In this document: positions 1 to 64,000 of the stretch, one piece after another | How positions within the stretch are numbered: the stretch's first letter is position 1 | Layout: every line of letters starts with the position of its first letter | Source of the DNA: Salinimicrobium tongyeongense | GTDB taxonomy: Bacteria > Bacteroidota > Bacteroidia > Flavobacteriales > Flavobacteriaceae | Direction of reading: 5' to 3' | Length of the DNA: 64,000 bases | Assembly: GCF_026109735.1 (NCBI RefSeq) | Contig: NZ_CP069620.1 | Coordinates: 1,364,001 to 1,428,000 of the forward strand | Notes under the pieces: generated by a model | What the model saw: only the letters and a program-made list of their open reading frames with translations | What the model was told of the DNA's origin: nothing | Databases searched by the model: none | Position numbers and translations under genes: made by a program

Positions 1-1
1 G

Positions 2-457
2 ATTATTGTAGTTGACTTTATAGACATGAACAAAGCTGAAAACAGAAAAGCTTTGTACGATCATCTTAAACAGGAGATGAGTGACGACCGCGCAAAACAC
101 AAGATTTTGCCCCCAAGTAAGTTTGGACTTGTACAAATTACAAGGCAACGGGTTAGACCCGAAATGAACATCAAAACAAGGGAAGAAAACCCCAATAAGA
201 ACGGGGAAGAAATTGAAGCCCCAATTGTTTTGGTAAACCGGATCAACCAGGATTTGCAAAAGCTTCTTAAAAAAGACTATAAAAAGATCACTCTAAGTGC
301 ACATCCTTTTATAGCAGCCTTTTTAACCAAAGGTTTTCCATCACCCCGCTCCAAGTGGTTCTTTGATCATAAAAAGTGGGTTAAAATAGTACCAAGAGAT
401 GCTTACACGTATCTTGAATACCACTTTCACGACAACGCCGGGGAAGTGATTCAATAA
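2..457 (+). CDS. rng: Ribonuclease E/G family protein (RNase G), C-terminal part, cut by window edge
   Basis: The frame is open from base 2 and ends in TAA at 455-457, so only the last ~151 residues are present. They match the end of the RNase E/G catalytic region: the window opens with IIVVDFIDM, followed by a KFGLVQITRQRVRPE segment characteristic of this family, then a short C-terminal tail. RNase G is a cytoplasmic endoribonuclease that cuts single-stranded 5'-monophosphorylated RNA in rRNA maturation and mRNA decay; that role is taken from the family. The ATG at 26 is internal to the protein, not the start. A strong intrinsic terminator follows 8 bases after the stop. Confidence 0.85.
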   Translation: MIVVDFIDMNKAENRKALYDHLKQEMSDDRAKHKILPPSKFGLVQITRQRVRPEMNIKTREENPNKNGEEIEAPIVLVNRINQDLQKLLKKDYKKITLSAHPFIAAFLTKGFPSPRSKWFFDHKKWVKIVPRDAYTYLEYHFHDNAGEVIQ

Positions 458-465
458 AATAAAGT

Positions 466-500
466 AACGCCTTTCATTAATTTGGGAGGCGTTTTTTTTT
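466..500 (+). terminator. Rho-independent terminator after the RNase G gene
   Basis: AACGCCT (466-472) pairs with AGGCGTT (487-493) around a 14-base loop and runs into a stretch of nine T. It lies directly downstream of the plus-strand RNase G stop codon, the expected position for its terminator. Confidence 0.85.
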
Positions 501-560
501 ACAGATATGAGTATCGAGAATTTGTACTTATATAAAATTCCTAATTTTGAATCCTGAATT

Positions 561-1064
561 TTGAACTTTGAATCCAATACCTTGAATAAAGAATCCGGAA
601 AGTCATACACCCTAAAAGAAGCCACCTTAAAGCTCATGCAGTACTGCGCCTATCGCGACCGCTCTCAAAAGGAAGTGGAGGAAAAGCTACTGGAAATGCG
701 AATGATCCCTGCCGCCCGTGAAGAGATCATCATTAAACTGATGCAGGAAGGTTTTTTAAATGAAGAACGCTTTGCCCGCAGCTTTGTAAGGGGGAAATTC
801 CGGATAAAAAAATGGGGTCGGTACAGGATAACACAGGAACTGAAGCTACGGGAAATCTCTTCTCCCATAATTAAACTGGCAATGACCGAAATTGAGGAAG
901 CCGACTATAAAACCACTCTCTACAGCCTCGCCGAAAATAAATTAAACCTTCTTACTGAACCTGACAGGTTTAAACGGAAGAAAAAGCTGAGCGATTACCT
1001 CATCAGGAAGGGATATGAAAGCTCCCTGGTCTACGAAGTGACAGAAGACCTTATATCGATATAA
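561..1064 (+). CDS. recX: RecX family regulatory protein
   Basis: About 160-167 residues, the usual RecX length, with the repeated three-helix pattern of the family: LMQYCAYRDRSQKEVEEKL near the N-terminus, GFLNEERFARSFVRGKF in the middle, and SDYLIRKGYESSLVYEV at the C-terminus. RecX binds RecA filaments and modulates recombination in the cytoplasm. There is no ATG ahead of the conserved region: the first in-frame ATG (634) would remove conserved residues. The start is therefore a TTG, either 561 or 582; 582 leaves a short, more usual N-terminus. The upstream sequence is a low-complexity TTGAAT-like tract, so no ribosome-binding signal can be judged. Confidence 0.85.
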   Translation: MNFESNTLNKESGKSYTLKEATLKLMQYCAYRDRSQKEVEEKLLEMRMIPAAREEIIIKLMQEGFLNEERFARSFVRGKFRIKKWGRYRITQELKLREISSPIIKLAMTEIEEADYKTTLYSLAENKLNLLTEPDRFKRKKKLSDYLIRKGYESSLVYEVTEDLISI

Positions 1065-1093
1065 ATCTAAATAGAGAGCCATATTTCCCCTTT

Positions 1094-1972
1094 TTAAGAG
1101 GTTTCTACACGTTTGTTCGTTCTTTTAACGGCCTGTTCGTTTTTGTAGTCTATCCACTTCTGGCCTTTCCAGGAACGCATCGCATTGTCGAAATGCCGCA
1201 TAAAAATGATATTGTAAAGTGCTTTTCCAAGGTTTGGCAAATGTCGTGGCACTGCTCGCAGACTCATTGAAAAGCCTGGGCTAAGATAGGTCATTTGATG
1301 CCAATAGCCTTCGGGCATATACAAAGTCTCACCATGCCCCAGTTGGGTCACCATGCCTTTTGCCTGCTTCAGGGCAGGGAATTTCTCAAAATCGGGGTTC
1401 ATGAAATCTATATCCTCCCGCGTGATTAACGCATGAGGCACCTTATAAAGGTATTTTGTTTCTGAAGGAGGAAAGAGGATACAACGCTTTCTTCCGTGGA
1501 AATGGAAATGCAGAATATTGGCCAGGTCTATATCGTAATGCATAAAAACCTTTGAGTTCTCCCCTCCAAAAAATAACATGGGGATCTGCTTTAATATACG
1601 CAACCCGATTTTTGGAAAATAAAAATCCTTTTGCAGTGCCGGCACCTCGCGCATCAAATGATAGAGAAAAATACGATAGCTGGTAGGCCCCTTTTTAATT
1701 AAGTCAATGTACTCGCTCATCTTCATATGAAGATGTGGCTCATTGAACTTATATTCTGAAGAAATAGTTTTTTTTCCGTCAAAAAGTGGCACTGTTTTTT
1801 CCCCGGCCACCTCTTTTATGTACTCGAGGTTCCATTTGTGGTAAGCCGGCCAGTCTTCAATCAATTGTTCGATAACCACCGGCTTCTGTGGTTTTACATA
1901 CCTCTCTAAAAAGTCTTTTTTAGAGATCTTTTTTTCTCTTGGGATTTCAGCTAATTCAATTCCCTCTTTCAT
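1094..1972 (-). CDS. Cupin-like (JmjC-type) Fe(II)/2-oxoglutarate-dependent oxygenase
   Basis: 292 residues of the cupin_8/JmjC-like family. The metal-binding HxD is visible as H145-x-D147 in MHYDIDLANIL and the distal histidine as H225 in EGYWHQM, so the iron triad is complete. K162 and nearby residues could serve the 2-oxoglutarate site, which is inference. Characterised relatives hydroxylate protein or small-molecule substrates; the substrate here is unknown. No signal peptide, so cytoplasmic. The next gene upstream on the same strand encodes a SET-domain protein, 219 bases away, which raises the possibility of a shared protein target. The 219-base gap (1973-2191) shows no clear promoter or hairpin. 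Confidence 0.8.
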   Translation of the reverse strand: MKEGIELAEIPREKKISKKDFLERYVKPQKPVVIEQLIEDWPAYHKWNLEYIKEVAGEKTVPLFDGKKTISSEYKFNEPHLHMKMSEYIDLIKKGPTSYRIFLYHLMREVPALQKDFYFPKIGLRILKQIPMLFFGGENSKVFMHYDIDLANILHFHFHGRKRCILFPPSETKYLYKVPHALITREDIDFMNPDFEKFPALKQAKGMVTQLGHGETLYMPEGYWHQMTYLSPGFSMSLRAVPRHLPNLGKALYNIIFMRHFDNAMRSWKGQKWIDYKNEQAVKRTNKRVETS

Positions 1973-2191
1973 TTCCCTTTTACTTTTAACCGAAGTTCTG
2001 TACCTGAGGCTTGACTTTAAAATTTACTTCAGCCTTATTCGCATGTAAAATAAGTCTTTCTCCCCAAAATTAATCAAAAGCCATAGGCTGACCGCCTATA
2101 ACATATAACTTTCTCTATTTTTAAGCAATAAACTGTTTCCTGTTTTTAAACAAAATTACAGCTTAACACCACATACGCCCTTAACAACACC

Positions 2192-2779
2192 TTATTTTTC
2201 CCTGTAGTATAAATTTAGAATAGAATCGAGAGGCTCATTTTGTGAAAGCTTTGTCTTTAGTTTTTCAAGAACATTAGAAGAGATTAACTGTTTTAATGGC
2301 TGCTCCACCTGTTCAAAACTTTTAAATGCATCCTGGAGCTGCCGGTCCCATTCCTCGTGGTACTTCAAAAGATCATCGGGATAAACAGTGTCGCGACCGG
2401 TACCTTCATCTACTGCTTTAAAGGGTTCAGAAATGTTCAGATATCCGTAATCATCGGTGAGTTGTTCCCCCGGCTGAATGTCGCGCACGGCAACCTCAAA
2501 GTCATAGGCCGAAGAAAGGCAGTTGGCACTAAAGCTGTGGTTAACATATTTGGCAAGATCCCAGCAAAGCACCAATTCCCCTTTGTTATTGCGGAAGGAA
2601 TATTTATCTACCTGCTCCTGCACGCTGGGGTGCATTTGCCCTACTTCGCCGGCAGTAAGCAGCCTGTCCAGCGGATCCTGCACCCAGGTTATTGTTCCCT
2701 TCGGAATAAATTTTTTGGCCACGACCCCGTAGCCAATCACTTCATTTATAAATCGCAGTTCGGTATCGGGATGCATCAT
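2192..2779 (-). CDS. SET domain-containing protein (putative protein-lysine methyltransferase)
   Basis: 195 residues. The SET core is recognisable: an N-terminal GYGVVAKKFIPKGT segment (about 16-29), the AdoMet-binding YVNHS motif (78-82), and the C-terminal knot motif GEQLTDDYGY (104-113). The post-SET cysteine cluster is absent, and the tail (about 120-195) is charged and probably helical. SET enzymes transfer methyl groups from AdoMet to lysine side chains; the bacterial target is unknown. It is co-oriented with the JmjC-like oxygenase downstream. An antisense open frame covers much of it but has no recognisable protein features. Confidence 0.8.
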   Translation of the reverse strand: MMHPDTELRFINEVIGYGVVAKKFIPKGTITWVQDPLDRLLTAGEVGQMHPSVQEQVDKYSFRNNKGELVLCWDLAKYVNHSFSANCLSSAYDFEVAVRDIQPGEQLTDDYGYLNISEPFKAVDEGTGRDTVYPDDLLKYHEEWDRQLQDAFKSFEQVEQPLKQLISSNVLEKLKTKLSQNEPLDSILNLYYREK

Positions 2780-3016
2780 AAGTAGCTGATTTTCTTTCTA
2801 AAATACAAAAATTGCATTGTGGTTGAGAAAATATTTCAGCTTCAGAAAGATTTTAAATACCCTTTACTATTTGCCAGTCTACTACGGAAAATTCTATCAA
2901 AATTCCGACAGAGATATAGAGTCCAAAAGGCATTTTTGAGTCAGCAATTGTGGCCTATTCCAGGGTTAACCTGAAAAACCGCAGTTAAGTAAAATATTTT
3001 CTTGGCAGCCCCAGGT
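2780..3016. other. Intergenic stretch with one copy of the dispersed AAAAnGnCATTTTT palindrome
   Basis: 237 bases between two minus-strand genes. The only notable element is an A/T dyad at 2923-2940 (CCAAAAGGCATTTTTGAG), a variant of a palindrome found many times in the window. No hairpin with a T-tract, no RNA gene and no convincing promoter were seen. Confidence 0.5.
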
Positions 3017-3439
3017 TCAGCTTAGCTTAAATTCGTGCTTGCAATTTGTGCAGTGGTAATTTCTTTTTATGTAGAGCGGCAGGGCATTTACTAAAAAGGA
3101 GAGGCAAAAAAAGATAAGGGATTTTGCACTTTTTACACTGGTAAAGATTTCAACGTGTTGGCTGTTACAGGACGGGCAGCTAATTTGCCTGCCCTCATCA
3201 TCAACAGAATATTTACTGATAGCCGAGAGCACCTGAAAAGCCTTTTCTTCATCTTCTTTTCGCACCTTCAGCTTTACCCCACCAATGGCGTTGCTCACAA
3301 GAGGATCTGTGTCTATGGTGTGGTTATCTACCAAATAGGTTTTGATACCTTCAGCTTCCAGGCGGCCTTTGAGGATTTGAGCTTCCGCAGAATATTGAAA
3401 GACCGCAACGTTTGAAAAATTTGTATCCATATTTGCCAT
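3017..3439 (-). CDS. DUF2007-domain protein with C-terminal zinc-ribbon and membrane segment
   Basis: 140 residues. Residues about 10-75 match the DUF2007 (putative signal-transducing) fold: an FQYSAEAQILKGRLEAEGIKT start and an IGGVKLKVRKEDEEKA strand-helix. A zinc-ribbon pair follows: CPSC at about 88-91 and CTNC near 132, split by one hydrophobic segment (SLIFFCLSFLVNALPLY) that could cross the membrane. Function is unknown; the layout suggests a small membrane-anchored metal-binding protein. The ATG at 3439 and a second ATG at 3430 are both possible starts. Confidence 0.65.
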   Translation of the reverse strand: MANMDTNFSNVAVFQYSAEAQILKGRLEAEGIKTYLVDNHTIDTDPLVSNAIGGVKLKVRKEDEEKAFQVLSAISKYSVDDEGRQISCPSCNSQHVEIFTSVKSAKSLIFFCLSFLVNALPLYIKRNYHCTNCKHEFKLS

Positions 3440-3536
3440 TTTTGGGCCTTTGAGAAGGCCGTTATTCCTCCTGTAAATTGATACTGTGCATTTTTAATAC
3501 TAACTTAGGCATTAGAAGCTAAATTAAAAAATATAG

Positions 3537-3986
3537 ATGGAGCTACTGGAATTTGGATTAAGGATTGGTGCTGCCCTGCTCGCAGGATTGTTTATTGGAA
3601 TTGAGCGGGAAATACACAACAAGAACGCGGGTTTAAAAACCAATGCCCTGGTGTCTCTGGGTGCCTCGGTCTTTGTTCTTACTTCCCTTAGTTTTGCCGG
3701 AGACGACTATGTTGACACCACAAGGGTAATTGGCCAGGTGGTAACAGGTATTGGCTTTATTGGGGCCGGGGTCATCTTACACAAAGGCACTATAGTAAGG
3801 GGGCTTACCACGGCAGCAACTGTTTGGTGCAGTGCCGGTGCCGGATGCCTTGCCGCAATAGGGCAATTCATGGAGCTTTTTCTACTGGTTGCAGTAATTG
3901 TATTTGTAAATGTGGTTTTTAACCCGGTAGACCGTTTTATATCAAAGGTCTTTGGCCATAAAAAGGAAGAGAAGATAGATGACTAA
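3537..3986 (+). CDS. MgtC/SapB family membrane protein
   Basis: 149 residues with about four hydrophobic segments and family motifs: RIGAALLAGLFIGIERE at the N-terminus, LKTNALVSLGASVFVL (about 34-49), and GFIGAGVILHKGTIVRGLTTAATVW (about 74-98). MgtC-type proteins sit in the inner membrane and are linked to magnesium homeostasis and ATP synthase control; that is family knowledge. The gene is convergent with the antiporter operon and overlaps its last gene tail-to-tail by four bases. Confidence 0.85.
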   Translation: MELLEFGLRIGAALLAGLFIGIEREIHNKNAGLKTNALVSLGASVFVLTSLSFAGDDYVDTTRVIGQVVTGIGFIGAGVILHKGTIVRGLTTAATVWCSAGAGCLAAIGQFMELFLLVAVIVFVNVVFNPVDRFISKVFGHKKEEKIDD

Positions 3987-4369
3987 TGTTTTTCTTTGTC
4001 ATGGTCCATGTTTCGGGGCAGGCTGATATTCTTTCCGGTTTTTCTGTACTTGCCATCCAGGTCATCCATAATGGTCTTTTCCCAAAGCTTGTTACCTTTT
4101 ATATAAGAAGCCTTTCCTATAAGATGCGCTCCCACCGGTGCGGTTAAAAGTATAAATATGATTACCGCCAGCACACGGGTGGTGGTAGAAAGGTCATTGA
4201 AATAGATGGCTGCTGCAACTAAAATCAAACCAATGCCTAAGGTTGCTGCTTTGGTGGTCACTGCCATTCTAAGATAGGTGTCGGGCATTCGCAGGATTCC
4301 CACGCCGGCCAGCAGCACAAAAACAGTTCCCAGGGTTGCTATAATTCCTATAATAGTATCTGTTATCAT
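3983..4369 (-). CDS. mnhG: Monovalent cation/H+ antiporter subunit G
   Basis: 128 residues, the last gene of the mnhABCDEFG operon. Three hydrophobic helices (about 5-22, 36-58, 65-85), a GVGILRMPDTYLRMA segment and a TAPVGAHLIGKASY loop are diagnostic of MnhG/MrpG/PhaG. It is a small inner-membrane subunit needed for assembly of the Mrp sodium/proton antiporter. The start overlaps the mnhF stop by four bases (4366-4369), indicating translational coupling. The C-terminal tail is hydrophilic and ends in a charged HDKEKH. Confidence 0.9.
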   Translation of the reverse strand: MITDTIIGIIATLGTVFVLLAGVGILRMPDTYLRMAVTTKAATLGIGLILVAAAIYFNDLSTTTRVLAVIIFILLTAPVGAHLIGKASYIKGNKLWEKTIMDDLDGKYRKTGKNISLPRNMDHDKEKH

Positions 4370-4644
4370 TTGTCCCTATCCTTACGTTTCTGAATATAAA
4401 ATGAATATGCCACCGTAGCCAAAAAGCCAATGAGGGCCAGTATCAAAGCGATGTCTAAAAAGGTGGGCTGGTGGGAGAGGATGCTGTACACCGCTATAAC
4501 TCCAATCCCGATGGTTACCAGCAGATCTACCGCCACCACCCGGTCTGAAATTGAAGGTCCTTTAAAGAACCTGAAAAAGACCAGCAAAATCGCAATAGAT
4601 AATGCCGGAAGGATTATATAATATAAATAATTATCTAATGTCAT
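4366..4644 (-). CDS. mnhF: Monovalent cation/H+ antiporter subunit F
   Basis: 92 residues with three transmembrane helices. The FKGPSISDRVVAVDLLVTIG segment is the MnhF/MrpF signature. It is part of the Mrp antiporter complex in the inner membrane. It overlaps mnhE by four bases upstream (4641-4644) and mnhG by four downstream, so the three genes are translated as a coupled set. Confidence 0.9.
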   Translation of the reverse strand: MTLDNYLYYIILPALSIAILLVFFRFFKGPSISDRVVAVDLLVTIGIGVIAVYSILSHQPTFLDIALILALIGFLATVAYSFYIQKRKDRDK

Positions 4645-5117
4645 GAAGAGATCTCTAAAATGCGTTTTTCAAATCCGTCCTTGATATCCCTGATGAATTC
4701 TTCCCTGTTCGTGATGTACATGGAGTACACGTAAAGTACCTTTTTATCTTCGGAAACATCAAGGCTAAGCGTTCCCGGAGTGAGCGTGATCATATTTGCC
4801 AACAATGTAATTTGCGCATCAGATTCAACATCAAGCGGCACTCCCACAATGCCTGGCGTCATGTGCAGCTTTGGTGTTCCCACCTCCCAGGCCACCTGTA
4901 CATTTGCCTTTACCAGTTGATAAAGAAAGTAGAAGAAAAAGCCAATAAGCTTTGGCACCAGCTTAAAATACCTGGCGCGGCCAGAGCCCCGGGTAATGAT
5001 AAAAAGCACGAAATAACTGAGGATGAATCCAAATAGAATATTGGCAATAGTAAAGCTTCCGGTAAGCGCCACCCAGATAAAAGTGAGAAGTAAATTTGCT
5101 AAAAACCGGTTTTTCAT
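4641..5117 (-). CDS. mnhE: Monovalent cation/H+ antiporter subunit E
   Basis: 158 residues. Two N-terminal hydrophobic helices (about 8-40), then VAWEVGTPKLHMTPGIVGVPLDV and LANMITLTPGTLSLDV (about 100-120), which are MnhE/MrpE signatures, and a soluble C-terminal domain. It belongs to the Mrp antiporter complex. Six bases separate it from mnhD. Confidence 0.9.
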   Translation of the reverse strand: MKNRFLANLLLTFIWVALTGSFTIANILFGFILSYFVLFIITRGSGRARYFKLVPKLIGFFFYFLYQLVKANVQVAWEVGTPKLHMTPGIVGVPLDVESDAQITLLANMITLTPGTLSLDVSEDKKVLYVYSMYITNREEFIRDIKDGFEKRILEISS

Positions 5118-5123
5118 CTTCTT

Positions 5124-6632
5124 TTATTTACTTAGTACCGTGTTGATATATTCCTGATTGTCCATAAGTTCAAATGCGATCCTTTCAGCCAGGTTTTGTA
5201 TGTTCCCTGCCCCAAACCCGAGATAAAGGCTTACTACAGACAGGAAAATGATTGGGGCCAGCATTTGAGCTTTCTTAATACCCGTTAACTTATTAAAGTA
5301 CGGAAAATTCCTCACTTCAGGCAACTTTTCACCTGTCTTCCAGAACACTTCTCCCCAAAGTTTTACAATTACAAACAGGGTTATAAAACTGGCAAAAATA
5401 ATAGCTGCTATTACTATAAAATTATCTGTGTTCCAGCCTTCAGAAATTAAAGAAAGCTTTGGCCAGAAACCTGACAGCGGCGGAATCCCCACCAGTGAAA
5501 ACAGGGGAATAGCAAACAGCAGGCTCAGCTTTGGATGATCGGCATAAAAATCTCCCAGTTTCCTGATGTTGTGGTTGGCCTTGATCTTGTAGATCACCCC
5601 ACTCATCATAAACAGGTTGGTCTTCACCATGATATCGTGAATAAGATAGAAAATAGCTCCTGTTATGGCCATCTCGGTCATCATTCCAAGACCGGCTATC
5701 ATGTACCCAATATGGCAAATCACCAGGTAAGAAAAGATCTTGCGGATATTATTCTGAACAATTGCGCCCACGGCACCGCTAAATAGCGTTAGAACGGCCA
5801 CGGCAAGCAGAACATTCTCCAGGAATGGATCTACTTCAAAAATAAGCGTAAATACCCTGATGAGGGCGTAGACCCCCACCTTTGTCAGTAAGCCTCCAAA
5901 AATAGCAGAAACAGCCGATGGCGGGGTGTGATAAGAAGCCGGCAGCCAGAAATAAAGCGGAAACAGTGCCGATTTTATTCCGAAGCCAACCAAAAACAAC
6001 AGGGCATTTACCTGCACAAGTGTCCGGTTCTCAACGGCGGCCACTTTTGAGGCAAGATCGGCCATGTTAAGGCTTCCGGTGAGACCGTATAATACTGCAA
6101 TTGCAGTAAGAAAAACAATGGAAGCCAGGATATTAAGGGTAAAATATTTTACAGCACCTTCAAGCTGTGCTTTCTCACCACCAATGGTGAGCAACACAAA
6201 GGAGGTAATAATGATAATCTCAAACCACACATACAGGTTGAAGATGTCACCTGTAAGAAAAGCGCCGTTTAGCCCCAGTAACAGGAAATGGAAAATGGGG
6301 AAAAACCCGAACTTTAAACGCGCTGGTATTACAGAGCCGGCCGAAAAACTCGATACAGCCACACCTGCAATAGACGTGAGCAGCACCAGGGTTGCGGAAA
6401 AGGTATCGGCTACAAAGGTGATCCCGAAAGGTGCCTCCCAGTTTCCTGCCTGTATGGAAAGGGTTCCCCCCTGCCACACAGTAACAAATAACCATACGGC
6501 CACTCCCAGGTTTATAAGGCTCCCCAATATGCTTACCACCCTTTGCCACTGGATTCGGCTCCAAAAGAACATGAGCACTATTGCCAGGAGCATTTGTGTT
6601 ATAAGAGGATAAATAACTAACTGTTCGGTCAT
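5124..6632 (-). CDS. mnhD: Monovalent cation/H+ antiporter subunit D
   Basis: 502 residues with about 14 hydrophobic segments, homologous to the NuoN/NuoM proton-channel subunits of complex I. Recognisable pieces are LYVWFEIIIITSFVLLTIGG, FGIKSALFPLYFWLPASYHT with the conserved Lys (GIKSALFP), and FSYLVICHIGYMIAGLG. It is one of the two large ion-translocating subunits of the Mrp sodium(potassium)/proton antiporter. The start overlaps the mnhC stop by four bases (6629-6632). Confidence 0.92.
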   Translation of the reverse strand: MTEQLVIYPLITQMLLAIVLMFFWSRIQWQRVVSILGSLINLGVAVWLFVTVWQGGTLSIQAGNWEAPFGITFVADTFSATLVLLTSIAGVAVSSFSAGSVIPARLKFGFFPIFHFLLLGLNGAFLTGDIFNLYVWFEIIIITSFVLLTIGGEKAQLEGAVKYFTLNILASIVFLTAIAVLYGLTGSLNMADLASKVAAVENRTLVQVNALLFLVGFGIKSALFPLYFWLPASYHTPPSAVSAIFGGLLTKVGVYALIRVFTLIFEVDPFLENVLLAVAVLTLFSGAVGAIVQNNIRKIFSYLVICHIGYMIAGLGMMTEMAITGAIFYLIHDIMVKTNLFMMSGVIYKIKANHNIRKLGDFYADHPKLSLLFAIPLFSLVGIPPLSGFWPKLSLISEGWNTDNFIVIAAIIFASFITLFVIVKLWGEVFWKTGEKLPEVRNFPYFNKLTGIKKAQMLAPIIFLSVVSLYLGFGAGNIQNLAERIAFELMDNQEYINTVLSK

Positions 6633-6982
6633 GAGTATTCGTCTGTTGCGTTCATTTCATCGAGATCATCGGTCTTCAACACTTTATGAGCTCTTTTTAC
6701 AAGCACTATAGCAAATGACTGCAGGCCAAAACTTATTACAATGGCTGTGAGGATAAGTGCCTGCGGAAGCGGATCGGAATAGGCTTCAAGAAAAACTTTT
6801 GAGTCTCCCGGTATGATTGGAGGTGAACCTTTAGCTATACGCCCAAGAAGGAAAATAAGCAGGTTTGCTCCATTTCCCAGAAGGATAATACCAATGATGA
6901 GCTTCACTAAACTGCGCCTCAGGATCATATAAATGCCCGAAGCGTAAAGAGTACCCACCATGATCGCTAAAAGTACTTCCAT
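6629..6982 (-). CDS. mnhC: Monovalent cation/H+ antiporter subunit C
   Basis: 117 residues, three helices, homologous to Nuo[24 protein letters not shown] and [21 protein letters not shown] carry the family's conserved acidic and polar residues. Inner-membrane subunit of the Mrp antiporter; the overlap with mnhD suggests coupled translation. Confidence 0.92.
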
Positions 6983-6985
6983 AGG

Positions 6986-7399
6986 TTATACAGATTCAGA
7001 TATAGTGAATATAATGGTTAAAGTGACTCCCAGTACCACCAGGTAAACTCCTATGTCAAAAAATAGTGCCGATCCTAAATTTCCCACGATGGGCAGGTGA
7101 TGAGGATACCATAAACCGGTCATTAGAGGTTTTCCTGCAAAGATGATTGGGGAAATCCCGCTCAAAAAAGACACGGTAAGACCTGCAGGCATTAAAAAGC
7201 CCGGATGAAATCTTATCAATTGCCTAGTATCTCCAAGCCCGTTGGCAAAAGCGTGCAGCACAAAGGCAATAGAGGCTATCAAACCACCTACAAAGCCCCC
7301 GCCCGGCAGGTAGTGCCCTCTAAGCAGTATAAATACCGAAAACACAAGAAGCAACGGCAACATGTAATTCGAGGCAGTACGCAGTATAATTGTCTTCAT
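6986..7399 (-). CDS. mnhB: Monovalent cation/H+ antiporter subunit B
   Basis: 137 residues with four hydrophobic segments and the MnhB signature LRGHYLPGGGFVGGLIASIAF (split here over residues about 26-46). A separate small MnhB follows a long MnhA, the usual arrangement for Mrp group 1 operons. It begins three bases after the mnhA stop. Confidence 0.9.
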   Translation of the reverse strand: MKTIILRTASNYMLPLLLVFSVFILLRGHYLPGGGFVGGLIASIAFVLHAFANGLGDTRQLIRFHPGFLMPAGLTVSFLSGISPIIFAGKPLMTGLWYPHHLPIVGNLGSALFFDIGVYLVVLGVTLTIIFTISESV

Positions 7400-7402
7400 G
7401 TT

Positions 7403-9718
7403 TTAATCTTTTAATTCCCTGTCATCTCTTCTCAACCTGAGCTTAAGCAGGCTGAATACTCCAATGGCAGCAATGGTAAGCACCGATATTTCCATGAGCG
7501 TATCAACCCCTCTAAAATCTACCAGGATAACGTTCACCACATTCTTTCCTTTTGCCATGACATAGGCATTATCAGCATAGAAATTACTCACTTCCTTGTT
7601 CACCGGTTCGCCCAGCACTTCTAGCGCGATGAGTGTTATAAGTATACCAAAGGCTACAGATAGCACCCCGTCTATGGCTTTCATCTTATAATCTGAGATT
7701 GAAAGGTACTTTGGCAGGCTTGAAAGCACCAGCACAAAGAGGATCACAGTTAACGTATCAATAGAGAACTGCGTCATGGCAAGATCGGGCGCACTGTAAA
7801 TCACAAACATAAGGCATATCGCATAGCCCACTACTCCCATGGCTACCACCGCTGTTAATCTCGACCTCGCCCCTATCACAAAAAATATCGCCAGGAACAT
7901 AATTCCCATGATAATCATTTCATAATAGGTCATTCTTGAAAAGGAAGAGAAATCTATAGGAATCCCGTCATGGTCAGAAAAAAGAGAGTATCCTACCAGT
8001 ACCACCAGGAACAGTATAATTGTGGAAACGTAATTCCGGAGAAAACCATTTTGGAAGATTCGTGTCCACCAGTTTGAAAAGGTCCTGAAAGCACTTCCGA
8101 AGCTGGTAATAAGACTAAGCGGCGAAATGAAATCAAAACGCGCCACGCCTCTTTCCTTGCTTTTTGAAGGTTTGATGAGGAAGTACATTGCAAATCCCAC
8201 TGCCAGGGTAAGAGCACTCAGTCCCAGAACCGTATTGAAACCGTGCCAGAGTTTGAGGTGTAATTCAGAATCTATCCCAACTGCACTTACAACCGGCTGA
8301 ATTAGCGGCCCGTCTATAATACCTGGAAAAAGCCCCACAACCAGCCCCAGCACTGCGAGAACAACCGGCGGGAGCCACATAAGGAAACCGGGCAGGTGTA
8401 CCTTTGAGAAACTCTCGGGCAGGGTTCCTGTAAAAGGTTTTATTCCGGCTACAAATCCGGCGTAAAGCACGAGGATATTCGTAGCAATAGCCAAAACCGT
8501 CAGCACAATAGACCAGGTACCCATGTGGAGGGTAGATTCGTAAACCAGGTCTTTTCCTATAAAGCCTACAAAAGGCGGCATCCCGGCACTTGACAGTGCA
8601 GCCAGGAATCCGGCAATAGCTACGGGGAACATCACTTTTCTCAAGCCGGCAATGCGGGTAATATCTCGCATTCCGGTTTCGTGGTCTATGATCCCGGTGA
8701 CAAGGAATAAAGTTGCCTTGTAAAGCGCATGCACAATGATATAAACCGCAGCTGCCGTTAAAGCGTATTCAGTTCCCAGTCCAATAAGGAAGACCAGGAG
8801 CCCCAAAACCGCAATGGTAGAGTAGGCTAAAACCCCTTTGAGATCGGTTCTGAAAAGGGTATGCACGGCAGCATAGAACATGGTAATTCCTCCCACGGTA
8901 ATAAGCGTGGTGTTCCAAATATCCTCTCCTCCCAATACAGGTGTAAATCTCAACAAAAGATATATCCCCGCCTTTACCATGGTGGCCGAATGCAGGTAAG
9001 TAGACACCGGAGTGGGTGCCTTCATTGCCCCGGGCAACCAGAAATGGAAAGGAAATTGTGCCGATTTTGTGAATGCCGCGCCAAAAATGAGAAGGACAAT
9101 CCAGAGATAAGATTCACTCTGAACAATGCTGTCGCTAAGCCCCACCATCTCGCTAATACTGTAAGTGCCCGCAACGCCGCCAAGCAACAGCGAACCGGCC
9201 AGTAAAAGAAAACCTCCAGACCCTGTAATGGCAAGCGCAAGTACAGCCGATTTTCGCGAAGCTTCGCTCGTATTGTTAAAACCTATAAGAAAAAAGGAGC
9301 TTATACTCGTGAGCTCCCAGAAAATGAACATGGAGAGCAGGTTATCGCTCAGCACAAGGCCCAGCATGGCACCCATAAACATTCCCAGGTAACCATAGAA
9401 CCTGTCCAGGTAATCATGCCCTTTGAGATATGCAGCCGTATAGGCAAAAACCAGAAAGCCAATCCCCGTGATCAATAGTGAAAACAGGAGGGACAGCCCA
9501 TCCAGGGCAAAATCGAGATTGAGCCCCAAACTTGGCACCCACTGGTAATTGGCCCTTATCACCTCCCCACTGGCCACCTGCGGAATAAAGGAAAGAAAAT
9601 ACAGGAACAGCACCAGCGGAACGAGTGATGAAAGTACAGCAAGTTTACCTTTGAAGTACTTTCCTGCAAAAACCAGGAAAATGGAAAAGATAAAACCTAA
9701 AAGTATAGCTGAAAGCAT
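7403..9718 (-). CDS. mnhA: Monovalent cation/H+ antiporter subunit A
   Basis: 771 residues, first gene of the operon. The N-terminal ~500 residues are a NuoL-type proton-channel domain: MFIFWELTSISSFFLIGF, then FGAAFTKSAQFPFHFWLPGA with the conserved Lys, then TYLHSATMVKAGIYLL. The C-terminal part (about 590-771) holds the DUF4040/MnhB-like helices, including VIYSAPDLAMTQFSIDTL, found only in Mrp-type A subunits. Mrp antiporters exchange Na+ or K+ for protons and support pH and salt tolerance. A promoter-like element lies at 9745-9775. Confidence 0.92.
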   Translation of the reverse strand: MLSAILLGFIFSIFLVFAGKYFKGKLAVLSSLVPLVLFLYFLSFIPQVASGEVIRANYQWVPSLGLNLDFALDGLSLLFSLLITGIGFLVFAYTAAYLKGHDYLDRFYGYLGMFMGAMLGLVLSDNLLSMFIFWELTSISSFFLIGFNNTSEASRKSAVLALAITGSGGFLLLAGSLLLGGVAGTYSISEMVGLSDSIVQSESYLWIVLLIFGAAFTKSAQFPFHFWLPGAMKAPTPVSTYLHSATMVKAGIYLLLRFTPVLGGEDIWNTTLITVGGITMFYAAVHTLFRTDLKGVLAYSTIAVLGLLVFLIGLGTEYALTAAAVYIIVHALYKATLFLVTGIIDHETGMRDITRIAGLRKVMFPVAIAGFLAALSSAGMPPFVGFIGKDLVYESTLHMGTWSIVLTVLAIATNILVLYAGFVAGIKPFTGTLPESFSKVHLPGFLMWLPPVVLAVLGLVVGLFPGIIDGPLIQPVVSAVGIDSELHLKLWHGFNTVLGLSALTLAVGFAMYFLIKPSKSKERGVARFDFISPLSLITSFGSAFRTFSNWWTRIFQNGFLRNYVSTIILFLVVLVGYSLFSDHDGIPIDFSSFSRMTYYEMIIMGIMFLAIFFVIGARSRLTAVVAMGVVGYAICLMFVIYSAPDLAMTQFSIDTLTVILFVLVLSSLPKYLSISDYKMKAIDGVLSVAFGILITLIALEVLGEPVNKEVSNFYADNAYVMAKGKNVVNVILVDFRGVDTLMEISVLTIAAIGVFSLLKLRLRRDDRELKD

Positions 9719-9744
9719 AGGGAACGTTCAAATAACTGGAAAGA

Positions 9745-9775
9745 CAAATATAGCAGGAAAAACTGAGGATTTAAA
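9745..9775 (-). promoter_or_regulatory. Bacteroidetes-type promoter for the mnh operon
   Basis: On the minus strand TATATTTG (9745-9752) matches the -7 consensus TAnnTTTG. TTTA (9772-9775), exactly 19 bases upstream, matches three of four bases of the -33 TTTG. Transcription would start about 20 bases before the mnhA ATG. The rest of the 299-base gap up to the M61 peptidase gene shows no hairpin or other signal. Confidence 0.6.
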
Positions 9776-10017
9776 CCCATGGAAGCTTTTTACAACAACG
9801 TAATTTCAAAAAATTGTGAGATTTAAGCACAAAAAAATGTGGACAAATTTATCTTTTTCGATTCCCGGAAGTTCAACAGCTTCAGCAGCAGAAATTTTCC
9901 CTTCTGAAACTCAGGCACTTTGACAAAACTTAAAATCTGCTGCTCCCCGGATGCAGATAATTACTTCAGGAGCAGCAGTCTCCCCAAAATTTTCTATTTT
10001 CAGCCAAAATTTTTTCC

Positions 10018-11790
10018 ATGCATATTCTCTTTCTTTTTCTCCTGGCCACTTCAGCATGTTTTGCCCAGAAAAATACTTACCGTATTTCCTTCGAAAATGC
10101 CGAACACCACGAAGCCAACATCCAGATTTCCTTTCCCAGTCTCGAACAGGATACTTTGACCGTGCGAATGAGCCGCACCTCTCCCGGCCGATACGCCCTG
10201 CACGAATTCGCAAAAAACGTCTACGGCCTAAAGGCGACAAATTCTAAAGGTGAAAAACTCGACATTACAAGACCCGATCCCCACTCATGGGCGATTACCG
10301 GCCACGACGGACAGGTAAATCTTGAATATATTCTCTTCGGAAACCGCGCCGATGGCACTTATACGCAAATTGACCAGACCCACGCCCACCTTAATATTCC
10401 CGCTACTTTTATGTATTCAGAATCCCTGAAGCAAAGGCCTGTGGAAGTCATTTTTGACACCCGGCATTTTCCCCACTGGAAGATCGCCACTCAGCTGAAG
10501 CAACTCGGCCAAAACACCTTTTACGCCCCCAATCTTTATTATTTCATGGACAGCCCTACTGAAATCAGCAACTTTGACAGCAGGGAGTTTGAAATAGACG
10601 GGCAGCTGATACGGTTCATCCTGCACCACCCCGGCACCGCCCAGGAATTTGATGAATACTGGGAGAAGACCAGAGAAATAGTGAGGCAGCAAAAAGCCAT
10701 TTTTGGAGAGTTGCCACAATTTGACTTCGGAAAATACACATTCTTGGGTTGTTATATGCCGCAGGTTTCAGGAGACGGCATGGAGCACCGCAACAGCACC
10801 GTGCTCACCAGCGGCACGAGCCTTGCCGATGGCGGCATGAAAGGAAATATTGGCACCGTAGCCCACGAATTTTTCCACGCCTGGAATGTGGAAAGGATAC
10901 GCCCTCAATCTCTTGAACCCTTTGATTTTACTGAAGCCAATATGAGCGGCCTCCTCTGGTTTGCCGAAGGCTTCACCAGCTATTACACCGGCCTTAGCCT
11001 TGCCCGTGCCGGGATCATTACTCCTCAAGCTTATGCCAAAGGCCTCAACGGCACTTTTAACTACGTGTGGAATTCTCCCGCCCGCCAGTATTTTAATCCG
11101 GTTGAGATGAGCTATCAGGCTCCATTCGTTGACGCGGCGACTTCCATAGATCCCGTAAATCGCGAGAACACCTTTATTTCCTATTATTCCTACGGAAGCA
11201 TGCTTGGCCTGGCACTCGACTTACAGCTGCGTCAAAAAGGCCAAAATTTAGATGCTTTTATGGAACTGGTGTGGGAAAAATACGGCGAACCCGAAGTTCC
11301 CTATGACCTGCAGGATCTGGAAAATGCCCTTGCCGCATATGCAGGAAAGGATTTTGCTGAAAATTACTTCGGAAAGTACATCTACAGCAGCGAAATGCCA
11401 GATTATGAGCAACTGCTTGACCAAGTTGGCCTCCGGCTGAAAAAAGGTTCCGAAAATGCCTTTTTTGGAGCCTCAGTTCAAAAAGATGACGAAGGTTTTT
11501 ACGTAAGCAGCAACCCAAAAAAGAACACCCCTGCTTACAAAGCCGGCCTTGATGAAGGCGACAGGATATTGACAGTAAACGGCACTACTTTAGAAGCTGA
11601 AAACTCCTGGGAAGATGAATTTGGGCAATACAAACCGGGAGAGCAGCTAAAACTGGAAATTGAACGCTTCGGAAAAAAGATGCACAAAACTGTCATTTTA
11701 GAAGCCGATCCTGCTTTTGCGATCAGTATAGACGAAGGTGCAAAGCCCGAGGCTGTAGCTGCGAGAAAAGAATGGTTGTCAGCAAAATAA
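10018..11790 (+). CDS. M61 family zinc aminopeptidase with C-terminal PDZ domain
   Basis: 590 residues. N-terminal signal peptide ending near CFAQ (residues 1-17), so exported. The M61 (glycyl aminopeptidase) catalytic domain carries the zinc motif HEFFH at 283-287, preceded by GMEHRNS (254-260), typical of this family. A PDZ domain (about 475-560) includes KAGLDEGDRILTVNG, as in other M61 members. The enzyme probably trims peptides in the periplasm. It stands alone; the 309 bases after it hold a repeat patch and then the terminator of the opposing atp genes. Confidence 0.88.
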   Translation: MHILFLFLLATSACFAQKNTYRISFENAEHHEANIQISFPSLEQDTLTVRMSRTSPGRYALHEFAKNVYGLKATNSKGEKLDITRPDPHSWAITGHDGQVNLEYILFGNRADGTYTQIDQTHAHLNIPATFMYSESLKQRPVEVIFDTRHFPHWKIATQLKQLGQNTFYAPNLYYFMDSPTEISNFDSREFEIDGQLIRFILHHPGTAQEFDEYWEKTREIVRQQKAIFGELPQFDFGKYTFLGCYMPQVSGDGMEHRNSTVLTSGTSLADGGMKGNIGTVAHEFFHAWNVERIRPQSLEPFDFTEANMSGLLWFAEGFTSYYTGLSLARAGIITPQAYAKGLNGTFNYVWNSPARQYFNPVEMSYQAPFVDAATSIDPVNRENTFISYYSYGSMLGLALDLQLRQKGQNLDAFMELVWEKYGEPEVPYDLQDLENALAAYAGKDFAENYFGKYIYSSEMPDYEQLLDQVGLRLKKGSENAFFGASVQKDDEGFYVSSNPKKNTPAYKAGLDEGDRILTVNGTTLEAENSWEDEFGQYKPGEQLKLEIERFGKKMHKTVILEADPAFAISIDEGAKPEAVAARKEWLSAK

Positions 11791-11849
11791 ATTTTTGAGC
11801 TGTTGGCCATTAGCTGTTAACCTTTGGCTTTGATTCTACAGATAAAATT

Positions 11850-11985
11850 AGGCTAAAGCCCTCTCCATCAAATTTCAAAAACCACGGGCTGAAGCCCGTG
11901 GCAATCCATCTTAAACTTTAATAATGAATTGCCTCCGGCTTCAGCCGGAGGATAAAAGAAGGATCTCTCTCCAGGGCTTTAGCCC
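11850..11985. repeat. REP-like palindromic repeat pair in inverted orientation
   Basis: Two units face each other. Unit 1 (plus): box AGGCTAAAGCCCT at about 11850, hairpin CCACGGGC-TGAA-GCCCGTGG at 11882-11901, tail CAATCCAT. Unit 2 (minus): tail complement TGAATTG at 11925, hairpin with CCTCCGGC stem at 11932-11951, box GGGCTTTAGCCC at 11974-11985. Box-to-hairpin spacing is 32 and 34 bases, the same as in the array at the right end of the window, but no transposase gene is present here. Confidence 0.85.
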
Positions 11986-12048
11986 AAAAATGCTTCAAAG
12001 CACCGGAGGAGCGAATATTTCTAGCTGGTTTTTATTTTTTTTACAAAC

Positions 12049-12080
12049 AAAAAGCCCGTTGCATTCACAACAGGCTTTTT
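12049..12080 (-). terminator. Intrinsic terminator of the atpDC genes
   Basis: AAAAAGCC..GTTG pairs with CAAC..GGCTTTTT around a short loop, with a run of T on the minus strand. It sits 20 bases past the atpC stop; the A/T-rich flanks on both sides could make it bidirectional for the converging M61 gene. Confidence 0.85.
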
Positions 12081-12099
12081 CAAATATATTTTTTTCAGC

Positions 12100-12390
12100 T
12101 TAATCGGCCAGGACAATTACTTTATTGTCTTTCATCTCAACCACCCCGCCTTCTACAGGAAGAACAAGGATCTTACTATCGGCTGAATCTCTTCTGAAGC
12201 TTTTGGCAAGGTCTTCAGAATTTACAGGATGAGAATGGGTAAATACTTTGATCTCCCCTTTGGAAAGCACCGAAACTATGGGAGCGTGGTTGTTCAACAT
12301 CTGGAACTGCCCTTCAACTCCCGGTACGCTCACAGAATCAACTTCTGCGCTAAGCAAAACCGCTTCAGGAGTAACTATTTCTAAGTACAT
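12100..12390 (-). CDS. atpC: F1F0 ATP synthase epsilon subunit (short form)
   Basis: 96 residues, covering only the N-terminal beta-sandwich: MYLEIVTPEAVLLSAEVDSVSVPG and MLNNHAPIVSVLSKGEI are the family landmarks. The C-terminal two-helix inhibitory domain of most bacterial epsilon subunits (about 135 residues in total) is missing. The protein should link F1 to the c-ring but may lack ATP-hydrolysis inhibition, which is inference. It follows atpD after 86 bases that contain an inverted repeat. Confidence 0.9.
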   Translation of the reverse strand: MYLEIVTPEAVLLSAEVDSVSVPGVEGQFQMLNNHAPIVSVLSKGEIKVFTHSHPVNSEDLAKSFRRDSADSKILVLPVEGGVVEMKDNKVIVLAD

Positions 12391-12411
12391 AATTATCTAA
12401 ATTACAAATTT

Positions 12412-12452
12412 CAAATCCCAAATTCCAAGAGCTTGTTCTTTTGGAATTTGGA
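12412..12452. repeat. Imperfect inverted repeat between atpD and atpC
   Basis: AAATTCCAA (12420-12428) pairs with TTGGAATTT (12441-12449), and flanking bases extend the dyad on both sides (CAAATCCC against an imperfect GGaATTTG). The hairpin lies within the 86-base intercistronic gap of the atpDC transcript. There is no T-tract, so an mRNA-stability or attenuation role is only a guess. Confidence 0.55.
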
Positions 12453-12476
12453 ATTTGTGTATTGGGATTTCCCCGC

Positions 12477-13991
<1,515 letters not shown>

Positions 13992-14085
13992 CTATTCCTT
14001 TAATATTGAGTTTTTATAAATACCTAAAAAAGAACCAGTAACAACTTTTAATTGCTCATAAAAAGCCGTCGCCTTTTTCAGGCTG

Positions 14086-14093
14086 CAAAGATA
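14086..14093 (-). promoter_or_regulatory. Probable -7 element of the atpD promoter
   Basis: TATCTTTG on the minus strand is a perfect TAnnTTTG match. The predicted transcript has a leader of about 90 bases before the atpD ATG, containing a weak AAAAAG/CTTTTT dyad at about 14060-14080. No -33 TTTG is found at the standard spacing. Confidence 0.5.
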
Positions 14094-14173
14094 GTTTTTT
14101 TGTATAAAAGTCTATAAGAGAAATAATAACTTTTTCACTAAACCACCATCAGGATGTTCCTGAATTGAAAAAT

Positions 14174-14202
14174 ACCTTCCAAAAATGCCATTTTTGGAAG
14201 GT
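14174..14202. repeat. Perfect 29-bp palindrome with AAAAATGCCATTTTT core
   Basis: ACCTTCCAAAAATG, a central C, then the exact reverse complement. It lies between the glmS terminator and the atpD promoter. The core is the same as in palindromes at 56179, 57104 and 59491 and in partial copies elsewhere, while the outer arms differ in sequence but still pair. Confidence 0.8.
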
Positions 14203-14213
14203 GCTAAATAAAG

Positions 14214-14238
14214 AAAGTCCGCAAGAGATGCGGACTTT
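14214..14238 (-). terminator. Hairpin terminator after glmS
   Basis: AAAGTCCGCA (14214-14223) and TGCGGACTTT (14229-14238) form a 10-bp stem with a 5-base loop, 26 bases past the glmS stop on the minus strand. The following minus-strand sequence (TTTATTTAG) is only moderately T-rich. Confidence 0.7.
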
Positions 14239-14263
14239 CAGGAAAACTTCAGCAATAAAAATT

Positions 14264-16114
14264 TTATTCTACCGTAACCGATTTTGCAAGGTTCCTTGGC
14301 TGGTCAACGTTCTTACCAAGCATTACTGCAATGTGGTAAGACAGCAACTGCAACGGAATGGTAGTGATAAGCGGCGTAAGCGACTCTATAGTATCGGGCA
14401 CCTCGATCACATGATCGGCAAGCTCACGAACACTGGTGTCACCTTCGGTCACAATACCAATGATCTTACCCTGCCTTGATTTGATCTCCTGAATATTGCT
14501 CACCACCTTCTCATAATGCCCTTTTCTGGTAGCGATCACCACTACGGGCATCTCTTCATCGATAAGCGCAATAGGGCCGTGCTTCATTTCGGCAGCCGGA
14601 TAACCTTCAGCATGAATATAAGATATTTCCTTCAGCTTTAAAGCTCCTTCAAGAGCAACCGGGAAGTTGAACCCGCGACCCAGGTAAAGGCAGTTGCGGG
14701 CATCTTTATATTTAAAGGCCACCTCTTTGATATGATCATTTGCCTCAAGGGCAAGTTCTATCTTTTGAGGAATGGTCTCCAGCTCCTGCAGGTGCATGTG
14801 AAAATCGGTATTAGACATGCTGCCCTTTGCCTTTGCAAGCTTTAGGGCGATCAAGGTAAGCACCGTGATCTGGGTGGTGAAGGCTTTGGTTGAAGCCACA
14901 CCAATCTCGGGACCGGCGTGGGTATAAGCCCCGGCGTTGGTCTCTCTCGAAATTGAAGAGCCCACCACATTACAAACTCCAAACACAAAGGCGCCTTTTT
15001 CTTTAGCGAGCTTGATAGCCGCCATGGTATCGGCTGTTTCGCCACTTTGAGAAATGGCAATCACCACATCGTCTGAATTAATGATTGGATTCCTGTACCT
15101 GAATTCTGAAGCGTATTCAACTTCTACAGGGATGCGCGCCAGGTCTTCAAAAATATACTCGGCCACCAGTCCTGCATGCCATGAAGTTCCGCAGGCAACA
15201 ATAACAATTCTTCGAGCATTGAGAAAACGCTCGAGATTATCGTCTATTCCTGCCATGCGAATAATTCCTTCTTCGGCATGTAACCTTCCGCGGTAGGTGT
15301 CTTTTATAGCATTTGGCTGCTCATAGATCTCCTTGAGCATAAAGTGATCAAAATTGTTCTTTTCAATTTGCTCCAGATTCAGCTGCAACTCCTGAACGTA
15401 AGGATCAACAAGCGAGTCATCGTGAATCTTTCTCACTTTCACCCCTTTGCTGCGTCTTACCACGGCCATTTCACCATCTTCAAGGTAAATGGCATTATTG
15501 GTGAATTCAATAAAAGGAGAAGCATCTGATGCGATGAAGTATTCATCTTTTCCAACCCCAATGGCTAACGGGCTACCCAAACGGGCTACCACAATTTCAT
15601 TGGGCTTTTTCTTGTCAAAAACAGCAATGGCATAAGCCCCCACAGTTTGGTTGAGTGCAATCTGCACTGCCTTACCTAACTTGACCCCTTCTTTGACAAT
15701 AACATCTTCAATTAGGTTCACCAAAACCTCGGTATCGGTATCCGATTCAAATTTGTAACCGCGCTTGGTCAATTCTTTCTTAAGGCTCTCATAGTTTTCT
15801 ATGATCCCATTGTGGATGATCACCAAATCTCCCGAATTTGAGAGATGGGGATGAGAGTTAACATCATTGGGCACTCCGTGAGTTGCCCACCTGGTATGAC
15901 CAATACCCAAGGTTCCCGAAGTATTATCGAGTTCACTTTCCATTTTCGCCTTAAGATCGGCTACCTTTCCCTTGGTCTTACTTACTTTTAATTCTTTGTC
16001 ATCATACAATGCTATTCCAGCACTATCATACCCCCTGTATTCCAGTCTTTGCAGACCTTTTAAAACAATTGGATATGCTTCCCTGTGACCAATATATCCT
16101 ACTATTCCACACAT
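14264..16114 (-). CDS. glmS: Glutamine--fructose-6-phosphate aminotransferase (isomerizing)
   Basis: 616 residues. N-terminal class II amidotransferase domain starting MCGIVGYIGHREA with the catalytic Cys2, followed by GHTRWATHG; C-terminal double SIS domain with CGTSWHAG, ISQSGETADT and the terminal LAKSVTVE motif. It makes glucosamine-6-phosphate for peptidoglycan and lipopolysaccharide. It is the last gene of a GT5-DUF4270-glmS set, three bases after the DUF4270 stop. No glmS-ribozyme sequence is possible in that gap. Confidence 0.97.
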   Translation of the reverse strand: MCGIVGYIGHREAYPIVLKGLQRLEYRGYDSAGIALYDDKELKVSKTKGKVADLKAKMESELDNTSGTLGIGHTRWATHGVPNDVNSHPHLSNSGDLVIIHNGIIENYESLKKELTKRGYKFESDTDTEVLVNLIEDVIVKEGVKLGKAVQIALNQTVGAYAIAVFDKKKPNEIVVARLGSPLAIGVGKDEYFIASDASPFIEFTNNAIYLEDGEMAVVRRSKGVKVRKIHDDSLVDPYVQELQLNLEQIEKNNFDHFMLKEIYEQPNAIKDTYRGRLHAEEGIIRMAGIDDNLERFLNARRIVIVACGTSWHAGLVAEYIFEDLARIPVEVEYASEFRYRNPIINSDDVVIAISQSGETADTMAAIKLAKEKGAFVFGVCNVVGSSISRETNAGAYTHAGPEIGVASTKAFTTQITVLTLIALKLAKAKGSMSNTDFHMHLQELETIPQKIELALEANDHIKEVAFKYKDARNCLYLGRGFNFPVALEGALKLKEISYIHAEGYPAAEMKHGPIALIDEEMPVVVIATRKGHYEKVVSNIQEIKSRQGKIIGIVTEGDTSVRELADHVIEVPDTIESLTPLITTIPLQLLSYHIAVMLGKNVDQPRNLAKSVTVE

Positions 16115-16117
16115 ATT

Positions 16118-17683
16118 CTAATTCTTTGGTTCTGTATAATAAATCTTAAGCTTGAGGCGCTTGTCTTCATTTTGTGCATTTGGGCCATAAAGAACAGTGG
16201 CTTCAGGCGTAAGCAACGCTCCTCCGGGAATTCTTTCTACTTCGGGGTTGGCTTCTGGCAAAACTCTGTAAGTCGAAATCAAATTCACGTTTTGTGTCAC
16301 TACCAACCCGAGTTTGACATTGGTAGAATCTTTGTTCAACAATTGGTCAATATGGCGGGTAATCCTCATCTTATAACTAATCCCGTTCCCGTTCTCGTCC
16401 CTTTCCAAAGGTTCGAGGTGGCGATCATTGGAAACTGAGCCCGCATTGTTTGGCTGCCCGCTTGCATCCAGAACATAATCGGCCAAAATAGAATTATTGT
16501 TTAGATCGTAAAGATAAATTCTTTCAGCCTCGTTAAGGTTGCCAATATAATCCCTGTTCACAAAAAATTCAAGGTGTGCCTCGTTAATTAACCAGTCATT
16601 ATCTCTCAAGGCTTCAAGTTCGTCGGAAACCCCATCATTATTTGCATCGGGCCCAGAGAAAAGATCTATGACCGCCATAGAACCTTCCCCGCCTTTAAGG
16701 TAGAGGTTCTGGTCATCAAATTGCGGTGCTTCCTGCTCAAAAGTATTTACGCGCACTCCGCCAAATTTAAGCGAATAAGACCTTCTTCCTTCTATAAGCT
16801 CTTCCCTGTCACCATCGCCATCGGAATCGTTGCCGTCAACTATTTTTGTCTTGTAATAAATAGAGATCCCGGCATCTTCACCCAGTAAATTGAGGAGCAT
16901 CATTGTACCTCCATCTCCTGCTTTTTCAGCTTTTAGATAAAGCCCTCTAAAATAATTCTTAAAGTTATCCTGATTAAGCAAAGCCGAAGTACCTGCTTTC
17001 TCGATGATTTTTTCCTGGAAGAAATCATTGTTCAGCATAATCCTTAAAGCCGGCCCTCTAGACACCGTATCTACAACTCCCATGTCATTTACGGTATACT
17101 CTACATAGCCTTTGGGGGAAGGAATAAAATTATCCCTCTCGTAAATTGGCTCCGGATTGATGTTGTTCATGATCTTTGGCTCCAGATTGGAATAATATTT
17201 TTGGGCTTGTTCAAAGTTAGAATCGGGATCGTAGGTATTCAGAAAATACTTAGATTCATAAACCGAAAGGCTGATTGGTGTATTTCCGTAGATAGAATCA
17301 AGGGCGTATTCTACTTCGTTATTCCTAAGCACTTCATGCGAAAAATAAGGAATGGTGAGCACCACGCTGTCAATCACCGCATCGGTCCCGAAGGAAGGAT
17401 CTAACGAACCCAGCTCAAGATTAGACAGTATGCCGGCTTCCTGGGTTCCAAAGACATCATCGGTATAAACTCCCAGCAGGTTAAGCGGCAAACTGTTGGT
17501 TTGTACCGGAGGAAGATCGTAAGAATGTGCAGAGATCAAAGTCTCATCATACACATTGGCGTTAAAACCGGGCTCCCCGATAACATCACTACCAAGGGTT
17601 TGGAAATCGTCTTCGCAAGCACCTAACAAAAAAACAACAGCCATAACTGTTGTTGTTTTCAACATTATATTCTTTAAGTTCAT
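16118..17683 (-). CDS. DUF4270 family lipoprotein
   Basis: 521 residues. Lipoprotein signal with lipobox LLGAC (Cys22), followed by EDDFQTLGSDVIG, the typical DUF4270 opening. The rest is beta-rich and contains calcium-binding-like acidic loops (NDSDGDGDREE; DANNDGVSDELEA). DUF4270 proteins are found in Bacteroidetes and are often linked to glmS and the GT5-like gene, as here. Their function is unknown; an outer-membrane or surface lipoprotein is likely. It lies 14 bases after the GT5 gene and 3 before glmS. Confidence 0.85.
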   Translation of the reverse strand: MNLKNIMLKTTTVMAVVFLLGACEDDFQTLGSDVIGEPGFNANVYDETLISAHSYDLPPVQTNSLPLNLLGVYTDDVFGTQEAGILSNLELGSLDPSFGTDAVIDSVVLTIPYFSHEVLRNNEVEYALDSIYGNTPISLSVYESKYFLNTYDPDSNFEQAQKYYSNLEPKIMNNINPEPIYERDNFIPSPKGYVEYTVNDMGVVDTVSRGPALRIMLNNDFFQEKIIEKAGTSALLNQDNFKNYFRGLYLKAEKAGDGGTMMLLNLLGEDAGISIYYKTKIVDGNDSDGDGDREELIEGRRSYSLKFGGVRVNTFEQEAPQFDDQNLYLKGGEGSMAVIDLFSGPDANNDGVSDELEALRDNDWLINEAHLEFFVNRDYIGNLNEAERIYLYDLNNNSILADYVLDASGQPNNAGSVSNDRHLEPLERDENGNGISYKMRITRHIDQLLNKDSTNVKLGLVVTQNVNLISTYRVLPEANPEVERIPGGALLTPEATVLYGPNAQNEDKRLKLKIYYTEPKN

Positions 17684-17697
17684 TGAATTTTTTCTAA

Positions 17698-18507
17698 TTA
17701 AGATAACACCTTTGTGGTATAGAATTCCTGATAAGCCTGGGCAAATTCTTCCCTGTTCTTATAGCCTAATACCGGCTTGTCAAGTTTACTCAAATATTTC
17801 TTTAGCTCATCGGGAATATTATCTCCGGCAATAACAACAGCATCAGAATTATCTACCGCTGTTTTCATTATGTTCACGTAAGATGGCTTTTTCAGGTGTT
17901 TCACCTGTTCGTTTTCAAGACCATCAAATAATACTTTCTTATACATTTGATTATCTAACGTTCCATCGAAGTCCTGATTGTATACAGAGGTCACAATTTT
18001 TGCTTCGTTGAACAAAGGCTCATTTCCGTAGTAATTGCGAAGGTACAACGGCAGCAATGAAGACAGCCAGCCGTTTACATGAATAACATCTGGTGACCAG
18101 TTGAGTTTCTTCACGGTTTCAATCACCCCTTTTGCAAAGAAGATGGCTCTTTCATCATTATCGGGAAAGAGATTTCCCTCTTCATCTGTAAGGGTGGCCT
18201 TTCTCTTAAAATAATCTTCATTGTCTATGAAGTACACCTGCATCCTCTCTTTGGGAATGGAAGCAACTTTAATAATAAGAGGCATATCAAGATCATTGAT
18301 AACCAGGTTCATCCCGGAAAGCCTAATGACCTCATGAAGCTGATGCCTTCTCTCATTGATATTCCCAAACCGGGGCATAAAGATGCGAATTTGGCCTCCC
18401 TGGTTGTTAACCATTCGGGGGGCTTCAAAAGACATAGATGAAATTTCGGTTTCGGGCAGGTAGGGAATAACTTCAGATGATACGTACAATATCCTCTTAT
18501 CTTTCAT
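17698..18507 (-). CDS. Glycogen/starch synthase GT5 catalytic-domain protein (N-terminal domain only)
   Basis: 269 residues. The N-terminal half of GlgA is recognisable: RILYVSSEVIPYLPETEISS, FMPRFGNINERRHQ, and DVIHVNGWLSSLLPLYLR. The C-terminal GT1-type domain of full glycogen synthases (about 480 residues) is absent, and the usual K-x-GG-L is replaced by ETEISSMS. The same short form is common beside panC in flavobacteria. Whether it has glucosyltransferase activity is doubtful; a regulatory or envelope role is possible because it is co-transcribed with glmS. It is divergent from panC. Confidence 0.75.
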   Translation of the reverse strand: MKDKRILYVSSEVIPYLPETEISSMSFEAPRMVNNQGGQIRIFMPRFGNINERRHQLHEVIRLSGMNLVINDLDMPLIIKVASIPKERMQVYFIDNEDYFKRKATLTDEEGNLFPDNDERAIFFAKGVIETVKKLNWSPDVIHVNGWLSSLLPLYLRNYYGNEPLFNEAKIVTSVYNQDFDGTLDNQMYKKVLFDGLENEQVKHLKKPSYVNIMKTAVDNSDAVVIAGDNIPDELKKYLSKLDKPVLGYKNREEFAQAYQEFYTTKVLS

Positions 18508-18543
18508 AGGATCACTTTAATGCTGTTGTAAAATAAAAACACG

Positions 18544-18551
18544 CAAAAATA
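18544..18551 (-). promoter_or_regulatory. -7 promoter element for the GT5-DUF4270-glmS operon
   Basis: TATTTTTG on the minus strand matches TAnnTTTG, about 37 bases before the ATG. No TTTG is seen at 19-base spacing. It is back-to-back with a panC promoter element in a 106-base divergent gap. Confidence 0.45.
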
Positions 18552-18582
18552 CAAAATTTTATGCAGATTGCCAGTATTATAT

Positions 18583-18590
18583 TAAGTTTG
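18583..18590 (+). promoter_or_regulatory. -7 promoter element for panC
   Basis: TAAGTTTG matches TAnnTTTG, 24 bases before the panC ATG, consistent with a short leader. The -33 position reads TATG, a weak match. Confidence 0.45.
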
Positions 18591-18613
18591 CAGGCCCTTA
18601 ATTTTGGAATAAG

Positions 18614-19462
18614 ATGCAGATTTTAAAGGAGAAGGAAGCGCTTAGAACGCAGGTTAGAGCCTTAAAAAATGACCAGCGCAGCATAGGTTTTGTTCCTACC
18701 ATGGGAGCATTGCACGAAGGCCACCTCTCTCTAATCAAACAGGCCCTTTCTACTTGTGATAAGGTAGTTGTGAGTATTTTTGTGAACCCTACGCAGTTCA
18801 ACAATCTGGAGGATCTTCAAAAATATCCGCGCACCCTGGAGAAAGATGTAGCCCTTATAAGTCAGTTAAGCGATGATGTTATCATCTTTTCTCCTGCGGC
18901 ATCCGAAATGTATGGCGACAGCATTTCTTCGGAAGAATTCTCCTTTGATGGCCTGGAACACCAGATGGAAGGCAAATACCGGAAAGGACATTTCAACGGC
19001 GTTGGCACCATAGTAAAAAGGCTGTTTGAAATGGTAGAGCCCGATAAAGCCTTTTTTGGAGAGAAAGACTACCAGCAGCTACAAATTATCAGGAAACTTG
19101 TAGAAAAACAAAAACTGAATGTTGAAGTAATAGGCTGCCCTATTTACCGGGAAGAGAACGGGCTCGCCCGAAGTTCCCGAAATGAAAGGTTAAGCCCCGG
19201 CGAACGACAAAATGCTGCATTCATATACCAGATCCTGCAAAAAGTGAAGAGTGATTTTGGCATAAAAAGTGCTCAGGATATCACCCACTGGGTGTCAAGC
19301 CAGTTTGAATCCCAACCCGGCCTGCAGCTCGAATATTTTGAGATAGCCAACGCAGATGACCTGGTGAGTGTGCAGGAAGAAGACATGACAAAAAAATATC
19401 GCGCCTTTATTGCCGCCTATTCGGGTGACATCAGGTTAATTGATAATATAGCTTTAAATTAG
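18614..19462 (+). CDS. panC: Pantoate--beta-alanine ligase (pantothenate synthetase)
   Basis: 282 residues. The HIGH-like nucleotide-binding motif appears as [17 protein letters not shown] (about 27-43); also [26 protein letters not shown] and [12 protein letters not shown]. It catalyses ATP-dependent condensation of pantoate and beta-alanine to pantothenate, the precursor of coenzyme A. panD, which supplies beta-alanine, begins 4 bases after its stop, so the two steps are co-expressed. Confidence 0.96.
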
Positions 19463-19466
19463 CAGT

Positions 19467-19817
19467 ATGCAAATCCACGTTGTAAAATCAAAAATTCATC
19501 GCGTAAAAGTAACCGGTGCAGATCTTAACTACATTGGCAGTATTACCATAGATGAAGATCTTATGGACGCAGCCAACATTATTGAAGGTGAGAAAGTACA
19601 AATTGTAAACAATAATAACGGCGAAAGACTAGAAACCTACGCTATTCCCGGGCCGCGCAACAGCGGCGAGATCACCCTTAACGGGGCTGCCGCCCGCAAG
19701 GTGGCAAAAGGCGATATCCTTATTCTTATCACCTATGCCATAATGGATATTGAAGAAGCCAAAAAATTTAAGCCTTCTCTTGTTTTCCCTAACGAAGAGA
19801 CAAATCTCCTGAATTAA
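19467..19817 (+). CDS. panD: Aspartate 1-decarboxylase
   Basis: 116 residues, as usual for the family. The self-cleavage site that makes the pyruvoyl group is visible as Gly24-Ser25 in YIGSITID; the later segment [21 protein letters not shown] is conserved too. It converts aspartate to beta-alanine. It follows panC after 4 bases and precedes the flippase-like gene by 3, so it is in the same operon. Confidence 0.96.
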
Positions 19818-19820
19818 CTT

Positions 19821-20786
19821 TTGAAGAAAAAAATCTTCAGGTTCGCGAAAACTTTTCTTCCCCTGTTACTGGGTATTTTTTTGATATGGTACTCCCTTAG
19901 CAGCGCAACCCCCGAAGAGCGCCGGGAACTGTGGAACAACATTCTGCTTGCCGATCTAAAATGGGTTTATTTAAGTGTTTTCTGCGGAATACTTTCCCAC
20001 CTTTCCCGTGCTTACCGCTGGAAGTACCTCCTGGAACCTCTGGGGTATAAACCCCGCCTGGCCAACAGTTTTATGGCCGTTATGGGTGGCTATCTCGCTA
20101 ACCTGGGCGTACCGCGATCGGGCGAAGTATTGCGTGGCGCAACAATTTCAACCTACGAGAACGTTCCGTTTGACAAAGCTTTTGGAACCATAGTTTCAGA
20201 AAGGATTGCCGACCTGGCAATGGTGCTTCTCATCACCACCTTCGGCTTTCTCATTCAAACCGAGAACCTCATCAATTACTTTGATGCCAATAACATCAAC
20301 CCCTTTATTTCTATAGGCATCCTGCTTGTGCTCATCATTATTGGCGTTATTTTTCTCAATCTCATTAGGCGCTCCAATCACCCTTTAATGCTAAAGATCA
20401 AAGACTTTGCCCGGGGCTTGCTGGAAGGCATGCGCAGCATTGTAAGGATGAAAAAGAAAAAAGAATTCATTTTTCATACCCTTTTCATCTGGATCATGTA
20501 CCTACTCATGTTCTACGTGATTAAATACGCCATCCCCGAAACAAATTCCTTATCGCTGGCAGGTTTTATGGCCGCCTTTATCGTTGGTTCTGTAGCCATT
20601 ACCACCACAAATGGCGGAATTGGCGTTTATCCAATCGCCATGGGGGCCGTACTCTTACTTTTTGGGGTCAACCAGCAGGCCGGCGAAGCTTTCGGCTGGA
20701 TCATGTGGGGGTCGCAAACCCTCATGGTAGTTATTCTTGGCGGACTTTCCCTCTTATTTCTTCCACTTTACAATCAAAAGAAATAA
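19821..20786 (+). CDS. Lysylphosphatidylglycerol synthase TM region/UPF0104 (YbhN-like) membrane protein
   Basis: 321 residues with about eight hydrophobic helices. RAYRWKYLLEPLGYKPRLANSF, NLGVPRSGEVLRG and TTTNGGIGVYPIAMG are signatures of the flippase-like domain without the catalytic synthase domain. The substrate is unknown; relatives move or bind lipids in the inner membrane. The start is TTG at 19821, three bases after panD; it is followed by MKKKIF-type residues and there is no ATG before the first helix. Confidence 0.8.
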   Translation: MKKKIFRFAKTFLPLLLGIFLIWYSLSSATPEERRELWNNILLADLKWVYLSVFCGILSHLSRAYRWKYLLEPLGYKPRLANSFMAVMGGYLANLGVPRSGEVLRGATISTYENVPFDKAFGTIVSERIADLAMVLLITTFGFLIQTENLINYFDANNINPFISIGILLVLIIIGVIFLNLIRRSNHPLMLKIKDFARGLLEGMRSIVRMKKKKEFIFHTLFIWIMYLLMFYVIKYAIPETNSLSLAGFMAAFIVGSVAITTTNGGIGVYPIAMGAVLLLFGVNQQAGEAFGWIMWGSQTLMVVILGGLSLLFLPLYNQKK

Positions 20787-20822
20787 AATTTTATATTGCT
20801 TTAGGAAATAAACCTATTGCAT

Positions 20823-21968
20823 ATGAAGAAATTATACATTTTTACCTACCTGTTTTTAGTCGTACAGTTAAGTTTTTCACAAACCCTTTACAAGACCATA
20901 AATTCATCGAAACTTGGAGAACAAAGGGAGCTCAAAATTCAGTTGCCACGCAATTACGAACAAAATTCCGATAAAATTTATCCGGTGATTATCGTGCTCG
21001 ATGGAGATTACCTGTTCGAACCTATGGCCGGAAACGTAGATTATTATTCTTACTGGGACGAGATCCCCGAAAGCATAGTGGTGGGCGTAAATCAGCTTCG
21101 AAGCAGGAATGACGACTGCACTTACGATCCTAAAAATTTCCTTCCGGAAAAAAAAGGAGCTCAATTTTTCGAATTTTTGGGCATGGAACTCCTGCCCTTC
21201 ATAGACAACAATTACCGCACCTCAAGATTTGTGGCCATTGCAGGACATGACATCACCTCCAACTTCATAAACTACTACCTCTTCAAACCCCAGCCTATTT
21301 TCAAGGCTTACATCAATTTAAGCCCTCATTTTGCCCCCGAAATGAGCAACAGGATCGCCGAATCCCTTTCTAAGGCCGAAAGCCCGTTCTGGTTCTATCT
21401 GGCCACCGGCTCAAACGATGTAGCCGAACTCAGGAAGCAGGCCACAGCCTTCAATCAGCAAATGGCTGCCATTAAAAATAATAACCTGCATTACGGTTTT
21501 GGGAATTTTGAAGCCGCCAATCATTACACCCTTATTGCCAATGCGCTCCCCCGGGCCCTGGAACACATTTTTCAAACCTACAAACCCATAAACCTCGAAG
21601 AATACGACAAAATGATCGCCCTTGAAGGCTCTGCCCTCGATTTTCTCCTTGAAAAATACGAGCTTATTGAAAATAATTTCGGGCTCCGAAAACTGGTAAG
21701 GATCAATGACTATCTCGCCGTGGGAAAAGCTCTCGAATACCGTGAACAATGGGATGAGCTCGAAAAACTGGGTGAACTTGCCCAAAAACAGTATCCCAAC
21801 ATGGCCCTGGCAAATTACTATCTTGCCCGCTCTTATGAAGCCAGTGGCAAAACCAAAAAAGCCATGAAAACCTACCAAAGTGCATACGGAAAAGAAGAAG
21901 TGGCCTTTATTACGATAGATTTTATGCTGAAAAAAGCCGATCTAATTAAACAAGATTTCGGTTATTAG
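20823..21968 (+). CDS. Esterase-like alpha/beta-hydrolase-fold protein with TPR-like C-terminus, nucleophile apparently replaced
   Basis: 381 residues from the ATG at 20823 (a TTG at 20817 is also in frame). Signal peptide KKLYIFTYLFLVVQLSFSQ, so exported. Residues about 20-260 resemble the Esterase D/enterochelin-esterase fold: strands YPVIIVLDGDYLF and IVVGVNQL precede the elbow. The expected G-x-S-x-G elbow reads VAIAGHDITSNF, with Asp where the catalytic Ser would be. A late His lies in EAANHYTLIAN. A TPR-like tail follows (ALANYYLARSYEASGKTKKAM). It is probably a binding protein or an atypical enzyme. It lies in the panC-radA plus-strand run. Confidence 0.7.
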   Translation: MKKLYIFTYLFLVVQLSFSQTLYKTINSSKLGEQRELKIQLPRNYEQNSDKIYPVIIVLDGDYLFEPMAGNVDYYSYWDEIPESIVVGVNQLRSRNDDCTYDPKNFLPEKKGAQFFEFLGMELLPFIDNNYRTSRFVAIAGHDITSNFINYYLFKPQPIFKAYINLSPHFAPEMSNRIAESLSKAESPFWFYLATGSNDVAELRKQATAFNQQMAAIKNNNLHYGFGNFEAANHYTLIANALPRALEHIFQTYKPINLEEYDKMIALEGSALDFLLEKYELIENNFGLRKLVRINDYLAVGKALEYREQWDELEKLGELAQKQYPNMALANYYLARSYEASGKTKKAMKTYQSAYGKEEVAFITIDFMLKKADLIKQDFGY

Positions 21969-21992
21969 CAGCTCATTTGAAGCAACCCATCA

Positions 21993-23357
21993 ATGGCCAA
22001 ACCCAAGACCCTGTATTTTTGCCAAAACTGTGGTACACAGCACAGCAAGTGGCAGGGCCAGTGCAATTCCTGTCGGGAATGGAACACACTGGTTGAAGAA
22101 GTAGTACAAAAAACCGAAAAAAAATCCTGGAGCAGCGAAGCTACACCCGGGGTTCATAAAATAGCAAAACCGCTGCGGATTTCTGAAATTGAAGTATCGA
22201 AAGAAGAGCGGCTCAAAACCAACAACCAAGAACTGGACAGGGTGCTGGGCGGCGGCATAGTTCCCGGCTCCCTCACCCTTCTTGGCGGCGAACCGGGGAT
22301 TGGGAAAAGCACCCTGCTCCTGCAAATTTCGCTGAATTTATCTTTTAAAACATTGTACGTTTCGGGTGAAGAGAGTCAGCAGCAAATAAAACTTCGGGCC
22401 CAGCGTATCAACCCTGATTCCGACAACTGCTTCATCCTTACCGAAACAAAGACCCAGAACATTTTTCAGCAAATAGAAAAGCTGCAGCCAGAGATTGTCA
22501 TCATTGACTCTATTCAAACCCTTCAAACCGATTTTATTGAAAGCGGGCCCGGCAGCATCTCTCAAATTCGCGAATGCACGGCCGAGCTTATAAAATTTGC
22601 CAAAGAAACAGCCACTCCGGTGATCCTCATAGGCCACATCACCAAGGAAGGAAGCATTGCCGGGCCAAAAGTCCTCGAACACATGGTTGATACCGTGCTC
22701 CAGTTTGAAGGCGACCGCAACCATGTGTACAGGATTTTAAGAGCGCATAAAAACCGCTTTGGCTCCACCAATGAACTCGGCATTTATGAAATGCAGGGGA
22801 ATGGCCTTAGAGAAGTGAGCAATCCTTCTGAAATCCTTATTTCCAAAAATGAAGAAGATCTGAGCGGTACGGCCATAGCCGCCACCCTTGAAGGCATGCG
22901 GCCTTTGATGATCGAGGTGCAGGCGCTGGTGAGTTCGGCGGTTTACGGCACGCCGCAGCGGTCGGCGACGGGTTATAATGCCAAGCGCCTCAATATGCTG
23001 CTGGCGGTTCTCGAGAAAAGGGCAGGTTTCAGGCTGGGCGCCAAAGACGTCTTCCTGAATATTACCGGCGGAATTTCTGTTGATGATCCCGCCCTTGACC
23101 TGGCTGTGGTAGCCGCCATCCTCTCTTCCAATGAAGACATTGCCGTGCCCAAGGATATCAGTTTTGCGGCCGAAATTGGCCTGGCGGGCGAAGTTAGGCC
23201 CGTAACCCGTGTGGAACAGCGAATTCTTGAAGCCGAAAAACTCGGCTTCAGCAGTATTGTGGTTTCTTCCCAAAATAAATTTCCCAAGAATAAGTTCGGC
23301 ATAAAAGTTCAGAAAGCTTCAAAAGTGGAAGATGTGGTGAGTTTTCTCTTCGGATAG
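21993..23357 (+). CDS. radA: DNA repair protein RadA
   Basis: 454 residues. Zinc finger C10-x2-C13 ... C24-x2-C27; Walker A GGEPGIGKST at 98-107; the RadA-specific KNRFG motif in AHKNRFGSTNELGIYEM; C-terminal Lon-like domain including PVTRVEQRILEAEKLGF. RadA is a RecA-related helicase that promotes branch migration of recombination intermediates. It follows the hydrolase-fold gene by 24 bases. Confidence 0.96.
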   Translation: MAKPKTLYFCQNCGTQHSKWQGQCNSCREWNTLVEEVVQKTEKKSWSSEATPGVHKIAKPLRISEIEVSKEERLKTNNQELDRVLGGGIVPGSLTLLGGEPGIGKSTLLLQISLNLSFKTLYVSGEESQQQIKLRAQRINPDSDNCFILTETKTQNIFQQIEKLQPEIVIIDSIQTLQTDFIESGPGSISQIRECTAELIKFAKETATPVILIGHITKEGSIAGPKVLEHMVDTVLQFEGDRNHVYRILRAHKNRFGSTNELGIYEMQGNGLREVSNPSEILISKNEEDLSGTAIAATLEGMRPLMIEVQALVSSAVYGTPQRSATGYNAKRLNMLLAVLEKRAGFRLGAKDVFLNITGGISVDDPALDLAVVAAILSSNEDIAVPKDISFAAEIGLAGEVRPVTRVEQRILEAEKLGFSSIVVSSQNKFPKNKFGIKVQKASKVEDVVSFLFG

Positions 23358-23389
23358 AAAAACCTTATCTTTTACTGAAAAACACAGCT

Positions 23390-23914
23390 ATGCCATCCAA
23401 AAATGTCATTTTTGAGAAGCTTTCTTCAGCCCATCTTAAAGAGCTGAAGGAGTTGAGCCGAAGAACTTTTAGCGATGCCTTTGGAGACCAGAACAAGGCT
23501 GAAGATCTCCAGGCCTATCTCAATAATGCCTTTAGCGATGAGCAGCTCAAAACCGAACTGCTCAACCCGCTTTCTGAATTTTACTTCGCAAAACGGAAGG
23601 TCGAAACCCTTGGTTACTTCAAAATAAATTTAGGTAACGCTCAAACCGAATTTAAGGATGAAGACGCCATGGAACTGGAACGAATTTACGTGAAAAGCGA
23701 GTTTCAGAACCAAAAAACAGGACAGAAAATGCTTGATACCGTGATAGAAATGGCCGTACAGCGAAAAATGAAATATTTGTGGCTGGGGGTTTGGGAACAT
23801 AACCGGCGCGGCATCAGTTTTTACCTGAAAAATGGGTTTGAAGCTGCCGGAAGCCATCCTTATATGGTTGGAAACGCCCGGCAGACAGATAAAATCATGA
23901 AGCTTTTCTTCTGA
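23390..23914 (+). CDS. GNAT family N-acetyltransferase
   Basis: 174 residues. The acetyl-CoA-binding segment is LERIYVKSEFQNQKTGQKMLDTVI (about 101-124, a degenerate Q/RxxGxG/A), followed by WLGVWEHNRRGISFYLKNGF. The substrate cannot be told from sequence. The first codons after ATG (PSKNVIFEK) are written by one copy of the dispersed AAAAATGTCATTTTT palindrome. It is 32 bases after radA and probably in the same transcript. Confidence 0.85.
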   Translation: MPSKNVIFEKLSSAHLKELKELSRRTFSDAFGDQNKAEDLQAYLNNAFSDEQLKTELLNPLSEFYFAKRKVETLGYFKINLGNAQTEFKDEDAMELERIYVKSEFQNQKTGQKMLDTVIEMAVQRKMKYLWLGVWEHNRRGISFYLKNGFEAAGSHPYMVGNARQTDKIMKLFF

Positions 23915-23992
23915 CAACCTGAAGCCTCAAAAATGGCCTTTTAACCTTGGCTTACAGGTCCCAATTGGCACAATTTCTGCATTTTATGTTTC

Positions 23993-25126
23993 GTGAATAC
24001 TTCAGGAAAACTACATTTTACGGCACTGCTGGTATTGTTATTTCTGGCGGTTTCCTGTTCCAGGATGAACAAAGCCAAAGATCTTTTCAGCAAACCCACT
24101 GCGAGGGAACAGTATGCGCGCAACTTTAAAAATGATCCAGCAGCCTACGCCCGCTGGGAAAAAAGCTTCGAAAATGCCCTTTTTGACAGTATAACTGTTA
24201 CGCCTCCTTATTTTGAAGCAGGAAAGTTTACTGCTACAGGAGACCACATTTACACCTACAATATCTCCCTCAACCCGGGGGAAAGTTTACGGGCAGAGGT
24301 GCAAACCGATTCACTCAAACCTCTTGTTTTTATAGACCTGTACCGGAAGAAAACAGATTCGGCAGCGAGTTACGAGCAGGTGGAATCGGCCGAGTTTGGA
24401 GCCACTGAAATACAATATGAAACAAAACAACCTGGAATCTTTAAAATCCTCCTTCAGCCGGAAATCAATTCCACTTCCGCATTTTCAGTTAAAATAGTTA
24501 AAGAGCCGGTTTACTCCTTTCCGGTAGCCAATAAAAGCAATGCGGCAGTGCAGAGTTTGTGGGGTGCTGCGAGAGACGGCGGCCGCAGGAGCCATGAAGG
24601 AATTGACATTTTTGCCCCCAGAGGCACACCTGTACTTGCGGCCACTGCCGGCAGGATATCTTCAACCGGGAATAAAGGTTTGGGCGGAAAACAGGTCTGG
24701 CTGCGCGACAGCAAACGCGGAAACTCCCTCTATTATGCACATTTAGACAGCATCATTGCCCGCCCCGGAATGCGTGTAAAAGCAGGGGACACGCTTGGGC
24801 TTGTGGGCAACACCGGAAATGCCCGCACCACCCCGCCACACCTGCATTTTGGCGTTTACCAGGCTTATGGAGGCGCACAGGATCCTCTGCCTTATGTCTT
24901 CAAGCCCTCCCCTCCGGCTGTATTTATTCCGAAGTCAGATAATATATTTCTATTGGCCACGGGCAGCGCTAACTTGAGAAAAGGCCCTTCCACCAAAGCT
25001 GAAATTGGCAGCCGTGCCAGCACAAATGATACTTTGCAGCTACTTGGGGAAACGCCCCACTGGTATCACACCAGGCTTAAAGATGAAAATTTCTTCATCC
25101 ATAAAAGCCTGGCGTCACCCTTGTAA
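23993..25126 (+). CDS. M23 family metallopeptidase lipoprotein with C-terminal SH3-like domain
   Basis: 377 residues from a GTG start. Lipobox LAVSC gives a lipidated Cys near residue 22. The LytM/M23 domain (about 190-300) has RRSHEGIDIFAPRGTPV with the first zinc ligands (H and D), GNSLYYAHLDSI, and the terminal HLHFGVY motif. A bacterial SH3-like segment follows (LRKGPSTKAEIGS ... WYHTRL). It likely cleaves peptidoglycan cross-links from the outer-membrane inner face, or activates other hydrolases. GTG is chosen because it directly precedes the signal peptide and no ATG does. Confidence 0.88.
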   Translation: MNTSGKLHFTALLVLLFLAVSCSRMNKAKDLFSKPTAREQYARNFKNDPAAYARWEKSFENALFDSITVTPPYFEAGKFTATGDHIYTYNISLNPGESLRAEVQTDSLKPLVFIDLYRKKTDSAASYEQVESAEFGATEIQYETKQPGIFKILLQPEINSTSAFSVKIVKEPVYSFPVANKSNAAVQSLWGAARDGGRRSHEGIDIFAPRGTPVLAATAGRISSTGNKGLGGKQVWLRDSKRGNSLYYAHLDSIIARPGMRVKAGDTLGLVGNTGNARTTPPHLHFGVYQAYGGAQDPLPYVFKPSPPAVFIPKSDNIFLLATGSANLRKGPSTKAEIGSRASTNDTLQLLGETPHWYHTRLKDENFFIHKSLASPL

Positions 25127-25135
25127 AAAATTTGA

Positions 25136-26107
25136 TTATTCGAATTCTGGCTCCTGAAGCAGCCTGTTGATTTCATCGAGTTTAGGAGTGAGAATGACCT
25201 CGATCCTTCGGTTCTTTGCACGGCCCTCGGCAGTGTCGTTTGAAGCTACAGGCGCATATTCGCCCCTGCCGGCTGCGGTAAGGTTTTCAGCATTGATTCC
25301 CGAATTTTCGAGCAGCAGCTGTACAATGGCCGTGGCACGTTTGGTAGAAAGGTCCCAGTTGTTGGTGAGTTGCCCGTTTCCGTTGTAAGGAACATTATCG
25401 GTGTGGCCTTCAATAAGAACGGCGATATCGGGGTTTTGAGCAAGTACAGAGGCAAGTTGCTGCACGGCCTTTCTGCCTTCGCTACCCACTGCCCAGCTCC
25501 CTGAACTGAACAAGAGCTTGTTTTCCATGGAAACATAGACTTTTCCGTCCCTCTGCTCTACGGTTAAGCCTTTCCCTTCAAAATTGACAAGGGCCTTGGA
25601 AATGGCATTTTTGAGGGCATTCATTTTTGCATCCTTTGCAGCGATCAGACTTTCGAGTTCCTCAACCCGTTTTGACCGGGCCGCGAGGTCTTTCTGAAGT
25701 TTTTCCAACCTGTTTTTTTCCTGAAGCAAAGCTTCTTCTTTAGCATCAAGCTCGGCTAGAAGTTCGCGGTTTCTCCGGGAATTTTCGGCCAGGGCCGAAG
25801 AGCTGTTGGCTTCTAGGGCATCATAAGAAGTTTTCAGTTTCTCGTAGCTTGCCTTTGTGCTGTTGTACTCCTGCTGCAGCCTGTCTCTTTCGGCTTTGGT
25901 GGTTTCATACTCAGCCTGCAAAGCGGCAAGATCATTTTCGTTTTGGCGGAACCTGGCTGCCAGATCATCAAATTCCCTGGCAAGTTCGCTGTTCTCTTCC
26001 TGTAATTGTGCATACCTGTCTTCAAGGTCTTTATACACTTTTGAAGAAACACAGGAAGAAAGTAAAACCGAGCTGCTCAAAAGAGCAAAAAAAAGATTTC
26101 TATTCAT
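25136..26107 (-). CDS. OmpA family lipoprotein with long coiled coil
   Basis: 323 residues. Lipoprotein signal with lipobox LLSSC (about Cys19), a long heptad-rich coiled coil (about 25-165), then an OmpA C-terminal peptidoglycan-binding domain: VLIEGHTDNVPYNG (with the meso-DAP-binding D) and LSTKRATAIVQLLLENSGI, ending AKNRRIEVIL. It should tether the outer membrane to the cell wall. xth ends 12 bases upstream on the same strand, so they may be co-transcribed. It is convergent with the M23 gene. Confidence 0.9.
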   Translation of the reverse strand: MNRNLFFALLSSSVLLSSCVSSKVYKDLEDRYAQLQEENSELAREFDDLAARFRQNENDLAALQAEYETTKAERDRLQQEYNSTKASYEKLKTSYDALEANSSSALAENSRRNRELLAELDAKEEALLQEKNRLEKLQKDLAARSKRVEELESLIAAKDAKMNALKNAISKALVNFEGKGLTVEQRDGKVYVSMENKLLFSSGSWAVGSEGRKAVQQLASVLAQNPDIAVLIEGHTDNVPYNGNGQLTNNWDLSTKRATAIVQLLLENSGINAENLTAAGRGEYAPVASNDTAEGRAKNRRIEVILTPKLDEINRLLQEPEFE

Positions 26108-26119
26108 AAGGGGTTTGGT

Positions 26120-26881
26120 TTAATCTAATTCAACAAGAACGGGGCAGTGGTCGCTATGTTGTGCATCGGGCAAAATAAGGGCGCGTTTCAACCGGTCTTT
26201 AAGCGGTTCGCTCACCATGTGGTAATCAATTCTCCAGCCTTTGTTCTTACCGCGGGCACCCGCGCGGTAACTCCACCAGGAGTAGTTATGCGGTTCCGAA
26301 TTAAAATGCCTGAAGGAATCGATAAAGCCACTTTTGATGAAATTCCCGATCCATTCCCTTTCTACAGGTAAAAATCCGGAAGTGTTTTTAAGCCTTACCG
26401 GGTCGTGGATGTCTATTGCTTCATGGCAAATATTGTAATCTCCGCAAATCACCAGGTGCGGGATCTCCTGCTTCAACTCGTCCACATACTTCTGAAAATC
26501 GGCCATGTACTGCAGTTTATGGTCCAGGCGGGCAATGTTGGTTCCCGATGGCAGGTACATGCTCATTACCGAAAAATCTTCAAAATCTACCCGCACATTG
26601 CGGCCTTCAAAATCCATGTAATCTATCCCGGTTCCAAAAACCACATTTTTGGGCTCCTCTTTGCTCAAAATTGCAACCCCGCTATAGCCTTTCTTAACCG
26701 CCGGAAACCAGGAGTTGTATTTATAGCCCAGGTTCTCAAAAGGCTCCTGGTCAAATTGATCGGGCGTGGCCTTTATTTCCTGCAGGCAAACCACATCGGC
26801 GTTGGTAGACTCAAGCCAGTCTATAAAACCTTTTTTAATGGCAGCCCTAATTCCGTTTACGTTGTAGGAAATTATTTTCAT
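26120..26881 (-). CDS. xth: Exodeoxyribonuclease III / AP endonuclease
   Basis: 253 residues, endonuclease/exonuclease/phosphatase fold. MKIISYNVNGIR and the catalytic Glu35 in CLQEIKATP at the N-terminus, ICGDYNICH in the middle, and the terminal AQHSDHCPVLVEL motif are all intact. It repairs abasic sites and trims 3' ends of DNA. It lies 12 bases before the ompA-like gene. Confidence 0.95.
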   Translation of the reverse strand: MKIISYNVNGIRAAIKKGFIDWLESTNADVVCLQEIKATPDQFDQEPFENLGYKYNSWFPAVKKGYSGVAILSKEEPKNVVFGTGIDYMDFEGRNVRVDFEDFSVMSMYLPSGTNIARLDHKLQYMADFQKYVDELKQEIPHLVICGDYNICHEAIDIHDPVRLKNTSGFLPVEREWIGNFIKSGFIDSFRHFNSEPHNYSWWSYRAGARGKNKGWRIDYHMVSEPLKDRLKRALILPDAQHSDHCPVLVELD

Positions 26882-26954
26882 TCTTTACATTTTATGCTGT
26901 CAAAAATAGCATTTTTAAAAGGCCTTCAGAAAGAATGAAGCCAGAGTTTTTTCA

Positions 26955-29939
26955 CTATCGCACCACAATGCGCTGTATTTTGCCTTCATCCCGTGTGCCA
27001 ATACGCACAAGGTAAACCCCGGCCGCCACATAAGACATATCGAGAGTATAATCGTAAGCGATGCTGCCTTTTTTTACCATGGCTTCCACCAGTTTTTGCC
27101 CCAGCATGTCGTGGACGGTAACCCACAGCGGGCGTTGGTACGGAGTGGTAAAATTCAGGTTAAATAGGTCTTCTTCGGAAGAAGTGATCACAAAATTGCC
27201 CTGCTGGATTTCAGATTCTTCAATCCCGTCTACAATAACCACGGTGTAATCTTCGGTAGTTCCGTATTGCATCACGTCACAAGGGTCATTGAGCTCTCCT
27301 TCATAAGCTGAACTTACGTCTCCAGCTCTTGCCCTCAAAATATGTTCCCCCAAAGTGGCATTTTCGGGAAGTGAGAATTCAAACAGGCTTGGCCCCGAAG
27401 AGGAAGTTATATTACCAGATCTCACCAGTTGCTCTTCAGGCTCAAAAACAGCATTATCGTTAAAGTCTATCCACATGGAGAACTCATTGCTGCTGTTGGA
27501 AACCACCCCTACCTGATAGACATCGCGGTTAATATCGAGCCTTGTAGAAATTCCGAGGAAATTATTATAGCCGTCGTCACAGTAAATATTCTCGTTGACG
27601 ATCTCTTCAAGATAAAAGCTGATGATGCCGTCTCCAAAGGCACAGGAAGAACCTTCGGGGATGCAGTTTAGCCGGGCGATGGTCTCTACTATTGCATCGT
27701 TTTCCAGGTCGCTGTCACCTTCAAGAAAAGTGGAAGCTTCAATGGTATACCTGCCATTTGCTGAAAAGTCAAACGGGGTGGCGAAGGTATAAGTGAGCTG
27801 AGCGCCCACCTCCAGGGTCTCATTTACAGTTTCGGTTACGGTATTTCCGCCGTTTACGGTATAACCCACTTCAAAATTGCCCTGGGCTTCCCCTCCAAAA
27901 TTCTCTATGACCACAGTAATATTTTCAGTAGCAAGGTTAGAACCGGTTTCGGGATGTACTAGCTGCGTGACCCCAATATCTTTGGGCGGCAAATTGACAA
28001 CCTGGATGGTAAGGGAATCGTTTTCAGGGTTCATATCCCCTTCCAAAGCTGTACTCACGCTAAGTTGGTATTCTTCCCCGGGCACTGAAAGGTCTAAAGT
28101 TTCAGAAAAAGTAAATTCCACCTGTTCGGCTGAAGGGATGGTACCGGTAAAAACCTGGCTTACCACCTCACCTTCATTCAGCTGAAAGTTTACCGGGAAA
28201 TTTGACTGAGGCTCACTCCCAAAGTTCCTGATAGTGACGGTAAGGTTCTCGCCGGCTGTAAGGCTTGAAGACACAGGAGAAATGACTGCCGTTACCCCCA
28301 CGTCTTTTGCGAACTGTGGCGCAAGTTTGAACACCCCTACCCTGTTAAGGCGGGAACCAGGCCTGAAGTATTCGGCATTATACCAAAAAGTCTCATTGTC
28401 AACCGGATCAATGCTGGTGTGGGCATAATCTCCATACCTGTTGCTTTCGCTGGCAGCAGTGCTCTCTATAAGCGTCTCCTCCTGCAAAGTCATCCTGTTG
28501 AGAGGATCGTTAAAGTATCGCCCTGTAAATTTTAAAGTAGGAAGTATGGGCGATTCGGGACTGTCGTTCACCAGGGTAAAGCCCATCCCAATATTTCCAT
28601 GTTTGTCGATATTTATGCTGCCACACCAGCGGTCGCTATCATCGGGCGCATAGGTCCCTTCCTGATAAATTTGCCAGTCCTGATTTTCGCCAGGCTGCCG
28701 CAGCTCGTACCATCTTATTCCCGCATGCTCTGCAATTCCCGGATCTACATCTACCACAAAATTAAATACAACCGAGTTATGGGTAGCAAACCTCCTGTAA
28801 GAAGTTGGATACATCAAGGCTCCCTGTAAGGCATCGAGTTCGGGTTTGTTAAAAGGCTGGGCAAGATTTGAAAAACCTCCGCCGTCAAAAGTGCTTTTAA
28901 AAGGGGTTAAGCCTTCGGAAGGCGTAATTTCCTGCGCTTCCTTAATGGTGGAATTTCCCAAATTATTCCAGTCTACATTGACCAGCCATATTTTAAGATG
29001 GTCTACATTCACCCCCATCCAGGAATCATCCTGAAAATAGATTACCGGCATATTCCCCGGTGGCGGTGGCTCGCTGCCCGTGGCGTTAAAAGCCGCCGGA
29101 CTGTAAAAGCCGTTGTTCCTCACCCCCGGAAGCGGAAAGCCCACATGCCTGGCTGCCTCTCCCCTTAGCATCTTTTCCCTTTCAAGCACAAATACCACCT
29201 CGCTGATCTCGGGATCATCGAGATCCTGGTTTGTGGTCACGTAATAGCCGTCACTCCACAAAAAAAATTTAGGATAATCCGGGAATGTTCCCGTGGCAAA
29301 CCTGTAAGTATACCAGCCGTCATTGACCGGGTCTGGCCCTTTGGAAACAGCTACCAGCAGTGCATTGGTGGGATCAACTTTATTGGGGCAGCCCTGCACG
29401 GGATTATAGGGGCAACCGGCAAATTGGGTGATGAGAAACCTGTCGGCAAACTGATCGTAAAGTACAATAGGATCTCCCAGCCTTTCCCCCGAGAATTCAC
29501 CTCCCAAAGAGGCTATATCGGTAGGCGGCAGGAGGACGTTCCCCTGTTTGTCAAAAACCGAGAAACCCGAATTATAGGCGTTTACATAGTGATTTGGCCC
29601 GGCAGCACCGGTAGGGTCTGTAGGGGTATGAAAAAGATTGGCGGCATCAAAAGAGAGGATAGCCTGTTTCACGGGAATGGTCCCTTTCTTTTCCTGCAAC
29701 GCTGCGTCTACACCTTTAGGATATCCTTTCCCCGGCACCACCCTGTTGGCAGTGCGGTTCTTCGGGTTTACTTCTTTTCTTTCACTTACAGCCGGGATCA
29801 ATTCTTTGGCAGAGAGAGGCGCAGAGACTGAAGGTTTTGCGACTCCCTGTGAAATTGGGCCCAAGAGTTCCTTCTCCTGGGCAGAAACATGCAATTCCAG
29901 GAACAGAACGAGAAAAAGAAAAAAATAATTTTTCAGCAT
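26955..29939 (-). CDS. Large secreted protein with CARDB-like and GEVED domains and T9SS type A sorting domain
   Basis: 994 residues from the ATG at 29939 (a TTG at 29957 adds six residues). Signal peptide LKNYFFLFLVLFLELHVSAQ. The N-terminal ~530 residues carry an unassigned domain rich in aromatic and Gly residues (GAAGPNHYVNAYNSGFSVFD is a landmark). Two CARDB-like repeats follow (DVGVTAVISPVSSSLTAGEN; DIGVTQLVHPETGSNLATEN), then a GEVED domain (WIDFNDNAVFEPEEQLV) and a C-terminal sorting domain (GQKLVEAMVKKGS ... GVYLVRIGT). The last domain predicts export by the type IX system and surface anchoring. Confidence 0.85.
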   Translation of the reverse strand: MLKNYFFLFLVLFLELHVSAQEKELLGPISQGVAKPSVSAPLSAKELIPAVSERKEVNPKNRTANRVVPGKGYPKGVDAALQEKKGTIPVKQAILSFDAANLFHTPTDPTGAAGPNHYVNAYNSGFSVFDKQGNVLLPPTDIASLGGEFSGERLGDPIVLYDQFADRFLITQFAGCPYNPVQGCPNKVDPTNALLVAVSKGPDPVNDGWYTYRFATGTFPDYPKFFLWSDGYYVTTNQDLDDPEISEVVFVLEREKMLRGEAARHVGFPLPGVRNNGFYSPAAFNATGSEPPPPGNMPVIYFQDDSWMGVNVDHLKIWLVNVDWNNLGNSTIKEAQEITPSEGLTPFKSTFDGGGFSNLAQPFNKPELDALQGALMYPTSYRRFATHNSVVFNFVVDVDPGIAEHAGIRWYELRQPGENQDWQIYQEGTYAPDDSDRWCGSINIDKHGNIGMGFTLVNDSPESPILPTLKFTGRYFNDPLNRMTLQEETLIESTAASESNRYGDYAHTSIDPVDNETFWYNAEYFRPGSRLNRVGVFKLAPQFAKDVGVTAVISPVSSSLTAGENLTVTIRNFGSEPQSNFPVNFQLNEGEVVSQVFTGTIPSAEQVEFTFSETLDLSVPGEEYQLSVSTALEGDMNPENDSLTIQVVNLPPKDIGVTQLVHPETGSNLATENITVVIENFGGEAQGNFEVGYTVNGGNTVTETVNETLEVGAQLTYTFATPFDFSANGRYTIEASTFLEGDSDLENDAIVETIARLNCIPEGSSCAFGDGIISFYLEEIVNENIYCDDGYNNFLGISTRLDINRDVYQVGVVSNSSNEFSMWIDFNDNAVFEPEEQLVRSGNITSSSGPSLFEFSLPENATLGEHILRARAGDVSSAYEGELNDPCDVMQYGTTEDYTVVIVDGIEESEIQQGNFVITSSEEDLFNLNFTTPYQRPLWVTVHDMLGQKLVEAMVKKGSIAYDYTLDMSYVAAGVYLVRIGTRDEGKIQRIVVR

Positions 29940-29987
29940 AAAGCAAACTTTGACCAATAAATGTAATGATTTAGGATGAGCAGGAAC

Positions 29988-30026
29988 AAAAAAAAGAACA
30001 ATTCACACGGAATTGTTCTTTTTTTT
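29988..30026 (-). terminator. Terminator downstream of glyS
   Basis: A run of A then AGAACAATT (29996-30004) pairs with AATTGTTCT (30011-30019), followed by a run of T; loop CACACGG. The symmetric A and T runs make it usable in both directions; glyS ends 24 bases away on the minus strand. Confidence 0.85.
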
Positions 30027-30050
30027 AACTCATTTTTGGATGGAAAAAAG

Positions 30051-31589
30051 CTACTTTTTCATCCAGTGTTTAAAACCGGTTTCTTCGGAAATCACTTTGG
30101 AGATTTCGGCAATCGGGATCCGTTTTTGTTCCATGGTATCTCTGTACCTCACAGTTACCATGCGGTCTTCAAGAGAATCGTGATCTACGGTGATACACAA
30201 AGGTGTACCCGAAGCATCCTGCCTCCTGTACCTGCGCCCAATAGCATCTTTCTCATCATACTGTACATTGAAATCCCACTTAAGCTCTTCAATGATCTCC
30301 TGTGCCAGTTCGGGGAGGCCGTCTTTTTTAACCAGCGGCAAAACAGCAGCTTTATAAGGTGCAAGTATTGCAGGTAGTTTAAGAACAGTACGTGAACTGC
30401 CATCTTCGAGCTCTTCTTCTTTAAGAGAGGCCGAAAGCACAGCCAGGAACATCCTGTCAAGACCTATTGAGGTTTCTATCACGTAAGGCACGTAATTTTC
30501 CTTGAGTTCAGGATCGTAAAAACGAAGCTTTCGGCCCGAGAATTCTTCATGGGCTTTAAGGTCAAAATCGGTGCGGGAATGTATCCCTTCAAGTTCTTTG
30601 AAACCAAAGGGGAAATTAAATTCAATATCTGTTGCGGCATTGGCGTAATGAGCCAGTTTATCATGATCGTGGAAGCGATAATTTTCTTCACCAAGACCCA
30701 GTGAAAAATGCCATTTTTGGCGCACTTCTTTCCAGTGCTCGTACCATTTTAGTTCTTCTCCCGGCCTTACAAAGTATTGCATCTCCATTTGCTCAAACTC
30801 CCTCATCCTGAAAATAAACTGCCTTGCGACTATTTCATTTCTAAAGGCTTTTCCCGTTTGGGCAATCCCGAAAGGAATTTTCATTCTTCCGGTTTTCTGA
30901 ACATTAGAGAAGTTCACAAAGATCCCCTGTGCAGTTTCGGGCCTTAAATAAAGGTTTGATGCTGTTTCAGAAGAAGCCCCCAGCTTGGTGCCAAACATAA
31001 GGTTAAACTGCCTCACCTCGGTCCAGTTACGGGATCCGGTTTCAGGATCGGCAATATCAAGTTCTTCGATAAGGGCCTTTACGTCCTTTAGATCTTCATT
31101 GGTAAGGGAGCGGCCAAGGCGTTCAAGGATTTCCGTTCTTTCGGAAAGGTAACGCTGCACGCGTTCATTGGTGTTTACAAATTGCTCTTCATCAAAAGCT
31201 TCCCCAAAGCGTTTGCGCGCTTTTTCGATCTCCTTTTGCGCTTTCTGAAGGATCTTTTCTGCATGATCTTCAACCAGTACATCGGCCCGGTATCGCTTCT
31301 TAGAATCTTTATTGTCAATAAGCGGGTCGTTAAAGGCATCAACGTGGCCCGATGCTTTCCAGGTAGTAGGATGCATGAGAATAGCGGCATCTATACCTAC
31401 TATTTCCTGGTGCAGCTGCACCATGCTTTTCCACCAGTAATCCCTGATATTTTTTTTGAGTTCTGCTCCGTTTTGTCCGTAGTCATATACCGCACTCAGG
31501 CCGTCATAGATTTCGGAAGAAGCAAAAATATACCCATACTCTTTGGCATGGGATATTACGTTTTTAAAAAGGTCTTCTTGTTTTGCCAT
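30051..31589 (-). CDS. glyS: Glycyl-tRNA synthetase (single-chain, alpha2 type)
   Basis: 512 residues, class II synthetase. Visible parts are the N-terminal GYIFASSEIYDGLSAVYDYG, MHPTTWKASGHVDAF, the motif 2 region RNEIVARQFIFRMREFEQMEMQYF, and motif 3 ETSIGLDRMFLAVL, followed by the anticodon-binding domain. It charges tRNA-Gly with glycine. The eukaryotic-type single chain is usual in Bacteroidetes. A dispersed AAAAATGCCATTTTT palindrome lies within the coding sequence at 30703-30720. Confidence 0.96.
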   Translation of the reverse strand: MAKQEDLFKNVISHAKEYGYIFASSEIYDGLSAVYDYGQNGAELKKNIRDYWWKSMVQLHQEIVGIDAAILMHPTTWKASGHVDAFNDPLIDNKDSKKRYRADVLVEDHAEKILQKAQKEIEKARKRFGEAFDEEQFVNTNERVQRYLSERTEILERLGRSLTNEDLKDVKALIEELDIADPETGSRNWTEVRQFNLMFGTKLGASSETASNLYLRPETAQGIFVNFSNVQKTGRMKIPFGIAQTGKAFRNEIVARQFIFRMREFEQMEMQYFVRPGEELKWYEHWKEVRQKWHFSLGLGEENYRFHDHDKLAHYANAATDIEFNFPFGFKELEGIHSRTDFDLKAHEEFSGRKLRFYDPELKENYVPYVIETSIGLDRMFLAVLSASLKEEELEDGSSRTVLKLPAILAPYKAAVLPLVKKDGLPELAQEIIEELKWDFNVQYDEKDAIGRRYRRQDASGTPLCITVDHDSLEDRMVTVRYRDTMEQKRIPIAEISKVISEETGFKHWMKK

Positions 31590-31593
31590 AAAG

Positions 31594-31601
31594 CAAAAAT
31601 A
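31594..31601 (-). promoter_or_regulatory. Possible -7 element of glyS, adjoining the upstream terminator
   Basis: TATTTTTG on the minus strand ends only 4 bases before the glyS ATG, so transcription from it would yield an almost leaderless mRNA. The element overlaps the T-tract of the preceding terminator, so the match may be a by-product of that tract. Confidence 0.3.
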
Positions 31602-31632
31602 AAAAAACCGCCCCGATTCAAGCCAGGGCGGT
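31601..31632 (-). terminator. Terminator of the coiled-coil protein gene
   Basis: On the minus strand ACCGCCC (complement of 31626-31632) and GGGCGGT (complement of 31607-31613) form a 7-bp GC-rich stem with a 12-base loop, followed by TTTTTTT. It lies 22 bases past the stop of the gene at 31654. Confidence 0.85.
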
Positions 31633-31653
31633 GGAATTAATTAATTTTTTGTT

Positions 31654-32535
31654 TTACCTGAGACTAAATCCTGTTGCCCCTATCAAATTAGCCCCTTCGT
31701 AAACCAGTACTTTATAGGAGCCTTCAATTAGGCGGTCAGGATTGATATTGGCCAACAGGCACACGTCAAGCTCATCATTTTCATAGTACACTTTTGAGGC
31801 GGCACTGTAAACCATAACGCCGCCATCGTGCTGTACGGCAATTTGGTCTCCCACCAGTTCGTTGTTGGGGTTGTAAACCTGCACGTAAATATTTTTGTCT
31901 CCCGCGGAAGCCAGGGTATTTGGCGTGATGGTGAAACAGGTTCTAATCTTATCTACTCTTCGGGTGCGGTCGTTCTCTACCAGCCTTCCGCTGTTTCGCT
32001 CAATGACTCCTTCGCCTCTCAAATTACTTAGTTTAAGCTGGGCGGCGCGGTCAATTTTTGAGGCCATGGTCTGGTTTTGAACCTGCAGGGAATCTGAAAT
32101 TCTCGTTCTTTCAAGCAGCATGTTATTGGTGCTGTCAATTTCGGTGATAAGTCGTTGGTTTTGATTGCTAAGACTGTCTACCACCCTGAACAACTGCTCT
32201 TTTTCAGCCTTTAAATTACTCACTTCCCTGCGATAGCGCGAAATTAACGCCAGGTTAGCTTCCATATCCTGCACCGAATCGCGCAAAGCCAGAATCCTGT
32301 TCCTGGCTGCGGTCAGTTCAGAATCAAGACCTTCGTTCTCGGCAATTGCCTCGTCGTATTTTAGAATTAAATCGTTAAGCTCCCCTTCTATAACAGCTTT
32401 TTCCTGCTGTAGTAATTCCTGGTTCTCCTTTTCGTCATTATAAAACTTTATGGTATAAATACCCAGTGCAACCAAAGCGACTGCCAAAACCCCGGTAAGG
32501 ATCTTTAAGGCATTATTACTCTTCTGGTCTGACAT
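31654..32535 (-). CDS. Membrane-anchored coiled-coil protein of unknown function
   Basis: 293 residues. One N-terminal transmembrane helix (ILTGVLAVALVALGIYTIKF, about 11-30), then a long coiled coil (about 33-175), then a small C-terminal beta domain starting near RTCFTITPNTLASAGDKNIYVQVY. A topology with the coiled coil in the periplasm is likely. It resembles conserved flavobacterial hypothetical proteins; no function can be assigned. It is divergent from comF. Confidence 0.7.
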   Translation of the reverse strand: MSDQKSNNALKILTGVLAVALVALGIYTIKFYNDEKENQELLQQEKAVIEGELNDLILKYDEAIAENEGLDSELTAARNRILALRDSVQDMEANLALISRYRREVSNLKAEKEQLFRVVDSLSNQNQRLITEIDSTNNMLLERTRISDSLQVQNQTMASKIDRAAQLKLSNLRGEGVIERNSGRLVENDRTRRVDKIRTCFTITPNTLASAGDKNIYVQVYNPNNELVGDQIAVQHDGGVMVYSAASKVYYENDELDVCLLANINPDRLIEGSYKVLVYEGANLIGATGFSLR

Positions 32536-32556
32536 AACAAATGATTTTTAACGGTT

Positions 32557-32564
32557 TAGTTTTG
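32557..32564 (+). promoter_or_regulatory. -7 promoter element for comF
   Basis: TAGTTTTG matches TAnnTTTG, 45 bases before the comF ATG. No -33 match at the standard spacing, so it is only suggestive. Confidence 0.35.
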
Positions 32565-32608
32565 TAAATTTAGGAGTTTTAATCAGGCTAAGACCAATTT
32601 GTTAACAA

Positions 32609-33289
32609 ATGTTTCACGATTTCCTTAACCTTCTTTACCCTAAACTCTGTTATGGATGTGAATCTGGCCTTCTGGCCCATGAGCACATACTATGTACGTC
32701 CTGCCTTCACGGGTTGCCGGTAACCAATTATCACCTGGAGAAAGACAATGCGGTTGAGAAGGTTTTCTACGGAAGGATCCCTGTTGAAAACGCCACCTCC
32801 CTCCTGTTATTTGAGAAGAAAGGCGTGGTTCAAAAACTCATCCACAACCTTAAATACCGGGGTCATGAAGAAATAGGGCCCTTTTTGGGAGCCTGGCTGG
32901 GAAACGAATTAAAAGATCTCCCGCAATGGCAGCAAGTGAACATGGTTATTCCTGTCCCCCTCCACCAAAAAAAGCTTAAAACGAGAGGCTTTAACCAGGT
33001 AGATAAATTTGGGCGCGAAATTGCCAAAGCATTAAAAATTGACTACCGGGATGACCTTTTACTCAAGATCACTTCTACCGAAACTCAAACAATCAAAAAG
33101 AGAATTGCCCGCTGGGGCAGCATAGATGAAACCCTGACTGTTCAAAACCCTTCTGCCCTGCAAAATGCACACGTGCTGCTGGTAGACGACCTGGTTACCA
33201 CCGGTGCCACACTTGAGGCCTGCGCTCACAAACTCCTGCAAAACCCAAGGGTGAAAATTAGCATAGCCACCATGGCCGTTACCCATTAG
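32609..33289 (+). CDS. comF: ComF family phosphoribosyltransferase-like protein
   Basis: 226 residues. N-terminal zinc-binding region C-x2-C ... C-x2-C (CYGCESGLLAHEHILCTSC) and a C-terminal phosphoribosyltransferase domain with the PRPP loop VLLVDDLVTTGATLEACA. The intermediate VIPVPLHQKKLKTRGFNQ is a strong ComF motif. ComF is linked to natural transformation, where it supports handling of incoming single-stranded DNA. Whether this organism is competent is unknown; recX and radA in the window are not evidence of it. Confidence 0.9.
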   Translation: MFHDFLNLLYPKLCYGCESGLLAHEHILCTSCLHGLPVTNYHLEKDNAVEKVFYGRIPVENATSLLLFEKKGVVQKLIHNLKYRGHEEIGPFLGAWLGNELKDLPQWQQVNMVIPVPLHQKKLKTRGFNQVDKFGREIAKALKIDYRDDLLLKITSTETQTIKKRIARWGSIDETLTVQNPSALQNAHVLLVDDLVTTGATLEACAHKLLQNPRVKISIATMAVTH

Positions 33290-33340
33290 CGGCTTCAGGA
33301 TTAAAAGAATAAATTGTTTCTTTGTAACAAATTTCATTTT

Positions 33341-34984
33341 ATGAAACGTGCCGGTGTAAACTTCCTGCTCATCCTTACCATTATTATCGCCTTTGCGGCC
33401 TGCGCAAAAAGAGGTACGCCCGATGGCGGCCCGAGAGATATGGAGCCTCCCCGTTATGTTAGGGCCAAGCCGGAGAATTTTACCACCAGTTTTGATGCAG
33501 ATGAGATCAGGATCTATTTCAATGAATACGTTAAGCTCACAAACCCGCAGCAACAAATAATCATATCGCCGCCAATGGATCCACGGCCCGAGATCACCCC
33601 TTTGGGAACCGCCAGCAAATCTATTCGCATCAGGATCAACGATACTTTACAACCCCGTACCACTTATACCATTAACTTCGGAAGAAGCATTACCGATAAC
33701 AACGAGTCCAACCCCCTTAGTTTTTTCACCTATGCGTTTTCCACAGGCCCTTATATCGATTCCCTTTCGCTGCGAGGCAGCGTGAAAGATGCTATCCTTC
33801 GGGCACCCGATCCTTTTATTTCGGTGATGCTCTATGAAGTAGACTCCACTTATTCAGATTCTGTGATCTACACCCGGGTTCCCAGGTATGTTACCAATAC
33901 GCTCGACAGTGCTACCACTTTTCAGCTCAACAACCTCAAGCAGGGTACTTATCAACTGGTGGCCATGCGCGATGTGAACAACAATTACACTTTTGAACCG
34001 CGTACCGATAAAGTTGCATTTTCTGACGAATACATTACTATTCCTACAGATGAGGAATTTGATCTCACCCTGTTCACCGAAATTCTGGAAGGAAAATTTG
34101 AAAGGCCTCAATTAAAGTCTCAACAGCATCTCATTTTTGGATACACCGGACTCATCCTGGCCGATAGTATTTCAATCACGCCTCTTGACGTACCTGCCAG
34201 TTTTGAAGACAGGATCACCAAAGATGCTGCAACAGACACCCTGCATTACTGGTACAAACCTTATGCCGAGCGTGACACCCTCAAATTCCTTGTGGAAACC
34301 CCGCGGATGAGCGACACTGTTATTGCCCGGCTGCGAAATGCCAAGCGCGACACCCTGCTCTTTAACGTAGAACCCAAGTCCAGCCTCGGCTTCCAGGAAG
34401 ATTTGAACATCATTCCCACCGTGCCCCTTGAGCAGATTAATGATTCCCTCATCAGCCTTACCCGCAGCGACAGTACCTCAGTGCCCTTTACCGGCACTTA
34501 TGACAGGTGGAACAATGTTTACCGGCTGTCATTTGATAAATCTGAAAAGCAAAAATACCAGCTCCTGGCCCTGCCGGGTGCCTTTACAGATTTCTTCGGA
34601 AGGCAAAACGACACCATCACGGCCCAGGCCTCAACGCCTGCCCTGGCCGAGCGCGGAAATGTTATTGTGAACCTCACAGGAGTTGAAGATTTCCCGGTGA
34701 TCGTTCAGGTTACTTCGGAAAAAGGCGAGGTGATAGCCGAAGAATATTCTACCGGCAGTAATGTAATCAATTTCAATAACCTCAAACCCGGCAGTTACCT
34801 GCTACGGCTCATTTATGACCGCAATGAAAATAACATTTGGGACACCGGAAGTTTTCTAAAGAGAAAACAGCCCGAAGTAGTGGTTTATTACCCCGAACCA
34901 ATTAGCGTGAGAGCCAACTGGGACGATAACTACACTTTTAACGCCAGCCCTGCAGCTGCTATTCCTCGTTCAGATGTACCGTAA
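33341..34984 (+). CDS. Lipoprotein with N-terminal Ig-like (Big_5/SbsA) domain
   Basis: 547 residues from the ATG at 33341, chosen because it begins the signal peptide (KRAGVNFLLILTIIIAFAAC; lipobox Cys about 20). After CAKRGTPDGGPRDMEPP an Ig-like domain is visible (about 35-130; FDADEIRIYFNEYVKL ... RTTYTINFGRSITDNN). The rest is beta-rich and ends with NLKPGSYLLRLIYDRNENNIWD. This type is conserved in flavobacteria downstream of comF; function unknown, probably an outer-membrane lipoprotein. Its last 26 bases overlap the opposing amidase gene. Confidence 0.8.
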   Translation: MKRAGVNFLLILTIIIAFAACAKRGTPDGGPRDMEPPRYVRAKPENFTTSFDADEIRIYFNEYVKLTNPQQQIIISPPMDPRPEITPLGTASKSIRIRINDTLQPRTTYTINFGRSITDNNESNPLSFFTYAFSTGPYIDSLSLRGSVKDAILRAPDPFISVMLYEVDSTYSDSVIYTRVPRYVTNTLDSATTFQLNNLKQGTYQLVAMRDVNNNYTFEPRTDKVAFSDEYITIPTDEEFDLTLFTEILEGKFERPQLKSQQHLIFGYTGLILADSISITPLDVPASFEDRITKDAATDTLHYWYKPYAERDTLKFLVETPRMSDTVIARLRNAKRDTLLFNVEPKSSLGFQEDLNIIPTVPLEQINDSLISLTRSDSTSVPFTGTYDRWNNVYRLSFDKSEKQKYQLLALPGAFTDFFGRQNDTITAQASTPALAERGNVIVNLTGVEDFPVIVQVTSEKGEVIAEEYSTGSNVINFNNLKPGSYLLRLIYDRNENNIWDTGSFLKRKQPEVVVYYPEPISVRANWDDNYTFNASPAAAIPRSDVP

Positions 34985-35750
34985 ACCGGTCGCGGTCCTG
35001 TAAGAACTTCAGCTGGGAACGGGTATCTTTTAAATGCTGCCTGTCCAGCTTTACCAGTTCAGTAAATTCTTTTTCCTGCAGGTTGGAAGAGATTTGTTTT
35101 CCGAGGCAGTTATAAACAGCCGAGTGCCCTATATAATCGAGGTCACTGCCATCGCGGCCCACCCGGTTCAATCCAATGCAGTAACTCATATTTTCTATTG
35201 CACGGGCCTTTAAAAGGGCGTCCCAGGCCACAATTCGGGCTGCCGGCCAGTTTGCCACGTAGATAAGCAGGTCGTAATCTACGGTGTTGCGGGACCAGAC
35301 AGGGAAACGAAGGTCATAACACACCAGCGGGCAAATCTTCCAGCCTTTGTAGTCAACAATAAGCCTGTCGCGCCCCGAGGCATAAGTTTCATCTTCTTTA
35401 GCAAGGCTGAAGGTATGCCGCTTATCATATTTTTGGGAGGAACCGTCGGGATAAACAAAATACAGGCGATTGTAGAAATTGCCTTTATCTGAAATGATGA
35501 GGCTACCGGTAACCGCCGCATCTTTTTCCGCAGCCATTTTCTGCATCCACTTAAAAGTGGGGCCTTTGTGAGGTTCAGCAAGGTTTTGGGCATTCATGGA
35601 GAAGCCGGTAGAGAACATTTCGGGCAGGATAATTAAATCGGTTTCCTGCGGAAGTTCTTTTATTTTCCTCTCAAAAAGGGCTTTATTGTCTTCGATTTTC
35701 TCCCATTCCAGGTGGGCCTGAAGGAGTGCGGTGTTTAAAATTTCTGCCAT
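34959..35750 (-). CDS. Nitrilase-superfamily amidase (YafV/omega-amidase-like)
   Basis: 263 residues from the ATG at 35750 (MAEILNTALLQ); the longer in-frame ORF from 35807 adds 19 residues unlike the family. The Glu-Lys-Cys triad is present: E44 in ILPEMFSTGF, K110 in YDKRHTFS, C144 in LVCYDLRFPVW. Relatives hydrolyse alpha-ketoglutaramate or alpha-ketosuccinamate, products of glutamine or asparagine transamination. The methionine/glutamine-type aminotransferase at 36372 on the same strand, one gene away, fits methionine salvage coupled to glutamine transamination (inference). Confidence 0.85.
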   Translation of the reverse strand: MAEILNTALLQAHLEWEKIEDNKALFERKIKELPQETDLIILPEMFSTGFSMNAQNLAEPHKGPTFKWMQKMAAEKDAAVTGSLIISDKGNFYNRLYFVYPDGSSQKYDKRHTFSLAKEDETYASGRDRLIVDYKGWKICPLVCYDLRFPVWSRNTVDYDLLIYVANWPAARIVAWDALLKARAIENMSYCIGLNRVGRDGSDLDYIGHSAVYNCLGKQISSNLQEKEFTELVKLDRQHLKDTRSQLKFLQDRDRFTVHLNEE

Positions 35751-35850
35751 ACGTAAAGTTATAAAAAATGCTGTTTTCCCTGCTAAATGCATGTTAAATG
35801 GTTGCATTGGCGGGCGAAGTTGAATAGTTTTAAATTGAAAAATTAAAGCT

Positions 35851-36369
35851 ATGAGTTTACAATCATTTTTTGAAAAAGATAGTTTCCCGTCAAATACTTC
35901 CCGCGGAATCCTCGCCGGCTTTGTGGCCGGCCTGGTGGGAACGGCCGTAAAAGCCGGCGTTGAGCGTTTTCTCGAAGTACGAAAAATAGATCAGCGGTCG
36001 GCGCAGATCAAAGTGATGGATAAGTTCTCTACCAAACTGATAGGCTCTCCCATAAAGCTCGAAAATGAAGGCATTGTGGAACAACTGGTCAACCTGCCGC
36101 TGGGTGCCACCGTAGGGGCTATTTATGGCTACGGAAAAAGGGATAAAGACGAGATGAACATGCTCGATGGAGCCATACTCGGCGCCACGACCTGGGCGTC
36201 AACCCATGAAACAAGTTTACCGCTGATGGGCCTTGACAAAAGCCCCGAAAAAGTACCCTTTAAAACCCAGGCACATGAGCTGATTGCCCACGTGGTTTTT
36301 GGGGTAACTACCGAAATTGTGCGGTCTTATATCAATGACAGCCTTAGAAATCACGAGGAAGAAAAGTGA
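35851..36369 (+). CDS. YagU/DUF1440-like membrane protein
   Basis: 172 residues. Gly/Ala-rich hydrophobic segments GILAGFVAGLVGTAVKAGVE (about 19-38), LPLGATVGAIYGYG and GAILGATTWASTHE resemble the DUF1440/YagU family of small inner-membrane proteins, linked in E. coli to acid resistance. Function here is unknown. It is a single gene, convergent with the aminotransferase (2 bases between stop codons). Confidence 0.6.
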   Translation: MSLQSFFEKDSFPSNTSRGILAGFVAGLVGTAVKAGVERFLEVRKIDQRSAQIKVMDKFSTKLIGSPIKLENEGIVEQLVNLPLGATVGAIYGYGKRDKDEMNMLDGAILGATTWASTHETSLPLMGLDKSPEKVPFKTQAHELIAHVVFGVTTEIVRSYINDSLRNHEEEK

Positions 36370-36371
36370 TT

Positions 36372-37529
36372 TTATTTTATCCTGTTTAAGATCTCTGCGG
36401 CCTTTTCAAGAGTTTGATTAGTTTTGGCAAAACAGAACCTCAACTGCCGGTGATCAATCTGGTCTTTATTAAATACAGAAACCGGGATGCTGGCAATACC
36501 AAATTCTTTTATGAGCCTGCGGGAGAAATCCACGTCGGGCTCATTGGTTATTTCTGAATAATCCAGAAGCTGAAAGTAAGTCCCTTTTGAAGGTACCGCC
36601 TTAAAGGCTGAATCTTTTATTAGATCCAGAAACCTATCTCTCTTTTCCTGATAAAACCTTCCCAGGTCGAGATAATGTTCAGGCGATTGGAGGTATTCGG
36701 CGAATGCCCGCTGGGTAGGATGATGTACACAGAAGACATTAACTTCCATCACTTTCCATATTTCGGCCATGAGTTCTTCCGGAGCTACACAATAACCCAT
36801 TTTCCAACCGGTGTTGTGAAATGTCTTTCCAAAAGAAGCACAAATAATTGCCCTTTTTGAGAGGTTAGGAAAAGCCGAGGCGCTATAATGTCTGGCTTCA
36901 TCAAAAACTATATGCTCGTACACCTCGTCGCTTAAAAGAATAATATTTGTGTCTTCTAAAAGTGCTTCCAGCTGTTGCATTTCTTCTTTGCTGAAAACAT
37001 TTCCACTGGGATTGTGGGGCGTGTTAATGATGAGCATCCGGGTTTTGGAAGTGATCTTCTGTTTGATCTCCTCAATATTCAATTTATACCCTTTTCCTTC
37101 AAGTTGCAGCAGCACCGGAATGCCGCCATTCAGCTTAATAGCGGGTTCATAAGAGTCGTAAGCCGGTTTGAGCACTATCACTTCATCGCCTGGATTTACA
37201 AAGGCTGTAATTGCCAGGAATAAAGCCTGTGTAGCCCCGTTGGTCACTGTTATTTCCTTATTTTCGTCATACCTTTTGCCATGCAGCTTTTCTATCTTAT
37301 CAATTATTTGCTCCCGCAGCTGCTTTATCCCGGCTAGAGGAGCATATTGATTGTAACCATCATTCATTGCCTGCGCAACCAGATCCTTAAGCTTTTGATC
37401 TGTTTCGAAATTAGGATAACCTTGAGATAAATTGACAGCATCATGCTCAAATGCCATTTTTGACATCACTGAGAAAATACTGGTCTCGTGCTTCGGAAGC
37501 TTGGAAGATATATTGCTGACTCCGGTCAT
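36372..37529 (-). CDS. PLP-dependent aminotransferase, methionine aminotransferase (YbdL)-like
   Basis: 385 residues, fold type I class I/II. AVNLSQGYPNFETDQKL at the N-terminus, NTPHNPSGNVFS, LSDEVYEHIVFD, and the Schiff-base Lys in CASFGKTFHNTGWKMGY are clear; RLRF-type (RQLRFCFAK) Arg near the end binds the substrate carboxylate. YbdL-type enzymes favour methionine, aromatic amino acids and glutamine. The N-terminal codons include a dispersed ATGCCATTTTT palindrome (37446-37464). Confidence 0.88.
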   Translation of the reverse strand: MTGVSNISSKLPKHETSIFSVMSKMAFEHDAVNLSQGYPNFETDQKLKDLVAQAMNDGYNQYAPLAGIKQLREQIIDKIEKLHGKRYDENKEITVTNGATQALFLAITAFVNPGDEVIVLKPAYDSYEPAIKLNGGIPVLLQLEGKGYKLNIEEIKQKITSKTRMLIINTPHNPSGNVFSKEEMQQLEALLEDTNIILLSDEVYEHIVFDEARHYSASAFPNLSKRAIICASFGKTFHNTGWKMGYCVAPEELMAEIWKVMEVNVFCVHHPTQRAFAEYLQSPEHYLDLGRFYQEKRDRFLDLIKDSAFKAVPSKGTYFQLLDYSEITNEPDVDFSRRLIKEFGIASIPVSVFNKDQIDHRQLRFCFAKTNQTLEKAAEILNRIK

Positions 37530-37548
37530 TGGTTTTTTTAATAAGTTC

Positions 37549-37580
37549 CAAAAAAAATCCCGAACTGCAAAGTCCGGGAT
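37549..37580 (-). terminator. Terminator of the sdh operon
   Basis: ATCCCG (37557-37562) pairs with CGGGAT (37575-37580), and the minus strand continues into a run of T. It lies 28 bases past the sdhB stop and 20 before the aminotransferase start, separating two minus-strand units. Confidence 0.85.
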
Positions 37581-37607
37581 CTTCAGAAATACAAGGTGTC
37601 AAAAATG

Positions 37608-38351
37608 CTATTTTACACTGGCTCTTAAATACTCCCTGTTCATACGGGCAATGTTCTCAAGAGAAATTCCTTTTGGGCATTCAATTTCGCAGGCCCCGGT
37701 ATTGGTACAGTTACCAAAACCTTCCTTGTCCATTTGTTCTACCATGGCCAGTACCCGGCGGTCGGCCTCAACTTCTCCCTGGGGCAGCAAGGCCATCTGG
37801 CTTACCTTGGCCGAGGTGAACAACATGGCACTCGCATTCTTACATGCTGCCACACAGGCACCGCATCCAATACAGGTGGCGGCGTAAAATGCTGCATCGG
37901 CTTTATCTTTTGCAACCGGAATGGAGTTCGCATCCTGCGTATTTCCTGATGTGTTTACTGAAATATATCCTCCTGCCTGCTGAATCCTCTCAAAAGAAGT
38001 ACGGTCTACAACTAAATCTTTGATCACAGGGAAGGCCTTGGCACGAAAAGGTTCAATCGTGATGGTATCTCCATCTTTGAACATTCTCATGTGCAACTGG
38101 CAGGTAGTAATACCTCTATCCGGTCCGTGCGGCTCTCCGTTGATCTGTAAGCTACAGGTTCCGCAGATCCCTTCACGGCAATCGTGATCAAAGACCACCG
38201 GCTCTTCTCCTTTGTCAATCAATTCCTGATTAAGTACATCGAGCATCTCCAGAAAAGACATATCGGGCTCCACCCCTCCCAATTGGTAGGTTTGGATTGC
38301 CCCTTTTGAAGCGGCATCTTTTTGACGCCATATTTTTAACGTTAAATTCAT
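37608..38351 (-). CDS. sdhB: Succinate dehydrogenase/fumarate reductase iron-sulfur subunit
   Basis: 247 residues from the ATG at 38351 ([10 protein letters not shown]); the ORF stays open to 38405 over low-complexity DNA. [2Fe-2S] ligands in [10 protein letters not shown] plus a later Cys, then [11 protein letters not shown] and CEIECPKG for the [4Fe-4S] and [3Fe-4S] clusters. It passes electrons between the flavin subunit and quinone. It is the last gene of sdhCAB; the 77-base gap from sdhA is an ATTGAG/CTCAAT-rich repeat tract. Confidence 0.95.
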
Positions 38352-38428
38352 TTTGTTATAGTATTGAGCATTGAGTATGAAGTATTGAGAGGGTGAAAAT
38401 CTCACTTCTCAATTCTAACTTCTCAATT
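38352..38428. repeat. Low-complexity repeat tract between sdhA and sdhB
   Basis: Short direct motifs GTATTGAG, GCATTGAG, GTATTGAG on one side and CTTCTCAATTCT twice on the other (about 38358-38432) give a loose inverted arrangement. Similar AATTC/GAATT-type tracts occur in other gaps of the window. No function is assigned. Confidence 0.5.
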
Positions 38429-40432
38429 CTATTTATAGCTTCTCGTTTTAACTTCAATATTTTCGTATACCAGGTCTTCTTTATGTAAGACTGCATCGGC
38501 AGGTTCACCGGTGTATTCCCAGGCGGCAACATACATAAAGTTCTCGTCGTCACGTAGGGCTTCCCCTTCTTCGGTTTGGTATTCCTCTCTAAAATGCCCA
38601 CCACAAGACTCTTCCCTGTGCAGTGCATCTTTAGCGAAAAGTTCCCCAAGTTCAAGGAAATCGGCTACCCTTCCGGCTTTTTCAAGCTCTGGGTTCATGC
38701 CGTCGATGGTTCCGGGAACACGTACGTCTTTCCAGAATTCTTCTCTTAAAGCTTTAATTTCTGAAATAGCTTCTTTCAATCCGGTTGCATTTCTCGACAT
38801 ACCAACTTTATCCCACATGATCTTTCCAAGACGCTTGTGGAAATAGTCAACAGACTTTGTTCCTTTGGTATTCACAAAACGCTCAAGTTGCTCACGTATC
38901 TTTCTCTCGGCTTCATCAAACTCGGGCGAATCGGTTGGGATCTTTCCAGTTCTAATGTCGTTGGCAAGATAATCTCCCATGGTGTATGGCAGTACAAAGT
39001 AGCCATCGGCAAGCCCCTGCATCAAAGCTGAAGCTCCAAGGCGGTTAGCCCCGTGATCGGAGAAGTTGGCTTCCCCGGCGGCATAAAGCCCGGGCACAGT
39101 TGTTTGCAGGTTGTAGTCAACCCAAAGTCCGCCCATGGTATAGTGAACAGCAGGGTAGATCTTCATTGGGGTTTCGTACGGATTCTCGTCTACGATTTTC
39201 TCGTACATTTGGAAAAGGTTTCCGTATTTAGCCTCAACCACAGCTTTTCCAAGCTCCCGTATCTGCTCTTCGGAAGCATTTTCTATTTTTTGTGTGGAAA
39301 CCGCCTCTCTTCCGTAGCGCATAAAAGCAGCGCTAAAGTCAAGATAAACAGCTTCTCCTGTTTTATTTACCCCAAACCCGGCATCACAACGCTCTTTTGC
39401 AGCCCTGGAAGCCACGTCTCGAGGTACCAGGTTACCAAACGCAGGATAACGTCTTTCCAGATAGTAATCCCTGTCTTCTTCGGCCAGTTGAGTGGGCTTC
39501 AGCCTTCCTTCGCGGATTGCCTTTGCATCCTCCAGTTTCTTCGGAACCCAGATCCTACCGTCATTCCGAAGGGATTCAGACATCAGCGTCAATTTAGACT
39601 GATGCTCTCCCGAAACCGGAATACATGTTGGGTGAATTTGAGTGAAACAAGGGTTGGCGAAAAATGCTCCTTTTTTGTGCACTTTCCAGGCAGCAGTAAC
39701 ATTACTTCCCATCGCATTGGTAGAAAGGTAGAACACGTTACCGTATCCTCCTGAAGCAATTACCACGGCATGTGCGCTGTGCCTTTCAATCTCACCGGTT
39801 ACCAGGTTACGGGCAATGATCCCACGGGCTTTTCCACCTACAAGCACCACATCAAGCATTTCATGACGGGTGTAAGATTTAATTTTTCCGCGGTTAATCT
39901 GGCGGTTCATGGCCGAATAGCAGCCTAAAAGTAACTGCTGCCCGGTTTGGCCTTTTGCGTAAAAGGTACGGGAAACCAGTACCCCTCCAAACGAACGGTT
40001 GTCGAGCAAACCACCGTATTCACGTGCAAAGGGAACCCCCTGAGCTACACACTGATCAATAATATTACCCGAAACTTCTGCTAAACGATACACGTTAGCT
40101 TCACGGGCACGGTAATCTCCTCCTTTAACAGTATCGTAGAAAAGACGGTAATCTGAATCCCCATCCCCCTGGTAGTTCTTTGCTGCATTGATTCCTCCCT
40201 GTGCCGCGATTGAGTGCGCACGACGTGGGGAATCCTGGTAGCAGAAAGTCTTTACGTTGTATCCCAGCTCTGCCAAAGTAGCGGCTGCGCTACCCCCGGC
40301 AAGACCTGTTCCTACTACAATAATGTCGATATTCCGTTTGTTGGCGGGATTGACAAGATTGATCTTATTTTTATGATTGACCCACTTATCGGCCAGTGGC
40401 CCCTGTGGTACTTTAGAATCTAATACTCCCAT
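38429..40432 (-). CDS. sdhA: Succinate dehydrogenase/fumarate reductase flavoprotein subunit
   Basis: 667 residues, the long form found with single-chain cytochrome b subunits. FAD site [20 protein letters not shown], the flavinylated His in [15 protein letters not shown], active-site HPT in [16 protein letters not shown], and [19 protein letters not shown] are intact. It oxidises succinate in the TCA cycle. It lies 3 bases after sdhC. Confidence 0.96.
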
Positions 40433-40435
40433 AGC

Positions 40436-41149
40436 TTATATTTTTTCAAGTACGAAATAGATGTAAAACGGAATGATAGCAAACAGTAGCGGCACAATGA
40501 TAGAGAATGCCACTCCGGTCTTCCGCACAAAATTGTTGTACTTGGGGTGGTTTATTCCCAAAGACTGGAATCCGCTGCCAAATCCGTGGTACAGGTGGAA
40601 ACCGATAGCGATCATGGAAATAAGGTAAATAATGGCCCATACAAGACCCATCTCGGCATCCTGAAACGTTCTAATGGTAAGGGTGTAAAGGTCTTTTACA
40701 GTCTCCCCGTTGGCAGTTTGATACACGGTATCATCAAGACCCCCAAACTTCATTTCCCCCCAAAAGTTGATTAAATGGATCACGATAAACGCCAGGATCA
40801 CGGTTCCAAGAATCCCCATGTTCCTTGAAGACCACTTTGAGTTTGTAGCCGGTTTAAAGCTCACATAACCCTGGGGCCGGGATTTACGGTTGTTCACTGT
40901 AAGAACGATCCCATCGATGACGTGAAAAAGTATACTCGCAAAAGTTACTATAGACAGCACCCTGACGATAGGATTGGTGGTCATGAAAAGCGCGTACTCA
41001 TTGAATTGATCTCTCGCACCCTCTCCAGTAGCCAACAGCTGCAGGTTCCCTGCAAGATGGCCCACCAGGAATAAACATAGAAACAGGCCTGTGAAAGCCA
41101 TCCAGTACTTTTTTGCAAGTGATGACTTTAATAGCGCAGATTTTGCCAT
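40436..41149 (-). CDS. sdhC: Succinate dehydrogenase cytochrome b subunit (SdhC, b558 type)
   Basis: 237 residues with about five transmembrane helices. LKSSLAKKYWMAFTGLFLCL, then VGHLAGNLQL, HVIDGIVLTVNNR, HLINFWGEMKFG and HLYHGFGSGFQSLG supply the His ligands for two hemes. One large cytochrome b subunit without SdhD is the Bacteroidetes and Wolinella type. It is first in the sdhCAB operon, with a strong promoter at 41181-41211. Confidence 0.93.
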   Translation of the reverse strand: MAKSALLKSSLAKKYWMAFTGLFLCLFLVGHLAGNLQLLATGEGARDQFNEYALFMTTNPIVRVLSIVTFASILFHVIDGIVLTVNNRKSRPQGYVSFKPATNSKWSSRNMGILGTVILAFIVIHLINFWGEMKFGGLDDTVYQTANGETVKDLYTLTIRTFQDAEMGLVWAIIYLISMIAIGFHLYHGFGSGFQSLGINHPKYNNFVRKTGVAFSIIVPLLFAIIPFYIYFVLEKI

Positions 41150-41180
41150 AAAATTTGTGATTGTTTTAGTAAAGTAAAAG

Positions 41181-41211
41181 CAAAAATACGCCCTTTCACT
41201 TCATTAGCAAA
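41181..41211 (-). promoter_or_regulatory. Bacteroidetes-type promoter for sdhCAB
   Basis: On the minus strand TTTG (41208-41211), then exactly 19 bases, then TATTTTTG (41181-41188): a complete match to the -33/-7 consensus of the primary sigma factor of this phylum. Predicted start is about 25 bases before the sdhC ATG. The rest of the 294-base divergent gap to 41443 holds the pepP -7 element and nothing else recognised. Confidence 0.75.
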
Positions 41212-41413
41212 CATTCACCTCCAATTACGCTTTATTTAGAACAAATATAAAGAAGGCGCAAAAGGCTATTGTTTAGAGGAATGAGCTTAAAAAATGCCGC
41301 AGCAACAACAGGAACTAAAACGTTATTTAACACTATTCAACAGCAGATCACGAACCTCCCTCATCAAATTGCGGAGTCTTCCAGGATTTCGACGGCTTCT
41401 CGGTTTAAATTTT

Positions 41414-41421
41414 TAAATTTG
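41414..41421 (+). promoter_or_regulatory. -7 promoter element for the aminopeptidase P gene
   Basis: TAAATTTG matches TAnnTTTG, 22 bases before the ATG. No -33 TTTG at the standard spacing and the local sequence is A/T-rich, so the match may be chance. Confidence 0.4.
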
Positions 41422-41443
41422 TGGCACACACTAAAAAATACTC

Positions 41444-42736
41444 ATGAAATATCACCAAATAGACCGCAAGCTGTTCATCAAGAACAGAAAGAATTTTACT
41501 GAAAAAATGCAGCCTAAAAGCCTGGCGGTATTCAATTCCAATGACATTTACCCTATTGGAGCCGACAGTACCATGCCCTTTCAACAGGCCAGGGACCTTT
41601 TCTACCTTAGTGGCGTAGATCAAGACAAAAGCATCCTGGTGCTATTTCCCGATGCCCCTTCAGAAAAACACAGGGAAATGCTTTTCCTTACCGAAACCAA
41701 TGACCACATTGCTGTTTGGGAAGGTGAAAAACTCACCAAAGAGAAAGCATTTGAAGTATCAGGCATCAAAAATGTCTTCTGGCTCAAAGATTTTGAAAAA
41801 GTCTTTTTTGAAGTTATGACCCAATGTGACACGGTATACTTCAATACCAACGAACATTACCGGGCAAATGTGGAGACCGAAACCCGCGAAGCCAGGTTCA
41901 TCAAATGGTGCAAAGAGCAATTCCCGGCGCACCGGGTGGCAAAGAGCAACCCTATCCTGCAGCGCCTGCGCTCGGTAAAAGACCCTATTGAACTCGACCT
42001 TATGCAGCAGGCCTGTAATATTACCGAAAAAGCCTTCCGCAGAGTTTTAAAATTTGTAAAACCGGGAGTTTGGGAATATGAGATCGAAGCCGAATACTGG
42101 CACGAAATGATCCGCAACCGCTCTAAAGGTTTCGCCTATACTCCTATCATCGCGAGCGGAAATAATGCCAACGTGCTCCACTACATTGAAAACAACCAGC
42201 AGTGTAAAGAAGGGGAATTAATCCTTCTGGACACAGGTGCCGAATATGCCAATTATGCGAGCGACCTTACCAGGACTATCCCAGTTTCCGGAAGGTATAC
42301 CAAACGCCAGAAAGAAGTTTACAAGGCCGTGAACCGCGTGAAGAACGACGCTACAAAAATGCTTGTTCCCGGCACCGATTGGGCCGAATACCACAAGGAA
42401 GTTGGCAAGCTTATGACTTCAGAGTTACTGGGCCTCGGACTTCTGGATAAAGCTGATGTTCAAAATGAAGACCCCGAATGGCCGGCATACAAGAAATACT
42501 TCATGCACGGCACTTCTCATAATATAGGGCTTGACACGCATGACTACGGATTACTTTACGAGCCCATACAGGCAAATATGGTCTTTACCGTAGAACCCGG
42601 AATTTATATCCCAGATGAAGGCTTCGGAATTAGACTGGAAGACGACGTGGTGATCCAGGAAAAAGGAGAACCTTTTAATTTGATGCGCAATATCCCTATT
42701 GAAGCCGATGAGATTGAAGAGATCATGAATTCATAG
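41444..42736 (+). CDS. pepP: Xaa-Pro aminopeptidase (M24B family)
   Basis: 430 residues. An N-terminal creatinase-like domain (about 1-165) precedes the pita-bread catalytic domain. Metal ligands are visible: Asp in LLDTGAEYANYASDLTRT (two Asp), His in FMHGTSHNIGLDTHD, Glu in FTVEPGIYIP, Glu in GIRLEDDVVI. It removes N-terminal residues before proline. No signal peptide, so cytoplasmic. A strong terminator follows. Confidence 0.93.
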   Translation: MKYHQIDRKLFIKNRKNFTEKMQPKSLAVFNSNDIYPIGADSTMPFQQARDLFYLSGVDQDKSILVLFPDAPSEKHREMLFLTETNDHIAVWEGEKLTKEKAFEVSGIKNVFWLKDFEKVFFEVMTQCDTVYFNTNEHYRANVETETREARFIKWCKEQFPAHRVAKSNPILQRLRSVKDPIELDLMQQACNITEKAFRRVLKFVKPGVWEYEIEAEYWHEMIRNRSKGFAYTPIIASGNNANVLHYIENNQQCKEGELILLDTGAEYANYASDLTRTIPVSGRYTKRQKEVYKAVNRVKNDATKMLVPGTDWAEYHKEVGKLMTSELLGLGLLDKADVQNEDPEWPAYKKYFMHGTSHNIGLDTHDYGLLYEPIQANMVFTVEPGIYIPDEGFGIRLEDDVVIQEKGEPFNLMRNIPIEADEIEEIMNS

Positions 42737-42761
42737 AATCCAGCGTTGCAAATTATGATTC

Positions 42762-42804
42762 AAAGCCACGAATGCACAGATCACCAGTGAATTCGTGGCT
42801 TTTT
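42762..42804 (+). terminator. Terminator after the aminopeptidase P gene
   Basis: AAAGCCACGAAT (42762-42773) pairs perfectly with ATTCGTGGCTTT (42791-42802), followed by TT; loop of 17 bases. Confidence 0.8.
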
Positions 42805-42886
42805 AAATGTATAAAGATTGGGGTATCGATAATAAACAGCATCTTAAACTCACAGCTAAACGCCAATAGCCATAAACTTCAACAAG

Positions 42887-43660
42887 ATGAAGATAAAATT
42901 TCAGGAAACGGAGATCCATTATTCAATAGTTGGAGAAGGTGAAACAACTGTACTGCTGCACGGATTTTTAGAATCTTCGGAAATCTGGGAAGATTTCCTG
43001 CCCGGGTTCTCAAAATACGGCAGAATCATCAGCATTGACCTGCCGGGGCATGGCAAATCGGGCGTTATTTCTGAAGTGCACAGCATGGAATTAATGGCCG
43101 AAGCTGTTTATGCCGTTCTGCAAGCCACAGGTGTCAAAAAGGCCAATTTTATAAGTCATTCCATGGGCGGTTACGTGAGCCTGGCATTCCTGCAACAACA
43201 TCCTGAAATGGTCAATGCCCTCCTGCTCCTCAATTCTACCCCACAGGCCGATAGTGAAGAGAAAAAAGAGATAAGAGATCGCTCTGTTGAACTGGTGCAG
43301 CGAAATAAGAAAGCATACATCAGCATGGCCATCAATAATCTGCTGTCAGCCCGCAATGCCACATCATTTTCCGAAGAAATAGAAGAGCTGAAGCATAAAG
43401 CCATGAAATTCCCAACTAAAGGCATCACCGCAGCTTTAAAGGGAATGAAAATACGTTCAGCAAAAACAGAAGCCCTTAAAAATCACAAATCACAAAAGAC
43501 CATCGTTGCCGGCAGTGAAGATCCCTTAGTAGAAATTGGCGCACTAAAAAGCCTGGCCGAAAGCTGTGGCTGTACGTTCATCGTTTTTCCCGGCGGACAT
43601 CTTTCCTACATTGAAAATAAAGAACAATTCAGGAAATTATGCTTTTCATCGAAAAAGTGA
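42887..43660 (+). CDS. Alpha/beta hydrolase
   Basis: 257 residues. Oxyanion segment VLLHGFLESSEIWEDF (HG), nucleophile elbow SHSMGGYV (G-x-S-x-G type as H-S-M-G-G), acid region VAGSEDPLV and the late His in FPGGHLSYIEN make a full triad. The substrate is unknown; the fold includes many esterases and BioH/MenH-like enzymes. It is a single gene between terminators. Confidence 0.85.
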   Translation: MKIKFQETEIHYSIVGEGETTVLLHGFLESSEIWEDFLPGFSKYGRIISIDLPGHGKSGVISEVHSMELMAEAVYAVLQATGVKKANFISHSMGGYVSLAFLQQHPEMVNALLLLNSTPQADSEEKKEIRDRSVELVQRNKKAYISMAINNLLSARNATSFSEEIEELKHKAMKFPTKGITAALKGMKIRSAKTEALKNHKSQKTIVAGSEDPLVEIGALKSLAESCGCTFIVFPGGHLSYIENKEQFRKLCFSSKK

Positions 43661-43730
43661 GTTATTTAACTGATTTTTAGGAAAGTTTTATTATTTTCCT
43701 ACTTTGAAATTACCCTCCAAAACCCTATAG

Positions 43731-44000
43731 ATGGAAAATAAAATCCCCCGTTTGTTTTCTCCCAACGCCTGGATATGCGCTGTCTTTAGCCATAACTTTA
43801 CAGTTTCTCAAAGGATAACAGACCATATCAAAGAGTACAAATGTACCCGCTGCGGACAGGAAATGACCGATACCGCCCAGGGCTTTATCGCCAAACTCAC
43901 CCCTAAATTCAGGGAAACCAACGCTTATATTGCAAAGATTCACAAACGCAGGCGTTCGAGAAAAGTGTTTGCTGAAAATGACTTTTCCAGGGCTTCTTAG
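43731..44000 (+). CDS. Small conserved protein with a CxxC zinc-knuckle-like motif
   Basis: 89 residues, basic C-terminus (KIHKRRRSRK). Only one CTRCGQE pair plus Cys18 and His21 are available as metal ligands. It resembles small flavobacterial proteins annotated as hypothetical; function unknown. Its last four bases overlap the thiL stop on the opposite strand. Confidence 0.55.
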   Translation: MENKIPRLFSPNAWICAVFSHNFTVSQRITDHIKEYKCTRCGQEMTDTAQGFIAKLTPKFRETNAYIAKIHKRRRSRKVFAENDFSRAS

Positions 44001-45049
44001 TCCTTTTTATCCATGGCATTCCAGCCGCGGGCAATCAACTCGATCTTTTGATTGGCGCGGGTAATTAAATGCATACCTTCACTTTGCTGGGTCATGTGCC
44101 CAATTACCGTAAAATTAGGGTTCCCCTTAATCTTGTCATAGTCTTTTTGATCTACGGTGAACAGCAGCTCATAATCTTCGCCCCCACTTAAAGCAATGGT
44201 GGTACTGTCTAGCTGAAATTCTTCACACACAGAAATCACCGCCGGATCTAACGGAATTTTCTCTTCAAACAAATTCACCCCTGTTCCGGAGTTTTTGCAC
44301 AAGTGGATGATCTCAGAAGAAAGACCGTCACTTATGTCGATCATAGAAGTCGGTTGCAGGTCGAGGGCTTTAAACAAAGGCGGGATATCCTGGCGGGCTT
44401 CAGGCTTAAGCTGCCTTTCAATCAAATACGTGTAAGGATCGAGGTCTGGCTGTGAATTTGGGTTTACTTTAAACACCTGCTTTTCCCTTTCGAGCACCTG
44501 CAGCCCCATATATGCGGCACCAAGATCTCCGGTGACTACCAGGAGGTCATTTTCTTTGGCGCCGCTCCTGTACACCACCTCTTCTTCCTTTGCGGCACCC
44601 AGGGCGGTAACACTAATGATCATGCCCGAGTTTGAGGAAGTTGTATCCCCCCCAACCACGTCTACCTTATACAGTTTTGCAGCAAGTGCAATACCCGAAT
44701 AAAGCTCTTCAAGAGCTTCTACAGGAAAGCGATTGGAAACCGCAATAGAAACGGTGATTTGACGGGCTTTTGCATTCATCGCGTACAAATCGGACAAATT
44801 GACCATTACCGCCTTGTAACCCAAATGCTTCAGCGGCATGTAAGACAGGTCAAAATGCACGCCTTCCACGAGAAAATCGGTAGTAACCACTACTTTCTCA
44901 TCTTTAAAATCGAGTACTGCCGCATCATCCCCAATGCCCTTTATAGTGTTTTCGGGGGTGATCCCGAAGTTACGGGTTAGGTGATCAATAAGTCCAAATT
45001 CACCGTATTCTGAAAGGCTTGTCCTGTTTTCGTTACTGTTTTCAAACAT
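43997..45049 (-). CDS. thiL: Thiamine-monophosphate kinase
   Basis: 350 residues, PurM-like ATP-binding fold. IKGIGDDAAVLDF, VVTTDFLVEGVHFDLSYMP, KAVMVNLSDLYAMNA, VVGGDTTSS and MIDISDGLSSEIIHLCKNS are the conserved Mg-ATP and substrate motifs. It phosphorylates TMP to thiamine pyrophosphate. No TPP riboswitch is visible upstream. Confidence 0.94.
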   Translation of the reverse strand: MFENSNENRTSLSEYGEFGLIDHLTRNFGITPENTIKGIGDDAAVLDFKDEKVVVTTDFLVEGVHFDLSYMPLKHLGYKAVMVNLSDLYAMNAKARQITVSIAVSNRFPVEALEELYSGIALAAKLYKVDVVGGDTTSSNSGMIISVTALGAAKEEEVVYRSGAKENDLLVVTGDLGAAYMGLQVLEREKQVFKVNPNSQPDLDPYTYLIERQLKPEARQDIPPLFKALDLQPTSMIDISDGLSSEIIHLCKNSGTGVNLFEEKIPLDPAVISVCEEFQLDSTTIALSGGEDYELLFTVDQKDYDKIKGNPNFTVIGHMTQQSEGMHLITRANQKIELIARGWNAMDKKD

Positions 45050-45071
45050 AATCCTTATACATGAGTTTCGG

Positions 45072-45079
45072 CAAAATTA
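45072..45079 (-). promoter_or_regulatory. -7 promoter element for thiL
   Basis: TAATTTTG on the minus strand matches TAnnTTTG, 22 bases before the ATG; no clear -33 element. Confidence 0.4.
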
Positions 45080-45286
45080 AGGCTTAAATGTTCATTTAAA
45101 GAAAGATGTGTTCAAAAAGGCATTTTTGAAAGGAGAAGAGCCATAGCAACAATCTGTTTAATTCTGAAAATGAAAATGTTAGCCTTACTTCCTAAAGAAA
45201 TTACAGAAGTACGGCAAATAGCCGATGCCAATGCCCGAATTCATTTTTCTGATGGTTTTTACCATGGTAAAACCTATTGTTTGTAT

Positions 45287-45294
45287 TATATTTG
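45287..45294 (+). promoter_or_regulatory. -7 promoter element for the suf operon
   Basis: TATATTTG matches TAnnTTTG, 29 bases before the sufA ATG at 45324. The -33 position reads ATGG, not TTTG. The 274-base gap from thiL also holds a palindrome at 45111-45130 and a 43-codon ORF of doubtful value. Confidence 0.45.
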
Positions 45295-45323
45295 CATTTA
45301 ATTTAGAATTAATCTTTATAGCG

Positions 45324-45653
45324 ATGATAAAGGTAAGTGAAAACGCCAAAAAGAGAATAGCTGCCCTTATGCAGGAGGATGGTTTTGATGCCATGCAGGA
45401 CTTTGTTCGGGTAGGCGTGAAGAGCGGCGGGTGTTCGGGCCTTTCGTATGATCTTAAATTTGATCATTCAAAGGCAGAAGATGACAGGCTTTTTGAGGAT
45501 AACGATATCAAGATCGTCGTTGACAAAAAAAGCGTGTTGTACCTGGCGGGAACCATCCTGGAATATTCGGGCGGCCTTAACGGGAAAGGTTTTGTTTTCA
45601 ACAATCCAAATGCCCAGCGCACTTGTGGATGTGGAGAGTCATTTTCGCTCTAG
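45324..45653 (+). CDS. sufA: A-type iron-sulfur carrier protein (SufA/IscA family)
   Basis: 109 residues from the ATG at 45324; upstream in-frame codons do not resemble the family. The three cluster-binding cysteines are C37 (SGGCSGLSY), C101 and C103 (TCGCGESF). It delivers Fe-S clusters to client proteins. It is first in the suf gene run. Its stop codon lies in the loop of a perfect 14-bp hairpin. Confidence 0.93.
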   Translation: MIKVSENAKKRIAALMQEDGFDAMQDFVRVGVKSGGCSGLSYDLKFDHSKAEDDRLFEDNDIKIVVDKKSVLYLAGTILEYSGGLNGKGFVFNNPNAQRTCGCGESFSL

Positions 45654-45668
45654 TGAGCGAAAATGACT
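45637..45668. repeat. Perfect hairpin enclosing the sufA stop codon
   Basis: AGTCATTTTCGCTC (45637-45650) and GAGCGAAAATGACT (45655-45668) are exact complements around the loop TAGT, whose TAG is the sufA stop. There is no T-tract after it, so it may stall ribosomes or protect mRNA rather than terminate transcription. Confidence 0.75.
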
Positions 45669-45703
45669 TCAGGATTCAAAATTCAAGATTTCAGGAGTAG
45701 TAG

Positions 45704-46092
45704 ATGAGTAGTATTACGAAATTTGAGGATTTAGAAATTTGGAAACTGGCCAGAGAAATTTGTTAGAGCTTTATCTTATCAGAGAAAAAAGCAACCTGAA
45801 GAGCGATTACCGACTTTATGATCAACTAAATGGTTCTTCCGGTTCAGTAATGGATAATATAGCCGAAGGTTTTGAGAGGAATGGGAATAAAGAGTTTGCT
45901 CAATTTCTTTCAATAGCAAAAGCATCCTGTGGCGAGACAAGATCTCAACTGTACAGACTTCTTGACAGGAAATACATAGATGACAAAGAATTTAATGCTT
46001 TATATGAGAAAGTTCTCATGCTTGGCAAACAAATTGGAGGGTTTAGGGCATACCTTCAAAATAGCAATTTAAAAGGGAGCAAATTCAAATAA
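45704..46092 (+). pseudogene. Four-helix-bundle protein (23S rRNA-IVP family), frameshifted
   Basis: An ATG at 45704 starts MSSITKFEDLEIWKLAREIC, the usual N-terminus of this family, and meets TAG at 45764-45766. The rest of the protein continues in another frame: LLELYLIREKSNLKSDYRLYD, then SGSVMDNIAEGFERNGNKEFAQF and a C-terminal helix, ending at 46092. Adding one T near 45763 would restore one 129-residue frame, so a single-base deletion in a T run is the simplest cause. The downstream ATG at 45739 could yield a 117-residue product without the first helix. The family's role is unknown. It interrupts the sufA-sufB gap. Confidence 0.8.
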
Positions 46093-46130
46093 TCTTGAAT
46101 TTTGAACCTTAAATTTGGAATTAGACAAAG

Positions 46131-47576
46131 ATGGCATATACAGAAGACGATTTAAAGAAAGAGCTCGACAATAAAGAGTACAAGTATGGATTTTATACAG
46201 ACATTCAATCTGATACTTTCCCTGTAGGGCTTAATGAAGATATTGTGCGGGCAATCTCTAAAAAGAAAAATGAGCCTGAGTGGATGACCAACTGGAGGCT
46301 GGAAGCTTTTAGGGCATGGCAGGAAATGATTGAACCGGAATGGGCAAATGTTCATTATGAAAAACCTGATTTCCAGAATATTTCCTATTACTCTGCCCCT
46401 TCAAAAAAGCCAAAATATGACAGCCTTGATGAAGTAGACCCCGAGTTACTCGATACCTTTAAAAAGCTTGGGATCTCCATTGATGAGCAGAAAAAGCTTG
46501 CAGGTGTAGCCGTAGATGTGGTGATGGATTCCGTTTCTGTAACCACAACCTTCAAAAAGACCCTGGCCGAAAAAGGGATTATTTTCTGCTCTATTTCTGA
46601 AGCCATTCAGGAGCACCCGGAACTGGTGAAAAAATACCTGGGAACTGTAGTACCTCAAAAAGACAATTTTTACGCAGCTTTAAATTCCGCAGTATTTAGT
46701 GATGGTTCTTTTTGTTATATCCCAAAAGGAGTTCGCTGCCCTATGGAGTTGTCTACGTACTTCAGAATAAATCAGGCAGGTACCGGCCAGTTTGAAAGAA
46801 CACTTGTGGTTGCCGATGAAAGCAGCTACGTGAGTTACCTTGAAGGCTGTACCGCCCCGCAACGTGACGAAAACCAGTTGCACGCCGCAGTGGTGGAACT
46901 CATTGCACTTGACGGAGCAGAGATCAAATATTCTACCGTACAAAACTGGTATCCAGGTGATAAACAGGGAAAAGGAGGAGTGTATAACTTCGTGACCAAG
47001 CGCGGACTTTGTGAAGCGAACGCCAAAATAAGCTGGACCCAGGTAGAAACGGGATCGGCAGTTACGTGGAAGTACCCGAGTTGTGTGCTGAAAGGAGATA
47101 ATTCGGTAGGAGAATTTTATTCTATCGCGGTGACCAATGATTTTCAGCAGGCCGATACTGGAACTAAAATGATCCATATTGGAAAAAATACCAGGAGCAC
47201 CATTATTTCCAAAGGTATCTCGGCCGGAAAAAGCCAGAACAGCTACAGGGGGCTCGTTCAAATAAACAGCAAAGCTGAAAATGCCCGAAATTTCTCTCAG
47301 TGTGACTCATTGCTTATGGGAAATAAATGTGGTGCCCACACCTTCCCTTATATTGAAGCAAAGAACAAAACAGCTAAAGTAGAACACGAGGCCACCACCA
47401 GTAAAATTGGGGAAGACCAGATTTTCTACTGTAACCAGAGAGGTATTGACACCGAAAAAGCTATTGCCTTGATTGTAAACGGGTTTAGCAAAGAAGTATT
47501 GAACAAACTTCCCATGGAATTTGCGGTTGAAGCTCAAAAGTTACTGGAGATCTCCCTGGAAGGATCTGTAGGATAA
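46131..47576 (+). CDS. sufB: Fe-S cluster assembly protein SufB
   Basis: 481 residues. [20 protein letters not shown], then [40 protein letters not shown], and [20 protein letters not shown] with the conserved Cys used for cluster assembly. SufB forms the scaffold with SufC and SufD in the cytoplasm. It is followed after 5 bases by a small lipoprotein gene, then sufC. Confidence 0.96.
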
Positions 47577-47581
47577 CAATT

Positions 47582-47995
47582 ATGAAAAAAATATATTTTG
47601 CATTACTGGCGGCAGGGCTGTTCACGCTCAACGGCTGCGGGGAAGATTCAGACCCCACAGAAGTTGAACCACAGGCCGTAGTGGCAAAAGACAGCATACC
47701 TACCATAAAAGGGGATTTTATCTTTCTTGCAGATGCTGCAGTTATAAAAGGTAAAGACTTTATTTATGGAGTGCAGATAGATTCATTAAGCCGCAGACTG
47801 GCCGACAGTGTTGCGGAATTTAAAGAAGATGATTTTGACATGGTGCCGGTCACAGTAAAAGCGCGCATCCTTCAAAATCCGCGACGCGAAGGTTGGGAAG
47901 AACTGGTAGAGATAAAAGAGATCATCGAAATCTCCACACCTCAACCCGATACTTCAGCTGCGCCACGAATTAAAAAAGACATACAAAAACCCTGA
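47582..47995 (+). CDS. Small lipoprotein of unknown function within the suf operon
   Basis: 137 residues. Lipobox LNGC near residue 19, then an acidic linker ([10 protein letters not shown]) and a small domain with [26 protein letters not shown]. The C-terminus is Pro/Lys-rich. No known domain. It lies 5 bases after sufB and 22 before sufC, so it is translated from the suf transcript; a link to cluster assembly is unproven since it should be outside the cytoplasm. Confidence 0.7.
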
Positions 47996-48017
47996 GGATT
48001 CAGGAAATATTAAAATT

Positions 48018-48770
48018 ATGCTTAAAATAAAGAATTTACACGCCAAAGTAGAAGGCCTTAAAATATTAAAAGGCATAGACCTCACTATAAATGCAGGAGA
48101 GATCCATGCTATTATGGGGCCTAACGGTTCAGGGAAAAGCACGCTTTCTTCGGTTATTGCCGGAAAGGAAGAGTATGAAGTAACCCGCGGAGAGATCGTT
48201 TTTGAAGGAGAAGAACTTACCGAGTTTGATGCTGAAGAAAGGGCGCATAAAGGTGTATTTCTGTCTTTCCAGTATCCTGTGGAAATTCCTGGGGTGACGG
48301 TGACCAACTTTATGCGCACAGTGATCAACGCCAACAGGCAGGCCAAAGGCCTTGAAGATATGCCGGCCAATGAAATGCTGAAAAAGATCCGTGAAAAATC
48401 CGAATTGCTTGAAATAGATCGCAAGTTCCTTTCCCGTTCCCTTAACGAAGGCTTTTCGGGAGGAGAAAAGAAGCGAAACGAGATCTTCCAGATGGCCATG
48501 TTAGAGCCAAAACTGGCCATACTTGACGAGACAGATTCAGGACTGGATATTGATGCCCTGCGCATTGTGGCTAACGGGGTGAACAAGCTGAGAAGGCCAG
48601 ACAATGCTACCCTGGTGATCACTCACTACCAAAGATTGCTGGATTATATCATCCCAGATTATGTACACGTGATGCTCGACGGGAAGATTGTAAAATCTGG
48701 AGGAAAAGAACTCGCCTACGAGCTGGAAGAAAAAGGATACGACTGGATCAAGGAAGAAGTAGGAGCGTAA
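48018..48770 (+). CDS. sufC: Fe-S cluster assembly ATPase SufC
   Basis: 250 residues, ABC ATPase. Walker [11 protein letters not shown]-loop [14 protein letters not shown] signature as [14 protein letters not shown], and Walker [17 protein letters not shown], with the D-loop and the H-loop in VITHYQR. It powers the SufBCD scaffold. The 54-base gap to sufD holds a small CCCC/GGGG hairpin. Confidence 0.97.
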
Positions 48771-48824
48771 GGCGCCAGAAGGCCCTTTAATTTTCCCCTT
48801 TTTGGGGAGTAAGAAAAAAGAACA

Positions 48825-50138
48825 ATGGAGCTAAAAGATAAATTATTATCCTCATTCCTGGCTTTTGAAGAGAACGTGGACATGAATAGTGATATTCACG
48901 ACATTAGAAGCCGGGCAATTAAGGATTTTGAAGAAATGGGCTTCCCCACCAGGAAACAGGAAGCCTGGAAATACACATCCCTTAACAAGGTGTTGAAGCA
49001 CGATTATACTGTATTTCCAAAAAAACACGACACCATTGATTACCGGGATGTGGAGAAGTATTTCATAGATGATATAGATACTTACAAGATCGTATTCATC
49101 GATGGGATCTATGCCTCACACCTTTCGGCTACAACCCACGACAAGATTGATGCCTGCCTGATGTCTTCGGCATTAAACAGCTCGAAATACAAGCCAATTA
49201 TTGACAATTACTTCAGTACCGTGGCCCCAAAAGAAAGCCTCACCTCTTTAAACACTGCTTTTTCGAGGGAAGGTGCTTTCATCAATATTCCGAAAAACAC
49301 AATGGCCGATAAGCCCATACAGGTGCTTAATTTCTCTACCGGGAATGAATCGGCCCTGCTGGTGCAGCCAAGAAACCTGATTGTTGTTGGGGAGAACTCG
49401 CACGTGCAGATCATTGAAAGGCACCAAAGCCTTACTGATCAACCTGTTTTGACAAATTCGGTTACTGAAGTTTATGCCGATAAAAGAGCAATTGTCGATT
49501 ACTACAAAATCCAGAATGACAATCACAATGCCTCTTTAATTGACAACACTTTTATTGAACAGCACAGGGAGAGTATTTGTTCTGTACACACTTTTTCTTT
49601 TGGTGGAAACCTTACCCGCAATAACCTCAACTATTACCAAAAAGGAGAGCGCATAGATTCTACTTTAAAAGGGATCACCGTAATTGGCGGCAAACAGCAT
49701 GTTGATCACAACACCCTGGTTCACCACACAGAACCCAACTGTGAGAGCCATCAGGATTATAAAGGTGTATTTGCCGAGTCTTCTACAGGGGTTTTTAACG
49801 GAAAGATCATCGTTAATAAAGAGGCTCAGAAAACAAATGCTTTTCAGGCAAATAACAACATTTTACTGGACGATAAGGCCACTATCAATTCCAAACCACA
49901 GCTGGAGATCTTTGCCGACGACGTAAAGTGCAGCCACGGATGTACTATTGGCCAGTTAGATGATGAAGCCTTATTCTACCTGCGTTCACGCGGAATTCCG
50001 CTAAAAGAGGCGAGGGCACTTTTAATGTACGCCTTTGCAAATAACGTACTCGAAAGTGTCAAAATTCCGGAGCTTAAGGCCAGGATCACAAAAATTATTG
50101 CCCTTAAACTCGGGGTGAATGTGGGCTACAGCCTGTAA
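48825..50138 (+). CDS. sufD: Fe-S cluster assembly protein SufD
   Basis: 437 residues. C-terminal right-handed beta-helix motifs DHNTLVHHTEPNCESHQDYKG, STGVFNGKIIVNKEAQKT and DVKCSHGCTIGQLDDEALFYL are typical of SufD, which supports iron entry into the scaffold. It partners with SufB and SufC. sufS starts 18 bases later. Confidence 0.96.
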   Translation: MELKDKLLSSFLAFEENVDMNSDIHDIRSRAIKDFEEMGFPTRKQEAWKYTSLNKVLKHDYTVFPKKHDTIDYRDVEKYFIDDIDTYKIVFIDGIYASHLSATTHDKIDACLMSSALNSSKYKPIIDNYFSTVAPKESLTSLNTAFSREGAFINIPKNTMADKPIQVLNFSTGNESALLVQPRNLIVVGENSHVQIIERHQSLTDQPVLTNSVTEVYADKRAIVDYYKIQNDNHNASLIDNTFIEQHRESICSVHTFSFGGNLTRNNLNYYQKGERIDSTLKGITVIGGKQHVDHNTLVHHTEPNCESHQDYKGVFAESSTGVFNGKIIVNKEAQKTNAFQANNNILLDDKATINSKPQLEIFADDVKCSHGCTIGQLDDEALFYLRSRGIPLKEARALLMYAFANNVLESVKIPELKARITKIIALKLGVNVGYSL

Positions 50139-50156
50139 CCCAAAAAAATAAAACTC

Positions 50157-51395
50157 ATGAAAGTTGCCTCTACCAAACCCCACTTTGATGTGGAAACCAT
50201 TCGAAAAGATTTTCCCATCCTCTCCCGCGAGGTGAATGGAAAACCGCTGGTTTATTTTGACAATGCGGCAACTTCACAAACTCCGCAGCAGGTAATAGAC
50301 GCTATTGTAGATTATTACACGCGATACAATGCGAACATTCACCGCGGGGTTCACACGCTCTCGCAGGAAGCCACAGATGCTTATGAGCAGGCCCGCATAA
50401 AAGTCCAGGAGCATTTTAATGCAGCTAAGGCACACGAAATAATTCTCACTTCGGGTACTACCCACGCCATAAATCTCGTGGCCAGCGGATTTGCTTACCT
50501 TCTGAAAAAAGATGATGAGATCATAGTTTCAGCTTTAGAGCACCACAGCAATATTGTGCCCTGGCAGATGTTATGCGAGAAAACCGGTGCAAAGCTGAAA
50601 GTGATCCCCATGAATGAAGAGGGAATGCTCAGAATGGATGAGTACGAAAAACTGCTTTCAGAAAAGACAAAACTGGTATTTGTAAACCACGTCTCTAATG
50701 CCCTGGGAACCGTAAACCCGGTTGAGGAGATCATTCAAAAAGCACATGCGGTGGGCGCAGCCGTTCTCTTAGACGGGGCACAGGCAGCAGCTCACATTAA
50801 GGCAGATGTACAGGCACTGGATGTGGATTTTTATGCAGTTTCGGCCCATAAGATGTGCGGCCCCACTGGTGTGGGAATGCTCTACGGAAAGGAGGAATGG
50901 CTTAAGAAACTTCCGCCGTATCAGGGAGGAGGCGAAATGATTGCAACGGTGACTTTTGAGAAGACCACCTATGCCGATCTGCCCCATAAATTTGAAGCCG
51001 GAACGCCCGATATTTGCGGCGGCATTGCTTTTGCAGCCGCTCTTGATTACATGAATGCCATAGGCTTCGAAAAGATCGCTGCCTACGAACATGAACTCCT
51101 GGAATACGCCACTCAAAAGCTACTCGAAATAGAAGGTTTAAAGATTTACGGAACTTCTTCAGAAAAAACTGCTGTGATCTCTTTCAACATTGGTGAGATA
51201 CACCCGTATGACATAGGCACTATCATAGACAAATTGGGAATTGCTGTAAGAACCGGCCACCATTGCGCACAACCGGTGATGGATTTCTACAGAATACCGG
51301 GAACAGTTCGGGCTTCATTTTCATTTTACAACACTAAAGAAGAAATAGATACATTTGTTGAGGCAGTGAAAAAAGCAAAACAAATGCTGTCATAA
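50157..51395 (+). CDS. sufS: Cysteine desulfurase SufS
   Basis: 412 residues, class V aminotransferase fold. PLP Lys232 in SAHKMCGPTGVG and active-site Cys370 in RTGHHCAQPVMDF (SufS/CsdA-type short loop). It releases sulfur from cysteine as a persulfide for cluster assembly and hands it to SufE, encoded two genes on. Confidence 0.96.
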   Translation: MKVASTKPHFDVETIRKDFPILSREVNGKPLVYFDNAATSQTPQQVIDAIVDYYTRYNANIHRGVHTLSQEATDAYEQARIKVQEHFNAAKAHEIILTSGTTHAINLVASGFAYLLKKDDEIIVSALEHHSNIVPWQMLCEKTGAKLKVIPMNEEGMLRMDEYEKLLSEKTKLVFVNHVSNALGTVNPVEEIIQKAHAVGAAVLLDGAQAAAHIKADVQALDVDFYAVSAHKMCGPTGVGMLYGKEEWLKKLPPYQGGGEMIATVTFEKTTYADLPHKFEAGTPDICGGIAFAAALDYMNAIGFEKIAAYEHELLEYATQKLLEIEGLKIYGTSSEKTAVISFNIGEIHPYDIGTIIDKLGIAVRTGHHCAQPVMDFYRIPGTVRASFSFYNTKEEIDTFVEAVKKAKQMLS

Positions 51396-51405
51396 ATTTC
51401 AGGAA

Positions 51406-51810
51406 ATGAGGAAAATACTGCTTTTAATACTCTTTGTAATTTCCCTTTCATGTGCCAATACCATAGATACCGTAACAGAAGAAATTCTGGACGGTGATTA
51501 CAGGGTGACACAAATTGAGGGACATGATTCGCTGCCCAGGGGCATTGTTTTCAACTTTAACCCTATGGCAAGCAAACTTTCGGGAAATACGGGATGTAAT
51601 GATTTTTCAGCTCATTACAATCAGCAGGGAAACAACCTGGAGTTTTCCACTCCCATGAATACTAGGAAGTATTGTAAGGGGAAAATGGAAGTAGAAAGAC
51701 AAATTTTGTCTTCTTTCGAAAAGGTCTCAAAACTGGACCACAATGGCAATGAAATTGTTATTTATTCCAACAATGATGTACCTTTAATAACTTTAACTAA
51801 AATCGACTAA
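51406..51810 (+). CDS. META-domain (HslJ-like) lipoprotein
   Basis: 134 residues. Lipobox ISLSC (about Cys16) and a META-like domain with GNTGCNDFSAHYNQQGN and MNTRKYCKGKMEVE, both common to HslJ-type proteins. These are secreted or outer-membrane lipoproteins of unclear role. It lies between sufS (10 bases) and sufE (2 bases), the second lipoprotein inside this operon. Confidence 0.8.
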   Translation: MRKILLLILFVISLSCANTIDTVTEEILDGDYRVTQIEGHDSLPRGIVFNFNPMASKLSGNTGCNDFSAHYNQQGNNLEFSTPMNTRKYCKGKMEVERQILSSFEKVSKLDHNGNEIVIYSNNDVPLITLTKID

Positions 51811-51812
51811 TA

Positions 51813-52238
51813 GTGAGCAACATAAAAGAAATACAGGACGAGATTGTAGATGAATTTGCCATGTTTGACGATTGGATGCAGCGGTATGAGCACATGATCG
51901 AGCTTGGTAAATCCCTGCCGCTTATAGAAGAAAAATACAAGACCGAAGATAACCTCATTAAAGGCTGCCAGAGTAAAGTGTGGGTTCATGCCGAACTTCA
52001 AGGCGAGAAACTGGTTTTCACAGCCGATAGTGACGCTATTATTACAAAAGGCATCATCGCCATTCTCATTCGCGCTTACTCCAACCAGCACCCAAAAGAC
52101 ATTCTGGATGCCGATACAACTTTTATAGATGAGATTGGATTAAAAGAACATTTGTCCCCCACGCGGGCCAATGGCCTTGTGAGTATGATCAAGCAGTTAA
52201 AAATGTATGCAGTGGCATATCAAACGCAATTAAATTAA
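51813..52238 (+). CDS. sufE: Cysteine desulfuration protein SufE
   Basis: 141 residues from GTG at 51813, two bases after the preceding stop. Sulfur-acceptor Cys52 is in NLIKGCQSKVWVH. It accepts persulfide from SufS and passes it to SufB. One base separates it from the DUF59 gene. Confidence 0.94.
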   Translation: MSNIKEIQDEIVDEFAMFDDWMQRYEHMIELGKSLPLIEEKYKTEDNLIKGCQSKVWVHAELQGEKLVFTADSDAIITKGIIAILIRAYSNQHPKDILDADTTFIDEIGLKEHLSPTRANGLVSMIKQLKMYAVAYQTQLN

Positions 52239-52239
52239 G

Positions 52240-52563
52240 ATGGAACACGCACAGAATTCCGAAGTTTTAGGAGAGAAAATCGTTAGGGTTTTAAAGACCA
52301 TCTACGATCCCGAAATTCCGGTAGATATATATGAACTTGGGTTGATCTATGATGTTATGGTAAATGAAGATAACGAGATCAAGATCCTTATGACTCTTAC
52401 TACCCCCAACTGTCCCGTAGCCGAATCTCTGCCTATGGAAGTAGAAGAGAAGATCAAATCTATGGACGAAGTGAAAGACTGCGAAGTTGAGATCACTTTT
52501 GACCCGCCATGGAACCAGGATCTTATGAGTGAAGAGGCCAAACTGGAACTGGGAATGCTTTAA
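52240..52563 (+). CDS. sufT: SUF system DUF59 protein (SufT-like)
   Basis: 107 residues, DUF59/MIP18 family. IYDPEIPVDIYELGLIYDV, LTTPNCPVAESLPMEVE with the conserved Cys, and FDPPWNQDLMSEEAKLELGML are clear. These proteins aid maturation of Fe-S proteins, mainly under high demand. It lies 1 base after sufE. Confidence 0.9.
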   Translation: MEHAQNSEVLGEKIVRVLKTIYDPEIPVDIYELGLIYDVMVNEDNEIKILMTLTTPNCPVAESLPMEVEEKIKSMDEVKDCEVEITFDPPWNQDLMSEEAKLELGML

Positions 52564-52589
52564 CAAACAAAACTATCTTTTAAATTTTT

Positions 52590-53093
52590 ATGCCAGAAGA
52601 AATTATAAACCGCGTTGCAAACAGTAAATTAGTAACTGTTGACCTGGAGGAATTATACCCTACCGGCGAGCGCGTTATTTTTGACATAAAAGACTGGCTC
52701 CTGGAAGGTTTTGTGCTAAGGGAAAAGGAGTTTAGGGCCACTGCAAAGGCACACGACTGGTCGCAGTACACCGGTAAATACGTTGCCCTTACCTGCTCCA
52801 GTGAAGCCATAATTCCGGGCTGGGCCTATATGCTGCTAAGCACCTATCTCGCGCCTCACGCCAAAAAAGTGGTTACGGGAGACCTGTCAATGCTCGAAAC
52901 GATACTTTATACCGAAATCCTGCAAAACCTTGATGTTTCTAAATATGAGGGGCTGCCGGTAATTATAAAAGGCTGCTCGCGCCGACCCGTGCCTCAAAAT
53001 GCCTATTTACAACTAATCAATAAACTTCAGCCGGTAGCAAGAAGCATCATGTATGGCGAAGCCTGTTCCTCGGTACCGCTGTTTAAAAAGTAG
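52590..53093 (+). CDS. DUF2480 family protein
   Basis: 167 residues, cytoplasmic. KAHDWSQYTGKYVALTCSSEAIIPGWAYMLL (in part) and VIIKGCSRRPVPQNAYLQL are conserved in Bacteroidetes proteins of this family, usually found beside suf genes. The two conserved Cys (in TCSSE and KGCSRR) could bind metal or a cluster, which is inference. It follows the DUF59 gene by 26 bases. Confidence 0.85.
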   Translation: MPEEIINRVANSKLVTVDLEELYPTGERVIFDIKDWLLEGFVLREKEFRATAKAHDWSQYTGKYVALTCSSEAIIPGWAYMLLSTYLAPHAKKVVTGDLSMLETILYTEILQNLDVSKYEGLPVIIKGCSRRPVPQNAYLQLINKLQPVARSIMYGEACSSVPLFKK

Positions 53094-53096
53094 TAC

Positions 53097-53999
53097 ATGA
53101 AGAAATTTTTACTTTTTACTTTTATTTTATTCGCATTTGCGGCAAACGCCCAGGATGAAAATGAAGACCAGAACGAAACTCCGCCAGATGGATGGACTTC
53201 CGAAGGAAAATTCCAGCTGCTCTTTAACCAGTCGGCTTTTAATGCTGAATGGACCGGCGGCGGAACTTCGAGCATGGCTGCCAACCTGGTGCTTGACTAC
53301 AACCTCAATTATCGAAAGGGAAATTTTACCTGGGACAATAAATTCCTGGCCAATTATGGCCTCACAAAACTGAAGGCTGACGAGTTTACCCGAAAAACCA
53401 GTGACCGGCTCGAGATCAACAGCATACTCGGGAAACAGATGGAAGATTCTAACTGGTATTACTCATTTTTCACGAATTTCAGGACCCAGTTCAGCAAAGG
53501 CTATGTGTATTCTGAAGACCCCGAAACAGGGCAGCCAACCCGCCGCGAAACCACGCATTTCATATCTCCCGCCTACCTGCAGTTTGGCCCCGGGATGATG
53601 TGGAAAAAAAACGAGGATTTCTGGGTCAACCTGGCTCCTGCCACTGCGAGGTTTATCTTTGTGGATCCAGAGTTTACTTCAGTTCCCGGATATGTTGACG
53701 GCTCCTATTACGGGGTTGACACCAACAAAAGTACCCGGTTTGAACTTGGGGCTTCGCTGAGTTCCTACTTCAAATATGAGGTGATGACCAATGTGACCAT
53801 GGAACACAACCTTAGCCTCTACTCCAACTACCTCGACCATCCCGAAAATATTGATATTGATTACCTGCTTAACCTTGATATGGGCATCAATAAGTATCTT
53901 TCGGCCAATTTCATCTTTCAGGCCATTTACGATGACAATATCGTAGGCGCATTTCAGGTAAGGGAAGTTTTTGGGGCGGGCTTTACCTATACCTTCTAA
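53097..53999 (+). CDS. DUF3078 family outer-membrane-like protein
   Basis: 300 residues. Signal peptide KKFLLFTFILFAFAANAQ, then FNQSAFNAEWTGGGTSSMAANL, the DUF3078 hallmark, and amphipathic beta strands ending in Phe (FGAGFTYTF), as in outer-membrane barrel proteins. Function unknown. It starts 3 bases after the DUF2480 gene and closes the suf gene run. Confidence 0.85.
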   Translation: MKKFLLFTFILFAFAANAQDENEDQNETPPDGWTSEGKFQLLFNQSAFNAEWTGGGTSSMAANLVLDYNLNYRKGNFTWDNKFLANYGLTKLKADEFTRKTSDRLEINSILGKQMEDSNWYYSFFTNFRTQFSKGYVYSEDPETGQPTRRETTHFISPAYLQFGPGMMWKKNEDFWVNLAPATARFIFVDPEFTSVPGYVDGSYYGVDTNKSTRFELGASLSSYFKYEVMTNVTMEHNLSLYSNYLDHPENIDIDYLLNLDMGINKYLSANFIFQAIYDDNIVGAFQVREVFGAGFTYTF

Positions 54000-54095
54000 A
54001 AAAGGCATTTTCAGAAGAAATTTTTCAGCCTTAAATTTAGCTAATGTTTAAGAGCTCTCGCAGTTCGCGGCTTCGGCTTGTAAAAATCATTTATG

Positions 54096-54103
54096 TAACT
54101 TTG
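54096..54103 (+). promoter_or_regulatory. -7 promoter element for hflX
   Basis: TAACTTTG matches TAnnTTTG, 19 bases before the hflX ATG. No -33 TTTG at 19-base spacing. Confidence 0.45.
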
Positions 54104-54122
54104 TTTCCATAGTCCACCTTCT

Positions 54123-55346
54123 ATGTTAGAAAAAAACAATCTAGAATACGAAAAAGTTGTGCTCATTGGGATCGTCACCCGCGAGCAGAACGAAGAAAAA
54201 CTCGAAGAATACCTTGACGAACTTGAATTCCTTACTTACACTGCGGGAGGCGAGGTAAAAAAACGGTTTACGCAGAAAATGGACATGCCCAACCCAAAAA
54301 CCTTTATAGGTACGGGAAAGATGGAAGAAGTGCGTCTTTTTGTTTCTGAAAATGAGATAGGAACTGCCATTTTTGACGACGAACTCTCTCCTGCCCAGCA
54401 AAAGAATATCGAAAAGATCCTGAATTGCAAGGTGCTGGACAGAACGAACCTTATTCTTGACATTTTTGCCCAGAGGGCCACAACAAGCTACGCCCGCACG
54501 CAGGTAGAGCTTGCGCAGTACCAGTATCTTCTTCCAAGACTTGCCGGGATGTGGACACACCTGGAGCGCCAGCGGGGGGGTATTGGAATGAGAGGGCCCG
54601 GGGAAACTGAGATTGAAACCGACCGCCGGATTGTACGTGACAAGATCGCCCTGCTCAAGAAAAAGCTGGAGACCATAGACAAACAAATGGAAGTGCAGCG
54701 CGGAAACCGCGGCCAACTGGTGAGAGTGGCTTTGGTAGGTTACACCAACGTGGGAAAATCTACACTTATGAATGTGATTAGCAAGAGTAAAGTTTTTGCT
54801 GAAAACAAGCTTTTTGCCACCCTTGATACTACGGTTAGAAAAGTGGTCATCCGCAACCTGCCTTTTTTGCTTACAGATACTGTTGGGTTCATCAGGAAAT
54901 TACCCACACAGCTGGTAGAATCTTTCAAATCTACGCTTGATGAGGTGCGCGAAGCCGATCTTTTGCTGCATGTGGTAGATATTTCCCATCCGCAGTTTGA
55001 AGATCATATAGCTTCAGTAAACCAGATTTTAGCCGAAATAAAGAGCGGTGAAAAACCTACTTTGATGGTCTTCAATAAAATTGATGCCTACGAAGCCGAA
55101 AAAATCGAGGAAGATGACCTGGTGACCGAAAAAACCAGCTCCCACTACACTTTGGCAGAATGGGAAAACACCTGGATGAACCGTCTTGGCGATAATGTGC
55201 TGTTCATTTCGGCCCTCAACAAGGAGAACATGGAAGAATTCAGGAAAAAGGTTTATGAGGCAGTAAGGGAGATTCACATCACCCGCTTTCCTTATAACAA
55301 TTTCCTTTATCCCGAATACGACACCTATACAGACGAAGAGGAATAA
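54123..55346 (+). CDS. hflX: GTPase HflX
   Basis: 407 residues. N-terminal HflX domain with TAGGEVKKRFTQKMDMPNP and FIGTGKMEEV, the linker QRGGIGMRGPGETEIETDRR, then a GTPase domain: G1 GYTNVGKST, G3 DTVGFIRKLP, G4 FNKIDAY. HflX binds 50S or 70S ribosomes and splits stalled ribosomes under stress. Complete at usual length. Confidence 0.96.
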   Translation: MLEKNNLEYEKVVLIGIVTREQNEEKLEEYLDELEFLTYTAGGEVKKRFTQKMDMPNPKTFIGTGKMEEVRLFVSENEIGTAIFDDELSPAQQKNIEKILNCKVLDRTNLILDIFAQRATTSYARTQVELAQYQYLLPRLAGMWTHLERQRGGIGMRGPGETEIETDRRIVRDKIALLKKKLETIDKQMEVQRGNRGQLVRVALVGYTNVGKSTLMNVISKSKVFAENKLFATLDTTVRKVVIRNLPFLLTDTVGFIRKLPTQLVESFKSTLDEVREADLLLHVVDISHPQFEDHIASVNQILAEIKSGEKPTLMVFNKIDAYEAEKIEEDDLVTEKTSSHYTLAEWENTWMNRLGDNVLFISALNKENMEEFRKKVYEAVREIHITRFPYNNFLYPEYDTYTDEEE

Positions 55347-55390
55347 TTTCTGAAAAATTTCAGTATTTTAGAGGAGCTAATTCTCTGAAC

Positions 55391-56119
55391 ATGAAAAAAT
55401 TGCTATTCCTGCCCATGCTGATGTTTTTCAGCATGGCAACTGCCCAGGACCTGGAGGGTTCATGGCTTCTTGTAGAAGTAGATCATCAGCCTGTTAATGA
55501 CCGGGAAACGCTAAGGATCTACATGGACAATTATTTTGCACAGGGCACTAAAGAAGCCGGTACCAATAAATTCATTAGTGCCTTGGGCGGGGAATATACT
55601 TTAGACGACCTCTATACCGAAACCTACGATTTTAATACTGAAGACACTTCAGCTTTAGGAGAAACCCAAGAGTATGAACCGGTTGAAATTCAAAAGAACC
55701 TGCTCAACCTTACTGCCGAAGATGGCACTACCTATACCTGGAGAAGAATATCAGACGACACCAACGACCTCTCCGGAAACTGGGTGATCACAGGTAGACA
55801 ACGCGACGGAAAACTTAACCGCAGTACGCCAGGCGCCAGGCGAACCATAAAGATCCTTGGCGGCGACCGCTTTCAATGGGTGGCATTTAATTCTGAAACC
55901 GGGGATTTCTCGGGCACAGGAGGCGGCACCTACACAGCTGAAGATGGTAAGTACACAGAGCATATTGAATTTTTCTCGAGAGATGACAGTCGCGTTGGTG
56001 CTAGCCTCGATTTTGATTACAAAGTGAAAGACGGGGAATGGCATCACAGCGGTAAAAGCTCTAAAGGCGACCCTATCTATGAGATCTGGTCTCCTTATGC
56101 CGAAGCTTATAAAGAGTAG
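55391..56119 (+). CDS. Secreted lipocalin-like protein with two repeats
   Basis: 242 residues. Signal peptide KKLLFLPMLMFFSMATAQ. Two similar halves each open with a strand ending in a W (LEGSWLLVEVDHQP; LSGNWVITGRQRDG) and contain Gly/Thr-rich strands (GGEYTLDDLYTE; GGTYTAEDGKYTE), as in lipocalin-like DUF families. Function unknown. 45 bases after hflX. Confidence 0.65.
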   Translation: MKKLLFLPMLMFFSMATAQDLEGSWLLVEVDHQPVNDRETLRIYMDNYFAQGTKEAGTNKFISALGGEYTLDDLYTETYDFNTEDTSALGETQEYEPVEIQKNLLNLTAEDGTTYTWRRISDDTNDLSGNWVITGRQRDGKLNRSTPGARRTIKILGGDRFQWVAFNSETGDFSGTGGGTYTAEDGKYTEHIEFFSRDDSRVGASLDFDYKVKDGEWHHSGKSSKGDPIYEIWSPYAEAYKE

Positions 56120-56135
56120 TTTTTTATAATTTATA

Positions 56136-56168
56136 AGACCTCACAGGTTTTGAAAACCTGTGAGGTCT
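56136..56168. repeat. Perfect 33-bp palindrome AGACCTCACAGG...CCTGTGAGGTCT
   Basis: Two exact 16-base arms (AGACCTCACAGGTTTT and its complement) flank a central G, 17 bases past the stop of the previous gene. It is GC-balanced and not followed by a T-tract. It appears to be a dispersed flavobacterial repeat rather than a terminator, which is inference from general recollection. Confidence 0.8.
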
Positions 56169-56178
56169 GCTCCATATT

Positions 56179-56207
56179 ACCTCTTAAAAATGCCATTTTT
56201 GAGAGGT
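56179..56207. repeat. 29-bp palindrome, copy 1 at the accessory region
   Basis: ACCTCT(T)AAAAATG-C-CATTTTT(G)AGAGGT, one mismatched pair, extended by TTA/TAA outside. An A/T-rich AATAATTTTTCTG follows. Same element as at 57104 and 59491. Confidence 0.8.
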
Positions 56208-56233
56208 AATAATTTTTCTGTTATCTTTTCCCA

Positions 56234-57082
56234 ATGAAATACCTACTCCTTCTTATTCTCTTAATCCCTTTTAGCGGAATAGCTCAGGATATTTCTGGAA
56301 GCTGGTTCTGGCAAGCTGAAAATGACGGGCCCCGGATGGAAATCATTTTAAAAGCAGAAGGAGCTGGATTCACCGGTCATCATTGTGCAGTATTTGAAAA
56401 TAGCGACAAGATTGATTGCGTTGACCAAAACGATACTGTATCTATTAAAATTAAAAGGACTGCTGAAAATAAGTTTGAAGGAACAATTAGAAGTGGCTAT
56501 AGTGGCAAAAAAGAGAAAGTAAAGCTACTTTTCGATCCTAACAAGAAAATTCTGCTTTTTGAAATACGGGAGGCTCCCGGTAGTATTTATTACCTGCCAA
56601 AAAGGGCATTTTTTAAGTCCACTTTGGGCCGGGAATCAAAATCCGAAAGAATTATTTCACAATCTGAAACCACTGATTTATATAATCCGGACCACCAAAA
56701 TGAGCCTTCTCTTCAGAATTTAAAATCCTCTGAAAAAATAAAGGATTCTTTATTTTTTCATTTAAATGAAAGTTACTTTCAAAAAGGAAAATACGATGAG
56801 AACTTGCTTTATAGTAAAGATGCTTTAAAAGATGAAGGATCTTCAGAAACTTTTCTGTTTAAAATAATGGAAAGAAGAAGTGACATTGCAGCCCCGGAAA
56901 AAATTGGAAGTTTTCACCAGTATATTACAGGTTCCGAATTTTTCCAGGAGGAAAAAAAAGTAAATAAGCTACAAGATTACAGACTTGCTTCTCATCTTCA
57001 AAAATTCATAATATATCTGGTGGACTATAATTATGAACCTCCAATGTATATTCGAGTTTATCCATTGACCGAGATAGAATAA
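56234..57082 (+). CDS. Secreted protein of unknown function
   Basis: 282 residues. Signal peptide KYLLLLILLIPFSGIAQ, then a lipocalin-like start (DISGSWFWQAENDGPRME) similar to the two-repeat protein upstream. The C-terminal half is Lys/Ser-rich without recognised domains. Codons are more A/T-rich than in hflX and earlier genes. It is enclosed by palindromes at 56179-56207 and 57104-57132, as if it were a cassette. Confidence 0.6.
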   Translation: MKYLLLLILLIPFSGIAQDISGSWFWQAENDGPRMEIILKAEGAGFTGHHCAVFENSDKIDCVDQNDTVSIKIKRTAENKFEGTIRSGYSGKKEKVKLLFDPNKKILLFEIREAPGSIYYLPKRAFFKSTLGRESKSERIISQSETTDLYNPDHQNEPSLQNLKSSEKIKDSLFFHLNESYFQKGKYDENLLYSKDALKDEGSSETFLFKIMERRSDIAAPEKIGSFHQYITGSEFFQEEKKVNKLQDYRLASHLQKFIIYLVDYNYEPPMYIRVYPLTEIE

Positions 57083-57103
57083 TACTGACCCAAAGCAGAG
57101 AAT

Positions 57104-57132
57104 ACTTCTCAAAAATGACATTTTTGAGAGGT
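57104..57132. repeat. 29-bp palindrome, copy 2 at the accessory region
   Basis: ACTTCTCAAAAATG-A-CATTTTTGAGAGGT, one mismatched pair, followed by GATTTATTTTTCC. It directly borders the decayed mfd fragment, in the same relation as the palindrome at 59491 to the intact mfd. Confidence 0.8.
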
Positions 57133-57145
57133 GATTTATTTTTCC

Positions 57146-57275
57146 TCCACTTCAACCTCAGCCTACACATCCAGAGGCTTTAAAACTTTAAGCGCTCATC
57201 AACGGAAGTAACTTTCTTAGATATACGCGAAAATCCTAACCCGCTACGGGATTTATAAGAAAGAAGCAGTAAGAT
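57146..57275 (-). pseudogene. Decayed duplicate of the mfd 3' end
   Basis: The plus-strand sequence from CTTCAACCTC at about 57150 parallels 59565-59685 at the 3' end of mfd for about 120 bases with many substitutions. Read on the minus strand it gives KSRSGLGF, KKVTSVDERLK, then after a frameshift KVLKPLDV, a stop, and AEVEVEE, against KTRSGLRL, EKVTTVDRALK, VLQPLDVKAEVEAP in the intact Mfd. It is a remnant of a diverged second copy. The remaining 57276-57399 bases show no gene or hairpin. Confidence 0.75.
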
Positions 57276-57399
57276 TTAATCTTTTTCTTGCCTAATTCAA
57301 AAAAAAATAAATTACCTCATCTATTGCATTTTTGTCGCAGCACGACACTGCTTCCCTACCTTAATTGCAGGTTGTTATTAATCTTCTAAAATAAAAATC

Positions 57400-58842
57400 A
57401 TGAAGAAAATTTACCTGTTACTATTTTTAGTGATTTCATTCAGCTGTCAAAAAGAGGAGATGGTCTCTCCCGTAACACAAGAGCAGGATATTGTTGCTGC
57501 CATAAAGGCTGAATTTTCATTATCTGAATTCCCAGATGAATATATAAAGAATAACCTAAGAATTAATTGGAATGAATATTGGGTAAATGACAATGATGAA
57601 TCTTTTTCATTTACTACCAGTCTCAATTCACAATTGAATGGTGATAATAAATCCTTATTTTATAAGTATCACTTAGTAGTATTTCAAATGGAAGGGAATT
57701 GGAAATTTAAATTAGCAAAATTTATTGCGGCAGATAAAAAAGAATTGAACAAAGCCACCCTTGAAAACATTGAAAATTTTACCGGCACCCATAGCCTATA
57801 TGATTTAACAGGAAAAATTCTAGAAATCTAAGCTTTTGAAGATGGGGAAGTTGTATCTGAATTTTCTCAAGATTTCCTTTCAAAAATTCACCTCAAATAT
57901 GCTCCTCCTATAGGACCTAGTGAGTGTGCAGGTTGTGGTTGGGTACTGATGCGCACCTATAGGATTAAAGATTGGTATCATACTGGTACAGACTCTAATG
58001 GGAACTTTTATTTTAATTATACGCACTCCAGTTACGAAGGCAGTACGTCGGAATGGGTATATGTCTATAATTCAGGAGGATATAACGAAGGTTATGGTGA
58101 TTACGCGGGAGGAGATTCATACCATGAACATTATAACAACCCACCTCATGGACCTGCCATAAATAAAAATCCTCACGACTATGAACGGTTAGAGGAAGAG
58201 GATAAAATTGTGAATAACCTCCAGGGGCAAGATAGATGTGTATATAATAAATTAAAAGAATTAAATCTATTCAAAGAAACAATAGGTGTATTCGATAATA
58301 ACGACGACTACATTTTAAATATTACTTATAGAGATTGCAAGCGTTCGGGGGCAGATGCATGTGCCGATGGTGGAGAAATAGGAAACGGAATTGTGACTAT
58401 TAAAATTGAATCTGCAGGCCTAGGCACCTTGGATTTTGCTGCAACTTTACTACATGAAGGAATTCATGCTGAAATCTATAAATATGTTGAAGAACATAGA
58501 AACGGTATAGATCCATCTAATCGTACAAATTTGCTATATTATTATTTCCAATATAAAGCCAAAAATAGACTAGATTTAGTTACAACGGAAGCACAGCACC
58601 AATATATGGCGGACAACTTCGTAAAACCAATTGCAAGTGCCATTCAACAATTAGATGGCTTTAGGTATGACTTAGAACATTACATGGGCTTCGGTTGGGA
58701 TGGTTTAAGAGAGTATGGTTATGATGGCTACTATGATAATGGGAAATGGATCAGCCTCAATAAGGATGAATCGTCAGATTATTATATAAAACAAAGAAAT
58801 GTGCTTTTAACTACTAATTTCCCTGGAACTTGTGAAGAATAA
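57400..58842 (+). pseudogene. Lipoprotein with HEGIH metallopeptidase-like motif, interrupted by an in-frame stop
   Basis: One reading frame runs from ATG 57400 to TAA 58840-58842 and is broken only by TAA at 57829-57831. The N-terminal part (143 residues) has a lipobox ISFSC (Cys16); translation resumes in frame as AFEDGEVVSEFSQDFL right after the stop. TAA could come from TAT or TAC by one change. The C-terminal part (about 337 residues) has HEGIHAEIY (H352, E353, H356 counted through the stop), a possible zinc-binding HExxH, and a Tyr/Gly-rich segment before it. An ATG at 57949 could give a 297-residue product without the lipoprotein signal. Function unknown; A/T-rich codon use suggests transfer. 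Confidence 0.7.
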
Positions 58843-59464
58843 ATTCTTTATGTGGTACTTTATAATCTTTGGCTGCGTCACTTTCTTGGCGGCTTGTCAA
58901 GATTATTCAACTAAGAATGAAAATTTGGCGGAGCAGGAAATTATATCCGTGTTATATGATTCCTTGGCAAAAAAAATCCCCCCCCCACCGCCAAATCTTC
59001 ACGGCTTGAACATAAAAGATTCTTTAAGAATTTTAAGTCAATACAATTCCATTAGAGATTCCTTGAAGTTTGAAAAACAGATAGTGGGTATAATCCCAAC
59101 CATGCAACCCTTAGAATCTAAGTTGGACATTATGGATTTTAATTCTAGTAAGAGAGAATTAATTCACCGCCTCAATTCTTTGAAAGAGCAAAAACCTCTG
59201 AATATTGCAGAATTAAGAACATTAAGAAGCGATTCTGTCGTAGAATTTGGAGAACAGCATCTAAGAGAATTCTCAGCAGATTATTATCAGATAAATAAAT
59301 TACTATCCTTTTCCAGAATCTCTTTTAATGAAGCAGGAAATGAAGCGGCTGTCATCGCCAGTGTAGGAACAAGTAGATTAGCCTCCTTTACAGCAATATA
59401 TTTTTTTCGGAGGATTAGTGATAAATGGACTATTGTGGACTCTAAAGGCTTATCAATGTCCTAA
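58832..59464 (+). CDS. Lipoprotein of unknown function, partner of the HEGIH gene
   Basis: 210 residues from GTG at 58832, overlapping the previous frame by 11 bases; ATG 58850 would also keep the signal peptide. Lipobox FLAAC (about Cys22). A KKIPPPPPNLH stretch is notable, written by a run of C at 58980-58990. The rest is helical and polar, ending in a small beta domain (FRRISDKWTIVDSKG). The overlap suggests co-expression with the gene before it. Codon use is A/T-rich. Confidence 0.6.
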   Translation: MKNKFFMWYFIIFGCVTFLAACQDYSTKNENLAEQEIISVLYDSLAKKIPPPPPNLHGLNIKDSLRILSQYNSIRDSLKFEKQIVGIIPTMQPLESKLDIMDFNSSKRELIHRLNSLKEQKPLNIAELRTLRSDSVVEFGEQHLREFSADYYQINKLLSFSRISFNEAGNEAAVIASVGTSRLASFTAIYFFRRISDKWTIVDSKGLSMS

Positions 59465-59490
59465 TTCCAGTGTACTATAATTGGAACACC

Positions 59491-59519
59491 ACCTCTCAAA
59501 AATGCTATTTTTGAGAGGT
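59491..59519. repeat. 29-bp palindrome, copy 3, beside mfd
   Basis: ACCTCTCAAAAATG-C-TATTTTTGAGAGGT, with one mismatched pair in the core, then ATTATTTTTCC. It lies 37 bases past the mfd stop on the minus strand and 27 past the lipoprotein stop on the plus strand, so it may act as a shared terminator; a smaller CCCCC/GGGGG hairpin (59543-59555) sits right at the mfd stop. Confidence 0.8.
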
Positions 59520-59555
59520 ATTATTTTTCCTGCATTAAATTTCCCCCTTCGGGGG

Positions 59556-62500
59556 CTAGGGGGCTTCAACCTCCGCCTTCACATCCAGCGGCTGTAGCAC
59601 TTTCAATGCTCTATCGACAGTTGTCACCTTCTCAAATGTCAGCAACAACCTCAATCCACTGCGGGTTTTCTTTTCTTTCATGGTGCAGCTGTGCGAATGC
59701 GTTTGCACATATTGCAGCACTCTTGTAAAAGCTTTACTTTGATAGAAACGAGACTGCTGGTCGGCAATGAAATAGCCTATCAGCTTGCCCTGCTTCATTA
59801 TTATTTTCTCGACTCCTATTTTTGAAGCGATCCATTTGATGCGGACGCTGTTCAGCAGATCTTCGGCCTGAGTTGGCAGTTCCCCAAACCGGTCTACCAG
59901 TTCGGCTTCAAATTTCTGAAGCTCTTCTTCCGTTTTCAGGTTGTTGAGCTGGGTGTAAAGATTCAGCCTTTCAGAAATGTTGTTGATATAATCATCGGGG
60001 AACAGCAATTCAAAATCGGTATCTATCTGCGTGTCCTTCACGTATTCCTTATCCTCTTTCTCCTGCTCCTGATATATGTCCCTGAATTCATTTTCCTTCA
60101 GCTCTTCAATGGCTTCGTTGAGGATCTTCTGGTAAGTATCAAAACCAATTTCGTTGATGAATCCGCTTTGTTCCCCTCCCAAAAGGTCACCTGCGCCACG
60201 AATTTCCAGATCTTTCATCGCAATATTGAAGCCGCTGCCCAGTTCACTGAATTGCTCCAAAGCGGTAATTCGTTTCCTGGCATCATCGGTCATGGCAGAA
60301 TATGGTGGCGTGATGAAATAGCAGAATGCTTTTTTATTGCTTCGGCCTACCCTTCCGCGCATCTGGTGAAGATCAGACAATCCGAAGTTATTGGCGTTGT
60401 TAATAAAGATGGTGTTGGCATTCGGCACATCGAGTCCGCTTTCCACAATGGTGGTGGAAACGAGCACGTCAAATTCGCCATTCATGAACTTCAGCATAAG
60501 CTGCTCCAGCTTCTTCCCTTCCATTTGTCCATGTCCTATCCCTATCTTCGCATCAGGTACCAGTCTTTGGATCATCCCGGCGACTTCCTTGATGTTCTCT
60601 AAACGATTGTGAATAAAGAACACCTGTCCGCCCCGCTGAATTTCATAAGAAACCGCATCGCGAATATTCTCTTCAGAAAATCTTATCACATGCGACTCAA
60701 TAGGATACCGGTTTGGCGGCGGAGTGGTAATGGTAGAAAGATCCCTCGCCGCCATCAAACTAAACTGCAATGTCCGTGGAATCGGCGTCGCAGTTAAGGT
60801 GAGCGTATCCACGTTTTCCTTGATGGTCTTCAGCTTATCTTTTACGGCCACCCCAAACTTCTGCTCTTCATCTACGATAAGCAGCCCGAGATCTTTAAAC
60901 TTCACATTTTTATTCACCAGCTGATGGGTCCCAATCACAATATCAACTTTCCCGTTCTCCAGTTCTTCCAGGGTTGTCTTTCGCTCCTTCGCCGTTCTAA
61001 AGCGGTTCAGGTAATCTACGGTGACAGGAAAATCCTTCAGGCGTTCTGTAAATGTCTTGTAGTGTTGAAAAGCCAGAATGGTAGTAGGCACCAGTACTGC
61101 CACCTGTTTGCCGTTATCAACTGCCTTGAATGCGGCTCTAATCGCAACTTCGGTCTTTCCGAAGCCAACATCCCCGCACACCAGGCGGTCCATAGGCCGT
61201 TCGTTTTCCATATCGGCTTTAACATCGGCCGTGGCGGTACTCTGGTCGGGTGTATCTTCGTAGAGGAAGGAGGCTTCGAGTTCGTGCTGCAGGTAAGAAT
61301 CTGGCCCGTAGGCAAAGCCTTTTTGCAGCCTGCGCTTGGCATACAGCTCGATTAGGTTAAAAGCAATATTCTTGACCCGTGCTTTAGTCTTTTGCTTCAG
61401 GTTTTTCCAGGCGTTGCTGCCCAGTTTATAGATCTTGGGCGGCTTCCCGTCCTTCCCGTTGTATTTTGATATCTTGTGCAGCGAGTGGATGCTTAGGTAC
61501 AGCACGTCGCGTTCGCCGTAGATCAGCTTGATGGCCTCCTGCTTCTTCCCTTCCACGTCTATCTTTTGGAGTCCGCCGAATTTCCCGATTCCGTGGTCAA
61601 TGTGCGTCACATAATCGCCGACTTCAAGATTGGTGAGCTCCTTCAGCGTGATCGCCTGTTTCTTGGCGTACCCATTTTTCAGGTGGAATTTGTGGTAGCG
61701 CTCAAAGATCTGGTGATCTGTGTAGCACACCATTTTTTGATCTTCAGCAACAAACCCCTGGTACATAGAAAGCACCACAGTCTTATATTTCACCTCCTGG
61801 TCAACATCATCAAAAATGTCATGAAACCGCTTGGCCTGCTGCTCGCTTACGCAAAAAATATAATTGGTAAAACCGTCTTCGCTGTTCTCCCTGAAATTCT
61901 GAATAAGCAGTTCAAAATTCTTGTTGAAGGATGGCTGGGGTTTGGTGTTGAACTCTATTGTTTCAGCAATATCTTCTGGTTGATGGGAGTTGGTCACCAC
62001 CAGCGAATACTCCTGCATCTGCTCCTTCAAAAGTGCCGAATTACAGAACAATTCTTCGGGCTCATTGTGCTTTATTTCTTCGGAAAGATTTTTAAAAGCT
62101 TCTTCGGCTTTGCTGAAAAGCTTATCTATCTGGGAAAACAACAATTCCGGTTCCTGGCTGAAGATTAGCGTTTGATCTGAAATATACCTCAAAAAACTCT
62201 CCCGCACCTCCTGAAGCCTTTTGTGCTCCACATTCGGGATCACCGTGATCTTCTTCACCTGATCTGTAGACAACTGCGTCTCCACATCAAAGGTCCTGAT
62301 GCTTTCTACCTCATCGCCAAAAAATTCTATCCTGTAAGGCTCGTCATTACTGAAAGAAAACACGTCGAGGATTCCTCCACGCACCGAAAACTCACCCGGC
62401 TCTGTAACAAAATCCACTCTTTTGAACTTGTATTCGAACATCACTTCGTTCACAAAGTCGATAGAGAGTTCGTCACCAACCTTGATCTTGAGTGTGTTCT

Positions 62501-62918
62501 TTTCCAGCTCTTTCCTGGTCACTACCTTCTCAAAAAGGGCATCTGGATAGGTAATTATCAGCGCAGGTTTTTTTCGGGAGTTGATCCTGTTAAGTACCTC
62601 TGCCCGAAGCAGCACGTTGGCATTATCGGTTTCTTCCAGCTGGTAAGGACGGCGGTAACTTCCAGGATAAAAAAGCACATTTTTGTCACCCAGCAACTGC
62701 TCGAGGTCATTCAGGTAGTAAGCAGCTTCTTCCTTGTCATTGAAAATGAGCAAAAAAGGCTTTTCAGCTTCTTCAAAAGCATTGGCAATAACAAAGGAAA
62801 GTGCAGAGCCTACGAGGCCTTTTAACTGCACCTGAGTTCGCGGCAGGGCAAGCGCTTTCCCCAGTTCAAGCTGTAGAGCCGACTGTGCAAAGCTTTGGGC
62901 AATAGAAGATTTACTCAA
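59556..62918 (-). CDS. mfd: Transcription-repair coupling factor
   Basis: About 1120 residues. Landmarks in order: N-terminal UvrB-like region, the RNA-polymerase-interaction domain (VGDYVTHIDHGIGKFGGLQKI), helicase motifs GDVGFGKTEVAIRAAF, VDEEQKFGV, and LTATPIPRTLQFSL, then VSTTIVESGLDVPNANT, QMRGRVGRSNKKAFCY, and the C-terminal TRCF domain. It removes stalled RNA polymerase and recruits UvrA. The start is TTG at 62918: a -7 element at 62935-62942 puts the transcript start downstream of the longer TTG start at 62957. Confidence 0.95.
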   Translation of the reverse strand: MSKSSIAQSFAQSALQLELGKALALPRTQVQLKGLVGSALSFVIANAFEEAEKPFLLIFNDKEEAAYYLNDLEQLLGDKNVLFYPGSYRRPYQLEETDNANVLLRAEVLNRINSRKKPALIITYPDALFEKVVTRKELEKNTLKIKVGDELSIDFVNEVMFEYKFKRVDFVTEPGEFSVRGGILDVFSFSNDEPYRIEFFGDEVESIRTFDVETQLSTDQVKKITVIPNVEHKRLQEVRESFLRYISDQTLIFSQEPELLFSQIDKLFSKAEEAFKNLSEEIKHNEPEELFCNSALLKEQMQEYSLVVTNSHQPEDIAETIEFNTKPQPSFNKNFELLIQNFRENSEDGFTNYIFCVSEQQAKRFHDIFDDVDQEVKYKTVVLSMYQGFVAEDQKMVCYTDHQIFERYHKFHLKNGYAKKQAITLKELTNLEVGDYVTHIDHGIGKFGGLQKIDVEGKKQEAIKLIYGERDVLYLSIHSLHKISKYNGKDGKPPKIYKLGSNAWKNLKQKTKARVKNIAFNLIELYAKRRLQKGFAYGPDSYLQHELEASFLYEDTPDQSTATADVKADMENERPMDRLVCGDVGFGKTEVAIRAAFKAVDNGKQVAVLVPTTILAFQHYKTFTERLKDFPVTVDYLNRFRTAKERKTTLEELENGKVDIVIGTHQLVNKNVKFKDLGLLIVDEEQKFGVAVKDKLKTIKENVDTLTLTATPIPRTLQFSLMAARDLSTITTPPPNRYPIESHVIRFSEENIRDAVSYEIQRGGQVFFIHNRLENIKEVAGMIQRLVPDAKIGIGHGQMEGKKLEQLMLKFMNGEFDVLVSTTIVESGLDVPNANTIFINNANNFGLSDLHQMRGRVGRSNKKAFCYFITPPYSAMTDDARKRITALEQFSELGSGFNIAMKDLEIRGAGDLLGGEQSGFINEIGFDTYQKILNEAIEELKENEFRDIYQEQEKEDKEYVKDTQIDTDFELLFPDDYINNISERLNLYTQLNNLKTEEELQKFEAELVDRFGELPTQAEDLLNSVRIKWIASKIGVEKIIMKQGKLIGYFIADQQSRFYQSKAFTRVLQYVQTHSHSCTMKEKKTRSGLRLLLTFEKVTTVDRALKVLQPLDVKAEVEAP

Positions 62919-62934
62919 AAAATTTAATTTTTTG

Positions 62935-62965
62935 CAAAGATAAAGCTTAATGCGCAAAGGCTAAA
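62935..62965 (-). promoter_or_regulatory. Promoter of mfd
   Basis: On the minus strand TATCTTTG (62935-62942) and TTTA (62962-62965) are 19 bases apart, the standard -7/-33 spacing with one mismatch in the -33 box. Transcription should begin near 62928-62930, leaving about 10 bases before the TTG start. Confidence 0.6.
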
Positions 62966-62999
62966 GAGGGTGAAGTTTAAACAGAAGTTAAAAAAGGAA

Positions 63000-63030
63000 G
63001 GGATTGGTGAATTGGGGATTGGTGAATTGG
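63000..63030. repeat. Short tandem repeat GGATTGGTGAATTGG, two copies
   Basis: Two adjacent 15-bp copies at 63000-63015 and 63015-63030, between the mfd promoter and the first palindromic unit. No function is suggested. Confidence 0.7.
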
Positions 63031-63041
63031 AAGGTTTATTT

Positions 63042-63205
63042 GGGCTAAAGCCCTTGTTCTACAATTCCAATGATCCTCCGCCTGAAGGCGGAGGCAATTT
63101 AGAATTCAATCAATTAAAGAATTCATTTTATAATTGTGCTTCACATAAATTGCCACTGGCTTCAGCCAGTGGTTTAAAATCAAAATATAGTCAGGTCTTT
63201 AGCCC
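63042..63205. repeat. REP-like inverted pair left of the transposase
   Basis: Plus unit: box GGGCTAAAGCCC (63042-63053), hairpin CCTCCGCC-TGAA-GGCGGAGG (63075-63094), tail CAATTT. Minus unit: hairpin with CCACTGGC stem (63153-63172), tail complement AATTG just before it, box GGTCTTTAGCCC (63194-63205, one mismatch). Box-to-hairpin spacing is 33 bases in both. The layout equals that at 11850-11985. Confidence 0.9.
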
Positions 63206-63648
63206 AATTTATCCTCCCCAAAATTTGTGAAATTATAATTCTTTATGAATTCATCATATTCCTCCTGAAATGATTTTTTTGTGTGATGCTCTTCCTGATT
63301 TTTAATATAATCTCTCACAACATTTAGTTTGGATTCCGAAACAGAAACAGCGAAATAATCATTCTGCCATTCAAATTTTTGGGTGGTTAAGTTATTTTTG
63401 TTGATCCAATGGGAAGATTCTCCTTTTATCAAATTAACCACCTTTTGAATGCTTTGATCTACTCCTAATGAAACAAGACAATGACAATGATCTGCATATC
63501 CATTGACAAAGTCTACAAAAATTCCTTTGAATCTTGCATTTTCAGCAATATGCCGCCAAACCTTTTTCCGAATTTCAGGAGAATTAAGAAATGGAACCCT
63601 GTTTTTGGTGCTCCAGACAAAATGAATGTAAACCTTTATGTGAGGCAT
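63199..63648 (-). CDS. IS200/IS605-type Y1 HUH transposase (REP-associated/RAYT-like)
   Basis: 149 residues, cytoplasmic. N-terminal YIHFVWSTKNRVPF, HUH motif as H54-C-H56 in YADHCHCLVS, and catalytic Tyr114 in VRDYIKNQEEHH; F/W-rich EWQNDYFAVSVSESK sits before it. These enzymes cut and join single-stranded DNA at hairpin ends. The gene is intact, has no accompanying tnpB, and its last codons and stop (K-L-G-stop) are written by a repeat box. Domesticated RAYT and a simple IS200-like element both remain possible. Confidence 0.88.
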   Translation of the reverse strand: MPHIKVYIHFVWSTKNRVPFLNSPEIRKKVWRHIAENARFKGIFVDFVNGYADHCHCLVSLGVDQSIQKVVNLIKGESSHWINKNNLTTQKFEWQNDYFAVSVSESKLNVVRDYIKNQEEHHTKKSFQEEYDEFIKNYNFTNFGEDKLG

Positions 63649-63705
63649 AAAGTTGATCTAATTAGCTGAAGATGAATTTAATAAATTAATCTGAGACAAA
63701 AAATT

Positions 63706-64000
63706 GGGCTAAAGCCCTTATTTTATTCTTTTTATTCTTAATCCTCCGCCTAAAGGCGGAGGCTATTCATAATAAATTTCTCATTTTTGTTGGACCAAAG
63801 CTCTTTTTTCCCATTCCCAATCCTCTGCCTAAGGGCAGAGGCAATTCATAAAAACCTCCTTCTTTTAAATCAAAAGACTTTCATTTCCCATTAAATTGAT
63901 CCCAAAGTTGGGCTAAAGCCCTGTCTTATTTTCAATCCAAATCCTCCGCCTAAAGGCGGAGGCAATTCATAGATTTTGATTTTCATGAATTGCCACTGGC
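63706..64000 (+). repeat. REP-like array right of the transposase: three direct units and a partial inverted one
   Basis: Units: box 63706-63717 with hairpin 63743-63762; degenerate box GGACCAAAGCTC 63792-63803 with hairpin CCTCTGCC-TAAG-GGCAGAGG 63822-63841; box 63910-63921 with hairpin 63943-63962. Tails CTATTCAT, CAATTCAT, CAATTCAT follow. An inverted unit begins at 63985 (TGAATTGCCACTGGC) and is cut by the window end. Box-to-hairpin distances are 37, 30 and 33. There is no gene in this 352-base stretch. Confidence 0.9.

Follow-up and report, generated by a model that had tools for sequence, protein, structure and literature searches.

Subclass 1.2 of the TnpA-Y1 transposases was newly described by Quentin 2018 as a group of ∼148 aa proteins found mostly in Cyanobacteria and Bacteroidetes, at low copy number and generally without the typical terminal structures of IS200, and Table 1 of that paper, in the part available to us, lists it with REP "no" (PMC6006769). 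The automatic search for REPs used in that survey, which was complemented by manual inspection, needed a GT[AG]G-type head and for that reason would miss a two-hairpin unit such as the one reported here (PMC6006769, available passages). In IS608, guide sequences 5′ of the hairpins set the cut sites, and GTAG may be the REP equivalent of these guides (PMC8266576, available passages). We found no published description of the present repeats in the open-access literature, a scope that leaves preprints and most subscription papers aside. A matching string in the available part of Nunvar 2010 (PMC2817692) belongs to a GTAG repeat of Haemophilus influenzae and not to the two-hairpin unit, and the available passages of a Chryseobacterium paper place "RayT" genes near a resistance gene and mention no repeats (PMC11194056).

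The locus described here lies at the end of a 64,000-nt stretch of the Salinimicrobium tongyeongense chromosome (NZ_CP069620.1, positions 1,364,001 to 1,428,000), the whole of which we call the window. We consider it likely that this locus represents a REPtron-like system of TnpA-Y1 subclass 1.2 in which an asymmetric two-hairpin unit is the cognate substrate of the transposase, TnpA. The initial annotation of this DNA had proposed a system comparable to REP/RAYT with a different, two-hairpin unit, and the dispersed copies, inverted flanking units, co-divergence, BIME-like arrays, and lack of a GTAG head described below all bear this proposal out.

The transposase gene and the units around it

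The gene tnpA occupies positions 63199..63648 on the minus strand and encodes a Y1 HUH transposase of 149 aa with the motifs DHCH, WQ, and YIKNQEEHH. It had been annotated as intact, with H54-C55-H56 and Y114, and it is: the protein matches PF01797 with 95.8 bits (E 2.6e-27), and an alignment of 32 rows shows no variation at H54, H56, Y114, Q118, H121, or H122. The NCBIfam IS200 model scores 63.6 bits (cut-off 55), while the RAYT model NF047646 scores 28.5 bits (cut-off 80), and the tyrosine motif is Y114-x3-Q118, not the Y-x3-NP of RAYTs. Because the RAYT score falls below its cut-off and the tyrosine motif is Y-x3-Q, TnpA is, as judged from its sequence, closer to IS200/IS605 than to RAYTs and no RAYT by family; by its motifs and length it is a member of subclass 1.2. 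All 32 homologues match the IS200 model, and 30 of the 32 match the RAYT model too (E ≤ 0.01). An AlphaFold model (pLDDT 87.7) has the HUH-Tyr fold, as in the TnpA of IS200/IS605. A sequence comparison with the PDB points to IS608, ISDra2, and further small transposases, and a Foldseek search with the model places IS608, ISDra2, and other small transposases at ranks 1–29, with TnpA_REP (4er8) at rank 30. The rmsd is 4.4 for 4er8 versus 4.9–17 for ranks 1–29, a lower value that may stem from the use of a monomer model and that carries no weight as evidence. The cognate tnpA is single-copy in its own genome, a low copy number that matches subclass 1.2; two other Y1 genes with the subclass 1.2 signature, 46% and 35% identical to TnpA, bring their number in this genome to three. 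PADLOC gave no match to a defence system, the 156 pattern matches among viral contigs included 0 relatives, and a plasmid search returned 28 records with a top identity of 40%.

Units were located with two covariance models: R1, trained on 18 units from the own genome, and R2, for which 35 units were taken from elsewhere, with the own genome excluded and 1 row coming from a congener. As first annotated, tnpA lies between two blocks of a repeated unit. Downstream of the gene there are two copies, which face opposite ways, and upstream there are four, all direct except the last; the repeated unit of the earlier picture stands, and the array is corrected in that two of its six units are inverted. 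Downstream of the gene are unit 1 (63036..63108, plus strand; R1 74.6 bits, R2 E 1.8e-15) and the inverted unit 2 (63139..63211, minus strand; R1 75.8 bits, R2 E 2e-14), whose box overlaps the 3′ end of tnpA. Upstream are unit 3 (63700..63776, plus; R1 77.8 bits, R2 E 2.8e-17), unit 4 with the degenerate box GGACCAAAGCTC (63786..63855, plus; R1 49.3 bits, R2 E 1.7e-6), unit 5 (63904..63976, plus; R1 82.4 bits, R2 E 2.3e-16), and the start of the inverted unit 6 (63979..64000, minus; R1 70.2 bits, R2 56.4 bits), which extends ∼50 nt beyond the window end and in full spans chromosome coordinates 1427979-1428050 (R1). A dispersed pair lies between a protease-like ORF and atpC, one member at 11844..11915 (plus; R1 64.3 bits, R2 E 6.4e-13) and the other, inverted, at 11918..11991 (minus; R1 75.1 bits, R2 E 8e-17). 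On the window, R2 recovers five array units, with match borders at 63037-63102 (plus), 63145-63210 (minus), 63701-63770 (plus), 63787-63849 (plus, the degenerate one), and 63905-63970 (plus), and the inverted pair near atpC at 11845-11990, with E values from 3e-17 to 2e-6. Another palindrome, CGCTCCTCCGGAGCT, adjoins two-hairpin units downstream of atpC in several copies (L195-L199).

The unit is ∼70 nt long and consists of a TTGGGC-TAAA-GCCC box, ∼21 nt, an 8-bp hairpin CCNNNNNN-TRAA-NNNNNNGG (H2), and the tail CAATTCAT. The annotated plan of box, A/T-rich spacer, 8-bp hairpin, and tail is confirmed by R2, a model built on other genomes, and the short box is conserved to the same degree as the long hairpin. 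The stop codon of tnpA, TAA, sits in the loop of the downstream box, which here carries one mismatch, GGGCTAAAGACC. In the alignment of 18 own-genome units, 97% of the paired cells can pair, versus ≤54% when partner columns are slid by 1–3 positions; these units had been selected for pairing, so the evidence is the covariation, with five of the eight long-stem pairs changed on both sides, and not the paired percentage. One of five whole-structure measures, that of further pair types, fails to exceed shuffles in this alignment. DNA folding of one unit gives two hairpins at -13 kcal/mol (z -3.1), with 4 of 200 shuffles equally good. Within the window, GGGCTAAAGCCC with ≤1 mismatch matches seven times versus 0.50 expected, a count reached by 0 of 100 shuffles; one of these seven matches is the core of a long hairpin and not a box. 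An AATT-type head is found on the outer side of both hairpins, 5′ AATTGGGC at the box and 5′ ATGAATTGCC at the long hairpin (opposite strand); read on the proper strand, the own-genome heads face outward and are AATTG-GGC for the box and ATGAATTG-CC for H2, and the head of the box varies more in hosts from other phyla. A GT[AG]G tetranucleotide is absent from the hairpin foot. The conserved flanks are AATT and CAATTCAT, which agrees with the annotated conserved tail in place of a GTAG foot.

Across the 3.51-Mb chromosome, R1 finds 19 strong units (E ≤ 5e-8) at seven places, six of them at tnpA, a count that is circular in part, since 18 of the 19 formed the R1 training set; R2 recovers all 19, though trained elsewhere. 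The cognate tnpA is present at one of the seven places. Fixed IS ends only, as an account of the units, is ruled out: 13 of the 19 strong units lie away from tnpA. Among 18 units checked, 17 lie outside ORFs of at least 100 aa, and one overlaps only the end of tnpA (∼10 nt). Palindromes flank every one of the four Y1 genes in this genome, upstream and downstream, and by eye they differ in kind from gene to gene. The second transposase, 46% identical to TnpA, has a different repeat type and is flanked by two weak R1 matches (E 4e-4 and 5e-3). A third repeat type, approximately AGCCCTGNNAGGGGCRTRATATG, flanks the third Y1 gene on both sides (L007:1380-1490, 1940-2050). A class-2 Y1 gene (NHFH, YIHLNP; own genome C1:1237702) is flanked by ACCTAACAGGTCTTGAAGACCTGTTAGGT-like palindromes (L008:1297-1887), and by motif it resembles subclass 2.1, which is REP-less according to the available part of Quentin 2018 (PMC6006769).

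Repeats beside related transposases

The relatives were sampled as the best 80 of at least 472 found among genome contigs. Across these 80 loci, the subclass 1.2 signature appears as DHxH in 67 and HxH after a different residue in 13, WQ in 80, and Y-x3-Q-x2-HH in 78. The 46.8 kb that lie no more than 300 nt from tnpA contain 183 hairpins of at least 7 bp (3.91/kb), versus 68 for the non-coding DNA elsewhere (67.4 kb, 1.01/kb) and 93 for the coding DNA (444 kb, 0.21/kb), and a hairpin is present at 73 of the 80 tnpA loci versus 34 of 192 control gaps. Two kinds of repeat predominate. The type A box GGCTWWAGCC occurs 132 times in 63.1 kb within 400 nt of tnpA versus 8 times in 511 kb more than 1 kb away, a density ∼130 times higher near the gene, and type B cores such as ACCGTTTTAACGGT and CGGTTTAAACCG occur 74 times near tnpA versus 7 times far from it; both patterns were chosen after inspection of the flanks, so these ratios are descriptions and no blind test. 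By these labels, 45 loci are A, 24 are B, 2 are both, and 9 are neither, which leaves 71 of 80 with a repeat within 400 nt. Among the hosts labelled A are, by record title, Bacteroidota, Acidobacteriota, Ignavibacteriota, Fidelibacterota, KSB1, and a planctomycete, many of them MAGs.

For unit extraction, box and loop were accepted in both senses, but the score of the script favored a CAATT-like tail; at most two units per locus were kept. The resulting set holds 71 units from 42 loci with 47 distinct long-stem arms. The box GGCTAAAGCC is present in all 71, always reading TAAA along the direction of the long hairpin; the long-hairpin loop is TRAA (TAAA or TGAA) in 69, and the spacers between box and hairpin are mostly 19–25 nt, with a median of 22. 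In an alignment of 35 units, those behind R2, one per locus and picked for pairing, double changes occur at every one of the eight pairs in the long stem, and covariation scores 0.67 versus ≤0.11 for slid versions.

The orientation of the units around the gene follows a pattern. Thirty-six of the 47 A-box loci have a downstream box within 400 nt (the nearest reading TAAA in 29 and TTTA in 6), and 36 have an upstream box within the same distance (TTTA in 31, TAAA in 5); the remaining loci are mixed or lack a box in that range. Because the nearest upstream box is mostly TTTA and the nearest downstream box mostly TAAA, the usual order of the locus, as read from these sequences, is tail-H2-box-[tnpA]-box-H2-tail. 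The stop codon of tnpA lies inside the box loop in 12 of the 47 loci, and the box coincides with the reading frame in 17, some frames stopping a few codons earlier.

This layout bears on a reading that makes the unit a mini-IS, formed when a deletion fused a left end (the box) to a right end (the long hairpin), with the whole element of tnpA and its ends still moving as an ordinary IS. The protein belongs to class 1 and its best solved relatives are IS608 and ISDra2, the two dissimilar hairpins recall left and right ends, and the box is bound to the 3′ end of tnpA, all of which would fit; we nevertheless regard this reading as unlikely, given that complete inverted units rather than half units flank tnpA. 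Moreover, the cognate gene (≥81% identity), present in 4 of 12 genomes of the genus, adjoins mfd in all four; it is single-copy in its own genome, with the other two relatives only 35–46% identical; and subclass 1.2 is reported to be without shared IS properties in the available part of Quentin 2018 (PMC6006769).

Two further features of the sampled loci deserve mention. Tandem arrays of the loop end, 3′ H2 arm, and tail, 12–19 nt long and in 3–7 copies, lie within 1 kb of tnpA in L041, L042, L038, L027, L048, and others (17 nt × 6.9 in L042, 19 nt × 5.3 in L041); such copies may be traces of breaks close to the loop and the tail, caused either by TnpA or by slippage. Separately, a umuC-like (Y-family polymerase) motif lies downstream of tnpA in 6 of the 80 loci, with an S24 (umuD-like) motif upstream in five of the six. 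These umuD-tnpA-umuC type loci are L037, L038, L042, L044, L045, and L048, with Pfam support in L037 and L044, and a tnpA placed between umuD-like and umuC-like genes may be induced together with them in the SOS response.

We placed the 80 relatives and three TnpA of the own genome on one tree of 83 rows. One of its branches, supported at 100/97, sets a group of 28 (24 B, 2 both, 2 other) apart from the other 55 (46 A, 8 other, 1 B). Repeat type changes 11 times on this tree versus a shuffled mean of 32.2, with 0 of 200 shuffles as low, figures to be read with the caveats that close kin cluster any label, that the alignment columns are few, and that the bootstrap has not settled. From this distribution, transposase and repeat appear to have diverged together. 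Type B palindromes, whose cores include AACCGTTTTAACGGTT, CCCACGGTTTAAACCGTGGG, and AAATGGTTAAAACCATTT, lie beside sister-clade transposases in distant Bacteroidota (L005:1300-1400, 1870-1980; B-labelled loci among L073-L104). One flank of the own-genome clade-B gene (L005) scores 48 bits on R2, the A model, an indication that type B is built on the two-hairpin plan as well.

Dispersal of the units and presence of the gene

R2 was applied to 40 host genomes from the set of 80, hand-picked before the search so that 20 carry an A gene and 20 a B gene. The A genomes hold 3 to at least 130 units (median 18; two genomes with at least 130), counts that carry a bias of R2 toward A, as 18 of these 20 genomes supplied one training unit each. 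Outside the tnpA locus they hold 0 to at least 125 units (median 13.5), with at least one in 19 of 20 and at least four in 17 of 20; one genome has 0 beyond the locus and two have 1. The B genomes, with all units counted, have a median of 0.5; ten of the 20 have none, and six have 49, 39, 26, 9, 4, and 3 (A units outside the locus versus all B units, Mann-Whitney p 3e-4). No A-type gene was present in three stretches examined, from two of the six unit-bearing B genomes. Since the own-genome B flank scores 48 bits, some of the R2 matches in B genomes could stem from B units that the A model picks up.

Within the genus, complete genomes with the cognate gene hold 20, 45, 23, and 31 R1 units and those without it hold 2, 5, 25, 10, 11, and 11, and two incomplete genomes hold 7 and 0 (with versus without the gene, p 0.019; 0.024 when the R1 training genome is dropped). 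The expectation that units track the transposase clade therefore stands in part: genomes without the gene have fewer units on average, but congener G003 has 25 units and no cognate gene, and 6 of the 20 B genomes have 3–49. Family-wide, among 149 genomes of 148 genera, the gene is found at E ≤ 1e-40 in one and R1 units at E ≤ 1e-6 in four, two of which belong to the window's own genus; these counts are too small for statistics and come from stricter filters and a model tuned to one genus.

Individual sites can be followed between congeners. R1 units at mfd-pdeM are absent from the seven scanned congener loci without tnpA, six of which were also read by eye; two such gaps (L181, L182) hold other small ORFs, toxin-antitoxin-like by eye. 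At another gene, units are present in nine of ten genus loci, counting the own locus and one weak case; G002 alone lacks them. Units at orthologous places persist in congeners without tnpA. Our reading of these comparisons is that the unit population is probably old and outlives its enzyme. Many unit sites in the genus look ancestral, and therefore current activity may be low. In G005, 16 alternating units make up an array in which an inverted pair of 233 bp is repeated 7.9 times; its close congener G008 carries a single pair at this place, a difference that we read as a sign of amplification. Presence/absence differences of units are seen, and a pair absent from a close congener has ragged borders; a clean empty site, sought at mfd-pdeM, atpC, a second junction, and G005 versus G008, was not found with precise borders.

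Persistence without the gene is what would be expected if the units were spread or kept in other ways, such as recombination, replication slippage, or structural use by the host, and TnpA were a domesticated bystander. Unequal recombination could likewise grow arrays, and the tandem copies of half-hairpin and tail resemble slippage. We find this explanation improbable all the same, for the unit density at tnpA is ∼130 times background, the repeat co-diverges with the TnpA clade, and genomes with the cognate clade hold more units. That the unit is an RNA element (sRNA, riboswitch, or terminator) with no tie to transposition is very improbable: its stems covary and terminator-like hairpins precede some units, but four loci gave no Rfam family at gathering score, the window array gave nothing above sub-threshold matches, both orientations and inverted pairs occur, the stem has no following T-run, and the units are linked to tnpA.

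Proposed mechanism and comparison with known systems

From the conserved architecture, covariation, linkage to tnpA, dispersal, co-divergence, and tandem array of inverted pairs documented in these comparative data, we infer that TnpA processes the units. It would act as a single-strand HUH nuclease-ligase whose cognate substrate is a short GGC-TAAA-GCC hairpin followed by ∼22 nt and an 8-bp stem of free sequence with a TRAA loop. Because the heads sit where the guide sequences of IS200/IS605 ends and the GTAG of REPs sit, TnpA is predicted, in the simplest model, to recognise loop and head, leaving the stem sequence free, and to cut near the heads. Units that become single-stranded, for example on the lagging strand, would be folded by TnpA, cut, and rejoined; copies would be seeded and amplified when a single unit, or two as an inverted pair, undergo strand transfer. 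After loss of tnpA, old copies would persist by vertical descent.

A wider scenario can be offered only tentatively, and we rate it as somewhat doubtful: that this is a second, independent passage from an IS200-type transposase to a repeat-amplifying enzyme; that left- and right-end hairpins stayed joined in one asymmetric unit, an intermediate between IS and REP; that at least two lineages (A and B) use different hairpin codes; and that in some hosts tnpA was placed inside an SOS operon, umuD-tnpA-umuC. If TnpA does process the two-hairpin unit, an orphan subclass listed as REP-less gains a likely substrate, with fixed box, loop, and head and a free stem. REP/REPtron biology would then reach past GTAG and class 2 to class 1 enzymes, in Bacteroidota and several other phyla. 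The system would be a possible intermediate in the domestication of insertion sequences into repeat makers. As the A and B clades are tied to different repeats, recognition is testable by swapping.

Among described systems, subclass 1.2 itself agrees in length, DHxH, WQ, YIKNQ-x-HH, low copy number, and occurrence in Bacteroidetes (PMC6006769); where the available part of that paper gives REP "no", 71 of the 80 members sampled here have a repeat within 400 nt, some of them in other phyla. IS200/IS605 elements (IS608, ISDra2) provide the closest solved structures and the same fold of a hairpin-recognising single-strand DNA transposase, but here inverted complete units, not one left and one right end, flank the gene, and many units stand alone beside a single cognate gene copy in the own genome. 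Subclass 2.6 of Bacteroidetes also has its gene flanked by atypical palindromes without GTAG and differs in its class 2 motifs NHxH and YIHxNP and its length of ∼179 aa (PMC6006769, available passages). RAYT/TnpA_REP systems (Nunvar 2010; Quentin 2018 subclasses 2.2 and 2.5, in the parts available) share a Y1 HUH enzyme whose gene lies between inverted palindromes, and with their REPs, BIMEs, and REPINs they share dispersed extragenic copies and enzyme-repeat co-evolution. The inverted pairs and tandem arrays of pairs are also as in the REPINs and BIMEs of proteobacteria (PMC2817692, PMC3733652, available passages). The enzyme here is of class 1.2, with Y-x3-Q-x2-HH instead of Y-x3-NP, and the repeat has no GTAG/GTGG head and is an asymmetric pair of unlike hairpins. 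On sequence grounds, then, this is a system that appears to work like REP/RAYT, a REPtron with BIMEs, but with another class of enzyme and another unit.
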